Program-made: the position numbers and the translations under genes
Notes under the pieces: generated by a model
What the model saw: only the letters and a program-made list of their open reading frames with translations
What the model was told of the DNA's origin: nothing
The model's database searches: none
Source: Apostichopus japonicus
Lineage: Eukaryota; Echinodermata; Holothuroidea; Aspidochirotida; Stichopodidae
Assembly (NCBI RefSeq): GCF_037975245.1
Contig: NC_092577.1
Coordinates: 4,051,501-4,115,500 of the forward strand
Reading direction: 5' to 3'
Length of the DNA: 64,000 nt
Part shown: positions 1-64,000 of the stretch, in pieces
Numbering within the stretch: the first letter of the stretch is position 1
Layout of the letters: every line of letters starts with the position of its first letter

Positions 1-1365
1 ATAATTATTATAGAAGAGTTCTTTTGACATATTTGTCCAAAGTTTCATAGCAGAGTAGCAGTATTTTATGCATCTGAACTTGTGTTTCAGGGCAATTATT
101 TTTTTTCCTTTGTGACAATCCCTAAAACAGTTTTGGAGGTCGTCAGAAGGACAACTAGTTGTTGCATCATTGCATAGTGACTAAATAATCTCCAAGTATG
201 TCAAATTTGCATACAATTTGCGTAAAATTTGCATATAATTTGCATACATACTAATACGACATTACTCATGTACTAGCCTTCAGAGCCCATTTACTCGTAA
301 TAATCTCATTCCAAAGGGGAAAAAGGCTTGTGTAAGAACAGGATTTTGGGGTTGCCACTTAGTGAAATTAAAAGCAAGAGTGGTTTGGAATGGAATGAGA
401 AAGACAAAAGGCATCAAGTTAGGAGCTCTAATGAAAGTAGAGAAAATTTAGATCAAGGTTGTAAATTCCATGAAATATGGAGATCGAATAGGCCCAACTG
501 GGCCAAACGCTTTCCTCTCCAAGAGAACTCAGCTCAGATCGTAAAATACCCCATGAGAGGATGGGGGGGGGGTATGCGAGTGTACTGGGAAAGCTCTCAT
601 TAGCGTAGGAGTGAGTAGATGCAGCATTCTGATTTGCATGTCATTAAACGTTTACTTGATGATTGGCCAGAAAGCCGGACCTTCATGAATATGAAATAGA
701 TGCGTGGGTAGGAGCAATCTGTCAGGTCAGTGATCCTGTTATAAGATCATAACTGCTGCGGTTATATATTTAAGGGTCACATAGACCGTTTACATCATAG
801 ACACTCCACAGATCATTTTAATTTTCATCTATGTGGGTTTTATCTGTCTGTGTTCATGTGGAAGATGAACGTTTAACCTGTACTTGATAAGAATTTATTC
901 TCTATTGTATGATAGGATTATCTCTTATCAGATAGGGATAACAATTAACTTTGGATGATTGCGTTAAAGGAACAGTATAAATTATATTGAACCGAACACA
1001 ACATGAAACAGAAATTGTTTTTATTCGTCATAGATCATAAAGTTCTGCAAAATTGTGGGGTTTGTGTAGGGGGGGGAAGGAGGGGGGAGGGTGTTTTTCC
1101 CTTATATATATAATTTGTGTAAGGTGCATTAAAATATAATGACGAATAAATTGAACACCATTATTATGTTTCCATCCAATTCGATACCTTAAATAGACAC
1201 AGTACATGTTAGTCAGGCTTAGAATCACAGTTTTAGCCATTTGTTACAAAATGCTCGTTTATAAAATAAATTCCCAGTTGCTTTTACCATGACTTAATAC
1301 AAAGGCAACATTACTTTTGCACTGACAAACAGTGAAGCTGAATATTGAGTCCTGTATAGCAAGTA
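1..1365. other. Probable KYNU intron or upstream sequence without recognised gene
   Basis: AT-rich, with poly-G runs near 565 and 1070. No exon resembling the earlier part of kynureninase was found here or in 3840-4854. Confidence 0.5.
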
Positions 1366-1616
1366 CAATGATTGCACACAAATGCAATACATACAAATAT
1401 AAAGATATGTATGTAATACATATAACTGTCCATACAAATAATAATACACACATACAGTAAATACAATAAAATTGTCCAAGTACAAACATACAATCTATTA
1501 CACACAAATACATACAAATACTGTACATACAAATATAAAGACATACAAATACACTTACATACAAATATAAAGACATACAAATACACTTACATACAAATAT
1601 AAAGATACTCAAATGC
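1366..1616. repeat. Imperfect ACATACAAATATAAAG tandem repeat
   Basis: Short AT-rich units with TACATACAAATATAAAGA are repeated many times right up to the 5' edge of the LINE. Open frames on the other strand come only from this repetition. Confidence 0.8.
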
Positions 1617-1639
1617 AACAAATGTAAATTTTTCATCAA

Positions 1640-3840
1640 AACAATGTTACATAAATACACCTTGGATCGACATGCACCTGTAAAGATAAAAACTCTTCGA
1701 GTAAGACCATCCAGTCCTTGGTTCTCTGATGAAATCCGCTCAGCACGAAAAATTCGTCGCCAGCATGAAAGAAAATGGATGAATTCACGGCTCGAGGTTG
1801 ACCACCAAGAGTATTGCAAGCAACGGAATATTGTCAACAACTTGATCCGACATGCCAAGATAGAATATTTCTCTGCTCAAGTAGATTTGTGCACAGGTGA
1901 TCAAAAGAAACTATTTCAAATAGTAAACAGTCTTCTACATAGATCAAGAAACACTGTTCTTCCAACATCTGTCTCAAACAATGCTCTTGCAAATAACTTT
2001 TCAGACTTTTTTCTTCAGAAAATTGAAACTATACGTAAATCATTTATTACTGACTCTCTGGAAGATTCTTCTGAATTTCAGAAGGAAGAAAAACTCATTT
2101 CAAAATTATCTTTATTTCGTCTTACAAATACTCAAGAAGTTAATAATGTTATTATGAATTCACCTTCAAAGTCATGTGAACTTGACCCATTACCTACATA
2201 CTTGCTTAAGAAATGTATAACTGTGATTGTGCCATATATATCTATTATCATTAACAAATCCATTCAACGAGGTGTTTTTCCTGATAGCCTTAAGGTTGCA
2301 CATATTCGGCCACTTCTTAAGAAAGATGGCTTAGATAAAGAAAGTTTTAAGAATTACAGACCAGTGGCAAACCTAAAATTCTTGGGGAAAACTATTGAAC
2401 GCATTATTTCTAGTCGCATTACTGATCATATGAATACCAATGATGTATATGATCCATTTCAATCTGCTTATAGGGCTAACCATGGTATTGAGACTGCTCT
2501 ACTTCGAGTAAGCAGTGATATACTTTCTGAAATGGATAATGGTAGAATAGTGGCTATGGTCCTTTTAGACTTGAGTGCCGCATTCGACACTGTGGACCAT
2601 GAAATTCTGCTTTCGCGTTCGAATAGTTTCGTGGGTATTGATGCTGTTGCTCTGGAGTGGTGCAACTCTTACTTAAACAGACGACCTCAATATGTTTGTA
2701 TTGGGGATGAATTATCCAATCCTGTATACATGGATTATTCAGTTCCACAGGGTTCAGTCCTTGGACCTCAGTGGTTCCCTATTTATACACTTCCAATTCG
2801 TAGAATTTTGGCGAAGCACAATATTTCATATCACATTTATGCAGACGATACCCAGATTTACATTGATTTCAGTCCTTCTCAAGATGAGAGTGTTAAAGCC
2901 ATCACATGCCTTGAGAGTTGCATCAATGATATCCGTTTGTGGATGAGACGTAATTTTTTGAAGCTTAATGAAGAAAAAACTGAGTTTTTGCTTTTTGGTT
3001 CTTGTCATCAGCTTGCTAAAATTAATATTCCATTCATATCAATTGGTAATGTTCAGGTTCGCCCTTCCACTCATGCGCGTAATCTTGGTGTAATTTTTGA
3101 TTCCAATATGTCTATGAAACGCCACATTTCCAAAATAACAAGTTCTGCTGCATTTCATCTCAGAGGCATCTACAAATTACGAAACTATTTAAATGATAAG
3201 GCAACTGAACAAATTGTACATTCTTTTATCACTTCAAGGTTGGATATGGGCAATTCCTTACTCCTCGGTCTTCCACATGAACAGATTCACAGACTCCAAT
3301 TAATCCAAAACTCAGCTGCACGTATTGTAACTCATTCTCATAAGCATTGTCATATCCACCCTGTCTTAAAACACTTGCACTGGCTACCTGTAAAATATCG
3401 TATTATGTATAAAATTCTCCTTATTGTTTATAAATCACTTAAAGGACATGGTCCAATGTATATTTCTGACTTATTACATATGTATGTCCCCTCTCGTAAT
3501 CTAAGATCCAGCTCTCAATTTTTATTATCTGAAATTAAGTCCAAACATTCTTGGGGGGATAGGTCATTTATTGTTTCTGCCCCTCGCTTATGGAACCAAC
3601 TTCCCTTAAAAATCAGAAAAACATCTACTCTCTCTAACTTTAAGAAGAGCATAAAATCACACTTAATGACGAAAGCTTTTATATGATCTTATACCATTAA
3701 GTTTCTCTTCTGTCATTGTTTTGTATTTTTCTGTATTATTTGTATCATTTCTCATTGTCATTTGCGCCATGAACATTCTTTGAGTGGTGTGTGCGCATTA
3801 TAAGTCTTATTATTATTATTATTATTATTATTATCATCAT
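1640..3840 (+). mobile_element. CR1/L2-like LINE, 5'-truncated, with ATT-repeat tail
   Basis: An open frame at 1644-3686 (680 residues) covers the region after the endonuclease (DRHAPVKIKTLRVRPSSPWF), then a full reverse transcriptase: NYRPVANLKFLGKTIERI, QSAYRANHGIETALLRV, LLDLSAAFDTVDH, SVPQGSVLGP, the catalytic IYADDTQIY, FLKLNEEKTEFLLFG and LGVIFDSNMSMKRHI, plus the C-terminal domain to HWLPVKYRI. The endonuclease is missing, so the insert cannot move by itself. It ends in (ATT)n at ~3809-3834. It lies upstream of the first KYNU exon seen here, so probably within a KYNU intron. Clade by general resemblance only. Confidence 0.9.
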
Positions 3841-4435
3841 CAGAGTGGTGTGTTGGCAATATTCACAATGGAGTGTTTTTAGTCTGTGTTATGTTCAATG
3901 TGCAGGAGATAAAGATATGGAGGAGATAAGGTCTCTCACGCTTCGATCACTGCCATTGATCTAAAACATGTCAAGGCTCTCTCAGTTAATTTATATAATT
4001 GGGATCCCTTTCTCTGAATCGCAGAGAAGGAATCCTCTTTAGTTTACGTTTCGTGTATTTTGTTGCAAATCGATGGGGGACATAACGACTCTTTGAGTTG
4101 ACTCGGTACCGTATGTGATACAGGGAAATAGTTGCCATGGTTACAGTATCTTTTACAATATTTACATTACCCTTTTATGAGGGTAATATATCATCCACTC
4201 TGTTGACATATTCCTGATAAAGACAGAAATGTGTAAATTCATAGTTTGCTCAGAAGGTCACGGATAAAGAGGGCAAATGTCACTTGTGTATGAAATCTAT
4301 CAAGAGGTACAGTGGCTTTACGTGGACAAAATCTTATCTAGTATCGGTTGTGTAACTTGTATATGTGGTGAACTGTGACGGTCTGCCATCAGTGATGGAA
4401 TGCTGGTAGAAGGGAACACATCTGTTATTCTATAT

Positions 4436-4680
4436 AGAATTATTATATATCTACATATATACATACATATATAGATATATGTATATACATTTATATATAT
4501 ATATATATATATATCTATATCTATATATATGTCTATATAGTATATATAGACATATACATAGATATATATATATATTTATATATATATACTCATATATATA
4601 TGTATTTATATATACATGAGGGCTACACATTCATTTCTTATATAAAGATATATATGTATATACATATATATGCATGTGTA
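4436..4680. repeat. AT-rich microsatellite cluster (TATATA, ATATAC)
   Basis: Mostly TA and ATAC/ATAG dinucleotide runs in the intron just before the first visible KYNU exon. Confidence 0.9.
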
Positions 4681-4854
4681 AAACATCCTTAAATTAACAT
4701 TTTAACATGGTTCACCAGTACTTAATCAACCTTGTTTTTAGAATCAGTCCAGGGAGGTGACTAGTCATGTCAGAATCTTGCTGTCAACACAGCAAATGAC
4801 AAATGTTGTAGATGATGATCGTTTCTTGTTTCTTGTATATTTTCCCGTTTCCAG

Positions 4855-5887
4855 TATGTGAATGGTGGCGCCGGGGCATTAGCTGGGGCCTTCCTCCACA
4901 ATAAACATAAGAACAATAACTATCCAAAGTAAGTAGAGACAATTAAATTCAGATGTATTGTCTTAGCTATTGTTCTTTCCTTTTGTTTATCAATATCTAC
5001 GACAGGTGAAGCACAGCCATTGGCTGAGGAAATACTCATTACCTTTTCTCAAACTTTGCTCTGTAAAGTTCATGTTGGTTTTGCCGCTTGTATAGCGGCT
5101 GTAGCAGATAACGATTTCCGGACGATGTAGCTGTTTTCAATTTCACTTTTCATCATTCCATGGCCATAGTTTTGCTTTTATGCTGTTTCATTTGTCATTG
5201 TTTTCTGTTGTATATATGGAATGTTTTTATTTACCCTTAGGGTGATAATTTGAAGAAACAATCAAACAGGGAGTGCAAAGTCTTGGCTATTGTTCTTCAG
5301 GATTCTTTTGTTTTACAAAAGCTTTATTATTAGCCATAAGTAGAGTGATTTTATTCGGACTGAAACAATGAAACGATTAGTATTTTCTATTGTTCTGGCC
5401 ACATTCTTTTTGATAAACCTATTCACAACATTCACAGTCCTTTGTTTGAAAGTCGCTATGTCCTTAGCCCTAGTGTTGAAGTGGTAAAAGTAAATGGTCT
5501 TTTGTTTTGCAGAAAATATTTCCTTGTAACTTAAGAGCCATGTTCCAAGCCCTAAACCTTATCGTGAGTTTGACATTAAGATTGTGTATAGTGTAGTCGA
5601 GGAACACACAATATTTATTCATTGCTGTAGCACATAATCATACATTTGAAAGGCAAGGGATGGAATCTCACTGTCCCTAGCTAAGTCACAGTGATAGTGT
5701 AAGATGTTTGCCACTTAAACTGCTGGAGTACCTGTCAGTCTATATAATGTCTCTCTCTTTACTCTGCAGATTACTTGGATGGTGGGGCAACAGGATGAGC
5801 ACCAGGTTTCATATGTCCAATGGTAAATTAATCATACAGCATTTTTTCTTCTTTGCATATATATATACAGTATATATATATATATAC

Positions 5888-5933
<46 letters not shown>

Positions 5934-6225
5934 GGATCCTACCTTAGGTCGACAGTTACATTGACTTACACAGTAAATTTAATCTATCCCTAACCCTTTT
6001 TTCTAACCCTAACCCTGAACCGACCCTAACCAAAACTTTTAAATGAACGTTTTAGACGGAGAACATTATAAAGCTATTTGCGACAATAAAAAAGTGTCTT
6101 AAAATGGTAGTGAAAACATTAGGTCAACACTGAAATGTCGACCTAAGGTACACTGTTGACCTAAGGTACACTTTTTTACCATAAACTGTCGACCTAAGGT
6201 ACATATTATGCTTATATATATATAT

Positions 6226-6273
<48 letters not shown>

Positions 6274-6461
6274 GTATATATATATATATATATATATATA
6301 GAGATATATATATATATATAGATATATATTTCAAAGATTCAATTGTTCACTTCCTGCTGGAACAGAAGTAGATGTAGAGCAAATAATATAATATAATGTA
6401 GTCTGATGATCACCGTGAGGCGTTGAACTTGAGTTACAACATGCTGTAAATGACAGTATAG

Positions 6462-6508
<47 letters not shown>

Positions 6509-9051
6509 ACTTTAATAAAAAATCATTTACATTTTCATTGGCTATGGCTTTCAGACATACGTTCCCCCCCCAAAAAAAAAAATAAATGAAATAGTTGAGT
6601 GCAAGACTTTCTTTCTCAGGTAGTTGACTGCATTTTCACGACAAAGTGTAGTAGCTAGGCCCATGAAGTTTCATCTCAGGTGCCGAAGCAAATCACGGTA
6701 CTGCATGTTTTTGCATGTGTATTAAAATACTTAATAACGGTAATAAAATATGTCCGGTCAACAAACTGGTCTAACAGACAGCAGAGGAAGACATTTTAGT
6801 TATTATCGTGCAAATTTCTCCTGGTCGAAGAGTTTGGAGGGTACTGTATATATTTTTTTTTAGATGCTACCAGTGCCCCATTCGAACAGTAGTCGTGATG
6901 TCTGCTAAAAAGGCATTAGGGTGGTCCTGAACCTGTTTTCATCGATGGGTTAACTCAAAAGTTTAAGAGCAGCATCGTATGTTTAATTCTAAACATAAAG
7001 CCATTGGATCGTCCTCATTTTAAAGAGAGGAAAAAGTGTAGTTAAGAATAAAAAGGTTGGTTTCTCATCACGAATGAGCTTCAAACCAATTTTATCAATA
7101 CAAAAGTCCGAATTGTCTCACCATTTTACCTATTGTTTTATTGCTTGATTTGAAAATATGCTATGAGTGTGGACTTGTTATTGTTATTAATGTATAAATT
7201 TGTTACAATAGAATTATCATTCAGTTGTGATTTAGTTAAACGTACAGACTATATTCATAGTAGTACAATATCCTCAACTTGATAACACAGGGAAGTGGCC
7301 GAGAATTATCCCAAAACCTGTGGTTAATCCCCCCCAAAACCCAGGGGATTTGGACACACATGCAAGTGTTCACCATTAATAAACACCCTACCGCCATTTT
7401 AGCAGACGTTTAACTACTTTTCAAACAGGGCACGGTTAGCAACTAAACAAAACAATATACAGTACACTCCAAACTCTTCGACCAGGAGAAATTTGCGCGA
7501 TACTAACTAAAATGTCTCCCTCTGCTGTCTGTTAGACCAGTTTGTTGACCCGACATATTTTATTACCGTAACTAAGTATTTCAAAAAACATGCAAAACAT
7601 GCAGTACCGTGATTTGCTTCGGCACCTGAGATGAAACTTCATTGGCCTAGCTACTACACTTTTTCATGGGAAAATGTGTGGAAACCACAGAATACCGATC
7701 AACACAGGAACCTGGCAACCAGTTTATATACAGTGTGAAAATGTGTGAACTAGCCCTAGGAAACACGGTTGTGTGTGACACAGAATTTTCAAAGTTATCG
7801 CTTATTTATTTTTTGATTTTGTTTTGAGTTGGATTGTCACAGGTTTTCCACAGGTAAGTAACACACATTATCACACTGTATTACAAGTCTCAGAGTCCAC
7901 AGGTTTGCGCAAAAGTCAAAACACACATGAAAAAAGCAAGCAGTTTTACCTCTTAATGTTGTAAAAAATAAAGTACCAGGTTCGCAGTGCATGTTTATGT
8001 GTGGGTTATTTTTGTGTGTTTCACCAATGACCACCGGTGGAGGTAGCACAGATCATATTATGAAGATCATATAATTAAAAAGAATAATAGAAAACTGATT
8101 GGGAACAATAAGACAATGGAAAAGAGCATAGAAATTTATGGCTAGAATGGGATATAAAACAATGGCCTCTGGGTCATTAGCTCAGAGCTCCACCAACTGA
8201 GGTAAACAGTCCTTAATTGGTGGTGATCCCTATATCTAGCCATTTTTTTACTGGGGACACCAGTCAGAAACCACAGTGCCTGAAACACAGTGTAACCAAA
8301 GATCACCCCCCCCCGCCCCACCTGGGGTGTAGCAATGATGCGACTTCCTGAGAAATTCAGATTTTTATATATCTATTTTAATATGTATTTAGTATTTATT
8401 TTATTAGTATGTTAGTTATTCAAGTACATGAAATAATGGAAAATTGACGGTGAAAATTTAGGACAATGGAACAGAAATGTATCGTTCAAACGTCAAAGAG
8501 CAGTTTGGGAACAATTTCGTTTCTGAGATTTTGAACTGGTTGATGCAATCGAATGGTAAGAATATTCATGCGGGGACTGGACAGTAAACCAGGTCAAATA
8601 CCAGGATTCATGGACAGACCAATCGGGACAAAAACAGGTCCCTTATGATACGTGATTGGCCTATTATTTACAGTAACATCGTGTTGGTGTAGGGTTTTGA
8701 TTTCTTTTGAATGTGAATTCCTACACCCTAAAGCATTTCTGTTGAATGATTCCCACTTTTCTTTGTACTAACATTTGTACATCACAGCCTTATGTTTAAT
8801 TGATCATTAATGAAGGATGTATACCTACATATATTTAAATATATATACATACTCCACTGGGATTCGAACCCGGGCCTCCCACTTTATATGCGGACACCCT
8901 TACCAACTAGGCCAGGACACTGATTGTATGTCCAGAGGTTTGAAATTGTAATGATTGGAATATATGCGCTTTATATGCGGACATCCTTACCAACTAGGCC
9001 GACAGTTTCTTGACTGTTCTGGATTTTCCAACTCATTACCGTTTCAAATAA

Positions 9052-9104
<53 letters not shown>

Positions 9105-9106
9105 TA

Positions 9107-9144
<38 letters not shown>

Positions 9145-12100
9145 CTGTATATATATATATACTGTATATATAGACATAAGTATTTCTGGGCAAATGTTTC
9201 AGGATTGTCTGTGGTTGTCCCAGAGATAACCAGGTCTTGCCCCTTGGTTGTCAGAAAAATGTAGCAAAAATAATGAAGAATAGGTTCACTGTATGAGAGA
9301 TGTGTAGGTTTGGTGAATAGATCACCAATATGTACACTGTATGAGAGATGTGTAGGTTTGGTGAATAGAACAGCAATATGTACACTGTAGGAGAGATGTA
9401 TAGGTCTGGTGAATAGAACAGCAATATGTACACTGTAGGAGAGATGTGTAGGTTTGGTGAATAGAACAACAATATGTACACTGTAGTAGAGATGTGTAGG
9501 TTTGGTGAATAGAACAACAATATGTACACTGTATGTGTAGGTATGGTGAATAGAACAGCAATATGTAGTGTAGGAGAGATGTGTAGGTTTGGTTAATAGA
9601 ACAGCAATATGTATACTCTACAGTAAGTGAGATCTGTAGGTTTGGTGAATAGAACAGCAATATGTACACTGTTGGAGAGATGTATAGGTCTGGTGAATAG
9701 AACAGCATTTTGTACATTGTAGGAGAGATGTGTAGGTTTGGTGAATATAATAACAATATATAAACTGTAGGAGAGATGTTTAGGTTTGGTGAATAGAACA
9801 GTTATATATATACCACACTGTAGGAGAGATGTGTATGTTTTTGAATATAAATTCAGCATTTGGGATAATACCAATTAATCAGTTTACTTTTTTGTCCGTT
9901 TGTAAAGCCAATTTTGTATGTCCTAACATCGTCTCTGATGACCAGCCAATTAACCACTTAACGTTTGCCCTGTATCTGTTCTTTCCATCTATTAATATTT
10001 GTTAACAGTGTTACAGTAATCCATCTTTGTTTGTCTTTATTGTATTAGCGTAATTCTAACGTTCAAAGGAATTAATCAAACCATCGATGCAGACTTTGTT
10101 AGCTGGTCTGTCCTAAGTTTAATCAAATGTACCTCAATTTGCTCAATAGTCAATACAAGGCCACAGTTTATCAAATTATGACAAATGTGCCAGGTCTTTC
10201 ACTAAAACAAAAATTGTGACTGTATTCTAGTATTACCAAACATTGCACACGCTTAGTTTTATGTAGTTGCCTCTCGGTAAGTTGAGCTCAAGAAAAATTT
10301 GATCGAAATTCATATAATTTTGTTATCATAGCTTCTGTAGAAAATTTGTTTAGGGCTGAAATTTTTTTCGAGTCTAATGGAGTCATTGACTCATACGTTA
10401 ATCTTCAGTTTGCTAAATGAAATCACCTCGCTTTTATTAGGTTAGTTTGCACTTCCGCACTGACAATCTCATATTTTTAAAGCACATTCCATAAGTTTTT
10501 TCTCTGCAATTTAAAAATTTAAAGCAACTTTTTGAGTTAATATTTATCAAAAGCTTCCAAGCTATTCAATGTCAAAAACCCACGACAATGTACTTCATTA
10601 GGGTTGTTCACCTGTCAAGTTCTGATTTGATTTCAAAATAATGAAGGAGAAATCAGTTTGCTTTGAAATGTTTCATTACTACTGTTTGAAGTATGAAAAT
10701 TGTCCGGCAAAGAAATGTTAAAGAATTAATAAATTAATAAAAGGAAGTCATAAATGACTAGAAGCGTTAACGTGTATCCTAGATGTCAATTATGCCATCG
10801 TACGTGTTTTGAGTAGTAATGCTCGGTAGGTTTGAGAAAGAAGTTGCTAGCTGAAGCTCAAAAAGATGTTTAAAAAGCTGACTGCGGTTGTTTTTGTTAG
10901 AATTGTCTGCTATCATTAATAGCTTACACAAGACACAGATGGCAACCATCACACTTGGTTTATGTGGTAACAGAGACTGCGATGAACAACGTCACAAAAC
11001 AGCTAAGAAACAGTTGCTTCCGTTTGCAAGATGTCACAGATGTCATATTGTTCCTTCACACACACACGCACACACGTTTGTATTACATTCAGACCGAGGA
11101 CCCCATGATTTTTTCCATTGTTCAAATCCATGTACCCTAACCTTAACAATACCCCATACAATAGAATTCTTCTGAGGACGTGGTGATTCTTTAGAAATCA
11201 CAACCGAGGACCTAGAATTCTTTTGTTCAAGTCCTCGGTCAGAATACAAAACAAACGCATACAGACACGCACACACACAGACAGCTGAAGACTTCACAAG
11301 TCTAATTGTGACATCAAGCTTCAAGCCAATTGCTTTGAATTATTTATAGTCTTCTTTAATTATTACAACGTTTATTTTAGGTAGCGGAGATGGGGGTTTT
11401 TGTGGGTTTTTTTGTGTGGAAATGCAGAATCTAAAATATTAGAGCTCTGAATGTGAACTAATAATCAAATAATAATAATAATAATAGGTTTTACGATGTG
11501 GACACTGTTATTAACCAGGCTTTCTTTTGAATATTGGAAAAGAGAGATACAGAGATTGTCAGAAAGTCTCATGTCCTAGTGGCATCAACAAAACAGATTT
11601 ACAAACTTGTCAACCTTCGGATACTACTAGGATATCTCCCAAACCAAGCAAGATCATTTCCTCCCTGTCTTGGGGGTGGGGGGAGGGTGGAGGTGTTCAT
11701 CACAAAGTTCTCAGTTTATCACATCAGATTTACAAACCTGTCAGTCCTCGGACACAACTAAGATATCTCCCAAACGAGGCAAGGTCTTGTCCCTCGCTCT
11801 CTTTGGGTTGGGGGGGGGGAGGGGGGTGGAGGCGTTCATCACAAAGTTCTCAGTTTATCACATAATTAGTGACTGTTGCATGTTGGCTGTCTCCTTTTAA
11901 CCATTCCTTTCATTAACTTCACAGTAACCTTCTTTCAAGCCTTGTCTCATTTTAAGCTGCTTTGCACTTTCATCCAATATTTTTCTTCTCTCTTGCAAAC
12001 CCTCGCCAATACCGCCCTCCTGTTGCATTCTACCCGTAACATTATAGAGAGAACCACATGTGGTCACCACGCTGTACCATTTTATTCTCCAGAGCTGGAC

Positions 12101-15100
12101 CTCAGCCCCGGCATCGCCGGTTACAGAATCAGCAACCCGTCCATAATGGCCGCCGTGCCCATTCGAGCGAGTCTTGACGTAAGTTTCACTCTCTGGACGA
12201 TTGAACCAGTCTGCCCACATGGCCGGGGGGGGACTTTCTTTCTTAAAATCACGACGCAAAGCTACAGAAATGGGGGTGCCTTCAAGGTTGACCCAACAAT
12301 GCCATGTTTTGAATTGCATGTATCCCCTCCATGTGAAGAAGCTGAAATTTGGCAGAAAAGTCAGTGTGTCAAAATCCTGAAATAGATACGAATAATTAAT
12401 TAATTATGCAAATTAATTGTTTTTGGTATTGTTCCGATTAATTTTCGTGTCCCAATTTCAAAAGCTATCTTTAAATCAGTAAAAATTATTTCTGTTTGGG
12501 TTATACTCAGGAAACAACTCCACAATTGTGTTAAAACTTTGTCAGTCGAAAGTAAGAAACTGACGGGATTGTTAACTTTAGTTAACTTTTGTCGGCCTGT
12601 AGAACACAGTGGCATATTTCGATATCTTAAGTTTCTCCTCATGTGAGCACCACACTAAAGGAACACCTAGATTTATGCACACTGCTACGGAGATGATTGT
12701 GGTCAAAATTGAAGCCTCGTTTTGCGTTCAATCTGGTTGTTCTCAACACCATCTTTAATGTTGATATATTTGGGGGGGGGGTTAGAATTGACACGATCTT
12801 GACAATGGACTTTTTTTGGGCCAGTGGTAGAAATGGAGTCAATGAAAAGCTCACACCAAAGTAATCCCACCATCAAATATATACTCTGACCCATGCTTGG
12901 CCAGAATTACTGACCATGACAGAAAATAAAGATTGTATTAAGTTTTTAAATGAAGAAAAAACGTACAGATATTTAAGCACATTTGGCTCAGTGATGTCAT
13001 AGTTACACTTGATCAAGCCTTCAGCCTTTTTGTGTGAAGAAACATTCAAATCTGTCCCAACTACGTATGTAACAGGCATGAGACTCTTCCGCGGAAACTC
13101 GGATTTCCGATTATTTTTTTTTTCATTTTCGCGTTTTTTCTCGTAATTAGCGTTTTTTTATTATTTTTTTTATTTACTTTTTTTATTTAATTTATTTATT
13201 TTTTTTTTGCCGAACATGCTGGACTGTGAAGGGAAGGAACACCGAATTTGACCAGTGGTGGAATCAAGTAGCACAAAGCAAGCAAAAAAGCCTTTTTTTG
13301 GTTCAAAAAAGCTAATGGATAAATTATACAAGCAGATATTCCACACTTTTTTGGCGAGTTACGTGATGTGATAGATTCCATCTAGAGTCCACCATTTTGC
13401 ATTTAAGCCCTCCTTACCTGACAAAAAAATTCTAAAGGGGAGGGGGACACCCCCTCCTCTTAAACCCCTCCCCCAGGACAGCGATCGATAAATTTCAGAT
13501 TTTTTTTCCCCGGCTCAGTCTCATCCCTGATGTTACATTCAGTCAAACATATCTTTGAGTCTGGGACAACAAGATGTCGGGGTTTTCAAGTAACAGAGTA
13601 GAATATTGTTCTGTTCAATGTTAATGTCTTTACATTGTTCGCCCCTGGATTATCCCTTCAGGTATGTTTGTCTTCACCTCCCCAACCCACCACCTCCCAA
13701 AAGAAATACATATTGAGGTATAAACTTGAGGCCCTTGGTGTAACCGTAATGAACCTGTGCACATGATAAATGAGAAGGTCAAAGGTCATTATATCAGACA
13801 ATTGATTGCGATTTCCAATTGGGCAGGTATTCAACAAAACCTGCATGGCAGATCTACGGGCCAAGTCCACCCTCTTAACAGGGTACCTGGAGTTCCTGCT
13901 GAACCGTGAGTTTGCCAAGGAGTCGGAAATTCGTACACAGGACGTGCATTTGGAGATCGCCACACCCTCCGACTACAGACAAAGAGGCGCCCAGCTCTCT
14001 CTCATGTTCTCTGTGCCAATGTCTGACATCCATTCCCACATGATGAAAAGAGGAATTGTGGTGAGTATCATGAATGTGAATTGAGGGGAGGGGGAGGGAT
14101 GGGCAGGGGAATTTCATAAGGAAAAAAGGAATCAAGCTCTATCTCTCATGTTCTCTGTGTCATAGATCAACATCCAATCTTAACTGTGGCAGATAGGAAT
14201 TATGGTAAGGCATGATGAATATGCATTTGGTTAATCGGGGATCTAACGAAGAAACGTTATCCAAGCTCGCTCGCTCTCTCTCTGGTCTTCTCTGTGTCAT
14301 TGTCCAGCATTCATTCCCAAATCACAAAGCTAGTGAAATTGTGGTAAAGAAACATGAATATTCATTAAAGTGACTTGGGGTTTGGTCAAAGGGTATCCCA
14401 GCTATTTTTCTCATGTTCTTTGAGATATTGTGTTAAGTATCATGAATATCCATTAGTTTTGTCAAAGATTACGATAACCTGACTTTATGAATGAACACTT
14501 AATATCATGCCTGAAAGATTAACTAAATATACAGATAACCATAGTAAGTCTCATGAATATTTATGAGATGGCTGACAAACTTCAAAAGAATAACAGTGAA
14601 CGTGAGATAATTACGGAAGTTGCATGTAGCTTGTAGGATTTTTTTATTCCTTGCCAAAGGTGATAGGAATCTATGCGATGTTAATGAATTGTGTGTGTGG
14701 GGGGGAGGCCTGGACTTGCAAACATGATAATTTAAAAACCATATGATTGGTGAACCTCATACATGGTACATAGGATAATACTTTTGGAGAAGATCCCTAT
14801 TGATTTCTTTGGAGTTGAAAGGTCATTTGAGGTCAACAGAGGTCAAAGTCTGTAAGCCTGGTTAGTGGTATAACTAAAAACAGTAAGGTGAATAAGCTTG
14901 ATATTAGGTATTTAGATGCACCATATGGAGCAGGTGGAACTGTTTTCTGTGGAGGTCAAAAGTCATTTAAGGGCAAAGCATGTGAAAAGTCTGAAAACCT
15001 TGTTCACTCATTAACTCCAAAAGAAAACCTGCGAATGAAGTTCATATTGGGTACGTGGATGCACCTTACGGAGTGCAAGACCCCTATTGTCTTCTGCAGG

Positions 15101-16128
15101 GGTCAAATGTCATTTGAGTTCACCAGAAACCAAAGTGTGAAAACTTAACAAAACTGGATGACTCGAAAAGTAAAGCTTGGATGAACTTCTTACTAGGCAT
15201 GGGGCTGCACCTGTATTGTGTAAAAAGACTTATATTGTTTATGTGGAGGTCGAAAGGTCATTTGAGTTCAGCAGAGGTCAAAGTTTGTAAAGCAAGACAG
15301 AATTAAAGGTCTAACTACTAACAGCTGGGCTATGTAATTCAGGTGTGTGTTGGTACAATGTTTGGTAAATTTAATAAGGTTGAAACTTTAAAACCTAATT
15401 AAATTTACTTAAAACTGTAACGAGATTGTTATACATCATACAAACATAATGTTACCCTACTGCAGTTACTAACTGCTACCCTCCATTCATGATTGCACCT
15501 ATTGAAAGGTGATGTAGATAATCTGTCCAGAACCGAGGTCGGAGAGGTTATCAATTTAATAGGTCCTATGACAATGAAGTAGCACTGATTTGAGTACCCA
15601 CTAAAGAGCTCTAATTAATATGAATTTACTAGACTGCAAAATTAAAACCAGGAAGCTGCTACTTTGATAAAACTTTCTCCTCATAGTGTGGTAGTTAATT
15701 TATTCTCTTAGAAACTGTTTTCTAAAATGCTGGTTTTGCCATTCTTCCACAAGACAAAAAAAAAGAAAGTTTCTTTTGGAAGAAACCAAAGCCAGCATAG
15801 CATGGAATCATAAAGCCTTTTGGAATTCTGGTGTTAAAGAAAATTGACCAGAGCATGAATTGGTTGCAGACGGACAGGTATATAGAACAGGATACATGCT
15901 CACAACTTTAATTTGAATATACACAAGAGAGAGTCCTCACCGTCTCTTGTCCTCTCCTCTCACCTACAGTGTGACGAACGGCAACCGAACGTGATCCGTG
16001 TCGCCCCAGCACCGCTGTACAATAGCTTCAAAGACGTCTGGCGATTCATCAAGTACCTCAGGGAATCGATCGAGGAGGCGAGCCACGAGAAACCCAAGAG
16101 GAAGAATTCCGATCTGGATCTAGACTAA
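4855..16128 (+). CDS. KYNU: Kynureninase, C-terminal part (five 3' exons)
   Basis: PLP-dependent enzyme of tryptophan catabolism that cleaves kynurenine or 3-hydroxykynurenine to anthranilate or 3-hydroxyanthranilate plus alanine. Exons: 4855-4928, 5770-5822, 12093-12178, 13827-14060, 15970-16128 (TAA). Each is bounded by AG and GT and phases agree, giving 201 residues plus stop. The first exon opens YVNGGAGALAGAFLHNKH, which follows directly after the PLP-binding lysine in known kynureninases, so that lysine and the N-terminal half lie upstream of the window. Recognisable blocks: GWWG (the PLP-contacting tryptophan), RISNPS (the active-site asparagine), STLLTGYLEFL, QRGAQLSLMFSVP and IRVAPAPLYNSF. 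Human has GWFGH where this protein has GWWGN. The tail KPKRKNSDLDLD is charged and longer than in human. Assignment is by recall of the family; no search was run. Confidence 0.95.
5857..5930. repeat. (TA)n microsatellite
   Basis: Long TA runs beginning 35 bases after a KYNU donor site. Confidence 0.9.
5936..6206. mobile_element. Inverted-repeat element between AT microsatellites
   Basis: Starts CCTACCTTAGGTCGACAGTT and ends with the inverse AACTGTCGACCTAAGGTACA. Two further copies of GACCTAAGGTACAC lie inside the right arm (about 6138 and 6157). A stretch of CCTAACCCT units sits near 5984-6032. (TA)n runs border both sides. Confidence 0.65.
6209..6330. repeat. (TA)n with GTAT core microsatellite
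   Basis: Nearly pure TA with a TGTATGTATG core at 6260-6276. A further (TA)n run is at 6463-6507. Confidence 0.9.
6630..7677. mobile_element. Long imperfect inverted repeat (~290-bp arms, ~460-bp loop)
   Basis: 6630-6922 is the reverse complement of 7385-7677 with scattered changes. Paired landmarks: GTGTAGTAGCTAGGCCCATG with CATTGGCCTAGCTACTACAC; GGTGCCGAAGCAAATCACGG with CCGTGATTTGCTTCGGCACC; CTCCTGGTCGAAGAGTTTGG with CCAAACTCTTCGACCAGGAG. No transposase is seen in the loop. It looks like a fold-back or long-TIR non-autonomous transposon; no clear target duplication was found. Confidence 0.8.
8853..9003 (-). mobile_element. tRNA-derived SINE head (antisense) and a partial repeat of it
   Basis: Read on the minus strand, 8853-8914 gives GGCCTAGTTGGTAAGGGTGT (A-box region) and GGGTTCGAATCCCAGTGG (B box), like a tRNA D arm and T arm. 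The A-box part is repeated at 8966-9000. It is not a complete cloverleaf, so a SINE remnant rather than a tRNA gene. Confidence 0.7.
9050..9175. repeat. (TA)n microsatellite
   Basis: About 120 bases of TA with a few GTATAC breaks, next to the SINE remnant. Confidence 0.9.
9285..9835. repeat. 48-bp minisatellite, about 11 copies
   Basis: Unit contains GAGAGATGTGTAGGTTTGGT and GAATAGAACAGCAATATGTA. Lies in the large KYNU intron. The long open frames across it on the minus strand are artefacts of the repeat. Confidence 0.9.
11057..11283. mobile_element. Short inverted-repeat element with CCTCGGT termini
   Basis: (CA)n then TTTGTATTACATTCAGACCG on the left; CGGTCAGAATACAAAACAAA then (CA)n on the right, so the ends are inverted copies around GACCGAGGAC. 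A related copy in the opposite sense is at 16636-16836. Confidence 0.6.
11592..11860. repeat. Two-copy ~130-bp tandem duplication
   Basis: CAGATTTACAAACTTGTC near 11597 and CAGATTTACAAACCTGTC near 11726 start two units that share ATATCTCCCAAAC, a G-rich run and GTTCATCACAAAGTTCTCAG. Intronic, 230 bases before a KYNU exon. Confidence 0.8.
13827..14060 (+). CDS. KYNU: KYNU penultimate exon
   Basis: Phase 0 at both ends, 78 codons, starting VFNKTCMADLR and ending MMKRGIV before GTGAGT. It encodes the small C-terminal subdomain (LLTGYLEFLL and QRGAQLSLMFSVP). Decayed copies of its last ~70 bases plus donor site follow in tandem in the next intron. Confidence 0.93.
14128..14456 (+). repeat. Decayed tandem copies of the KYNU exon end and splice donor
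   Basis: Three copies, starting near 14128, 14262 and 14396 (period ~133), repeat the order seen at 13995-14080: CTCATGTTCTCTGTG, then a cca/tca ATGTC-like stretch, CATCCATTCCCA-like, GGAATTGTGGTGAGTATCATGAAT-like (written here in parts). The first copy would read QALSLMFSVS and then stop. They are exon-plus-donor relics, not usable exons. Confidence 0.72.
14785..15300. repeat. Degenerate tandem repeat with AGGTCA half-sites
   Basis: Three ~170-bp units share ATGCACC, a CCCTATTG-like stretch, GGAGGTC, AAAGGTCATTTGAG and AGAGGTCAAAG. The first holds AGGTCA-TTTG-AGGTCA-ACAG-AGGTCA (14820-14845), three half-sites spaced by four. A related stretch is at ~16948-16975 after the gene. Confidence 0.7.
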
Positions 16129-16635
16129 AAAAGAAGATATTTTATGAGCGACACATTTTTTCGTGACTTGCGAAATGTTCGCGGCAGTTGAAGCGACCTC
16201 TAGTCTATTTTACTTCTCTTTTCTCTTGTTTTCTCGAGAATTGAGTTGAAAAACCGTACCTGTCCGATCCGTCAGAAAAGGCACCCAATTTCTGATTTTA
16301 TTTGTATGGATTGATTGATGGATGGATTGATTAATTAATTGATTAGTTAATGAGTGAGTCAGATGAAAAGATATCTGATCTAAAATCCTGTAACAGAACC
16401 ACAGTAGGTTGCAACTGGTGTTTGGGACTTGTATCTTAAAAGGCCAAAACCTTAAGAAACTATTATTAGCCTGCATGTTAATCAGCTTAGAGGAACTGTT
16501 AGCTGGGGTAGGGGTTACTGGGATATTTATCAACCAGATATTTAATCTGTTCATGTTTAGTCCTGGTAATGTTCACATATCTGGTACAAAGACTTTTGGC
16601 TAAATCCACCTCTCTAGAGCACATTAGGTAGGCAA
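16129..16635 (+). other. KYNU 3' UTR and flank
   Basis: Follows the TAA. Contains a GATTGATT run at 16308-16345. No clear AATAAA signal was seen nearby, so the transcript end is not placed. Confidence 0.5.
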
Positions 16636-16836
16636 GTTTGTTTCTGTGTGTGTGTGTGTGCACTTGTTTTGTATTGTGGCTGAGGACTTATAGGAATTTC
16701 AAGTCCTCGGACTTCAAAGGATTTCTACGTCCTCCACAGTGGTATTGGTAAGTTTGGATTGAACAACTGAAAGAACAGAACAAACCTTGTCCTCGGTCTG
16801 AATGTAGAATGCACCTGTGCAAGTGCATGCGTGTGT
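16636..16836. mobile_element. Second copy of the CCTCGGT inverted-repeat element
   Basis: (GT)n, then TTTTGTATTGTGGCTGAGGA on the left and GTCCTCGGTCTGAATGTAGA on the right, followed by a GTGCATGCGTGTG run. It shares ends and layout with the element at 11057-11283. Confidence 0.55.
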
Positions 16837-19800
16837 TAACCTTTAATGCATGAACAAAGTTTCTCAAGGCTGTTTAAGATGACAAATTCATGCTTAAAAA
16901 TGGGGCTTTCCCTGTAAGAAATACCATTGTTCTATAGCTTTTTGGAAGTGTCAAAGGTCATTTGAGGTCAGCAGATGGCAAAATGTGAAGAATGTGAAAT
17001 CTTTACCAAAACTTAGACTCAGGTTGTATAGTGCAATGTTCATTGCTTTGCAAACTTTGTAGAGGTTTCCGTTGGGTTCAAAGGTGGCTGAAATCAAAAG
17101 AGGTTGCATGCTGGAAAAAAACCTTGTAAGCGCGATATCTTAAGAATTATAATGCTTGGTGTGGGTCGAAGGTCGTTTGTAGACAGCAAGTAGGAAAATG
17201 AATGAATATTTTGTTTTAGTTTGTAAATTTCGGACAATCCTGAGAAGTGATTTTGAGCAGCAGCGACTCTCCAGTGTGTGCTGTCACATTGCGTCATTGT
17301 TTAAAGAGAGTTACGAAAAATGCCCGAAAACAGTAAAATGCTTCTCCCTTTAACTGCTGTGGATGTTTGCAGATGTTGCTCAAGATTGTTGAGAAGGAGA
17401 TTATGTAGGCCTGTATTCAGAAATATAAGGTCAGAGGCCATTACAGGTAAATTGTAGTCAGTCACCTTTAAATATGAAGAAATATTTTTAAGAAGAAGTG
17501 TTAAAAGTAGACAGTTTATTTTATCTGAAGAATGGAAGACAAGTTATCGTAGACTGGGGGATCTAAGTTGAGAGGTTCCCCTCCTCCCATGGGAAAAAAG
17601 ATGATTTCAATTGGGTTGGAGGGGGGTGGGGGGAGGGGGAAAGTTGACTAAAACCCAATTCAACAAACTAACAATATGCCATGTGAGATCAGAACTATTA
17701 AAGAGCTGCAGTTTACTATTGACAATTTTGGTCTCTGTCAAATCTGGTCATTTTCATGAAATTTTTTAAATCCACCCTGACGATCATGTAGAGATAGAAT
17801 ATGGAGAAGATACACTCAGGGAAATCCAGATGTATGGGAGTGCCAGTAAGTAAGGAAAGCTGCATCAAACTTACCAAAAAAAGAAAAATGTTGCCCTCAA
17901 TTTTGTTTTCATTTTTTGTTGTTTGTACATTGTTGTTTGGTGTAGCACAAAATAATGAATGTTTTTTACCTAATTTGTTGTTGTTGTTGCCAGATTTAAC
18001 TGCAGTGAAATTGCTTTTGACTCTATGAATAATATTGTCCATTTTTGTGTATTAAATAATTATTACCAGTTGGCATATCACACTGTCTATCAAGCACTCA
18101 GAGTGTCAGCATGGGGCTTGCTAGTAAAATCTTCCAAAGAGACATGGCACACGCCCTTCCCTTCCCCTCCCTATAAAAGTTCAATTGCTGATAAAGTGAA
18201 CATTATTGTGCGCAGGGATAATGCTATGATTATCTGTCAGTTTGTCCAGTGACCTTGTTGAGACCATCCCTCATTTGATTTTGATAAAACTTTTGAACGG
18301 ACAAATGGATCAATCTAAAGTTTCCACAAACATTCCTCTTTTAACTTTAATTCTTACTGCTTGTTCTAATATTAAAATTGTTTCATTTTACCCTGTAAAT
18401 GTTTATATATGTATGTGTTTCAAGGTGTTTAAAAACTTTTTTTTGGATGAAAATACCAAACATTACATAAAGATTTTTAATCCGCTTGTTATTGGAGGTC
18501 AGAAACCTTGAAATGCATTTAACAAAAGAAAAATGGAAATGGATAAAATGTTATGACAGTGGCACGGATTTAAAATAATAGCAATGACAATAGTCATTAT
18601 CTATTGTAGGATGCTTTTTCTATTATTCCATCCAAGTATTACTATTATTATGTAAATTAGCCGAATCTGAAATGGCATAGTTGTATTTGTTTATTATTAT
18701 TTATTTGTTGTTGGTTTGTGGTTCTCAAATGAGCAGTACTGACATGTCTTTATCAGGTCATTTGAGATTTCAAAAATTCATCATAATTTTACTTGCCCAA
18801 CAGTAGCGTGACTGTCAAATTACTGTGACGTCGCAAACTATCCGGTGGCTCCCAAAACTGTGATTCAAATCAAACGAATTTGTCCTTGTGTAACGATATT
18901 CTTCCAGATGTGGGAAAAATGTATCTGCTCTGTTTGTAGCTTGTTAACAGAGGTCAATTACTTAGTTAATTGGGTCTTTCTAATGTTAAGTTCATTTTGT
19001 TTGAACATAGGTTTGATGCATTCTTAAATGCCAATTCAGGCCATGGGGTTCGATATGGTGGTGGCTGAGCCCTCATGGAAGATTCTTTGTCTAAATTTTG
19101 CAGACCGCTGATATAGGAACGTGTATGAGTTCAAATATGCATTGTTATTGAAATTGTTGTGGATCTAAGGTCAGAGGCCAAAAATAAGTAAAATATGGTT
19201 TTTAGGTATTTTTCTGCTTGTCAACATGTCGAAAAAAGGCATTTAACCACACGATATGTGGAAAATGAATGAGACAAACTTTAAAATTGTGCAGATTTTG
19301 GTGTTTAGAGTCGAGGAGAAAGGTCAAATTGGCCTTAATTGTGCGAAAAGTCTGTCATTCGGAAGTAACCCAATAATCACTGTCATGGATGAGATGAGAT
19401 CTACAACTCCATGGATTGTTTAAATTGTGCCTTTCATCTGTATCCTATGATGTGAAAATATATAGCAACCTTTTTATAGTGGTATTTACTTCTGGTTTCA
19501 CTCTTGTGTACAAGAAAGATAACTAACTTTTCTACCATTAATGTTGACTTTTAAGGATGGAATTTTAAAACATTTTTAGTTCTTCTTCTTCTGAAGAAAA
19601 TAAAACAGAATGGTATTTTCAGAAATGGAAATATAATATATTTTTAATCATTGGAAACTTTATGTTAAGTTATTAATATTACATGAAATGACTTCATGTG
19701 TTTCCAAACATGAGTTGCTATCATCATACAGGACATTTTGATGTCTTTAAAAAAATTTAAAAAAAAAAATTCCTTGAATGAGGTTCAAGCATTATGGCAT

Positions 19801-20726
19801 AATGTGGCTTTCCAGGGTTTCAACATACCATTCCGACAGTAACTGATGTAAAATGTTGAACAACCTCTGAGTGATAGGGTAGGGTGAAAGTGCACTGGGT
19901 GATTGACTAGTTTATGGTTCCTCTTGTGCAGTTTCATCAAAGGAAAAATATTACTTAAAAAATACAACTTAATGTGCTTAACACAGCTTCAAAAACAAGC
20001 TGTAAGCCATGAAAATTAAGCTTTGCAAGTAAGCTTTGATAGTTCTCTGCTTCAATAATTATGAACAAAATTGTAAACTACTAGTTCTGGTCAAGGTTTT
20101 GCAGAACTTGATCGCGCCCTCTATTAATTTTGGGCATGGCCACAGAGCCTCGTTAGAACATTGGCCGAATACGTTTATATTTATGCAGACATTTTAATAC
20201 ATAAATTAAATAGTCATATTTTGGCCTTGTTTTTCAGGTACACTGTTTTGTATAATTTGTATCTTTCTGTATTCAGTCTGTCTGATATTGCAAATTAAGT
20301 TTTTATGAATTTATTACATTGTCTTGTATTAAACTTGTGAATGGCATTACAGAACTATGTGATGAATATTCAAAGAACTTTATGAAATCAGGTCAGGCAT
20401 ATAGGATATCACCATCTGTTTTTAAATGTTTCTTAGTTTTTACTTTTCAAAAGATTGCCAGACTTCACGATATTTCTTATGCTTGTTTTTTTTTTTTGTG
20501 TTCTAAGATGCCGGTGACGGTGAAGTTGGATATTGAGGGCGTCAGTTTCACAAATTTGTCAGAATCGGTTGGTTATTCCCTTAAGGCGATGTTTAAGTAG
20601 AAAAACAGAATAGCATGAGCAGTGTAAACATACCAACAGATATAGGACAGATGCACAGTGACTATTGTTGTCTCTCCACATGGAAAATGGAAAAAAGTTA
20701 ATGTGGTATTTTGGTAGATAATTCTG
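16837..20726. other. Intergenic stretch, no gene recognised
   Basis: AT-rich with short open frames only. Fragments near 16948, 17160 and 19160 carry the GGTCAAAGGTC-type wording of the repeat at 14785. Poly-G near 17620. No protein family recognised on either strand. Confidence 0.55.
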
Positions 20727-21303
20727 TTTCAGAGACATGAAACAAAACAAGTCTGTTTCAGATGCATGAAACAAGACAAATTTCAGAGGCATGAAACAGA
20801 CAAGTCTGTTTCAGTCGCTTGAAACTTAAGCAGTTGTTTAAAAAACAAAGATGTGTCTGTTTCAGTTGCATGAAACAGGCAAGTCGTTTCAGTTGTGTGA
20901 AACAGGCAAGCCTGTTTCAGTTGTGTGAAAAACAGACAAGTCTGTTTCAGTCCCTTGAAACTTAAGCAGCTGTTTAAAAAACAAAGACGTGTCTGTTTCA
21001 GTTGTGTGAAACAGGCAAGTCTGTTTCAGTTGTGTGAAACAGACAAGTCTGTTTCAGACGCTTGAAACTTAAGCAGTTGTTTAAAAAACAAAGACGTGTC
21101 TGTTTCAGTTGTGTGAAACAGGCAAGTCTGTTTCAGTTGTGTGAAACAGGCAAGTCTGTTTCAGTTGTGTGAAACAGGCAAGTCTGTTTCAGTTGTGTGA
21201 AACAAAGGCAATTATGTTTCAGTTGCATGAAACAGGCAAGTCGTTTCAGTTGCATGAAACAGGCAAGTCGTTTCAGTTGTGTGAAACACAAGCAAGTCTG
21301 TTT
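20727..21303. repeat. 28-bp hairpin minisatellite
   Basis: Unit GTTTCAGTTGTGTGAAAC plus AGGCAAGTCT, about 20 copies with variants. GTTTCA and TGAAAC in each unit pair into a small hairpin. A longer variant with CTTAAGCAGTTGTTTAAAAA recurs three times (about 20824, 20961, 21065), giving a higher-order period. Confidence 0.9.
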
Positions 21304-21835
21304 GTTCTTCAATATGAGCTTCAGTGGATGAGCATCTTCTGAGTAACATAGAATATTAAATCAGGTTTGAGATTCCTTATCTGCTGTGCATTTAAACCCA
21401 CCTCATAGCAGTGCAGGTCATTTGTGTCATTGATGTCATCTGAAGTGAGGAAGTTTACTTTTAATCAAAGACAGTGTTAAACAGGGAAAGAGGCAAAACC
21501 TTACCCCAAGTGAGAGGAGCAGTATTCTCATTATCTTCTGCCATTCCCTTCAACCCCATGCCGCCCCCGCCCCTCCCCCCCCCCTTCATGTTGGTATTTT
21601 CTTTGATGAAGCAAAAAGTGTGCCCGGTAAGCAAGTTATTAAATTGTTACTTTAATCCTATCTGAAGTATCTCTTTTGTAGAATACATATCAACTTATAC
21701 TCCACCGAAATCATGGCAAGGCTGTTAAATCTGCCACCTTAATACATTCAATAGCACTTTTGGTACAAATATCATGTTGTTTTGACATTAGATTAAAACA
21801 GGGTTCCAACTTTCGTTTTAGGGTTGTGAAAGCAG

Positions 21836-22318
21836 CAGGATGGGACAATTTGATCATGGTAATACCTCTCTAAACTGTTCTGCCATATCATGCTTCAAAG
21901 CATTCGTATTGACAGTATGAACAGTTCCTAATCTTTATCTGACTCTAATGCTAATACCACTTGATACTGTCCTCTCATGTGATGCTTCAAAGCACTCATA
22001 CTGACAGTGTGAACAGTTCCTAATCTTTATCTGACTCTAATGCTAATACCACTTGATACTGTCCTCTAACATAATGCTTCAAAGCATTCGTATTGACAGT
22101 ATGAACAGTTCCTAACCTTGATCTGATTCTAATGCTAACACCATTCGATACTGTCCTCTCATGTGATGCTTCAAAGCACTCGTACTGACAGTATGAACAG
22201 TTCCTAACCTTTATCAGATAGAAACATGATATTCATACTGCTCATACTGACACTACAAATTCTCTGAAGTAGGATTTGACAGTACAGCATAGAAAAAAAA
22301 ATTTCCCTACTGGGTGAG
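21836..22318. mobile_element. Short transposon-like repeat with a 92-bp unit amplified fourfold
   Basis: Starts GGATGGGACAATTTGAT and ends near AAATTTCCCTACTGGGTG, an imperfect inverse. Inside, units beginning ATGCTTCAAAGCA recur at ~21890, 21982, 22073 and 22166. The related element at 29176-29384 has one unit. Confidence 0.75.
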
Positions 22319-22748
22319 TGTGTGAAGTATTCAATACCCAATGGCTGTTGTGTATTCATATGTCTCAATGTTGAAGAAGAAAATAGGATATTTCAAAGAA
22401 AACAGTAAAACAAGTTCACTCTTGGTACAAAATATATCAACTTCAAATATTGTTATCTCTCAAAGCCACATGTAGCGATTGAATGCAAATCTCACCAGCG
22501 GGCTTAGAAGAAGTTCCTCTTCAAATCATAAGCCGAAATCAAATTTTCATCTGGACATGATGCCTTTAAGAATCGTTTTGATATTTAAATATATATATTA
22601 TTTTGTCAACTTTGATGACCTTCATATCTTATTTTCCTGTATTTTCTGTCCGATAATTTAAATTTTGATAATTTGATAATTTAACAGAATGAGGTAGTTT
22701 GGTACTGCTGTATAAGCAGTGCACCCGATTCACATAGTATCATACAAT

Positions 22749-23332
22749 AATATTGGGTGACATCCCTGTTCCGACGTCTCTATGTTCCGACGTATTCTAT
22801 AGTTCCGACAATTTGTTTGGACTCTTTAATTTTTTTTTTACCAAAATTTTTTCTGGCCCAATTTTTTTGGGGAGACTCAATCTTTTTGGTTCCCCCATTT
22901 TTCGGACCAAATTTTTTGGGGTACTTAATTTTTTGGGACCCAATTTTTTTGGGGGGGACTCAATTTTTTTGGACCAACATTTTTTCTGACCTACCTTTTT
23001 TGGGGGGACACAATTTTTTGGACGCACCAAATTTTTTTCACGAAAAAACAGGGCCCAAAGTTTGTTATGACCCAAATAGTGCTTGTCACCGAAAATTGCT
23101 TGTGACCCGAAATTTTTTAGGACCAAAATCAGTTTGGTAAAAAAAAAATTTGGTCTGAAAAAAGTTGGTCCGAAAACTTGTTGGTCAAAAATTTTGGTCC
23201 AAAAAAATTGAGTCCGAAAAAATTTGGGTGAAAAAAATTAAGAGTCCAAAAAAATTGTCAGAACATAGAGATGTCGAAACAAAGACGTCGGAACATAGAG
23301 ATGTCGGAACATAGAGATGTAACCTAATATTG
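22749..23332. mobile_element. 580-bp fold-back element with repeated arms
   Basis: Left end TATTGGGTGACATCCCTGTT CCGACGTC mirrors the right end GACGTCGGAAC with ATAGAGATGTAACC. Inside, arms of CCAATTTTTTTGG-like and GGGACTCAATTTTT units face AAAAATTGAGTCC and TTGGTCCGAAAA units. Open frames through it reflect the repetition only. Confidence 0.85.
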
Positions 23333-23637
23333 TACCATAGTAATGTAATGTTATATAAAACATCCACAATTATATTGTTGTGGCATATAGTATTACACAG
23401 TACAATGATATATTATAATATCAACTGTGTGTTTTAATAGTTCTGTACAATAGTATTGTGAATCAGGCTGGTATAGGTTACTCCACTGTAATTGTCTGTT
23501 GATGAACAATTTGCACTTTTGTATTGTAACAATGATACTGGTGAAATTGAGAACACACTGAAACTTTTGTTCATCTGGAAATATACTTTTATTCCCTCTT
23601 ACTTGCTTGTTTGTATTTTCCTTTGTGTCCTGAGCAG

Positions 23638-23732
23638 AGTGGAGAGTTAGGGGAGGAGGATCAGTACCGGGAGGGGAATGTGGGGGGGGATGTGGGGGTG
23701 GAATGTGGGGGGTGGGGGGAGTTTGGGGGAAA
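23638..23732 (+). repeat. G-rich tract with many G-runs
   Basis: At least eight runs of three or more G within ~95 bases (GGGAGGGG, GTGGGGGGGG, GGGGGTGG and so on). Could form G-quadruplexes. Similar tracts are at 25163-25213 and 31735-31760. Confidence 0.75.
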
Positions 23733-24660
23733 GCAGTGTAACCAACCTGGATGAAGGAAATGATTGTAAAAATGATGTTAAGTTTTATTGAGAAACTTAT
23801 GGAGTTTAGATCTATATTAATTTTAAGCTATTAAACTTCCTCCCTTTCCACACCCACCCTTGCCAACTGTGTGAATATCTTCTACCTCATTGTAACCATC
23901 ACCTAATGGCAATGTAGCTGGTTTACTGTATGGATTTGCACATAGGTAAACCTATCCCAAGTATAATCTCAAATTGCTTTAAAAAATTGTATTATTCAGC
24001 GGTCGTAGATTTTTTTTTGGGGGGGGGGGGGAATTTGAATATTGGAGACAAATGAGGTCACAACCATTACATATGTAGACTATACTCTGACAATCCCAAA
24101 GATCCTCATTTTTCAAGGTAAACTCTTGTGGACAGCAAAACAATAAAGGAGTCTGAAAAGGCCAAGGTTCCCTCTACAACCAAGTACAGTCTGTTCAAAA
24201 TATCCACCCCATCCCCAACCTAGGGGCCTACTTTTGTCTGGATGAGATAACATTTTAATACCCCTCTGCCCCCTAGTACCAAAATTGGGTTGCACCCCTG
24301 CTGCAGTGAACGTAAAACTTTCCCAGACTGGACCAATAGAGGCATGATGTTCTTGGCCCACTTCAAAACAAAATGAGAATTTAAGAGATATATACAACAA
24401 ATGCCTCAATTGTTTTGCAACAAAATCTCTTGAATTTCAACTAATTATCCATGTTTTGTACAGTAACCAAAGAAAACCATTGCTTACACTTATTCGGCAA
24501 TTTCTGTCGATGGCATAGAAAATGAAATAAAGTTCTTGTTTCATATATTCATCATTGTTTATGTTCTTTTGTTAGAGTGGTTCTAGAAAAAAATGTCAAA
24601 CCCTGATTGCTGTTTATTTATGTTACAAACAAATTGTAAGAAAATACAGCAACATCAACT

Positions 24661-24914
24661 TTAAAGGTAGTCAGTATAGGCCTCAAATGTTAGCATGCGA
24701 CATAATTGCTAGAAGTTTTCAAAAAGTACTTTCCTGGAGGTCTTTACTCTCCAAATTGTTCTCAGACACTTTAAAGGAACACACAAGATGACTGAATGTC
24801 ACAGTGAGAAAAATTACCTCAAAGTTTGTAATAAAAAACAGTTTAGGAATTTTGATCAAAGGTGACTATATTTGAATATCTAGCATATTTGGGGCCATTA
24901 CAGCCTACCTTTAA
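24661..24914. mobile_element. TTAA-flanked MITE (piggyBac-like)
   Basis: TTAA at both ends; left terminus AGGTAGTCAGTATAGGCC, right terminus inverse AGGTAGGCTGTAATGGCC. The copy at 42840-43089 shares the whole body, including CTTTCCTGGAGGTCTTTACT and ATATTTGAATATCTAGCATA. Confidence 0.85.
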
Positions 24915-26250
24915 ACATAGCATTGGTTTTGCCTTGTTACTCAATCTGCAAGAAAAATCATGTTTAAAACATTTTGTACAGTAAATCATGTTAACTAAAA
25001 CCTGCATAAAAATCAGTCTTCTTGAAAATAAAATTTAAATAGATAAATAAGTGAATAGGATAGATTAATTTCACAACTTAATTTTCTAATGATTCAAAAG
25101 TGACTTTTTAAGCAAGTTTCATTTTTGCCTTTTAGCAGCATTCACTCACTGCATGTTATTCTAGGGGTGGGAAGGAGAGAAGTGAAGGAGGGGTGAGGGG
25201 GTGGGGGGGGAGGAGGTCACAGGGGTAAAATGGACAAACTTAATCGGAAGGTAATAAAAGTTTAACAACCAATACAAAAACTTATAATTATGTAGGGTTT
25301 CTTTTTACCTGTAGAGTTTTAATAACAACTAAAGTACATCTGTTTGTCATCTTCTGAGATTGTCATGTTTGTGTATGCAATGAAGTTACATAACGAACAG
25401 ATTCCTCAATAAATGTATCAGCCCTTCCTCCCCCCCCCCCCACTCCTTCTTAACCCACCAGCATATACCATGAATATCCAGACATTACCTGTGTTATTGA
25501 CATGTGCTATTTCCCCCTCAAAAAAGAAGGGTTAATTTTCACTGATCCTGAGAAATTTCCATTTGACAAGTCTGTTAATCCATTTTTTAGTTATGTTCAA
25601 AGTCCAGAGATGTGGCATACTCCAAAATGTTGTACTTGCATTTTTGATAACTGTTAATGGAAAACTGATCAAGTTGTTAATTATTACAGTAATGGGATGA
25701 TGATAGTATAGAAGCTATACAGATCTCACAACCTAAAGCCTTTAAAAAATATCAAATGAATTCTCCTTGAAACTAATTTATTTTGTGAGTCGTATTATGC
25801 TGGTTTTGAAAAGACAATTTCTTGCAGAGGAATGTGAATGTTAGCTTAATTCAGAAAGAAATCCATGTGAACTTTTATCATACACTATTCCGCAACAAAT
25901 TCATAGGATGGCTGCTAACAGGATGTGGTTTTTCACCTGTTGATGCAGACAACCTAACAGCCTACCAGTTTGTTATGCAATTCAGCCAACAACTTATTTA
26001 ACAGTCTAACATTCCTTCGCACATACAAATTCACATTCCTCGCCTAATTTCTATCCTCTAAACTTAAATGCGATAGATTCACCCTAACGTTCAGATATAC
26101 AAGTACTCTCGTTTGCTGGTACAATGTGCCCCTAATAATATGCTGGTTTCTTCCGGGAGCCTGTTTCCTCAAGTCGCAACCGCAGACGTCCGAAGCTGCA
26201 AGCTAGCTGACACCTTTCGATTTTCCGTTGCCACGGCAACGGCGTGTCAT
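24915..26250. other. Intergenic/3' flank of PDCL3
   Basis: No gene recognised. G-rich tract at 25163-25213, poly-C near 25430, candidate minus-strand AATAAA at 25777-25782 for PDCL3. Confidence 0.5.
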
Positions 26251-29200
26251 TCAGTAGTCATCGTCGGAATCGTCGCTGTCCTGCCCTCCGCTTCTTCCAG
26301 AGAAGACGGAGACTGTTTTCCTCATCTGTGGTTCCGGTTTACTCTCTAACGTGGTCTTGACGGCACCTGCTTCAGATAGTTTCCACTCTAAATCTGCAGA
26401 GAGGGCGACATGACAAAGAAGGGATGGTTAGATCATTGGAAATGAGGGGGACATAACAAAGAAGAGATGTTTAGATCATTGGAAATGAACCCTGACTGAA
26501 AGCCTGCAGCATTCTTAGTAGAGTTCACCACGTCCAAGTCCCTGACATCCCAGTAGGACTCCTATAACTTTTTTAAGCCTGAATCCAAATCCTAGCCCCC
26601 GGAAACCGTTGTAAGTCCAAGCCCGACTTGTATCAGAGTTAAAGTCCTGTTGGTGACCCTTTTGACAGTGTCAATGGTGTAAACTTCAAAAGTCAATTTC
26701 AGAAGGTAAATAGCTTGATTTATGACTTTAGATCGAGAGTTTTAGACTTGATATGTTGTATTCCCCGAAAGAAGAAAGTAATGGTTTCTACAACTATTTC
26801 ACTTTTCAATATATTCACCTTTAACATATATGCTAAATATCAGGATGGCTTCTTTAAGGCTAAATTGATGAAGACCTCAGCGCCTCGGTGCAGCCTCCAC
26901 TGTTAATTTATCATCCTATACAATCTAATGACTCCGCAAAACATATTCTTTGAAATATAAACAAAACAGCGTCTTTGAATGACATTCAGCGCCATTTGTC
27001 TGGGATTGACAGAGTTGGTGTCAAAAAGTCACTAAAAATATAACTACAAAATTATGCAAAATATGTCAAACACAATTCAAGGGCTGCAATAACATCTTAG
27101 TTTAACTTCATTTTCAAAGCACAGCAAAGTCGTTGACCACCAAACAAGTGTAACTCACCGTCCATGGTGAGGTTCATTCCCCCAAACGATAGTGGACCGA
27201 CCCACTGGGTTTTCAGCTCTCCCTCAAAGTAGACGAAGACAGTTGGCAAGTTTTTGTCCGGATAATTTGGGATACAGACTGTCGAGATACTCTTCAAGAA
27301 CTTTGTGGCGGGAAACTTGGAAGCAATTTGCGATAGATACTGGTTGATAAGAGTACAGAGCGGAATTCTGAGAATAAAATCAAGTTGTTCGTAGATGATC
27401 TGGTTGAAATGTGGAGAAAGTTTTAGCAATCCTTTCAAAACTAAAATGTACACAAATAAAATTTGCACATACTCGGATCGTTTAAACGGGGAACATTTCA
27501 ACCTCGGTAATCAAATCTCAAAACTCAAATGTAAATTTCATCAAACTGCTATACAACTGAAACTTACAGCTCAGTAAAATATCAATGTAGGACCGCACCA
27601 GTTCATGTGTAGAGACATTGTGCAGTATTTTCTGTGTTTACTTTTAATAGAGAGATAATTTGTAATAGTCATAGAATACTGCTTACCCTTGTAATATTTG
27701 ATTTTTATTTCCTTTTTTGTTTTGCTTACCCTTGTTTGTACAGATGAAGTATGACATAGATCCCATCGCCAGCTTTGTTCACCTCTGGGATGTAGTCTTG
27801 GGCCGATATTTCCTTCACCGATCCAAAAATCTCCTTGGCTTGTAATCTTTTCATTTCTGCAATCCGCTTTTGCCTGAATAAAAAAAAAAGGGACATAATT
27901 TAGAATTTCAGTTAAGCTGAACAATTTTGACATCTTGTGTTCTAAAGCATTTGATGGGGAGTATAAACTGCTACTCATCTTTGCAACTGTGAAACGATTT
28001 TGTGTAGCACTGTTCTCTGTGATTAATACCGGATAATTATTACTTGGGAGAATCAATCATACATGTACTGTAGATATGCTGAAATATCTGGCAAGGTACT
28101 TGATATAACAGATGAACTTTACACAGAAACATTGAGAACTCTAGTAAGGTTCTTTACATAACAGATGAACTTTACAGAGGAACATTGAGAACTCTGGCAA
28201 GGTACTGTACATAACAGATGAACTTTACACAGAAACATTGAGAACTCTAGCAAGGTACTTTACATAACAGATGAACTTTACACAGGAACATTGAGAACTC
28301 TGGCACAGTACTGTACATACATAACAGATGAACTTTACACAGAAACATTGAGAACTCTAGTAAGGTTCTTTACATAACAGAGGAACTTTACACAGAAACA
28401 TTGAGAACTCTAGCAAGGTACTTTACATAACAGATGAACTTTACACAGGAACAGTGAGAATTCTAGCAAGGTACTTTACATAACAGATGAACTTTACACA
28501 GAAACATTGAGAACTCTAGTAAGGTTCTTTACATAAAAGAGGAACTTTACACAGAACCATTGATAACTCTAGCAAGGTTCTTTACATAACAGATGAACTT
28601 TACAGAGGAACATTGAGAACTCTGGCAAGGTACTGTACATAACAGATGAACTTTACACAGAAACATTGAGAACTCTAGCAAGGTACTTTACATAACAGAT
28701 GAACTTTACACAGGAACATTGAGAACTCTAAAAAAGTACTGTACATAACAGATGAACTTCATGAGGTGTGTGTTTAGTTTCTAACATTCTTCACACAACC
28801 AAGAAATCAACACCTTTGACAACTTTGAGCATCAGTAACACTTAATTTACTGTCATCATACACCTAATGACTACCAGCACCAAATAGAAATACAAACCGA
28901 TATGTGAACACCACCAGATTCACTGTACATCAACACACTACCAAACACCATTGAAGTACAACACCAACAAGATTGTCATCAAAATCCATACATCATAAAA
29001 AACCACCCAGGTATCTTGAAACACTGTATAATGCAAGCTTGCACCAAATCACCGCCACCAAATCAAACACCATCAGCACCACAAAATAACCTATCATGAA
29101 CCACCCTTTCAAAGAAACAATACCATCAAATCACCACCAGCACCATTACCATTACCCAGCACCATTGATATTACCAGTCAGTTGGGACAATTTCCTAATG

Positions 29201-31282
29201 CTATTATCACTCTAAACTGTTCTCACATGTATACCTTGCTTCAAAGCACTAAACCAGTACAAACAGTTCCTAACCTTTATCAGATAGGGATATGATATTC
29301 ATACTGCTCATACTGCTAGTACGAGTGCATGGAAGCAGGATATGGAAGTACAGTACATAAAGATATTGTCCCAAGTGGGTGGATATGACTGTAATTTACC
29401 TATATTCCTCCAGGACTCGCTCATCCTCCTCGTCCTCCAGCAAATCCAGCTCATCTAAGTCCATGTCTTCCATTGCCTTCTGACCTGAAGCAAAAAGGTC
29501 AACATAGGTTCATGAATATTCAATGAAAATGCATAAAGGTCAATGAATATTATAAACCATTGCAAGATACATGTATAAAATAGTTACTGGTGTTAGAGAC
29601 AGTTACTGTAGTGGGGGGAAGGGGAAGCAGGGGGATTCCAGCAATGAAGGAACCCACAATAACTCCCTCAAAATGACAAGCAGATAACGGAAGAGAAGAA
29701 ATGATCACTCAAAACCAATAAGGAAGAAATAAGACTCTGGTACACTCTGAAAAGTACTTTTAATGGCTCTGCTTTTGGTACTGATTGGCAATACCATCAA
29801 CATTGTTCCCTCCACAGGGAATTACACAGAGCTTTCTGTATCATTTGTTATATAACTGATGCAGAGAATCATACTGACAATATCAGATACTCACTCACCG
29901 CCATTTGCTTTTTGCTGCACAGACTGTTCTAACAGATCCACAATTTGGTCCTCTGTCACTTCTGCTTCCTTGGGAGGGATGATTCCTTTCGCTCGTAGGA
30001 TATCATTCCACTGTGTGTCTTCGTTAGGGTCCTAAGAGAAACACGAAACCATGATTTCAAATAAAGAAGTGCTATATAGGCTAGATACAGCGAATACTGA
30101 TATATGTTAGCTATGATTGTTACAGGGATTTATGATGGCACACAATATATATATAACTATATATATATTGAAGAGAAAAAATACCCCACACAATAGCTTG
30201 ACCTCAACTGGGGTAATGGTTGATAGAATAACTTATTTTGACCAGATGAGTCCTAACTAATTCCCAAAGTGGATCAAAACTACATTGGTAGTTTGTGATG
30301 TCATCACCTGGGATAGTGGTTCTTGGAAAGTAAATTCAGGCTAAATGATCTTCTATTTTATTCATTTTATTCATTTTGGAAACCTGAGATGTTTAGAAAG
30401 TTTGTCGAGGGAATGAAATTCAATACAAATATATTTTAAAATATCCTTTTCTACAAATAGGGCTAAATGTATAAAATATTGTAAAGAAAAGCAAAGTCAT
30501 GTTTAGCTCAATTGATGGCATCATTCACTTTACTTGCCAGATGATTTACAAAGTATAACCAATTAATGGGAATAATGGAAGTGGCAATGGTAAAGACCTA
30601 CAGTTGCAGATAAGTTGATGGTTACCTTTTAGTTTTACATAATAATTATCAAACTGAGCCAATTTCTGACTTAACACATGTTTCTTCCCTCTCATGAACT
30701 GATCTGAATGGGTTAAGTCGGCAAAAATCCTACTTGGAGGACAGAAACGCCAGCCCAGCGCTACAAAGTATGAGTAAGAGTTATAAGTTAAATGTTATTT
30801 GTTGCGATCTGAGCATCCCAATGTTAGTGTTAATACTGTAGTGTTATGCTTAATTTGACCCATGGACATTTCTTACAAACTTTGCTGAGGTTTTGACCCA
30901 GAAGGCAATGATACTTGATAGCTTCACATTACTAAGACTTGAATTGTACACCGATAATGTAGTTCAACAGTTACCTAGCTTACATTATAGCAGCATCAGC
31001 CTATATCCTACCTTAGGCCTACGTTTGCCTGTACAAACTTACTGAGCTAAGTTCAGCTAACAATACATAGTAACAATATAGTATAGGCTAGGCTAGTGAT
31101 CTCGACTAGACCTAGGCCTGGTCTAACGTTAGGCCTAGAGGCTAAATGTAACTTTCGCTTATGGAAAGTAGGTAGGACTATAGGCGTAAGCCCTATCTTA
31201 ATTTGCGCAAGGTTGTTATTCGAGTTTGTTAAATCACTGAATTAATAGGATAAGATAGCAATATTTATGAAATTACCTGCAT
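26251..31282 (-). CDS. PDCL3: Phosducin-like protein 3, complete gene
   Basis: Cytosolic thioredoxin-fold cofactor of the chaperonin CCT/TRiC (also called VIAF), implicated in actin/tubulin folding. Coding exons in gene order: 31277-31282 (ATGCAG only), 29899-30031, 29400-29484, 27730-27873, 27159-27367, 26251-26393 (TGA). All have GT-AG borders, phases agree, and the sum is 720 nt, 239 residues plus stop, the same length as human PDCL3. N-terminal [19 protein letters not shown] is the family signature. An acidic helical stretch follows ([20 protein letters not shown]), then the thioredoxin-like domain with [38 protein letters not shown] and [11 protein letters not shown]. The C-terminus ends in an acidic [10 protein letters not shown] tail. 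PDCL2 is the alternative, but length and C-terminus favour PDCL3. A candidate AATAAA lies at 25777-25782. Confidence 0.95.
26401..26488. repeat. Two-copy ~46-bp tandem duplication in a PDCL3 intron
   Basis: GACATGACAAAGAAGGGATG and GACATAACAAAGAAGAGATG, each followed by TTAGATCATTGGAAATGA, just upstream of the last PDCL3 exon. Confidence 0.8.
28080..28765. repeat. 53-bp minisatellite, about 12-13 copies
   Basis: Unit has ACATAACAGATGAACTTTAC, ACAGAAACATTGAGAACTCT and AGCAAGGTACTTT. Lies in a PDCL3 intron. CACC-rich simple sequence follows at ~28880-29170. Confidence 0.9.
29176..29384. mobile_element. Short DNA-transposon-like repeat, single-unit form
   Basis: Left AGTTGGGACAATTTC and right inverse ACTTGGGACAATATC. 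The body shares CTCTAAACTGTTCT and AACAGTTCCTAACCTTTATC with the element at 21836-22318. It sits just upstream (gene sense) of PDCL3 exon 29400-29484. Confidence 0.75.
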
Positions 31283-31460
31283 TTTGACCGTAATATTGAA
31301 CTGGCGGTGAATTCTATTGTTAATTCGAATGTGTAGGCCTATATGTAAGATATATAGTACGTAGCCTGTGTACGTACGAGTAAAGGCAGTAGACCAGTGA
31401 TCGCATCGTGAGTAACGTTTTCAAGACCAAGCCCCGCCCCTCGACATAGCACTTCCGTAT
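31283..31460 (-). promoter_or_regulatory. PDCL3: Presumed PDCL3 5' UTR and promoter
   Basis: Region directly 5' of the ATGCAG exon, with several CpGs (for example CGATTCGG and GCGATCGC-like words nearby). No TATA box is evident. Placement is by gene position only. Confidence 0.4.
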
Positions 31461-32276
31461 TTGGTAAAGTCGATTCGGTGAATGGGCGATCCCACCATGG
31501 AGCTATATCTGTTTACAGCTCCATGATCCCACACAGTAAAATGCTCAGCTACTGAAAAGTGCGCGCTGCGTATGTATCTCTGGGGTGGGACCGGGAGGGA
31601 GGGAAGGGAAAATTTTCAATAGGGGCAGGTCGAAGCTTATCGAAAGTGCAGAAAGGCTGAGGGAGAAAAGAAAACCACCAGCCATGGGTGTATCACCGTA
31701 GTCAACAGGGCCGTAGCATTTGCACTAGAATAACTGGGGGATAAGGGGGGGGGGGGATGGGTTAAGTAAAAGTGAGGGACTTTTTAAAGACAAATTTCAG
31801 TGGGCATTATCTAAGCGGAGCGCCACCAAATTCGCGAAAACGAATTAACAAACTAACGTTCATCGTATCCGCGATCGTGCATGTATGTCATAAGCGGTTA
31901 AAATAAACCTTGAGTGTTCTCTTTTCAACTTTATTTGTTTGCCACAACGGTACAAAGTGGAGGGAAGTCTTCCATAAAGCTTAAAAGCTTGACAGTGTGG
32001 AAGACTCCCAGAAGAAAGAAAAGAAAAGAAAAAAACAATATATATATATATGTGTATGAATACATTTTTAAAGCCATTACTACAATACCTACCTGGAATA
32101 CTAACTAGTGAAATCAGAAGAAATAATATGAGCATTTTACTAAACTAACTGAAATAGCGCATACAGTGTCCAGGCGTTCACATTATCGTAGGTTTGGCTA
32201 ATTTCATGTAGGAAGTTCAAATCTCAGGGGGCAGCTGCCCTCACCCCGCAGGCTACGTCCCAGGGCTGATCTAACT

Positions 32277-32654
32277 CTAGTTACCAGTGGCGTAGGAAGG
32301 TACTTTTGAGTGGAGGGCTGAAGACTGATGGCCGGCCTGGGGGAGGAGTCTAAGGGGAGGGGTGTCTCCCTCCCCTTTGGAATTTTTTGCATTTCCAGGT
32401 GGCCTCAGATGCAATTTGGTGCAATATAGCACACTTCAACACCCAATCCATTTTGTAAATAATTTTGCATTTTCACCTGGCCTTATAGATGCAATTTGGT
32501 GCTCCAAATGAGATTTTTTTTCTCATTTGGAAATGAAAAAGGAGTTTTCTGACTCGCGGAGCGGGGGGCGGAATGATACTTCCGCCCCCCATATTTTTCA
32601 CTGGGGGCTGGTGCCCCCCGGCCCCCCCCCGGTTCCTACGCCCTTGCTAGTTAC
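32277..32654. mobile_element. hAT-like MITE with 8-bp target duplication
   Basis: Element 32285-32646 begins CAGTGGCGTAGGAA and ends in the inverse of CAAGGGCGTAGGAACC. It is bordered by exact 8-bp copies CTAGTTAC at 32277-32284 and 32647-32654. No transposase inside. Confidence 0.88.
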
Positions 32655-35600
32655 AATATAAGGAAAAAGTGACATTGGCGCGAGACATCCGTATGTATAT
32701 AAAGGACGGGTCACCAGCCTGAGGGAGGTATTCTCGGAAGGTATCGTATTTGCTACCAATAATGCGGTGCATATATGTCAGCATCAGCATATATGCTGCA
32801 TATTGTGTCTGGTAAACATGGGCACTGTAGGACGAAACTTGGTTTTCAATATTGGCTGTCAGTTTTGCAAACATATATTTTCTTTTGTTTCCAGTGGCGG
32901 AACCAGGATTTTCGAAGAGTGAAGGGCCGAGGGTCGACTTGCTTTGAGGGACGGACTTGTCACGTTGATTAACTAAGCGGGCGCTACGAGAGTAACAGAA
33001 CAGAACAGTAGTAACAGAAAATTTTGCGAAAAACACCTCCCAGATTGCCGGAATTGGCACTTGCCAGGTCTTGTTAGATGCATTTAAACATTCTTTATTT
33101 TGAGATCTCATGTTTTAAGGTAAATTAGAAAACTTCAATTCGGTAAACTCACTTTATAGAGGAAGAATAGTTCTTTACTAAACATTCGATGTTTTACACA
33201 GGTACTTGAAGGTAATATATATTTTGATAAGTACTCACGTGACAAGGACAGAAATCCATGACAGGTGGTCTTGGATATAAGCACAAATTTGTGTTGATTG
33301 CAACGGCTGGTGTACTTGTTGAAATATAATAATTGCTACGTTAATAACCAGATATGAAAACACGCTAGGGCATTCTAATGGTAGCCGTAGCCTATATATA
33401 TGCTATAGGAAATTCATATGGGAAATTAAGGGATACATTAATTGTTAGGTTTGTGTTATTACTATTTGTTTTACATACCTCAAAGGGACCTAGTGTGGGC
33501 ACCAAATGAGCTAAATGGGTGGACCGTGTAGGCGACTAGGGGCCACGGCCCTCTGGTTAGTATGTTAAAAAAGGTCCTGATATGTGGGTTGATAAAGGGC
33601 AAAATGACGATACCGGGAGGGCATGCGCCGAAGGCACGAGCTATCTACGGGGTGCGAAAATTTGGCACGTTTAGACGAAGTGGTGCAATGTGATGCGGTA
33701 AGAATCATATACAAAAATAAGATCCACTGAGCCATTAGAAACTCTTCTCATGCACATGTCATCACGAATTTATTGTCCAAATACTAAGGGTAGGGGGGCG
33801 AAAGATATTCCATCCCCCAACCAAATTATTGGGGGGAGGGGCAATTGCATGGATTGCCATAAAAAAAATAACAAAACTGAAACGTTGACTGTAAGCCAAA
33901 AATGTTGACATTTCCAGTTGCACAAAATGTTTCGGATTCGCACACACATTAGTGCGAATTAACATAACTGTATATGAGGTATAGGTAGCTAATTCTAAGT
34001 GGATATGAACGTTGTCTATATATAGGCCTACACTTGTACATCGGGTAAATCTGGTCACGGCAAACCACTGCGCTCGAAGCGCGATAACATTTTAGGTTTT
34101 TGTGTTGAATGTGCATGAGCTAAGGTCATTGTTATATCTGGGAAACGACACCTCAACCACCCCCACAGAAAGAAAATAATTAGCTTAGCGTATAATTACC
34201 CTCATTTTCGTACTATTAATAAAAACGCATGTTTTTTAATTGGTACAATTACAATGGCTTTGGGCTACAATGAGGCAACAATGACTTTGGCTTCATAGGC
34301 AAATTATTGATTTTTTTACATCTGAAAGAATTCCATATGAAAATAAATTAGCTTCCGTATTATAATTATTATGTAGTATATAAGTTTGTTACTAGCTAGC
34401 TTCACTGTTTACCAGCAGATATGAGGTACTGTGCACACATGCATGTAAAATAGTAATACCCACGCCATGTAAATACATTTTGGTCGCTATGCTGGAAAAT
34501 CAACTCGTGGACAGTGTCATTCCGACTTACCTATCCAACATTTTCTAGTTATAAAGCTGGGACTTTATGTTGCAATGCAGTTTGCGGGGTGAGGTTAAGT
34601 GGTAAAACCATGGATATGAAATCTACAAGGGGGAGAGAGTGAGACAGCAAGCCAGAAGAAATTCGAAAATACAAAGTTATTTAAATAAATCACTTGAAAT
34701 CTTGTCCGTCCAGTTATATATATTTATTTATTAGCCTGGTCATTGTGCATCAATAGACTAAATTGATTAATGTTATTTCGGAATCTTTCTAACAAGGTCT
34801 GAACAATTCAACAGTAATTAGCAAACAATTAATCGAGAAGGAAGGTAAACTGGTTCACAAAGTCATTTGATGTTCGATCTATAGCCTACGATGGGACATC
34901 ATACTCTTGCTCGTTGTACTACACGACTACAAACATGTTATCAGAGCCGTTTCAGTGCGGTAACATTGCAATGGGAATGGGTAGGGCGAAAGAACAGAAC
35001 CCTTGCCCCCAACCCTCCCTTCTTACCATTACACGACACCCTCTCTCATAAAAGATATTGGGAAACGGTTAAGATTTTCTTTATTTGCAATAAGCTGATT
35101 TGAAGATGTAAATATAAAGAGGACTATACATATACATTGGAATTAAATTTAAATTAACAATCTAAATAGGGAAGGATATAAGGTCATGCGGAATTATCCG
35201 ATACATTTACCTAGAAAGTCTATAATGGTCACCCACGCATATATTTCAACATCATGCATTCTGCTGCTACTTAATGCCTCTAGGATAATTATACTTTTGA
35301 AAACTTGAAGCATTTCTGAGCATTCAAAAAACTTTAGGGTCAACACTGATGAAATATTTAATAGTTTCAAATTTTCAACCCCAGTATATCTGTTTGCAGC
35401 TGTTGTGACTTGGTTCAAATTTATTGTAATAGAAAATGGAAAACATTGAAAATCAAAATTAAAGGAACCGTTTCCACTAGGAAATTTAAATACGCAACAT
35501 TCTCTAGTGAAAAATAAGCAAACTGTCAAAATACTTTGCAAAGAAATGCACTAATGTAATGATGAAATATAGAAAGAAGCAGAAAGTTTTACATTCATAA

Positions 35601-36443
35601 ACTCAGTGTAAGTCACAATTTTATGAAGATCCTGGGATGTGGATGGGGGTGTTTGTACTCAATTTTGACAATTGGACAAATTTTTCCAAATGGAACCATT
35701 CACGTGTTTTCAAACTGATGTTAAAAAGGCTGATTGTAAAATTTCTATGATAGGTCAAGGTTGGGCTGGTGATGCAATTAAATGCTACAGCACACAACCA
35801 ACCCAGATGCATTATCAACTGTATCTACTGTTTAGGCATTGATACAGGGTAAATGTACAAACATTCAAATGCAGTTTAACCTTGCATTTAGACCTAGTTT
35901 CTAGTCTAAATATGCCTCAGAATCCCCCGTTTTTTTCCAAATGAGAGTCCCCTATAGCCCTTCACACTTGATCTGCCAGTGCTGTTCGATATGATTAAAT
36001 ATTATTTGAAATATTTGTTACAAAAGAACCTGGTACAAAAATACGTTTTTAATGGAGATGTCAATGTTGCATTGGATTCAGTTGATCCTTAATATCTGGC
36101 ACATCCAGAACTAGACATGTGTGACTGTGTATTGTACTAAGGGTTACTCTATATGTATAAAAACGCCTGTATGTATTTAGAAAAATTGTCCTGAGTTGAT
36201 AAATTAATTGCATTTTATAATAAATTTCCTTCATAAATTATAGCAAATATATAATCAATCCAATAATTTGTTACTAATCTTGCTCCGGCTATTTACATAC
36301 AATTTTTGCACAAAATAACATTTATGATATATGAGGCTAAACCAGGATGTATAGGCCAATTTCCTCTACTAAAGATGCAAACGCTTTTTTCTTTGTTTGG
36401 CCACAAAATCTGAATATCAGATTTATGTAAAAAAAATATTTCT
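32655..36443. other. Intergenic stretch between PDCL3 and PRDM9
   Basis: No protein family recognised on either strand. PRDM9's 3' UTR must start at 36443 and run to lower coordinates. Holds AT-rich single-copy-looking sequence. Confidence 0.5.
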
Positions 36444-37990
36444 CTACTCTTCGCAAATTGTATTTCCCTGTTTTTCATCAGCGAGAGTGTTGTCATTTCC
36501 TTTCACATTATTTTCAAGTAGTTTTTTGTTTTTCTTCAAATGGCCTGTTTGTGTGAAGGAATTTTTGCATTGATATGGTTTATCACTAGAATGAATTCTT
36601 TCATGTGTAGTCAGATTACCTGACTGATTGAAAGACTTACCACAAGTTTTGCATTGATATGGTTTTTCACCAGAATGGATTCTTTCATGTGAAAGCAGAT
36701 GACATGACTGATTGAAAGACTTACCACAGGTTTTGCATTGATATGGTTTATCACCAGAATGAATTCTTTCATGTGTAAGCAGACTACATGACTGATTGAA
36801 AGACTTACCACAGGTTTTGCATTGATATGGTTTATCACCAGAATGAATTCTTTCATGTGTAATCAGATTACTTAACACTTTGAAAGACTTACCACAGGTT
36901 TTGCATTGATATGGTTTTTCACCAGAATGAATTCTTTCATGTGCAATCAGATGACTTGACTGATTGAAAGACTTACCACAGGTTTTGCATTGATATGGTT
37001 TATCACCAGAATGAATTCTTTCATGTGTAAGCAGACTACATGACTGATTGAAAGACTTACCACAGGTTTTGCATTGATACGGTTTATCACCAGAATGAAT
37101 TCTTTCATGTGTAATCAGATTACTTAACACTTTGAAAGACTTACCACAGGTTTTGCATTGATATGGTTTATCACCAGAATGAATTCTTTCATGTGCAATC
37201 AGATGACTTGACTGATTGAAAGACTTACCACAGGTTTTGCATTGATATGGTTTATCACCAGAATGAATTCTTTCATGTGTAATCAGATGACTTGACCCTC
37301 TGAAAGACTTACCACAGGTTTTACACTGATGAGTTTTATCACATGGTTTAAATTGACGATTTGATATTTCATTTTGTGTACATCGTTCACTTTGCCCTAT
37401 ACTATTGCAGTCTTTTAGAGAAGTTTCAATTCTTTTACGACAAAATCCACTCTTCATGAATTCTGTTCTTGTGTCTTCAATGTGATGGTCCTGCAATGAG
37501 TCTCTGTCTTTCAAAGGTGTTTTCTGAAGTTGATAGTTCATCCCTCTGTTTTTTACTTTGATGTGTGGCTCTTCTATACGACCATCTGTATTCTTATTAT
37601 GTTCAATGCCAGCTTTAGAGATTATCATCTGTGTTGCTACTTTCTGATATGTTTGCCCAGATTCTGACCAAATTTTATTACTATTTTCGATCGGTCTATC
37701 TAAGCTGTCAAGAGTTTTCTTTGTTTCACTGCTGTGGATATGATCCAAAGAACTGGTTGACGCATCGTTACCTGCTCCAAAGTCATGGACAGAGTTCTGT
37801 CTCCCAATGAAAACTTTACTTGGGATGCTGCTGTTAGTAGACATTATACCTTTATTTGAGCCTTGTACTGAGGTGGGTCTCGGGAAGAAAATTGGCTTCC
37901 CATGTGTATACTTCAGATGCTTCAGCAAGTATATCTGAATGGTGAATAGACGCCCACAATCCTCACAGCCGAAACTTGAAGTTCCTGGCA
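36444..37990 (-). CDS. PRDM9: PRDM9 last exon: solitary finger, linker, nine-finger array
   Basis: Begins in phase 1 right after TTTCAG. A solitary finger [17 protein letters not shown] with H392 matches the isolated PRDM9 finger after SET (same C-x2-C-x12-H-x4-H spacing). A ~190-residue low-complexity linker follows, then nine fingers of 28 residues each with backbone QCKTCGKSF and linker HSGDKPY or HSGEKPY. The tenth, [17 protein letters not shown], has lost four residues including its second cysteine and both histidines. Stop TAG at 36444-36446. Confidence 0.96.
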
Positions 37991-40900
37991 CTGAAAGTAG
38001 AAGTGGTACACTTTACAGTTATTCAGGGAGAAGGCAGGGGAGGAGGATGCTTTTGGTATTAAAAAAAAATGTTTGAAAGTTACTCCTTCCAATTGTATAT
38101 GCTCACGACAACAATTTATACCTCAACAACAGAGGAAATAATTAAGCACCCAATCAAGGTATGTATGTATGGGAAGTTGTCCATTTGCCTCTATATCTTT
38201 TCAAAGCACAGAAATTTGTTATCCTCATAATCTTCATTACTATATGGCAGAACTGTTACAAAAAATAGATTAAAGTCTATGTTTTGAGGTAGTACAATTT
38301 AACCAAGAAGATCTAAAAAGAAGAAAATTTCTTTAGCATTTAACTTACTTGTTTGGTGAAACCTTTTAGACTCATCTGGAAAGATTCTTTCTATCCCCAG
38401 ATCTCTGGCATAATCTTTTCCATAGTACACTAAAAGCTCAGTGCCACATGGAATTGGTTTGTACGAGCGGTAATATATTTGTCCAAGATATTGAAAAGCA
38501 ACAAGATTTTGTTCCCTGTCATCTCTTGCACAGTTGACAAACCTCATCCAGTTTGATTTGGTCTCATTCTTTGCATCGATGTAATGAGACGGCTTACCAC
38601 TTGAACATATCTGTCAAACAGTTGAGAGGACATGAAAGAAAATGGTTTATGTACCATAGTACTATAGAAATAAACATTATCCAGACTGACCAAAAGATTG
38701 AAAACTAATCAGGGCATAAAAAATTAAGCTTGCCAATAATTGTAAATTAGTTTAATTTAAAGCATAAACAATTTTCAATAAAGTTACTACCAATGGTCAT
38801 CGACATTGGCCCCCAATATGCTAGGAAGTCAATGTATGGTCACCCATGCTCCAACTTACTTCAAGAAGTATTCGACTGCCACCCTCACAGTATTTATCCC
38901 CACTGGGACACTGAGTGGTCTCAGTTAAAATTTCTCAATAGTTATGGCAGTACTGGTAACTTGAAGATACAGACCACAAGAATGTAGACTTTCAAAATAT
39001 TTAGCAAGTTTTAGCATGCTAAAACTTGGGGCCTATACTGATGATCTTTAACATTCTAATGTGAAAAGGTACTTTGTGTTCACTTTTCACCAATATTTCA
39101 ACAATATTAAATAGGTGTCAACTGCATTTCACATGGAGTTACTGGATTTGTACTTTTCGGGGTTTAAATTTTGGTCACAACTCCAAGACTTTACTGCAGT
39201 GATGCAAACCATATTGTTAGTCAATGTCAGCTTAGGAGATAACTGCTACAATTTGATCTCTGAGAGTGGGAGGAGATGGAGGGATGACATCATGTGGGTT
39301 ATTAAGTGTTGAACTTCTGAGAAACCATATCAAGATTAAACTCCCATGTTGCCATTGCAATTTCACATAATGGGCAAATCCAGGTTGTGATTAAAGGGAC
39401 ACTTACCTCCCAGGCGTAACCACTACCGAAAGCTTCCTCTTGTTTGACAACTTCTCCCTTATATGGTCCAAACCGCACACCTTTAGGGAAAGATTTATCG
39501 GCAAATACACCAAGTCCAGCACCTACAATTGGTGTCTCTTTGATGGACAGTCCCTGTGGGAGGCTGTTCTTTGCTCTGTGTCTGCTTCGCTGTGATACTG
39601 GTTTATCTTCGATGATAATTAGCGGATGCTTGTGGCACGAAGATTCGTTAAATTCCTGACAATCTTCACAGTCTATATAAACAATGGTCAAAGTAACATA
39701 AAATGCATTCCTCATCAATATGAAAACTTTTGTGGGTTTCCAGTTACATCAATTGGGTAAATAAAACTTTAAATGGATACTCCAGTGGCAGACAATATAA
39801 TACAATTAGTGTAGAGAAGAGAAGCATATCCTTCACTGTTGAATTAATATCCATGTCAATGTCTTATATCTAACAATCCATATGGGTTGCTTGAATAGAA
39901 GCTACTTTTGACAGCTAAAACTTTCCTTTTGCAAGGACCTGGACTATAGTAAGTGGGGTCTGTATTGCCAACGGATGTGCTCACTCCAGATGGTGGCAGA
40001 CGGCTGGGCCTGGCAGTTCAGAGAGCAGCCCAGCACAAACAGTATTTTATATGGCCACCAGACAGTACTTTTGATGATTAATTTAACAACTTTTGCCATT
40101 ACCAAAATATGGGAGAATACTTGGCACAGAAGTTAGTCCTGAATAGGAACAAGAAGGGAACACCCACCCCTTATACCCATCCCCCAGGATGTGGATCCCA
40201 CTACAGCACAAACCCAGCCGGCATTCAAAGCACAGCCCTGAATGCCCTCACACATTTTGAATGTTTCTTTGAATGTTGACGTTCTTTTGGTGTTCTATAA
40301 CTTGTCTGTAAGAATCACATTTGTCCTCAGATGAGGAAAAATTAGACCATTATACATTTTAACTAAAACAGACTCTTTTCAGCTTGCTTGCCATCATGAT
40401 ATCAATATAGATCATATGTTGTCACGCCCACTCACAAAGTTTCGATAAAAAAATGTTTTGTTTTTTTTAAAGGTTGTAAATGATGAAATAAATGTTTTAA
40501 AGGCTTCAAACATAAAAATAAAGGTTTTTAAAGGCCCAAAATGAAGTTAATTTGTAAGATAATTACCATCTATGCCCATTTTTACATCATCTGTGTCCTT
40601 TATTAAAAATACCTGACTTACATAACTGTTGGTTTGTGAGTCTGATTTGTATCACTGCATGTATCATGCCTGGCTGTCCAAAAAACTTAATAATTACCAA
40701 TGGTTAGCATGACTAAATACAATATTTCTACTCTTAACCAAGTCCTAAAAAATATACATATATATTTTTTTTGTCACTTAAAGTAAAAAAAAGTTTTAAA
40801 GGTTTTTAGAGTATTTTGCTTAAATAAAGGTATTTTAATAGTTTTGCTGGGAGATTAAGTGATAATTAAGTTATGGGGGCCATCTGGCTCACAGCCGCTG

Positions 40901-43900
40901 CTTAATTTTACCCTTGAAATTGAATCCTGAAATACATCCATGAAAATGTTACATATAACCGATTACACAATTCTAATGTCAAAATAAGAAAGCCTCAATT
41001 TGTTGTTTTACAACTACTAGAATAATGCAGTTAAAATATAATACAAAGTCACTAGCTGTAAGTCTTCCTTTGAAGTTGTCCTCAAATTAAGTGGTTCTAC
41101 TTACAAATGAAATGGTCATCATCTGGCACAGTTTCCTCCTTGTAGCAAACAGAGGTTTGATTCCTCCTTGGATAGTAACGTTTAGGCTCTTTACCAGATG
41201 CTTCCACATCATCTATCAAGGAAATGATAAACTGGTTTTCTAAAAGTTTCATACTAGTTAGGCATTTCTACATTACAAAAATAGTCAATGATTATTGGGT
41301 TTGGATTCTGCTATATATAATAAATTATACTGGATGGTTTTTTATTAGCTTTTGTACATTTTCACATTATTTTGAAACACCCTCATTATCTGACATTTTG
41401 ATGTTGGAATAATAAATTGATTGTCAATATGACTGAAACCAGCGACAAACAATACATAACAATAACAGAGTTTTTACTGCAATAATAATATAATGACATT
41501 TCAAAATTTCATTAAAGACATCCAACTTTTCTTAACATTTTATTACTTTTAGACACAACTCAAATCTGATTTTCAAGAAGTATTGAACAGGGATGTAAGT
41601 GCAGCCCAAAAAAAAAACCGGAAAAATATTCGGAGACCCCAGGTGAATGCCGTCCTAACACATCCTACTCCTAGCTCTGACTACTTACACACTATCGTTA
41701 CTGTATGTTAGGCTAGCTTAGAAGTATTAGCGCTAACACATCCTACCCCTAGTTCTTACTACTTACACACTATCGTTATGTTAGGCTAGCTCAAAGTTAC
41801 GAATACGTCGCAGCGAACTACGGAATAAAAAACAGTCTCACATTCGAATGCGATCACAAATATCGACTTTCATATGCGTATCCCGTAGATTTCCGCCGCT
41901 CAAAAATATCACAAGCGTTAATTCCAAAACTTATGTCGAGCACCAGCACTTAAGAAGATATTAATTAGCAGTCCAATCAACATGAATTAGGCAAGGTTTT
42001 TCAACGACAGAAATGAGCTATAGCGATTTGAAGTTCGCACGTACGCAACGATATTCACATGGCACAATGTTGTACAGCCCAATGCGATGATGCGAAACTG
42101 GAAATGGTATTTTGAGTGATCGATGAGTGAAAATTGAAGTTAGCTTGCTGCAACGTTCCAGGCATTTTTGCCGCGTTGTGTCTTTGATATTCGAACAATT
42201 TTGTGGAACTTTATTGGAATTAAAAAAAAACGGATTTCCGTAAAAATACGGAAGACTTATTGGAATTAAAAAAAACACCGGATTTCCGTAAAAATACGGA
42301 AGACTTACATCCCTGATTGAAGGTTAAATCTGTGAGATCACACCCTAATGGCAGTCTTTTGAGGTTTTGAAAAGGATTTAGTTCAATGGCTGCAAGCTTG
42401 CAATATTCATTTTTTCCATGCAAAACATCCATGTGGTGAACTAACAACAAAATAATTTAACTCACCCAAAAAAATGGAAGTGCTCTTCCAAATGGCATAT
42501 ATTTTCATATCATTAATAACACAAAAACATGAGAAAAGATGATAAATTAACATAGTTCAAGCCACATTTATCGTTAATCAATACATGATAACTACATCTA
42601 GTATAACAATAGGCTCTGGATACAGCTATCACTGCGTCTTCTCTGAGTGTCAAGAAAAAATGTGAATGAAATTAAAGGTGACTTGAAAGCCAAAAATGAT
42701 AAGTTTTCAACATTACCTTTACTTTTCTTTCTTTTCTTCCCATTTAGTTTGGTCTGTTTGTCAACTCCATCAGGGTCTTTAATGGTAGACTCTTCACAAT
42801 CCCCAAGCAGAGGCATACAATGCTATATGGACAAAGTAATTAAAGGTAGTCAGTATAGGCCCCATATTATAGCACGCTATACTTGCTAGGAGCTTTCAGA
42901 AAGGACTTTCCTGGAGGTCTTTACTCTCCAAATTGTTCTCAGGTGTTTTAAGGAACGCACAAGAAGACTGAATGTCCCAGTGAGGACAATTTACTTGAAG
43001 GTTGTTATCAAACAGTTTAAAAATTTTGACCAAAGGTGACCATATTTGAATATCTAGCATATTTGGGCCCAAATGCAGTATACTCTTAATATAGTGATTG
43101 GATGACCGTCCCAGTATATAAATAAATGTCATACTGATAGCCTTTCTTCAAATTGACTGATGTGGTATATATTGATACATGTATGTATGTATGTATGCGT
43201 GTATGTATGTATGTATGTATATGTGATCTTCCTGCAAGCAGGAACTTGCGAAAGAAGCCATGGAGGCTTGTAGACTCGCAAGCTGACCGAAGCCAATCTC
43301 TCGGCACACATCCATTTAACGTCCATGTCAGGAAGTTGTTATTGAACAACACCCTTGCCAGACGACACACATTGCTGTCGGCGGGGAATCGAACCGGGGA
43401 TCTCATGACTGGGAGACGCCGGCGTTAACCACTAGGCTATACACTCCGCCCTACATATGTTGTTCAATGTCAGATCTAGGATTTTCCAACTAGGGAAGGG
43501 AGGGGAAGGAAAGGGGAGGGGCTGTGTAATAATTAGGGCTCACAGTATGTGTAGCAGTTTTGAAGGAGGCTATGAATATTTCTTACAAAATATTATTGTT
43601 CCTGTGTACAAAACTTGCTATGTACATCTTTGCACTTGTACAGCAATCTGACCTTTTAGAATAGCATATTCGTTGCTATATGCATAGGCGTACGAGGCGG
43701 GGGACAGACTGCTCCCCCCTCAAATTTCCAGAGGACAAGAAATTCGGGCAAAAGTCCTGAAAAATTTGGGCAGCCTAAGAGGGAAAAAAATATTTATATA
43801 TATATATATATATATATAAATATGCAGTAGTTTGCCCGAATCTTTTTCAAATTTTTGCCCGAAAATTCTGTGGAAAGCGTTTTATGTTATTTGTTTTGTG

Positions 43901-46821
43901 ACATTAATATTAATATAGGCCTAATGATTTTCTTTAGTTAGCATCATGTTGGCCCAATATTTCCGTGTAACACCACTGTAAGCGCAGCTTATCCACGCTT
44001 TTTGCACTATCAAAAATTTTCTAACTATTCAACTGTATACCTTGACATCCCCGACATGAGTGTATATAAGAAACGTTTTATTGTTCATGGATGGTGGGGG
44101 GGGGTGCCTACAAGCCTAGAAGTACAGGTTTATCATATTCCTTTTTATTTTATATACTTTTTTTGTGAGACAAATTGCAATTTCACCCAACACAGCGACA
44201 TTATCCCGCATACGTGTCGTTGAACAATGTATGTTTTTCTGGAGGTACAGTAGCTGAGTACTGTAATAAAATAATAAATACGATAACTAAAAAGGAGCTT
44301 AAAAAATATACTGTCCTATTTTTCCACTTCAAAGTGATGTTACCAGTTTTTTCTTCTTCTAATTTATCAAATTTTTGGGGAAGTGTAAATTTCTAAAATG
44401 TGAGATTATAAAATAAAGAATGTTTAGATGCAACTTGCAAGGCCTCAGAAGTGCCATTTCCGGCAATCTGAGAGGCATTTTTGGCCAAAAAATTTCTTGT
44501 ACGCTACGCGCCAACTGATGGTGGTGCTCCGCTTAGATAGTGTCATGGGAACTTTCGGGCACAAAAGATTCTGCCCCCCCAAACTAAAATGGTCCCCTAC
44601 GCCTATATGCAGTTCCAATAATTTATTCCCTATGAAAAGATCAGAGCCATGAGGTAAATATCAATATTAAATGCATAACCGACTGTCTTGTTATGCTTGC
44701 CAAAGGCCTAGTTGTGGGTGTGTGTACAAGGGGTTTGTTTCTCAAAATAAAACAAAGTTGCATCTGTCGGACACAAGCAGTTTGAAGATTTTGCATCCAG
44801 GACACAGATTCCTGCGTTGATGAAAATACTCAGAGCATGACACTTTCAGTCAAGAATTCTCAATTAAGACAAACAGGAAGCTACAAAATAGCCAAATGAA
44901 AAAGAGAAAAGGTTATCAATGATGATTAGTGAAAATTAGATGAAAGTGAAAAAAGGCTATGCATCCAGAACCAAGCAATAACAAAGAGTGGGTTTGTTGA
45001 CACAATGGGGTTGATACAGTTCTATAAAAGGAGTTTATCAAAATATATAATCATTACACTTACCTGAGGTTGATTGTTGCAAACAGTTTGGTTAGTTGAT
45101 AGCTGCAGTTTGCTCTTAGATCTCCTTCCTGCAGTACAAATAATTGTAAGCAATAATACAATTAAGAAGCATCAATTACATTAACACTACATAAATAATA
45201 AATACTAAAAAAAAAACACTGGATGTATATTTCCCCTGTTTGTGAAACTTGTGGAAAGGAAGGAATAAATTAAAACAATTTAAACAGACTGAGAAAAATA
45301 ACTGAAAAATTAAATTAATTATGGATGTAATGAGAAGTTAATGGATTTTTTTTTACTTTTGTAATGAATATTCAAATTGGATTATTCCAGCTTAAAAGGA
45401 TAATAGATTAAAACATACAAAAATGATTACCCTAAGTTTGGTAACATAAAAAGGATACTACTTTAAAAAGTAGATTATAACAAGTATTTTAATACTGACT
45501 AATCTGAGTAGTTTTATATGAATGCATTTTTGAGCAATAAATATTTTAAAAACTTGTGTTCAAAATTTACCAAATGGAACCAATAAGGACAGTTCTTTCT
45601 TATTAAAAAAATTAAGTAAAATATTTTATTCAGGGTTGTTTCTATAGTTTGATCAAGCTCAATCTTTTTATTTGCTGATATTGTATATCAGATGTGCTAC
45701 TGTATTTATTCTATTTATTTTTGAGCCATATGATTATGTTTCATATTATTTTATTAAAGATTAAACAAAAATAATGAACCTTTGCCTTATTCAAAGTAAC
45801 ACAAACCTGGTTTTATTACAACTTTCTTAGTGGGTCGCCAGTCATCATCATTAATATCATCATCACTGTCATCCCGTGATCTTTTTCTGGTCTGTCTCCT
45901 CTTCTGAGTCATAAATTCTGGCATTGACACAGTCAGTCCTTGAAGAGAGCAAAAATATTTGTTTGCCTCATTAGCATAGCTATTGTTTTCTTGTTACTAA
46001 AAACTGAAAAGTAACAATGGAAGGAATTTATAATTAACTTTGATTATGTAATTTCAAGAAGAAAACATGTAAACAGCAAACAACTATTGGCTGAAAATTT
46101 GTCTCCTCTTCTGAGTCATAAAATCTGGCATTGACACAGTCCTTGAAGAGAACAAAAATATTTGTTTGCCTCATTAGCATAGCTATTGTTTTCTTGTTAC
46201 TAAAAACTGAAAAGTAACAATGGAAGGAATTTATAATTAACTTTGATGATGTAATTTCAAAGAGAAAACAAATATTACAGCATACAACTATGGGCTGAAA
46301 ATTTGTTAGGTTCACCAGATTTCATGACTAAAAATTTATACTTTGACTGGGTCTGATCATTTTCAAAAAATGTACTCATTGAATTCTATGAGTCAAGCAG
46401 CAAAGTTTGTCCCCTCTTCACTCATTTCATTTCTTTATTCCAGTATAAATTTACAGAGAAATTTATAAATAGGATAAAAATATAACAATATACAGAACAT
46501 CAAAATACAGGTTAAGACATATAAAAGTTTATGAGACTAAGTTAATAGTGAAAACATAAAAAGCGTTACAAAAGTTATATTTGGAAACATATACATGTAC
46601 ATATTACACACCAATGCACATAGTTTTTTTTATCAGTTAAGCTAATTTTAGAATTTATGCATCTTCTTCTTACCAATCTGAACCATCATTTCATAGTTAC
46701 GCTTCATGTTCTGTAACCGGAGCTTTTCATAACTGGATAATTCAGCCCAACCTTGAGCTGTGAAGAATTGCCGTAGGTCCCCATACTCTTTATCTTCTTT
46801 GGATGACATGCTCATAGTCAT
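36444..46821 (-). CDS. PRDM9: PRDM9/Meisetz orthologue: KRAB-like, SSXRD, PR/SET and C2H2 array
   Basis: In vertebrates PRDM9 is a meiotic H3K4/H3K36 methyltransferase whose zinc fingers choose recombination hotspots. Coding exons in gene order: 46674-46821, 45807-45938, 45064-45128, 42717-42822, 41105-41212, 39407-39672, 38349-38610, 36444-37990. Phases agree at all seven junctions and the sum is 2634 nt, 877 residues plus stop (human 894). Domains: KRAB-like 1-50; basic/acidic linker 50-93; SSXRD ~160-186; zinc knuckle C188, C191, C199, H202 with the same spacing as human; PR/SET ~220-350, with tyrosines Y257, Y322 and Y338 at the positions of human Y276, Y341 and Y357; solitary finger C371, C374, H387, H392; nine C2H2 fingers ~583-831; one broken finger. 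Start chosen at the first ATG after a candidate 3' splice site (exon body to 46834). Any 5' UTR exon is further upstream and unplaced. A generic KRAB-ZNF is excluded by the SSXRD-SET combination. Confidence 0.95.
36591..37331 (-). repeat. PRDM9: 84-bp coding minisatellite (PRDM9 finger array)
   Basis: Nine 84-bp units, one finger each. Residues at helix positions -1, 3 and 6 by finger: G/H/T, Q/H/A, V/N/T, Q/S/T, Q/H/A, V/N/T, Q/S/T, Q/H/S, Q/N/T. Fingers 2-4 and 5-7 form the same ordered triplet. The 252 bases at 36769-37020 and 37021-37272 differ by only two substitutions by eye. Confidence 0.95.
38349..38610 (-). CDS. PRDM9: PRDM9 second half of PR/SET
   Basis: Reads [40 protein letters not shown] and [11 protein letters not shown] in succession, near-identical in pattern to vertebrate PRDM9. 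It holds Y322 (IYYR) and Y338 (VYYG), the equivalents of human Y341 and Y357, and the NxxxCARDD loop that binds the methyl donor. Confidence 0.95.
39407..39672 (-). CDS. PRDM9: PRDM9 zinc knuckle and first half of PR/SET
   Basis: Starts [16 protein letters not shown] (C-x2-C-x7-C-x2-H, as in human), then [24 protein letters not shown] and FGPYKGE, ending GSGYAWE at the donor GTAAGT. The pre-SET knuckle and the N-terminal SET strands are here. Y257 (FGPY) corresponds to human Y276. Confidence 0.95.
39975..40260. repeat. Dispersed repeat in a PRDM9 intron
   Basis: Shares GCAGCCCAGC, TTTGATGATTAATTTAACAA, GGAGAATACTTG and CCCCCAGGAT with 58200-58385 plus 58725-58830. Class unknown. Confidence 0.7.
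41105..41212 (-). CDS. PRDM9: PRDM9 SSXRD exon
   Basis: Reads [19 protein letters not shown], then VPDDDHFI, matching the human SSXRD pattern RKMYSLRERKGHAYKE...DDDYLY. SSXRD is a repression/nuclear-interaction motif found in SSX and PRDM7/9 proteins. Phase 1 at both ends; donor GTAAG. Confidence 0.9.
42717..42822 (-). CDS. PRDM9: PRDM9 linker exon (106 nt)
   Basis: Reads [19 protein letters not shown], then a lysine-rich end ([10 protein letters not shown]), a possible nuclear localisation signal. Donor GTAATG; the acceptor CATATAG has almost no pyrimidine tract, and a TTAA-flanked transposon begins 17 bases upstream of it. Skipping would shift the frame. Confidence 0.78.
42840..43089. mobile_element. 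TTAA-flanked MITE beside a PRDM9 splice site
   Basis: Second copy of the 24661-24914 family, TTAA at 42840-42843 and 43086-43089. Its edge is 17 bases from the 3' splice site of PRDM9 exon 42717-42822, so that exon's branch point must be in or beside it. Confidence 0.85.
43225..43449 (-). mobile_element. tRNA-derived SINE (antisense) in a PRDM9 intron
   Basis: On the minus strand: TATAGCCTAGTGGTTAACGC (A box) and CCCCGGTTCGATTCCCCGCC (B box), then an unrelated body ending before (GTAT)n at 43185-43220. A tRNA gene is unlikely because the acceptor stem does not pair. Confidence 0.8.
43552..43650. repeat. GTAGCAGTTTTGAAGG dispersed repeat
   Basis: One of three related ~100-bp copies, the others at 52001-52096 and 61997-62104. 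They share GCAGTTTTGAAGG near the start, a TGTGTACAAAA-like middle and GCTATG or GTTATGCATC near the end. Confidence 0.65.
43685..44605. mobile_element. TIR element with TAGGCGTACG ends
   Basis: Begins TAGGCGTACG, ends CCTACGCCTA, bordered by TATGCA on each side (43679-43684 and 44606-44611). Contains an AT microsatellite (43792-43820) and, at 44425-44545, the module with GTGCCATTTCCGGC, TTCTTGTACGCTACGCGCC and GGTGGTGCTCCGCTTAGATA. Confidence 0.72.
45064..45128 (-). CDS. PRDM9: PRDM9 short linker exon (65 nt)
   Basis: Phase 1 to phase 0, reading [21 protein letters not shown] in two parts; borders TGCAG and GTAAGTG are strong. No domain. Supported by phase agreement with both neighbours. 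Confidence 0.75.
45807..45938 (-). CDS. PRDM9: PRDM9 linker exon after KRAB
   Basis: Reads [20 protein letters not shown], then an acidic [12 protein letters not shown] and RPTKKVV. It parallels human GLRATRPAFMCHRRQ and EDSDEEWTPR. The donor is GTTTGT, weaker than usual. The first 46 nt of this exon are duplicated upstream in the intron (46100-46146). Confidence 0.88.
45893..46304. repeat. 207-bp tandem duplication including a PRDM9 exon edge
   Basis: 45893-46099 and 46100-46304 are close copies. The second has the first 46 nt of exon 45807-45938 with its acceptor, minus four bases (GACT), so the duplicated piece is out of frame. Confidence 0.85.
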
Positions 46822-46834
46822 ATGTTGACTAATT
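46674..46834 (-). CDS. PRDM9: PRDM9 exon with KRAB-like box (coding from 46821)
   Basis: Reads [20 protein letters not shown], then [20 protein letters not shown] and RNYEMMVQI, aligning with the KRAB-like region of vertebrate PRDM9 ([21 protein letters not shown]). Donor GTAAGA at 46673 downward, acceptor TTATAG at 46835-46840. Two more in-frame ATGs follow within six codons, so the exact start is uncertain by a few residues. Confidence 0.88.
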
Positions 46835-49220
46835 CTATAAAAAGATAATTAAAAATTGAGACTGCGCATACAAAACTTACATGTGACTTAGCCACATAAT
46901 TAGAGGAGAACTAATTTTAACAGAAATAAGAGTAAGAGAAGATACTTGGGTAGGCCTAGTTCGTTTTGAGGCTTGGATGCCAAAATATTGGTCCAACATA
47001 TTGTGTGGCTGTGGGAAGGGGTAGGGAAAGCCTCTGACTCTGAGTCTAATGTGCTTTGTGACAGAATTGCTTTGTATTGTGTGTTCCTCACTTAAATTTA
47101 AGTGGTCCCTTCCTGGCAAAGAAAATCTTCCTTAATTCATTTTCACATCTTTATCCTGTGAACATTTCCTTTCTCATTTTTCTCACAACGTACATTATTA
47201 TGCTGTTGCTTGCCACTTAATGAACTAACTGTTAATTTTCCTAGGCCTAGACTAGATAGATGCATATTTACGGCTCTGATTCTGAACTTTTCCTTACAAA
47301 ATATGACGGTGTTAGTTATGTCAAAACTGCTAGGCCTAGGCTATATATCTTTGCAGCAATGTGCCTATTTTGTGATGAGATACTTGATAAGTTTCTCCTT
47401 GCCAACTTGCTAATATCTGGTAAATATAGATTATACTATAGCCTAGGTATTAATACTAGTATTACTAGAATTAGGCTATTAAGTTAGTTAGCGAGGCGTT
47501 TAGGTTAGGCCTTACTTAAGCCTAAGGCTAGACCTGCCTAACAAATAGTAACATATGACTTGTCTAAGTTAGGCCTAGTATTAATTATCAATTATTGGCT
47601 CTTACTAGTCTTAGACTACTCTTAGTTTATGATACTTTTTGCAGTAATACTACCAATTAATAATATATATTAATAATAATACCAATTACGAACGAAAACA
47701 CGCTATGAAGTCCAAAAGGGTTGTTAATAATTCAACGACCGTTGACGACCTCCGTGCATGTCATATAATGCAAACGAATCATAGAATTAAAATTGAACTA
47801 TTATGTGCGCGTACGTACGTATACGGTACGAATATAAAAAGCAGAGAATAAGCGCATGCGTAGTTCAATTTATGAAGCGTTTTCTGTACTCAGTGCAGTA
47901 GTTTTTCGCGCGCTTTTTAAGATCAGAAAATCAGACGGTTAATAACCATTATTGTAAACTACCGAAGCGTAGAACTGACATCGTGTTAATGATTTACACA
48001 CAATGCAACCGTTCCAAATTCGAAAAATTGCCGTTTTGCTATGATCTTGACGAAATGTCCAAAAATATAAAAATTACTATTTTTGCACATTTGGAACCAA
48101 ATATACATGCACAACGATAAGTTTAAAAGTTTCTCCTACAAGTTGAGGGGACTTTGCAGTTGTATTACAAAGTTTTATTACAAAGTGACATGCCCTACCG
48201 CCATTTGAACCCTGTGTAATTCCTGGTTCCACCACGGGGATATGGGTAGGTGGGATGGAATGGGGGGGGGATGCATCTCCCAATTATGATTTTTGGACCC
48301 CATTCGATTCCGGTAAAACGAGAACGTTTATCCGCATTACACTTCTGAAGGTACGTTATATATTTTTTAATTGATTTATCATATGCAGAGTACTTCTGAA
48401 GATTTCAATTCTATAGCTACACCCTATAAATATTTTGATTTACATGTTAACACGCTATAATTTCATTTCAGAGAGTACAGCTTGTGATTGTAAAGGATAT
48501 AGAGGCTGTATTCGGGGACATATACCTGTATAAGTGGGTGAAAAAGCCGGATATGGGGTGGATATATTGGTTGGAGTCTAAAGAGTATAGTTGAGTTTCA
48601 TGACCGTATATGATACAAATTTTACACTATTGGAGTGGAGGGACACATCAGTGACAGTTTTAATAACAAAGTGCACTTTTAAACTACTAAATGAGAAAGG
48701 GTACTTTCTTCCCAACGTGGGCACTTACTTCTGAATAAGGGACCAACCTTTGGCAGGGGCATCGATATACTGAAGAGGGGTAGGGGACGTGGGGGTCAAC
48801 ACCCACCCTTTCTGAAGGGCGAGGGACACACTATCAAATGCCAACCCCCCCCCCCTTCCTCATGTTTAGTAACTGACTCGTGTACGCCCTACGTCAATTT
48901 TCTAATCATTTGTCAGATGTGACTTTATATTTCAAAATTATTTATGGGTGACATATGAATTCAGGGAGGAAACTGAGGCAAACTTGAACATTTCTAAATG
49001 TGAGTCCGTCCTGTGGGCCCTGTCGGGCTTCGCCCCTGGACCCACCCGATAAAGCTTTGCGCCAAAGAGTTCGCGGTGTGAGCTTCGAGAACAGTTCTTC
49101 AGTTTTATCCATGTTCAGTCATTTATGTCCCCCCCCACCCCTTTCCTAATTTTCAAGTGGGATTGACGCACCATATCGGGGCGTAGGTTTTGCACTGTCA
49201 TGGAACGATACATATATATC
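46835..49220. other. PRDM9 5' flank, no gene recognised
   Basis: A run of TAGGCCTA-type palindromes at ~47240-47580, then a CpG-containing stretch 47690-47910 (GCGCGTACGTACG, GCGCATGCG, TTCGCGCGC). The latter is a candidate start region for PRDM9 transcription, by position and composition only. Confidence 0.45.
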
Positions 49221-49223
49221 TTA

Positions 49224-51412
49224 TCAGGTGCGTATCCAGGGGGGGGCGTTGGTGGCGCGCGCCCCCCCGGGTAGGAAAAAGAGGAGAGAAAAAAAGAGAA
49301 GAAAAAGGAAAAAAGAGGGGAAAAAGAGGAGGAGGAGAGGAAGGAAGGGGAAAGAAAAAGAAGAAAGAGATAAGGAGAAAAGGAGGGAGTAAAAAAAAAA
49401 ACGCGAAGACACCGGGAAGAGAAAGAGGAACAGTGACATCATTACAGCGCTGAAGGGTAGCCAGTGGCGGATCAATGATTTCGTAAAAGTGTGCCTCACC
49501 CTACCCCTTACACCGACAACTCCATTTTTTTGACGTTTCCATTTTCCTCTCTCACTAATGATCTATATATATATACTATATATGGTCTATCATAACGCGT
49601 GTGTAGAATTGTGCTATGAAACCAACTGTGGCTGGTCTCGAACTCGACCGTGTCGTCGGGGAACATGACGCATTTTGGGATGGGGGCGACCGCCCCCCCA
49701 TTCAGCATTTTTTAAATGATATCGCTAAGTAATTTCAAAATAGAAAGTGCTTAGATGCAACTTACAAGGCCTGGGAAGTGTCATTTCCAGCGATCTGGGA
49801 GACATTTTCGGCCAAAATTTGCTTGTACGCTTCGCGCTAACAAATGGTCCTGGGTAGTGCCATTTCCACCGATCTGGGAGGCATTTTCGGCCAAAATTTT
49901 CTTGTACGCTTCGCGCCAACCTATGGTGGCGCTACGCTTAGATAATTTGCCTACAGGCTTCGCCCCTCCCTCAGTGGCAAATTCCTCGCTACGCGCCCGT
50001 TCGAATTTGTAACGCAAACAGCAGATATCACATCATATCAGTGAGCATGAAAATGGCGTTCCAGGATGAAAATCCTCAAAACTGTCCGACTTGCCTGAAA
50101 AAATAACCAAAGATTTTCGCGAGCTTCGCGCGCATTCAACGTGTTCATATCAATATCATATAAGCAAGCATCGGTGATTACATCGCATGCCATCATGTAC
50201 CGTACGGTCCGTTAAAATTGCGCAGTACACCGCGGGATGCTAATGTAAACAACGACATGTCTCATGTAGATGTATAAAAAGCATGGAGGTCCAATTATGT
50301 CAAAACTCTCTTTTACATTAGTAATGGCGAATTAGGGGCTGCACCCCCGCCGCGCAGTGGCGGAGCGTCCATACGGTCAGGGGGGCGGATGCCCCCCCCC
50401 TGACGGACTCAAATGGACTGCTGGCGCCTTTTTCAGCTCTTTACCACTTTTTACTTATTCTAGATTATTGACTATTTTATTGCGCTCTCATCTACTTATT
50501 GACATTTGTCACATTTTGTTGGTGTAATTTGGCGATGACACCCTATTCTTCGTTTATCTGCAAATTAGCCAGGCCCTGAAAGGGTCATTTCCGGCGATCT
50601 AGGGAGTATCTTTACTCAAAATTTGTCTGTGCGCTACGCGCCAACCAGTGGTGGCGCTCCGCTTAGATAGTGTCGAAAGCGCCCGTACAGACCATTCTCG
50701 CCCCTCCTGACCAATACCCCTAGCTCCGCCACTGCCGCCGCGCCTCCTACGCCTATGTGTGTAGTGTTCGGTTTCGGAAATATCTGCTATTTTTTCATTT
50801 CCTTCAACCAAGTTTTATAATAGCCGTTATAAGAGGTTTAATATTTGTACACCAATAAATTAACTGTGTCGGAATTTTAGAAACTTTCTGACCAACATTC
50901 TGCATCACACTTCCCTCTACTTGTGCAATTTTGACCGGTCTGTTAGGGGTTGAAGGTAGTTTTTCTATATTGGTTGTCCATAGATGAAATTTTGTACAAC
51001 ATTATGGGTATGTTTCGAAGTGAGTTTAATCACGAGAAATGTGAATTTTCAAATTCTGAACAAATTTGGGGCTTAAAACCTTGAAAAGTGGGGCTGACGG
51101 GTATTGTGGGCCGCGACGTAGAATCACCTACAAAAGCAAAGACCCACAGGACATGCGATCAGGTCGAACATGACGTGTGCCGGGTTGACAATCTTCAAAG
51201 AGGTTATGGATGGAAAAAAAACTATTAGGAAATACTTGGTTCTCAGGCCAAAAGTGTACATCTGGTTGGTCATTTCAAGCCCGAGAAGTGCCGTTTCCGG
51301 TGATCTGGGGGGTATCAAAACCAGAAATTTTCTTGTACGCTGCGCGCCAACCGATGGTGGCGCTCCGCTTAGATAGTAATTCGCGCCCCCCGGGTTAGAA
51401 AATCCTGGATAC
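49224..51412. mobile_element. Large nested TIR element
   Basis: 49229 begins CAGGTGCGTATCCAGG and ~51407 ends with the inverse of CAGGCGCGTATCCAGG, with CTTAT on both outer sides. Inside: a ~150-base polypurine tract (49271-49420), copies of the GTGCCATTTCC...CGCGCCAAC...CGCTTAGATA module at ~49750-49945 (two) and 51275-51378, and a separate complete hAT-like MITE (50355-50734). Confidence 0.65.
50347..50742. mobile_element. hAT-like MITE with 8-bp target duplication, nested
   Basis: 50355-50734 begins CAGTGGCGGAGC and ends GCTCCGCCACTG, a perfect 12-bp TIR. Exact 8-bp CCGCCGCG copies flank it at 50347-50354 and 50735-50742. Carries the shared module at ~50575-50672. Confidence 0.92.
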
Positions 51413-52000
51413 GCGCCTGCTTATATATAAACCATTCGCGGTCAATCAGGTACGACTAAAGTTGTGAATTGAATTAGCAGGTGGACAACGTAAGGTCTCC
51501 TACACTTTTATTTCAGTACGGTACCACCGCCGTAACGATGCAGTTTTGAACATAAACATATATAAGTACGTAGAAGTATCAAGTAGTGTGTAACATGTAA
51601 CCAATTTCTATGCATGTAACACATACTATGTCGAGCTAACTTCGTCTCCAGTTATAAGTTTACGCTACAACTTAGTACAACGGTGGGCAAGGTTTGTATC
51701 AGTAATACTAGTATACCTCTATGAATTTTCATCTCACTTATCTTGTACAGTATTAGATCGTTACAGTACTACTATTCTCTTAGATAAGGCTGTATTGCAT
51801 CCTATGGCTATGACACTGAGAATACTGAATGGCATCCAAACCTTTATATCGTTCATGAAATTATTAGAAAATGGCATTGTAAACCATTGGTAGTAGTTGC
51901 GCGAAAGGTTACAATTAATTGGCAAGGTGCAATAGACCTAGGCCTAGGGCCTAGGTTATACTTATAGGTCCAGGGGATAGTTAGAGTACAAGTTTTGCGT

Positions 52001-52096
52001 GGCAGTTTTGAAGGCTATGAACTTTGTCTCTTATTAAAAAAGTCTTTGGGTTCTGTATACCAAAAACGTTATGCATCTTTCCATAGTAATTTGCAA
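52001..52096. repeat. GTGGCAGTTTTGAAGG dispersed repeat
   Basis: Second copy of the family at 43552, directly before the broken LINE. Confidence 0.6.
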
Positions 52097-52292
52097 AAAA
52101 TCTTGTGAGATTTTTCCATCGAATTACAGTGTATACAGAAATGACCGCTCTACCAAGGGCGGAGGTGTTTTTGTTTCTACAGAAGGGAAAATACCTTCAT
52201 GTGAGCAATTAGACCTAATCGCGGACTGTAGGGTTGAATAGGCTAGGATAAGACTTCAGGGAAAGAAAAATCTCTATGTTGGGGCTTTTTAT

Positions 52293-53231
52293 ATGCCCCA
52301 TAGGTCTCTTCGTGACATCCAAAGTTTGAATTCCTCTCTTACCAAACTCTCTGATGGGCATTTCAAGAACATTATTCTCTCGGGAGATTTCAACTGCCAT
52401 GATATTGATTGGCATAACAACTGTCTCAGACCCAATGCCCAGGATAGGGAGGTCCAGCAAGCTCTTTTAGATCTTGCTAATAATCATGAACTGGTCCAAG
52501 TTCACGACCTGCCAACTAGAGGTGCAAGTAGACTAGATCTTGTGTTCACCAACAATCCTACACTGATCAAGTCCTCTATGAATATCCCAGGTATATCTGA
52601 CCATGACATCCTGGTCACCGACTCTGTCTTGAAGCCTACTTACGTCAAACAGAAGCGTAGGAAGGTCTTTGTTTATTCTAAAGCTAACTGGGCTGAGATC
52701 AAAATAGATGCTAATTCCATTAGTACTCACATAACTAAGCTTTATAATGATGGTACTGACATTGTGGAACTCTGGGAGACATTTAAAACTTCTATTTTGC
52801 AGTCTATTGCAAAACATGTCCCTTCTAAGACCAGTAAACCAAAAGGTCAATTGCCCTGGCTCAACCGCAACTTGAGAAGATTGCTCAGACAAAAGCAAAA
52901 CCTTTATAATCAAGCAAAACTAACAAATGATTGGTCTAGGTATAAAACGCACCAAAAGCTTTGCAAAGTGCAAATGAAACAGGCACAGCAGGACTATATC
53001 AATAATACGATAATAGATGGAATTGCAAACAAGAATAACAAACCTTTCTGGAAATATATAAAATCTAAAAGAAGTGACAATATTGGGTCATCTCCCCTTA
53101 AACAAAATGGTAACCTCGTTTGTGAAGCCTCTAGGAAGGCCAAAATATTACTAAACCAATTTTCTTCAGTCTTCACTACAGAGACCCGTGGAGATGCGAC
53201 CTATGATCCTTTGAGGAACTTAACTTCGTAA
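52293..53231 (+). pseudogene. LINE endonuclease C-terminal half and linker fragment
   Basis: Part of the broken LINE. It has the APE-type endonuclease motifs GDFNCHDIDW and SDHDI, then a basic, coiled linker before the RT. Ends at a stop at 53229-53231 where the intact frame would go on. Confidence 0.85.
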
Positions 53232-53335
53232 CCCCCTCTTGTTATCACAAGTAATGGGGTTGCTAAATTGTTGGAGAACATCAATACTTCAAAAGCTAGT
53301 GGTCCTGATAACCTTCCAAATATCTACCTCAAAAC

Positions 53336-54653
53336 TTGCGCACAACAGCTAGCGCCAGGACTTTCGCTATATTTTACAAGTCGGTTGTCACAATGTCACT
53401 GGTCAGCTTCCTGAGGACTGACGGAATGCAATTGTGGCACAGGTCTATATTCAAAAAAGGGAATGTCCACCTGGCTGAAAACTATTGTCCTGTCTCTCTG
53501 ACATCAATAATCTCCAAGTTACTTGAACACATCATCTGTAAACATGTCTTGGGTCACTTAATTGGATCGGAATAACATCCTGATATCCATGAACCATGGT
53601 TTCTGTAAAGGATTTTCTTGTGAGACTCAACTTCCAGTAACAATGGATGATTTACTTAAACAATATGACAGAAATACACAAACTGATGTTATCATCTTAG
53701 ACTTCTCTAAGGCCTTCGATACAGTTCCACATAAAAAGCTGTTGAATAAGCTAGATGGCTATGGCATAAATGGTAGCATCTTTAAGTCGATTGATTCCTT
53801 CCTGACTCAGCGGAAAATGTGTGTGGCTGTTGATGGTGAATTCTCTGAGTGGACTCCTGTTCTCTATGGTGTCCCCAGGGGACAGTTCTTGGTCCCTTGC
53901 TTTTTCTTTGTCATATAAATGACCTCCCTGATTGTGTCTTGTCACAAGTGAGATTGTTTGCTGATGATTGCCTTCTCTAAAGGCCTATAAGGAAACAGAG
54001 TGATCATATTGCGCTCCAACAAGATTTGGAAAAGTTAGTCTCTTGGGCTGATGCCTGGGGAATGAGTTTCAACTCTGAGAAAATGTTACTTGTTGAGTAG
54101 TAGAAATAAGTCAACACATATTTATAGCATAAAGGATAAAATCTTGAAACAAGTAAATAATAATCCTTACCTGGGAGTTATCATCTCTGATGACTTCAAA
54201 TGGAGTACTCATATAAGTAAAAAAGCTGCTAAAGCTAGCTCCATGTTGGGTTTGCTAAAGAGAAACCTCAAACGTTGTCCTGTGGAATGTAAGAAACTCG
54301 GCTATACATCTCTGGTGAGAAGTAGCTTGGAATATGCTTGCATAATTTGGGATCCTTACCAACAAGGGGACATTAATCTCTTGGAAAGAATCCAACATAG
54401 AGCTGCTCGCTTTATTAGCGGTGACTATACTTCCTGGGAGGAAGGGTTTATGACTAGACTGCCTGAAGAACTAGAACTCCCAACACTTGAAAACCGTAGA
54501 AAAAGTGATAAACTATGTACTCTCCACAAGATTATGAATGACCAATTCCCAGCTATTCAACAGGATCATTACCTCACTGCCCTTCCCACTAGGAGAGGGA
54601 TCATGCCTAAGCAGTTTGAAGATTGTGCTGCGGATAACATAATTAGGAATTAA
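53336..54653 (+). pseudogene. LINE reverse transcriptase fragments in three frames
   Basis: Open pieces 53336-53575, 53562-53918 and 54090-54653 cover successive RT motifs with frame changes between them. Catalytic FADDC is readable near 53957 in a short piece that reaches a stop in the next residues (LL, then TAA). Confidence 0.82.
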
Positions 54654-54880
54654 GTCAACAATAATAGTAAAGCCCTTAAGTACATTCATTGTAAGACCCC
54701 CCAGTATAAGCATATTTTTTTTCCCTCTGCCGTTGCTGGTTGGAATAAGTTAAATGATTAGCAGGTGTGCGCGCAGAGCATTGACATATTTAGGTGTCGT
54801 CTGGCGTGCCGCTAGTGCTGTCTATCTCCCTGTTGCGCTTATGCCCTATGGGTTCTGCAACGTATGAAGAAGAAGAAGTA

Positions 54881-55960
54881 ATTTGCCCATTTTGGGGAGG
54901 TTAAAACTAGTCACTTAATTAGGCTAATTAGTAATTGAATTCCTCATTCAAAGTCGGAAATACTTGTAAACATAATTAATATCTAAAGAATTGAATCTAG
55001 GGTGTGTATCTCATGATTATTACTGGAGGCTCTATTTTGTTATATGAATCATGTTCATTGTAAGGGAAGGTCTGAATAGATCTATGCGTTACTACCTTAG
55101 CTGAAATATGTTTGGAGTCAGTAGGGTATCAGTACAAAGCAAACTTCCATATAGTGGAAGGTTTTTTCCTTTACCAAAGATTGGCAAATTTTGGTCATGT
55201 TAAGAGCAATGCCAAAATGGGATGAGACAATGACTACTGTAGGGTAAGCTCAATATATTTGAACATACAGTAGGCCTAGGCCTATGTTCCTTTTTACAAA
55301 GGATTGAATTAGTTACTGACAAGCATACACATAATATGCAAGAGGCCAGGGTTAAGACTTGAGCATTAGTATTCCAAATTGTGTTATTATCCGTCATAAA
55401 CCTTTCATCATGATAGATCTGGTACAAATCATTTTGCAAACATCAATTTAGCTCAGACATGAAAATGAGAGCAATGATTGGAAACCTTACAAGCATGATA
55501 TCTAAAGAAGGGAAACTTCTATCTAGATATCAGATTCCTTAAAGATGCTAATAACTACTGTACACATCATTAAAACTGCAGTGCATTTGGACTATTGTTG
55601 GTTTGTGTGTAAAATTTAGAATGAAGTTCCAAATAAAAACAGAGCTGTTTGTAGGGTGGCTGTAATGGTATGCAGGTCTTCTTCAAAGTTAGTTTAGGAC
55701 AACCGTAAGATGGAGGCACCACTTAAAAAAAAAAAAATGACTGTGGCTACATGCACAGTATTATGCAGAATAGGCTACTACTAACATTATGTACATATAA
55801 ACAAAGGCCTATGTGTTTTTAGAACATTTAATGTTAGCTGAGGTCATAAAGTCCCCACCCATCTGAATCCTTGATATTCTTTGATGTTATGAAACATACC
55901 AGTAACATCTGGAACTTATCAGATGGAAAACAAGTTTTAAGGAGGACAAAAATAATGCTG
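54881..55960. other. Intergenic stretch, nothing recognised
   Basis: AT-rich, one AGTAGGCCTAGGCCTATG palindrome at ~55268. No coding signal. Confidence 0.5.
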
Positions 55961-56277
55961 TTAAAGGCATTGAAGACTCGCCCCAAACCGCATGCGGCCA
56001 TCTGAAAAAGTTAACTTTCTGTTGCTTGCAAGTGATGTTTTGTTCGTGTCGCTACAAAATGCAAACAGCTGTATCGTTTATACACTGTGCTGTGGGTATT
56101 GACCGCAGCTGTATGTACTGACTGTACACTAGTGTCTAATTACCAACGGTAGCAAGCTGTGTGTGTATTTTGTAGGATAGATGGTGGTTTCTAACGCTTC
56201 TGTTACACCTCATTGGACACTAGGTCAGATTACTGGCATTAGACGTTTCTTTTTGCGCGAGTCTTCACACCCTTTAA
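55961..56277. mobile_element. TTAA-flanked MITE, second family
   Basis: TTAAAGGCATTGAAGACTCG at the left and the inverse CGAGTCTTCACACCCTTTAA at the right. TTAA at each end is consistent with a piggyBac-type target duplication. No coding capacity. Confidence 0.85.
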
Positions 56278-57083
56278 GTCTGATGATAAGTTGCATATAG
56301 GGCCGCACGCCTGTGATAACAGTTGGAATTGTTTTTACCACTTTCACGCCCTAATGTTTCACTATTAAGAGACACCCAATTGCAACAAATTGTGCACCCC
56401 CACGATTCTCCACCCATACCTGATCAATTGTCATAAAATAACATCAAATTTGTGTTTGGGGGTTTCATCCAATTTAGCCGGTTGCTTAACAGAAAAACTG
56501 GCAACTCTGAAGTTAACCTTTAGCAGAACATCTGACATGATGTAATATAGATAATCTATTGAACAGTACTAGAGTATATGCTAGTTGTGGGTTGGGGAGG
56601 GAGAAGAGTGGGGGGAGGAAGTTAGTTTGTCAAAATAGGTTTCATTCAATCCACCACATCTTAAGTTAGGGATAACATCATTAGATTAGGTATTCAACTA
56701 ACATTGTTGCATATTATTTGTCTTCAAGATACAGTATGAGTTACTGTACATTGTCTGTTACTGTGATATATAACTTAATATATTATGAGGCTATAATTGT
56801 AATTGTTCTGTATAACTAAATGAACAAAGAAATGTCTATATATTAACCAACTTAGGAAAAGTAGCTTAGTTTTTAGTACTCAAGGATTGCTAGGCCTGAG
56901 GTCACTATTTTGAATCCAGTTCTAGCAAACAATTTCTTTGCTATTTACAACAGTTTGTTAACTTTCCAGTCATACTGTTTCTCTATTCATCTCCATACAG
57001 CAAGAAAGAGACCCAAAAGAAAACTTCATGATGCTGGGGAATGAATTTTGGGATTTATTTTTTATCAGACCATTGTAGCAGCT
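56278..57083 (+). promoter_or_regulatory. TUBE1: TUBE1 upstream region
   Basis: Includes a possible 3' splice site CATACAG before 57001 and 83 bases of leader before the ATG. Promoter elements not recognised. Confidence 0.4.
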
Positions 57084-60000
57084 ATGACACAATCAGTTGT
57101 TGTTCAAGGTAATATATGCATTTAACTGTGCAATCAAAGCGTTAAAATACACTAAGAAATACACATGGCATATGTTGCATGTTATATTTTTGAATTCAAT
57201 GCAAAGTTCATTTCTTTCTTAGTGAAGGGGTGCAATCAACTCGAACATTTCATTGAGATGTCAAAAATAAAGCTAGGAGTCATGATACAAATCGTATTTA
57301 TGATTTATGCCATGCTAACATTTGTTTGGTTTTATTACAAGTAGTTTTTTTACTCTGGAAGGTTTTTTTAAAGGGTGACTTTTTTTCCTTTAAAGGGTGA
57401 CTTTTGGCTCCGTATTAATTTTGATATGTTGTAATATATTAGAAATCTTTGCATGCCCTAATGATGGCTTTGGCTTCAGCATTAACACTGTTGACATTTT
57501 ACCTTGAGACTATAATAATAATAATAATAATCAGCAGTTATCTTTACAACGCTTAAGTGACCACAAATGTAGGAGAAACCCGCAAGGGCATATGGATCTC
57601 AACTTACACGTCAGGTGGCTTCCAATTCAACATTTTAACTCAAAATTTGGAATCTTTTTCAAGTTAAAAAGTAATTTCAGATGGGAAAACCGTTGATTGC
57701 TTTTGGATGAAAAACTCACCTTACTATGATCCCGCCGGGTATCAAACCCAGAACCTCCCGATTGCTAAGCCTCATAGCTTCAAATGCCACCGCCTTTATC
57801 CACTCGACCACAGCCCGGATCAACAAAGATATAATCAAGTGGCCCCATGACATGACATGAGTCAAACTGACAGTTCCCAGACACATTTTGAAGCAATGAC
57901 ACATCTCCCAAATAGGGCAAGATTTTTTTTACCCATTTGAGGTAGCTTTTTTCACCAAGATCTCTTTCATATTAGCTCAAAATGAGCTGGGATTGAAAAT
58001 ATATGCTGAATTTTACTCTCTGTTCAACATGCAAATAGTTCACTAAATTGATTTTTTGTTCTTTTTCATGACAGTGGGGCAGTGTGGGAACCAGGTGAGT
58101 TTTCTCGGTACTTATTTAGTGATCTCCTCCAATAGCCGACTGTCATTTTGTTAGCCTGCTCACACTATTCATAACTGTGCTGAGTAACAGGGGATGTGTT
58201 CATGCCGGGTGGCTGCGCCAGGCAGTTCTGAATGCAGCCCAGCCAAGTTATTACTTGAAACATTTCTGCCCGGATTTTTCTTTGATGATTAATTTAACAA
58301 CTTTTACCATTACCAAAACTGGGGAGAATACTTGACACAGAAGTTAACTCCGGAATAGTAAAAGGATGCACCCTTTGCCATCTAAGCTCAGAGCGTGGTG
58401 GCCAATTGGCTTAGGCGTTGGACCCGTGATCCAAGGATTGCTGGTTCTATTCCTGCCTAGTTCATTACATTGTGTTTTTGGGCAAGATGCTTTATCTCAC
58501 TTGCCTCTCCCCACCCAGGGGTTAAATGGGTACCTGTGAGGTAACTTGTCATTGGGTGCAGTATATAACTGCTGCAGACTGAAGAGATTTTCTCTGGGAC
58601 AGGTTATCATTGACCAGGGGTAATATAACGTCTGTAAAGCGCTTTCAGACCTATCGCTGGTGTAAAGCGCTATATCAAAATCAGATATTAATATATTATT
58701 AAGCATAGCCTACTTCATTTTCAAAATTTATGAAGGGGGGACCCCCACCCTCAGACCTCTCCCCCAGGATTTGGATCACACAACCAAACAAATCCACCCA
58801 GCACTCAGATATTCTTGAACACATCCTGACTTAATTATGACCCAAGTGTGTTACATGGCAATCCAGTCAGCCTTATACTGAAAGAATAGGGACAGGACTG
58901 GGATAATTGTACTGTACTTTTACTGTGAAAGCTACACATGTAGCAAGAACCAGAAAATTTAGTAAAATTTGCTGTGTAATCCATTTTAAAGTAATCCATT
59001 TTAATGTAGTGCCAACTTACCACTCACATGTAAGGGTTGACTCTAGACAGATTAATAGCAGATTCAGTCAAAAACATTTGCTGACCTGCAAGAGCTCGAT
59101 CAGGCTTGTCCCTCGCCCTAACACTGTTCAGCATATTACATAACAGAAACTTCAGAATGGATGTTTTAATTATTTGTGAGAATGATGGCATACCCAAAGC
59201 GGCTTTGGGATGCTACCAAATTTTTGGTATAGTTTTATTATTTAATGCTCCAGGCATGTGGCATACCCTTTCCAAAATATTGTGAGACCCTTTCACTGGT
59301 ATTAGCTTAATACCAATAACAAACAGCTAATTTATTGCAATAGGTTGAAAAAGTTTGGCATCATTGGACAATTTATGGCAGTTGAGGTATGTCTGGTACC
59401 TACTTGGGTAGTTTCTAACTTTTTTTTTTTTGAGCTTGAATTATTGTAATCTAAGAAACTGGAGAGAAAGTGACTTTTGAATTGTTACAGATTGGCTGCC
59501 GTTTCTGGGACTTAGCTCTTCGAGAACATGCAGCTCACAACAAGAAAGGTCTCTTTGATGAATCCTTGGGCAGTTTCTTTCGCAATGTCGATTCAAGGTA
59601 ACTTGTTGCATCACTTTTATTGCAATGTTCCCTGTCCTGATTACAGAATTTAATAAGCGGTCAGTGAACTGGCTTTGCTATTTGTCTTTCTTGATTTGCT
59701 CTTAGAATGTTGCCTTTCTCCCACCCTCCCAAAACATAAAAGGTCTTACAACTTCCATGGTAGTAAAACAGTTGATTCAATTATATCAATGCAATAAAAG
59801 TTATTCAGGGAATGAGAGGGGGGGGGTGGGGGGCTCTGGTATGGAGGGGCATTCATGAGTGCTCTGGTTTGGGGTTGTCATTGATGGGTGCTCTGATAGA
59901 GGGTGTAATTTGTGAATGCTCTGGTGTGGGGTGTCGTTCGTGGGTGCTCTGGTGTGGGGTGTCATTCATGAGTGCTCTGGTGTGGGGTGTCATTCATAAG

Positions 60001-63000
60001 TGCTCTGGTGTGGGATGTCATTCATAGGTGCTCTGGTGTGTGATGTCATTCATGGGTGCTCTGATGTGGGATGTCATTTGTGGGTGCTCTGGTAGAGGGT
60101 GTAATTTGTGAATGCTCTGGTGTGGGGTGTCGTTCGTGGGTGCTCTGGTGTGGGGTGTCATTCATGAGTGCTCTGGTGTGGGGTGTCATTCATAAGTGCT
60201 CTGGTGTGGGATGTCATTCATAGGTGCTCTGGTGTGTGATGTCATTCATGGGTGCTCTGATGTGGGATGTCATTTGTGGGTGCTCTGGTGTGGGTGCTCT
60301 GGTGTAGGATGTCATTTATAGGTGCTCTGGTGTGGGGTGTCATTCATAGGTGCCCTGGTGTGGGATGTCATTCATAGGTGCTCTGGTGTGTGATGTCATT
60401 TGTGGGTGCTCTGGTGTGGGATGTCATTTGTGGGTGCTCTGGTGTGGGTGCTCTGGTGTAGTGTGTCATTAATAGGTGCTCTGATGTGGGGTGTCATTGG
60501 TGGGTGCTCTGGTGTGGGGTGTCATTCATGGTTGCTCTGGTGTGGGGTGTCATTCATGGGTGGTCTGTTGTGGGGTGTCATTCATGGGTGCTCTGGTGTG
60601 GGGTGTCATTCATAGGTGCTCTGGTGTGGGGTGTCATTCATGGGTGCTCTGGTGTGGGGTGTCATTCATGGGTTCTCTGGTGTGGGGTGTCATTCGTGGG
60701 TGCTCTGTTGTGGGGTGTCATTCATGGGTGCTCTGGTGTGGGGTGTCATTCATGGGTGCTCTGGTGTGGGGTGTCATTCATAGGTGCTCTGGTGTGGGGT
60801 GTCATACATGGGTGCTCTGGTGTGGGGTGTCATTCATAGGTGCTCTGGTGTGGGATGTAATTTATGGGTGCTCTGATGTAGGGTGTCATTCATGGGTGCT
60901 CTGGTGTGGGGTGTCATTCGTGGGTGCTCTGGTGTGGGGTGTCATTAATGGGTGCTCCGATGTGGAATGTCATTCGTGAATACTCTGCTGTGGGATGTCA
61001 TTTATAGGTGCTCTGGTGTGGGGTGTCATTCATGGGTGCTCTGGTGTGGGGTGTCATTCGTGGGTGCTCTGTTGTGGGGTGTCATTCATGGGTGCTCTGC
61101 TGTGGGGTGTCATTCATGGGTGCTCTGCTGTGGGGTGTCATTCATGGTTGCTCTGCTGTGGGATGTCATTCATGGGTGCTCTGGTGTGGGGTGTCATTCA
61201 TAGGGGCTCTGGTGTGGGGTTTCATTCGTGGGTGCTCTGTTGTGGGGTGTCATTCATGGGTGCTCTGGTGTGGGGTGTCATTCATGATGCTCTGGTGTGG
61301 GGTGTCATTCATAGGTGCTCTGGTGTGGGGTGTCATTTGGGTGCTCTGGTGTGGGATGTAATTTATGGGTGCTCTGGTGTGGGGTGTCATTCGTGGGTGC
61401 CCTGGTGTGGGGTGTCATTCATAGGTGCTCTGGTGTGGGGTGTCACTCGTGGGAGTGTCTTTTTGTCAGTGTCTAGGTGACATACTACCGTTCTGCCTAA
61501 AGTCATCTTTCTACACATTCCTCTTTCTTATTGTTTTTGTCACTTGGGTCTGTTTTTTTTTCCTTTCTTGTTTGGTCATCAACAGATATGCTAATCCTCC
61601 TGATCTCGGAGTCGGTGAAGGCAAGAATAAGATATCCTCGTTGAAGGCCAGGGTGAGTTAATATCAGTAGAGTGGTACACTCTTGTAATCAGCAGAAATT
61701 TCAAGTTTCTCTTGGATCCCCAGTTGCCTTATTCTTTTCATATTTAGTTTTCTAGACTAATGTAAAATGAAAAAATTTAGTGAAAGGATGACTTTCTCCT
61801 AATGCAGCTGATGTCACTGTCTTCTAATTAAATCTTAAAGAATACCAAACATTCAAAAACCTGCTTCTGATTGGCTGTTCACCAGGACATAGACATTTTG
61901 GCAATCTGCTTATACAGTTTGACAGGGAGGAAAAATTTGCATAATAGTTGCCTCTGTTTGGCTGTATCACTCACATTAAACAGGGAATTATATTGTGTAG
62001 CAGTTTTGAAGGCTCTGTACTTTGTCCCATGTAAACTACTATTGCCCCCTGTGTACAAAAACTGCTATGCATATTTGCACTGTAATTAAGTTTACATAGT
62101 AATTTGTTAATTTTGCATAGCATTCTGCGATGCGACATCCACTCTCTTCATCCATTCCACCACAGAATTGGTATAAACACTGTAATATCGTCACACTTTT
62201 TTCTGATTTTTACAGGCCGTGCTGGTTGACATGGAAGAAGGAGTTGTTAATGAGCTGCTCTCTGGGTCGCTTCGAGATGTGTTTGATCATCAACAGATGC
62301 TTACAGATGTCTCGGGATGTGGCAATAACTGGTGCGTCTTACCTTATGTTTTTTATATTTCTTTGGCAATAGTTGTCATATTCAGTGTTGAAGTTGCCGC
62401 AACCTGCGAGAGTTTGTGGCAAGGGCTTCGTTAACACCATTTCAATATTTCAATTACTGGTGTGTCTTTCCTTAAATTTTGGTTCACTGTCGTATTCAGT
62501 GTGGAAGTTGCTGGAATCTGCCATAGTTTTTGTCAAGGGCTACATTAACACCATTTCAATCTTCATACACATGTGAATGGTATAGATTGTTGGGGGTTTC
62601 AACCACTGATGTAATAATTACTGTTTCAAACTCATGGTCATGACTATATAGTAGCATTTACATTGCTTGAAATAGGGCTGGAATTCTGTCTTATGAACAG
62701 TAACAGCATTTTTACAGTATTCCAGTTAACAAGGCAGTGGGACTCAAAATGTTTGGCATTATGTCTTATGGACATCATATTTATAGTACCTTTTAAACAG
62801 GGCTAAGGGTCTCAGAATGTATGGAATTCTGTACAATAAACAGTAACATTAATTTACTGTATTCCTGTAAATAGGGCTGTTGGCCACAAGATGTATCAAT
62901 TTCAGCATCATACACATATGACATGGCTACAGTACACAAGGCCGTGGACCATCATCTGTGTTGATTTCTATATTGTGAACAGGCTTGCTGGTCACTTCGC

Positions 63001-63714
63001 CCAACAACCATTTCGCCCAACCAGCCTGGTCATTTCGCCCAACCAGCCTGGTTATTTCGCCCAACCAACATGGTCATTTCGCCCAACCTTGTTGGTCATT
63101 TCGCCCAACCTTTTTTTACGTTTCTTTACTAAAGTTATACAAACTAAAGGACTTCAAGTTTCCTTAATATTCGAACATTTACTATCAAACCTATCAAACC
63201 TAACCCCTAAAACACTGATCCATCCTCAAGTTTCCTTAATATTCGGTTCGTATCCCGTAACGTTAACAATTCCTGAACGTTTCCTTTTGAAGTATAATAT
63301 TTAATCAAGGTTGGGCGAAATGACCAGGGTGGTTGGGCGAAAAGACCTGGCTGGTTGGGCGAAATGACCAGGCTGGTTGGGCAAAATGACCAGGCTGGTT
63401 GGGCGAAATGACCAGCCTGGTTGGGTGAAATGGTAAGGTTGGGCGAATGGCAGTTGGGGAAATGGTTGTTGGGCGAAGTGACCTGCTTCCGTGAACAGTA
63501 ACGTCTGTTGTATGTCTGTAAGAGCAGTGGGACACATAGTGGGTAGATTTCAATATCCTGAATTTTAACAATTATTGTATTTCTTCAAACAGGGCGGTGG
63601 GCCACAAACTGTATGGCTTTCAATATCAAGAGCAACTGACGGAGACTATTCGATTAGCCGCAGAGCATTGTGATTGCCTGCAATGTTTCTTTCTGATTCA
63701 TTCAATGGGCGGAG
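57084..63714 (+). CDS. TUBE1: Epsilon-tubulin, N-terminal part (continues beyond the window)
   Basis: Centriolar tubulin needed for triplet microtubules. Exons: 57084-57108, 58075-58094, 59491-59597, 61586-61652, 62216-62331, 63593-63714. GT-AG borders and phases agree, giving 152 codons plus one base, then the gene runs on past the window end. Reads MTQSVVVQVGQCGNQIGCRF, with WDLALREHAAHNKKG, FFRNVDSRYANPPDLGVGEG, KISSLKARAVLVDMEEGVVN, LRDVFDHQQ, SGCGNNWAVGHKLYG and CDCLQCFFLIHSMGG. The N-terminal MTQSVVVQ, the ALREHA and the CDCLQCF blocks are epsilon-specific; alpha, beta, gamma and delta tubulins differ. The glycine-rich GTP loop GGGTGSG is split by the intron after 63714. A 5' UTR exon may begin at 57001 after CATACAG. 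Confidence 0.95.
57721..57826 (-). mobile_element. tRNA-like SINE head (antisense) in TUBE1 intron 1
   Basis: On the minus strand GGTCGAGTGGATAAAGGCGG (A-box region) and GGTTCTGGGTTTGATACCC (B box), resembling a long-variable-arm (Leu/Ser-type) tRNA head. Confidence 0.75.
58075..58094 (+). CDS. TUBE1: TUBE1 20-nt microexon encoding GQCGNQ
   Basis: Between TTTTTCATGACAG and GTGAGT sit 20 bases that, with the G carried over from exon 1, spell VGQCGNQ, the universal tubulin N-terminal nucleotide-binding motif. Frame is kept on both sides. Confidence 0.9.
58200..58830 (+). mobile_element. Dispersed repeat interrupted by a SINE
   Basis: 58200-58385 and 58725-58830 together match the intact repeat at 39975-40260. 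The break is filled by a tRNA-derived SINE (58388-58702), with GTTCTATTCC as B box and a 3' end GTAAAGCGCTATATC... as in L2-mobilised SINEs. Confidence 0.7.
59835..61455. repeat. 28-bp minisatellite, ~55-58 copies, in TUBE1 intron 3
   Basis: Unit GGTGCTCTGGTGTGGGGTGT plus CATTCATG, with single-base variants and a few short or long units. G-rich on the + strand. Because 28 is not a multiple of 3 the same peptide words cycle through all frames, giving long false open frames. Confidence 0.95.
61997..62104. repeat. GTAGCAGTTTTGAAGG dispersed repeat, third copy
   Basis: In TUBE1 intron 4; shares its start and the GTGTACAAAAACTGCTATGC end with 43552-43650. Confidence 0.65.
62986..63487. mobile_element. 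Fold-back element with 22-bp repeated arms in TUBE1 intron 5
   Basis: Left arm (~62986-63110) repeats CATTTCGCCCAACCAGCCTG; right arm (~63305-63487) repeats the reverse complement GGTTGGGCGAAATGACCAGG. The ~195-bp spacer has no repeat. The outermost words GGTCACTTCGCCCAACAACC and GGTTGTTGGGCGAAGTGACC mirror exactly. Confidence 0.88.
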
Positions 63715-64000
63715 GTGAGTAGAAAAATTGGAATTTTGGGAAAATCTATGCTACAAAATGCCCAATGGGTGGGTGAAACTGTTAAAGAGCCCGTAAGTTA
63801 TTTACACTTCAAAAAGTTCCATTCACACTGCTCAGAGAATGAGCTATGTATTTTGACCATAGCTGTTTGTAACCCAAAAGTCAAAGTAAAAACCACCCAC
63901 CCCTTAGAACAGAGGTAACCCTTGTCACAAGGATAGAACAGTAGTTTGTGCTTGGTTAATATGAATGCTGCATAATTGTGCATGTTTATAGTGTAAGAGA

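Follow-up and report, generated by a model that had tools for sequence, protein, structure and literature searches.

A putative co-orthologue of vertebrate PRDM9 with complete architecture and a diversifying zinc-finger array in a sea cucumber

The locus described here raises the question of whether a sea cucumber carries a PRDM9 gene with all of its modules, and whether such a gene would direct meiotic breaks as PRDM9 does in many vertebrates. The window, that is the whole stretch of DNA analysed, comprises 64,000 nt (contig C17, 4051501-4115500) of a 671.6-Mb assembly in 35 contigs. Joining of the exons on its minus strand gave a gene with GT-AG borders at all seven introns, consistent phases and a single stop at the end, and the eight exons and 877 codons proposed in the initial annotation, which specified no strand, were both matched by this model. 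Read from its N terminus, the predicted protein has first a KRAB-related box, after which come the acidic DDDWRP motif and an SSXRD-like motif; the zinc knuckle, the PR/SET domain and a solitary finger make up its central part, and some 190 residues of linker separate these from an array of nine 28-residue C2H2 fingers in tandem and a degenerate tenth (Table 1). The earlier claim that all modules lie in the right order in one frame was therefore borne out by the model, the SSXRD being the least certain of them. Our preferred reading (probability roughly 0.7) is of a functional PRDM9 that places meiotic breaks, encoded by a putative co-orthologue of vertebrate PRDM9, PRDM7 and PRDM11 that would have retained the full ancestral set of modules.

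Table 1. Positions in the window of the gene, its exons and the features that they encode
Feature	Positions	Strand	Basis
Whole coding gene, eight exons, 877 aa	36444..46821	-	Splice borders, phase, stop
Exon 1, with the start codon and the KRAB-related box, its end being ...[13 protein letters not shown]	46674..46821	-	Profile match to mammalian PRDM9 KRAB, 98.8%
Exon 2, with the remainder of the KRAB-related region and the acidic motif DDDWRP	45807..45938	-	N-terminal profile alignment
Exon 3, linker	45064..45128	-	Gene model
Exon 4, linker	42717..42822	-	Gene model
Exon 5 with SSXRD-like motif (residues ~158-183, bases 41115-41192)	41105..41212	-	Profile match weak by itself, strong once the start of the knuckle is added
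Exon 6, encoding the knuckle and the N-terminal half of PR/SET	39407..39672	-	Pfam, PDB alignment
Exon 7: second half of PR/SET	38349..38610	-	Pfam, PDB alignment
Exon 8	36444..37990	-	Gene model
Solitary C2H2 finger (residues 371-392), in exon 8	37902..37967	-	Aligns with PRDM9 structure 4ijd
Nine tandem 84-base C2H2 fingers, in exon 8	36570..37325	-	Gene model, unit comparison
Three-finger block duplication, fingers 2-4 and 5-7	36738..37241	-	Copies differ at 2 of 252 bases
Degenerate tenth finger ([16 protein letters not shown])	36522..36569	-	Apostichopus record has it too

The family of the gene was determined from its central part. In the Pfam search the PR domain matched with an E value of 2.7e-45 and SET with 6.5e-11, the C2H2 fingers scored far above the cut-off, and the zinc knuckle and the solitary finger that flank the SET domain aligned with the PRDM9 structure 4ijd. 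In the PDB the best matches were to PRDM9, with three chains at 170 to 164 bits, ahead of PRDM11 at 106 and PRDM14 at 97. We built a SET tree of 46 rows, consisting of 40 of the 70 protein matches, the window gene, two human chains and three paralogues from its own genome, with P0062 left out by the length filter. The group containing the window gene (84/86, not starred) comprised a further 12 echinoderm rows plus one hemichordate, and PRDM14 together with one of the own-genome paralogues fell outside PRDM7/9/11 (100/100); the other two paralogues, on very long branches, fell within the bilaterian part, so that the outgroup of this tree is not clean. The SET phylogeny that the initial annotation had put forward as a check thus did not place the gene outside PRDM7/9/11, though among the sets with at most half of the rows no starred one includes it. 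Since PRDM11 was found on a long branch within the vertebrate group (100/99), the echinoderm genes would be co-orthologues of PRDM9, PRDM7 and PRDM11. The original designation as a PRDM9 orthologue stands as far as the placement of SET within PRDM7/9/11 is concerned, but strictly the gene is a co-orthologue of the three vertebrate genes. Vertebrate PRDM11 belongs to the same SET family, but by its lower PDB score (106 vs 170 bits) and by the SET tree the window gene is not closer to PRDM11 than to PRDM9.

The tyrosines aligned with human Y276, Y341 and Y357, which Baker et al. used as catalytic markers (PMC5519329), are all kept in the window gene, and human and mouse PRDM9 have the same module order, knuckle, SET domain, catalytic tyrosines and solitary finger. 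A SET search of its own genome returned only the window gene at high identity, with seven other matches at 49% or less; it was the only PRDM9-type gene found there and is apparently single-copy.

Less direct methods were required for the N terminus. Pfam was searched at E≤10 with the N-terminal part and with its KRAB and SSXRD pieces separately, and no family was matched; this search is limited because the HMMER filters drop most matches above 0.1. No match was obtained for residues 1-393 in NCBIfam or for the KRAB piece in the PDB, and the SSXRD piece matched only the PRDM9 knuckle in the PDB (E 0.15-0.21). The failure to detect KRAB with Pfam says little, because the pangolin PRDM9 record P0033, in which Pfam SSXRD is present and the precomputed Pfam KRAB absent, aligns at its N terminus with the window protein by BLAST (38% identity over residues 13-85), the DDDWRP motif of the window corresponding to DEEWTP. 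We then compared profiles of the window gene and 22 invertebrate matches with those of six mammalian PRDM9 records from three species, a pangolin and two bats. The rows of these profiles had been delimited by BLAST with the window gene as reference, a procedure that biases the comparison towards agreement. The KRAB piece (residues 1-58) matched mammalian PRDM9 at 98.8% (E 6.2e-17, score 77.3), while the best-scoring of 40 shuffled-column controls reached 12.7 (1.0%). The SSXRD piece alone, to which the mammalian SSXRD is weakly alike, gave 30.6% with a score of 15.7 (best of 40 controls 12.5, 7.1%), and the same piece with the start of the zinc knuckle gave 97.0% with a score of 42.3 (best control 14.1). 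Alignment of the whole N-terminus profile, for which 9 of the 31 chosen matches were left out where no cut could be made, reached 99.9%. Taken together, the profile and BLAST comparisons show that the predicted protein has a KRAB-related box, and an SSXRD is probable. A PRDM9-beta-like identity, in which KRAB and SSXRD are lost and the fingers conserved, was contradicted by these N-terminal modules and by the diversifying array described below.

The initial annotation took the presence of every module in one gene to mean that the full design is older than vertebrates, which is right, but not new: it is in print, and 21 complete invertebrate records contain it. Cavassim et al. (2022) state that the complete PRDM9 gene arose before vertebrates (PMC8892340), and Lorenz et al. 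(2022), citing Birtle and Ponting (2006), that the sea-urchin orthologue carries an ancestral KRAB (PMC8835667). By the thresholds used, in which C2H2 matches were counted anywhere in the record (four or more, tandem or not) and E-values refer to the 70-protein set, all four modules were found in 29 of the 70 matches, 21 of them invertebrate, from 17 species. The complete invertebrate records (P0002-4, P0006, P0010, P0011, P0016-18, P0020-22, P0024, P0029, P0031, P0035, P0036, P0039, P0048, P0061 and, with a weaker KRAB match, the coral P0030) come from echinoids, a crinoid, a hemichordate, bivalves, abalone, a nemertean and a coral, and among the 70 matches PRDM9-like records extend to corals and a sponge. 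A complete PRDM9 in a sea cucumber is not a first among invertebrates.

What is new in this analysis is the diversifying array. Its nine 84-base units share a mean identity of 92%, and the duplicated three-finger block (Table 1) may be the mark of a recent unequal exchange. All seven helix codons (-2, -1, 1, 2, 3, 5 and 6) varied in amino acid and none synonymously, whereas among the other 21 finger codons two varied in amino acid and four synonymously; the hypergeometric P for helix vs other codons was 3e-5 and the Fisher P for replacement vs silent sites 0.02, both being guides, as finger repeats are not independent. The pairwise pN/pS values were 0.30/0.00 for the helix and 0.01/0.08 for the framework. 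The share of amino-acid diversity at positions -1, 2, 3 and 6, calculated with our own version of the statistic, was 0.53, within the range given by Baker et al. for complete orthologues (e.g. coelacanth 0.545, human 0.687; PMC5519329). When 24 arrays of the same genome were ranked by this concentration, the window array came first, with 87% of its diversity in the helix (next array 55%) and 53% at the four contact positions (next 41%), a rank that holds among the most similar loci, as the 24 were drawn from 30 loci among 191 matches, and is not genome-wide. The six loci left out were two with under five tandem fingers and four repeats of counted arrays. Raw helix pN was higher in the other 23 arrays (0.34-0.63, with helix pS of 0.26-0.84) because their units are older and more diverged, and only the concentration of diversity and the absence of silent change distinguish the window array from them.

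Arrays that diversify are described for human and mouse PRDM9 (PMC2779102, PMC5519329). Oliver et al. (2009) report concerted evolution of Prdm9 in a sea anemone, a snail and a worm, with positive selection at positions -1, 3 and 6 in the anemone, and neither concerted evolution nor positive selection in tunicates (PMC2779102), which indicates that the pattern is not universal in invertebrates. Finger change of this kind could also arise through transposon silencing, as in KRAB zinc-finger genes, with recombination unaffected. The combination of a KRAB-related box with a diversifying array would suit such a function, as would the retroelement pieces in the window; we nevertheless regard it as quite unlikely, given that Lorenz et al. 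(PMC8835667) describe the human PRDM9 KRAB as having no silencing activity and that the SET domain retains the tyrosines associated with activating marks.

To place the array beside that of a close relative, we used the best of the 70 protein matches, the Prdm9 record of Apostichopus japonicus (P0001, a 621-aa model). From the knuckle to the array 365 of 395 residues were identical, the 30 differences lying mostly in the linker, and the SET part was 97% identical. The tail of P0001 is identical to that of the window protein at 32 of 41 residues and has the same degenerate last finger. The two differ in that P0001 begins in the intron before exon 6, KRAB and SSXRD being absent from that model, and in that it has six fingers and the window gene nine. 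None of the nine 8-residue helices of the window was found among the six of P0001, or the reverse, and when the four contact residues alone were compared, two of the nine window fingers had a match. The source of P0001 may be another species or a diverged individual relative to the window. Its array comes from one public record, in which assembly errors are possible.

These comparisons bear on two further explanations of the locus. One is that the copy is decaying or mis-assembled and that its array has diverged under relaxed constraint, for which the degenerate tenth finger and a partial exon 2 copy lying within intron 1 could be cited. Against this, the frame is open, every splice site is intact, the framework of the nine fingers is nearly invariant (pN 0.01), the SET part is conserved between the window gene and P0001, and both have the degenerate finger, which makes decay highly improbable. 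Alternatively, the gene could encode a somatic regulator of transcription, acting in development or regeneration, that has the PRDM9 architecture and does not place recombination in echinoderms. Ef-PRDM9 of the sea cucumber Eupentacta is expressed at a low level, and its peak, a more than twofold rise, comes at one stage as the gut regenerates (PMC6992634); direct evidence for a role of PRDM9 in recombination was limited to placental mammals at the time of writing of Baker et al. (PMC5519329); our own search of the literature found no invertebrate hotspot study among the papers listed. A regulator with fixed targets should, however, keep its fingers, whereas here all seven helix positions change with no silent change and no helix is common to the window and the Apostichopus record; a germ-line transcript is moreover reported for the sea urchin by Oliver et al. 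(2009; PMC2779102). We therefore regard such a somatic function as unlikely.

Echinoids provide a natural control for the relation between modules and fingers. The records P0026, P0028 and P0032 have a SET domain of the PRDM7/9/11 type, no KRAB or SSXRD match and dispersed fingers, and thus resemble teleost PRDM9-beta; one of the three, P0028, is without the first tyrosine (GFAW). Helices of this KRAB-less copy were identical at 15 of 16 between Lytechinus and Strongylocentrotus and at 10 of 16 between Diadema and either of them. In the complete echinoid records, by contrast, helices differ between genera: comparing P0002, P0003, P0004 and P0013 with P0014 and P0006 yielded no common helix in any of eight comparisons, the models P0013 and P0014 having no KRAB match and being complete only by kinship. 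Within Lytechinus, P0003 and P0002 shared one of seven helices, the solitary finger counted. As read off the tree, the SET distances of the two copies were similar for Lytechinus-Strongylocentrotus (about 0.06 vs 0.08) and unlike for Diadema-Lytechinus (about 0.16 vs 0.42), so that the former pair is the fairer control. The branch of the echinoid duplication had support of 87/75 (not starred), and a paralogue of the KRAB-less echinoid type was not found by the SET search of the sea cucumber genome. Judging from these models, the echinoid duplication appears to repeat the contrast between complete and truncated vertebrate copies described by Baker et al. (PMC5519329). More than one PRDM9-like record was present in several echinoid species.

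The same genome holds a candidate partner. Five zf-CW matches were found, two of them on one contig (C11), in stretches 87-93% identical and 3.4 Mb apart, and each of these two is followed downstream, in matching orientation, by the beginning of a PWWP domain. The two domains lie in separate exons of what is predicted to be a CW plus PWWP gene, the domain combination of ZCWPW1/2. Across vertebrates the presence of ZCWPW1/2 goes with that of PRDM9 (Cavassim et al. 2022; PMC8892340).

If the gene is a working PRDM9, its finger array would bind a sequence motif in meiotic cells and its SET domain would trimethylate H3K4 and H3K36 beside the bound motif, while the KRAB-related and SSXRD-like parts may help to recruit the break machinery and a ZCWPW-type reader would recognize the double H3K4/H3K36 mark. 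Loss of the motif by gene conversion would then drive a fast turnover of the fingers. The gene structure, the family membership, the conserved tyrosines, the pattern of array evolution and the presence of a predicted CW plus PWWP gene are observed, and the motif binding, meiotic expression, histone marks and break placement are what we infer from them. That PRDM9 places meiotic breaks in sea cucumbers, with turnover of the whole array between close relatives, and that the rule relating the N-terminal modules to fast fingers holds outside vertebrates, seems to us somewhat more probable than the opposite. Should this be true, PRDM9-directed recombination, and not only the gene, would predate the split of vertebrates and echinoderms, and the KRAB-less echinoid copy with its frozen fingers would be an independent instance of the rule. 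The fast-changing array would make the sea cucumber a good system in which to test the role of PRDM9 in invertebrates, and the complete gene, its diversifying array, a relative's record with distinct helices and the CW plus PWWP gene together offer an invertebrate test of how old the recombination role is.

A last observation concerns the 5' end of the gene. The first ATG lies at 46821, and the boundary given in the initial annotation, 46834, lies 13 bases upstream, just after an AG, possibly the splice acceptor of an untranslated 5' exon.

Three sea urchin proteins (P0026, P0028 and P0032) represent an echinoid paralogue of PRDM9 without KRAB, and the finger helices of this paralogue were mostly kept from genus to genus. 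Among the KRAB-bearing echinoid PRDM9 copies, no finger helix was common to different genera. The KRAB-bearing and KRAB-less copies of echinoids show an apparent parallel with PRDM9 alpha and beta of teleosts.

ZCWPW genes combine CW and PWWP domains, and matches to both domains were present in each of two similar stretches on a single contig of the source assembly, G000:C11 (L053 at 6.99 Mb and L054 at 10.37 Mb), pieces of which are 87–93 % identical.

Intron 1 of the PRDM9 gene in the window holds a duplicate of part of exon 2 and the adjoining upstream intron stretch (46100–46270 compared with 45893–46067, 97–98 % identity), which was left out of the gene model. The zinc-finger cluster on C17 lies on the same contig as this gene, approximately 2.3 Mb away.

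Zinc-finger clusters (contigs of G000) and retroelement pieces (window)
Feature	Location	Strand
Dense cluster of long C2H2 zinc-finger arrays	G000:C17 1.38–1.77 Mb	
Dense cluster of long C2H2 zinc-finger arrays	C1 19.76–19.94 Mb	
Retroelement piece, reverse transcriptase match	window 1539–3686	+
Retroelement piece, endonuclease match	window 52242–53231	+
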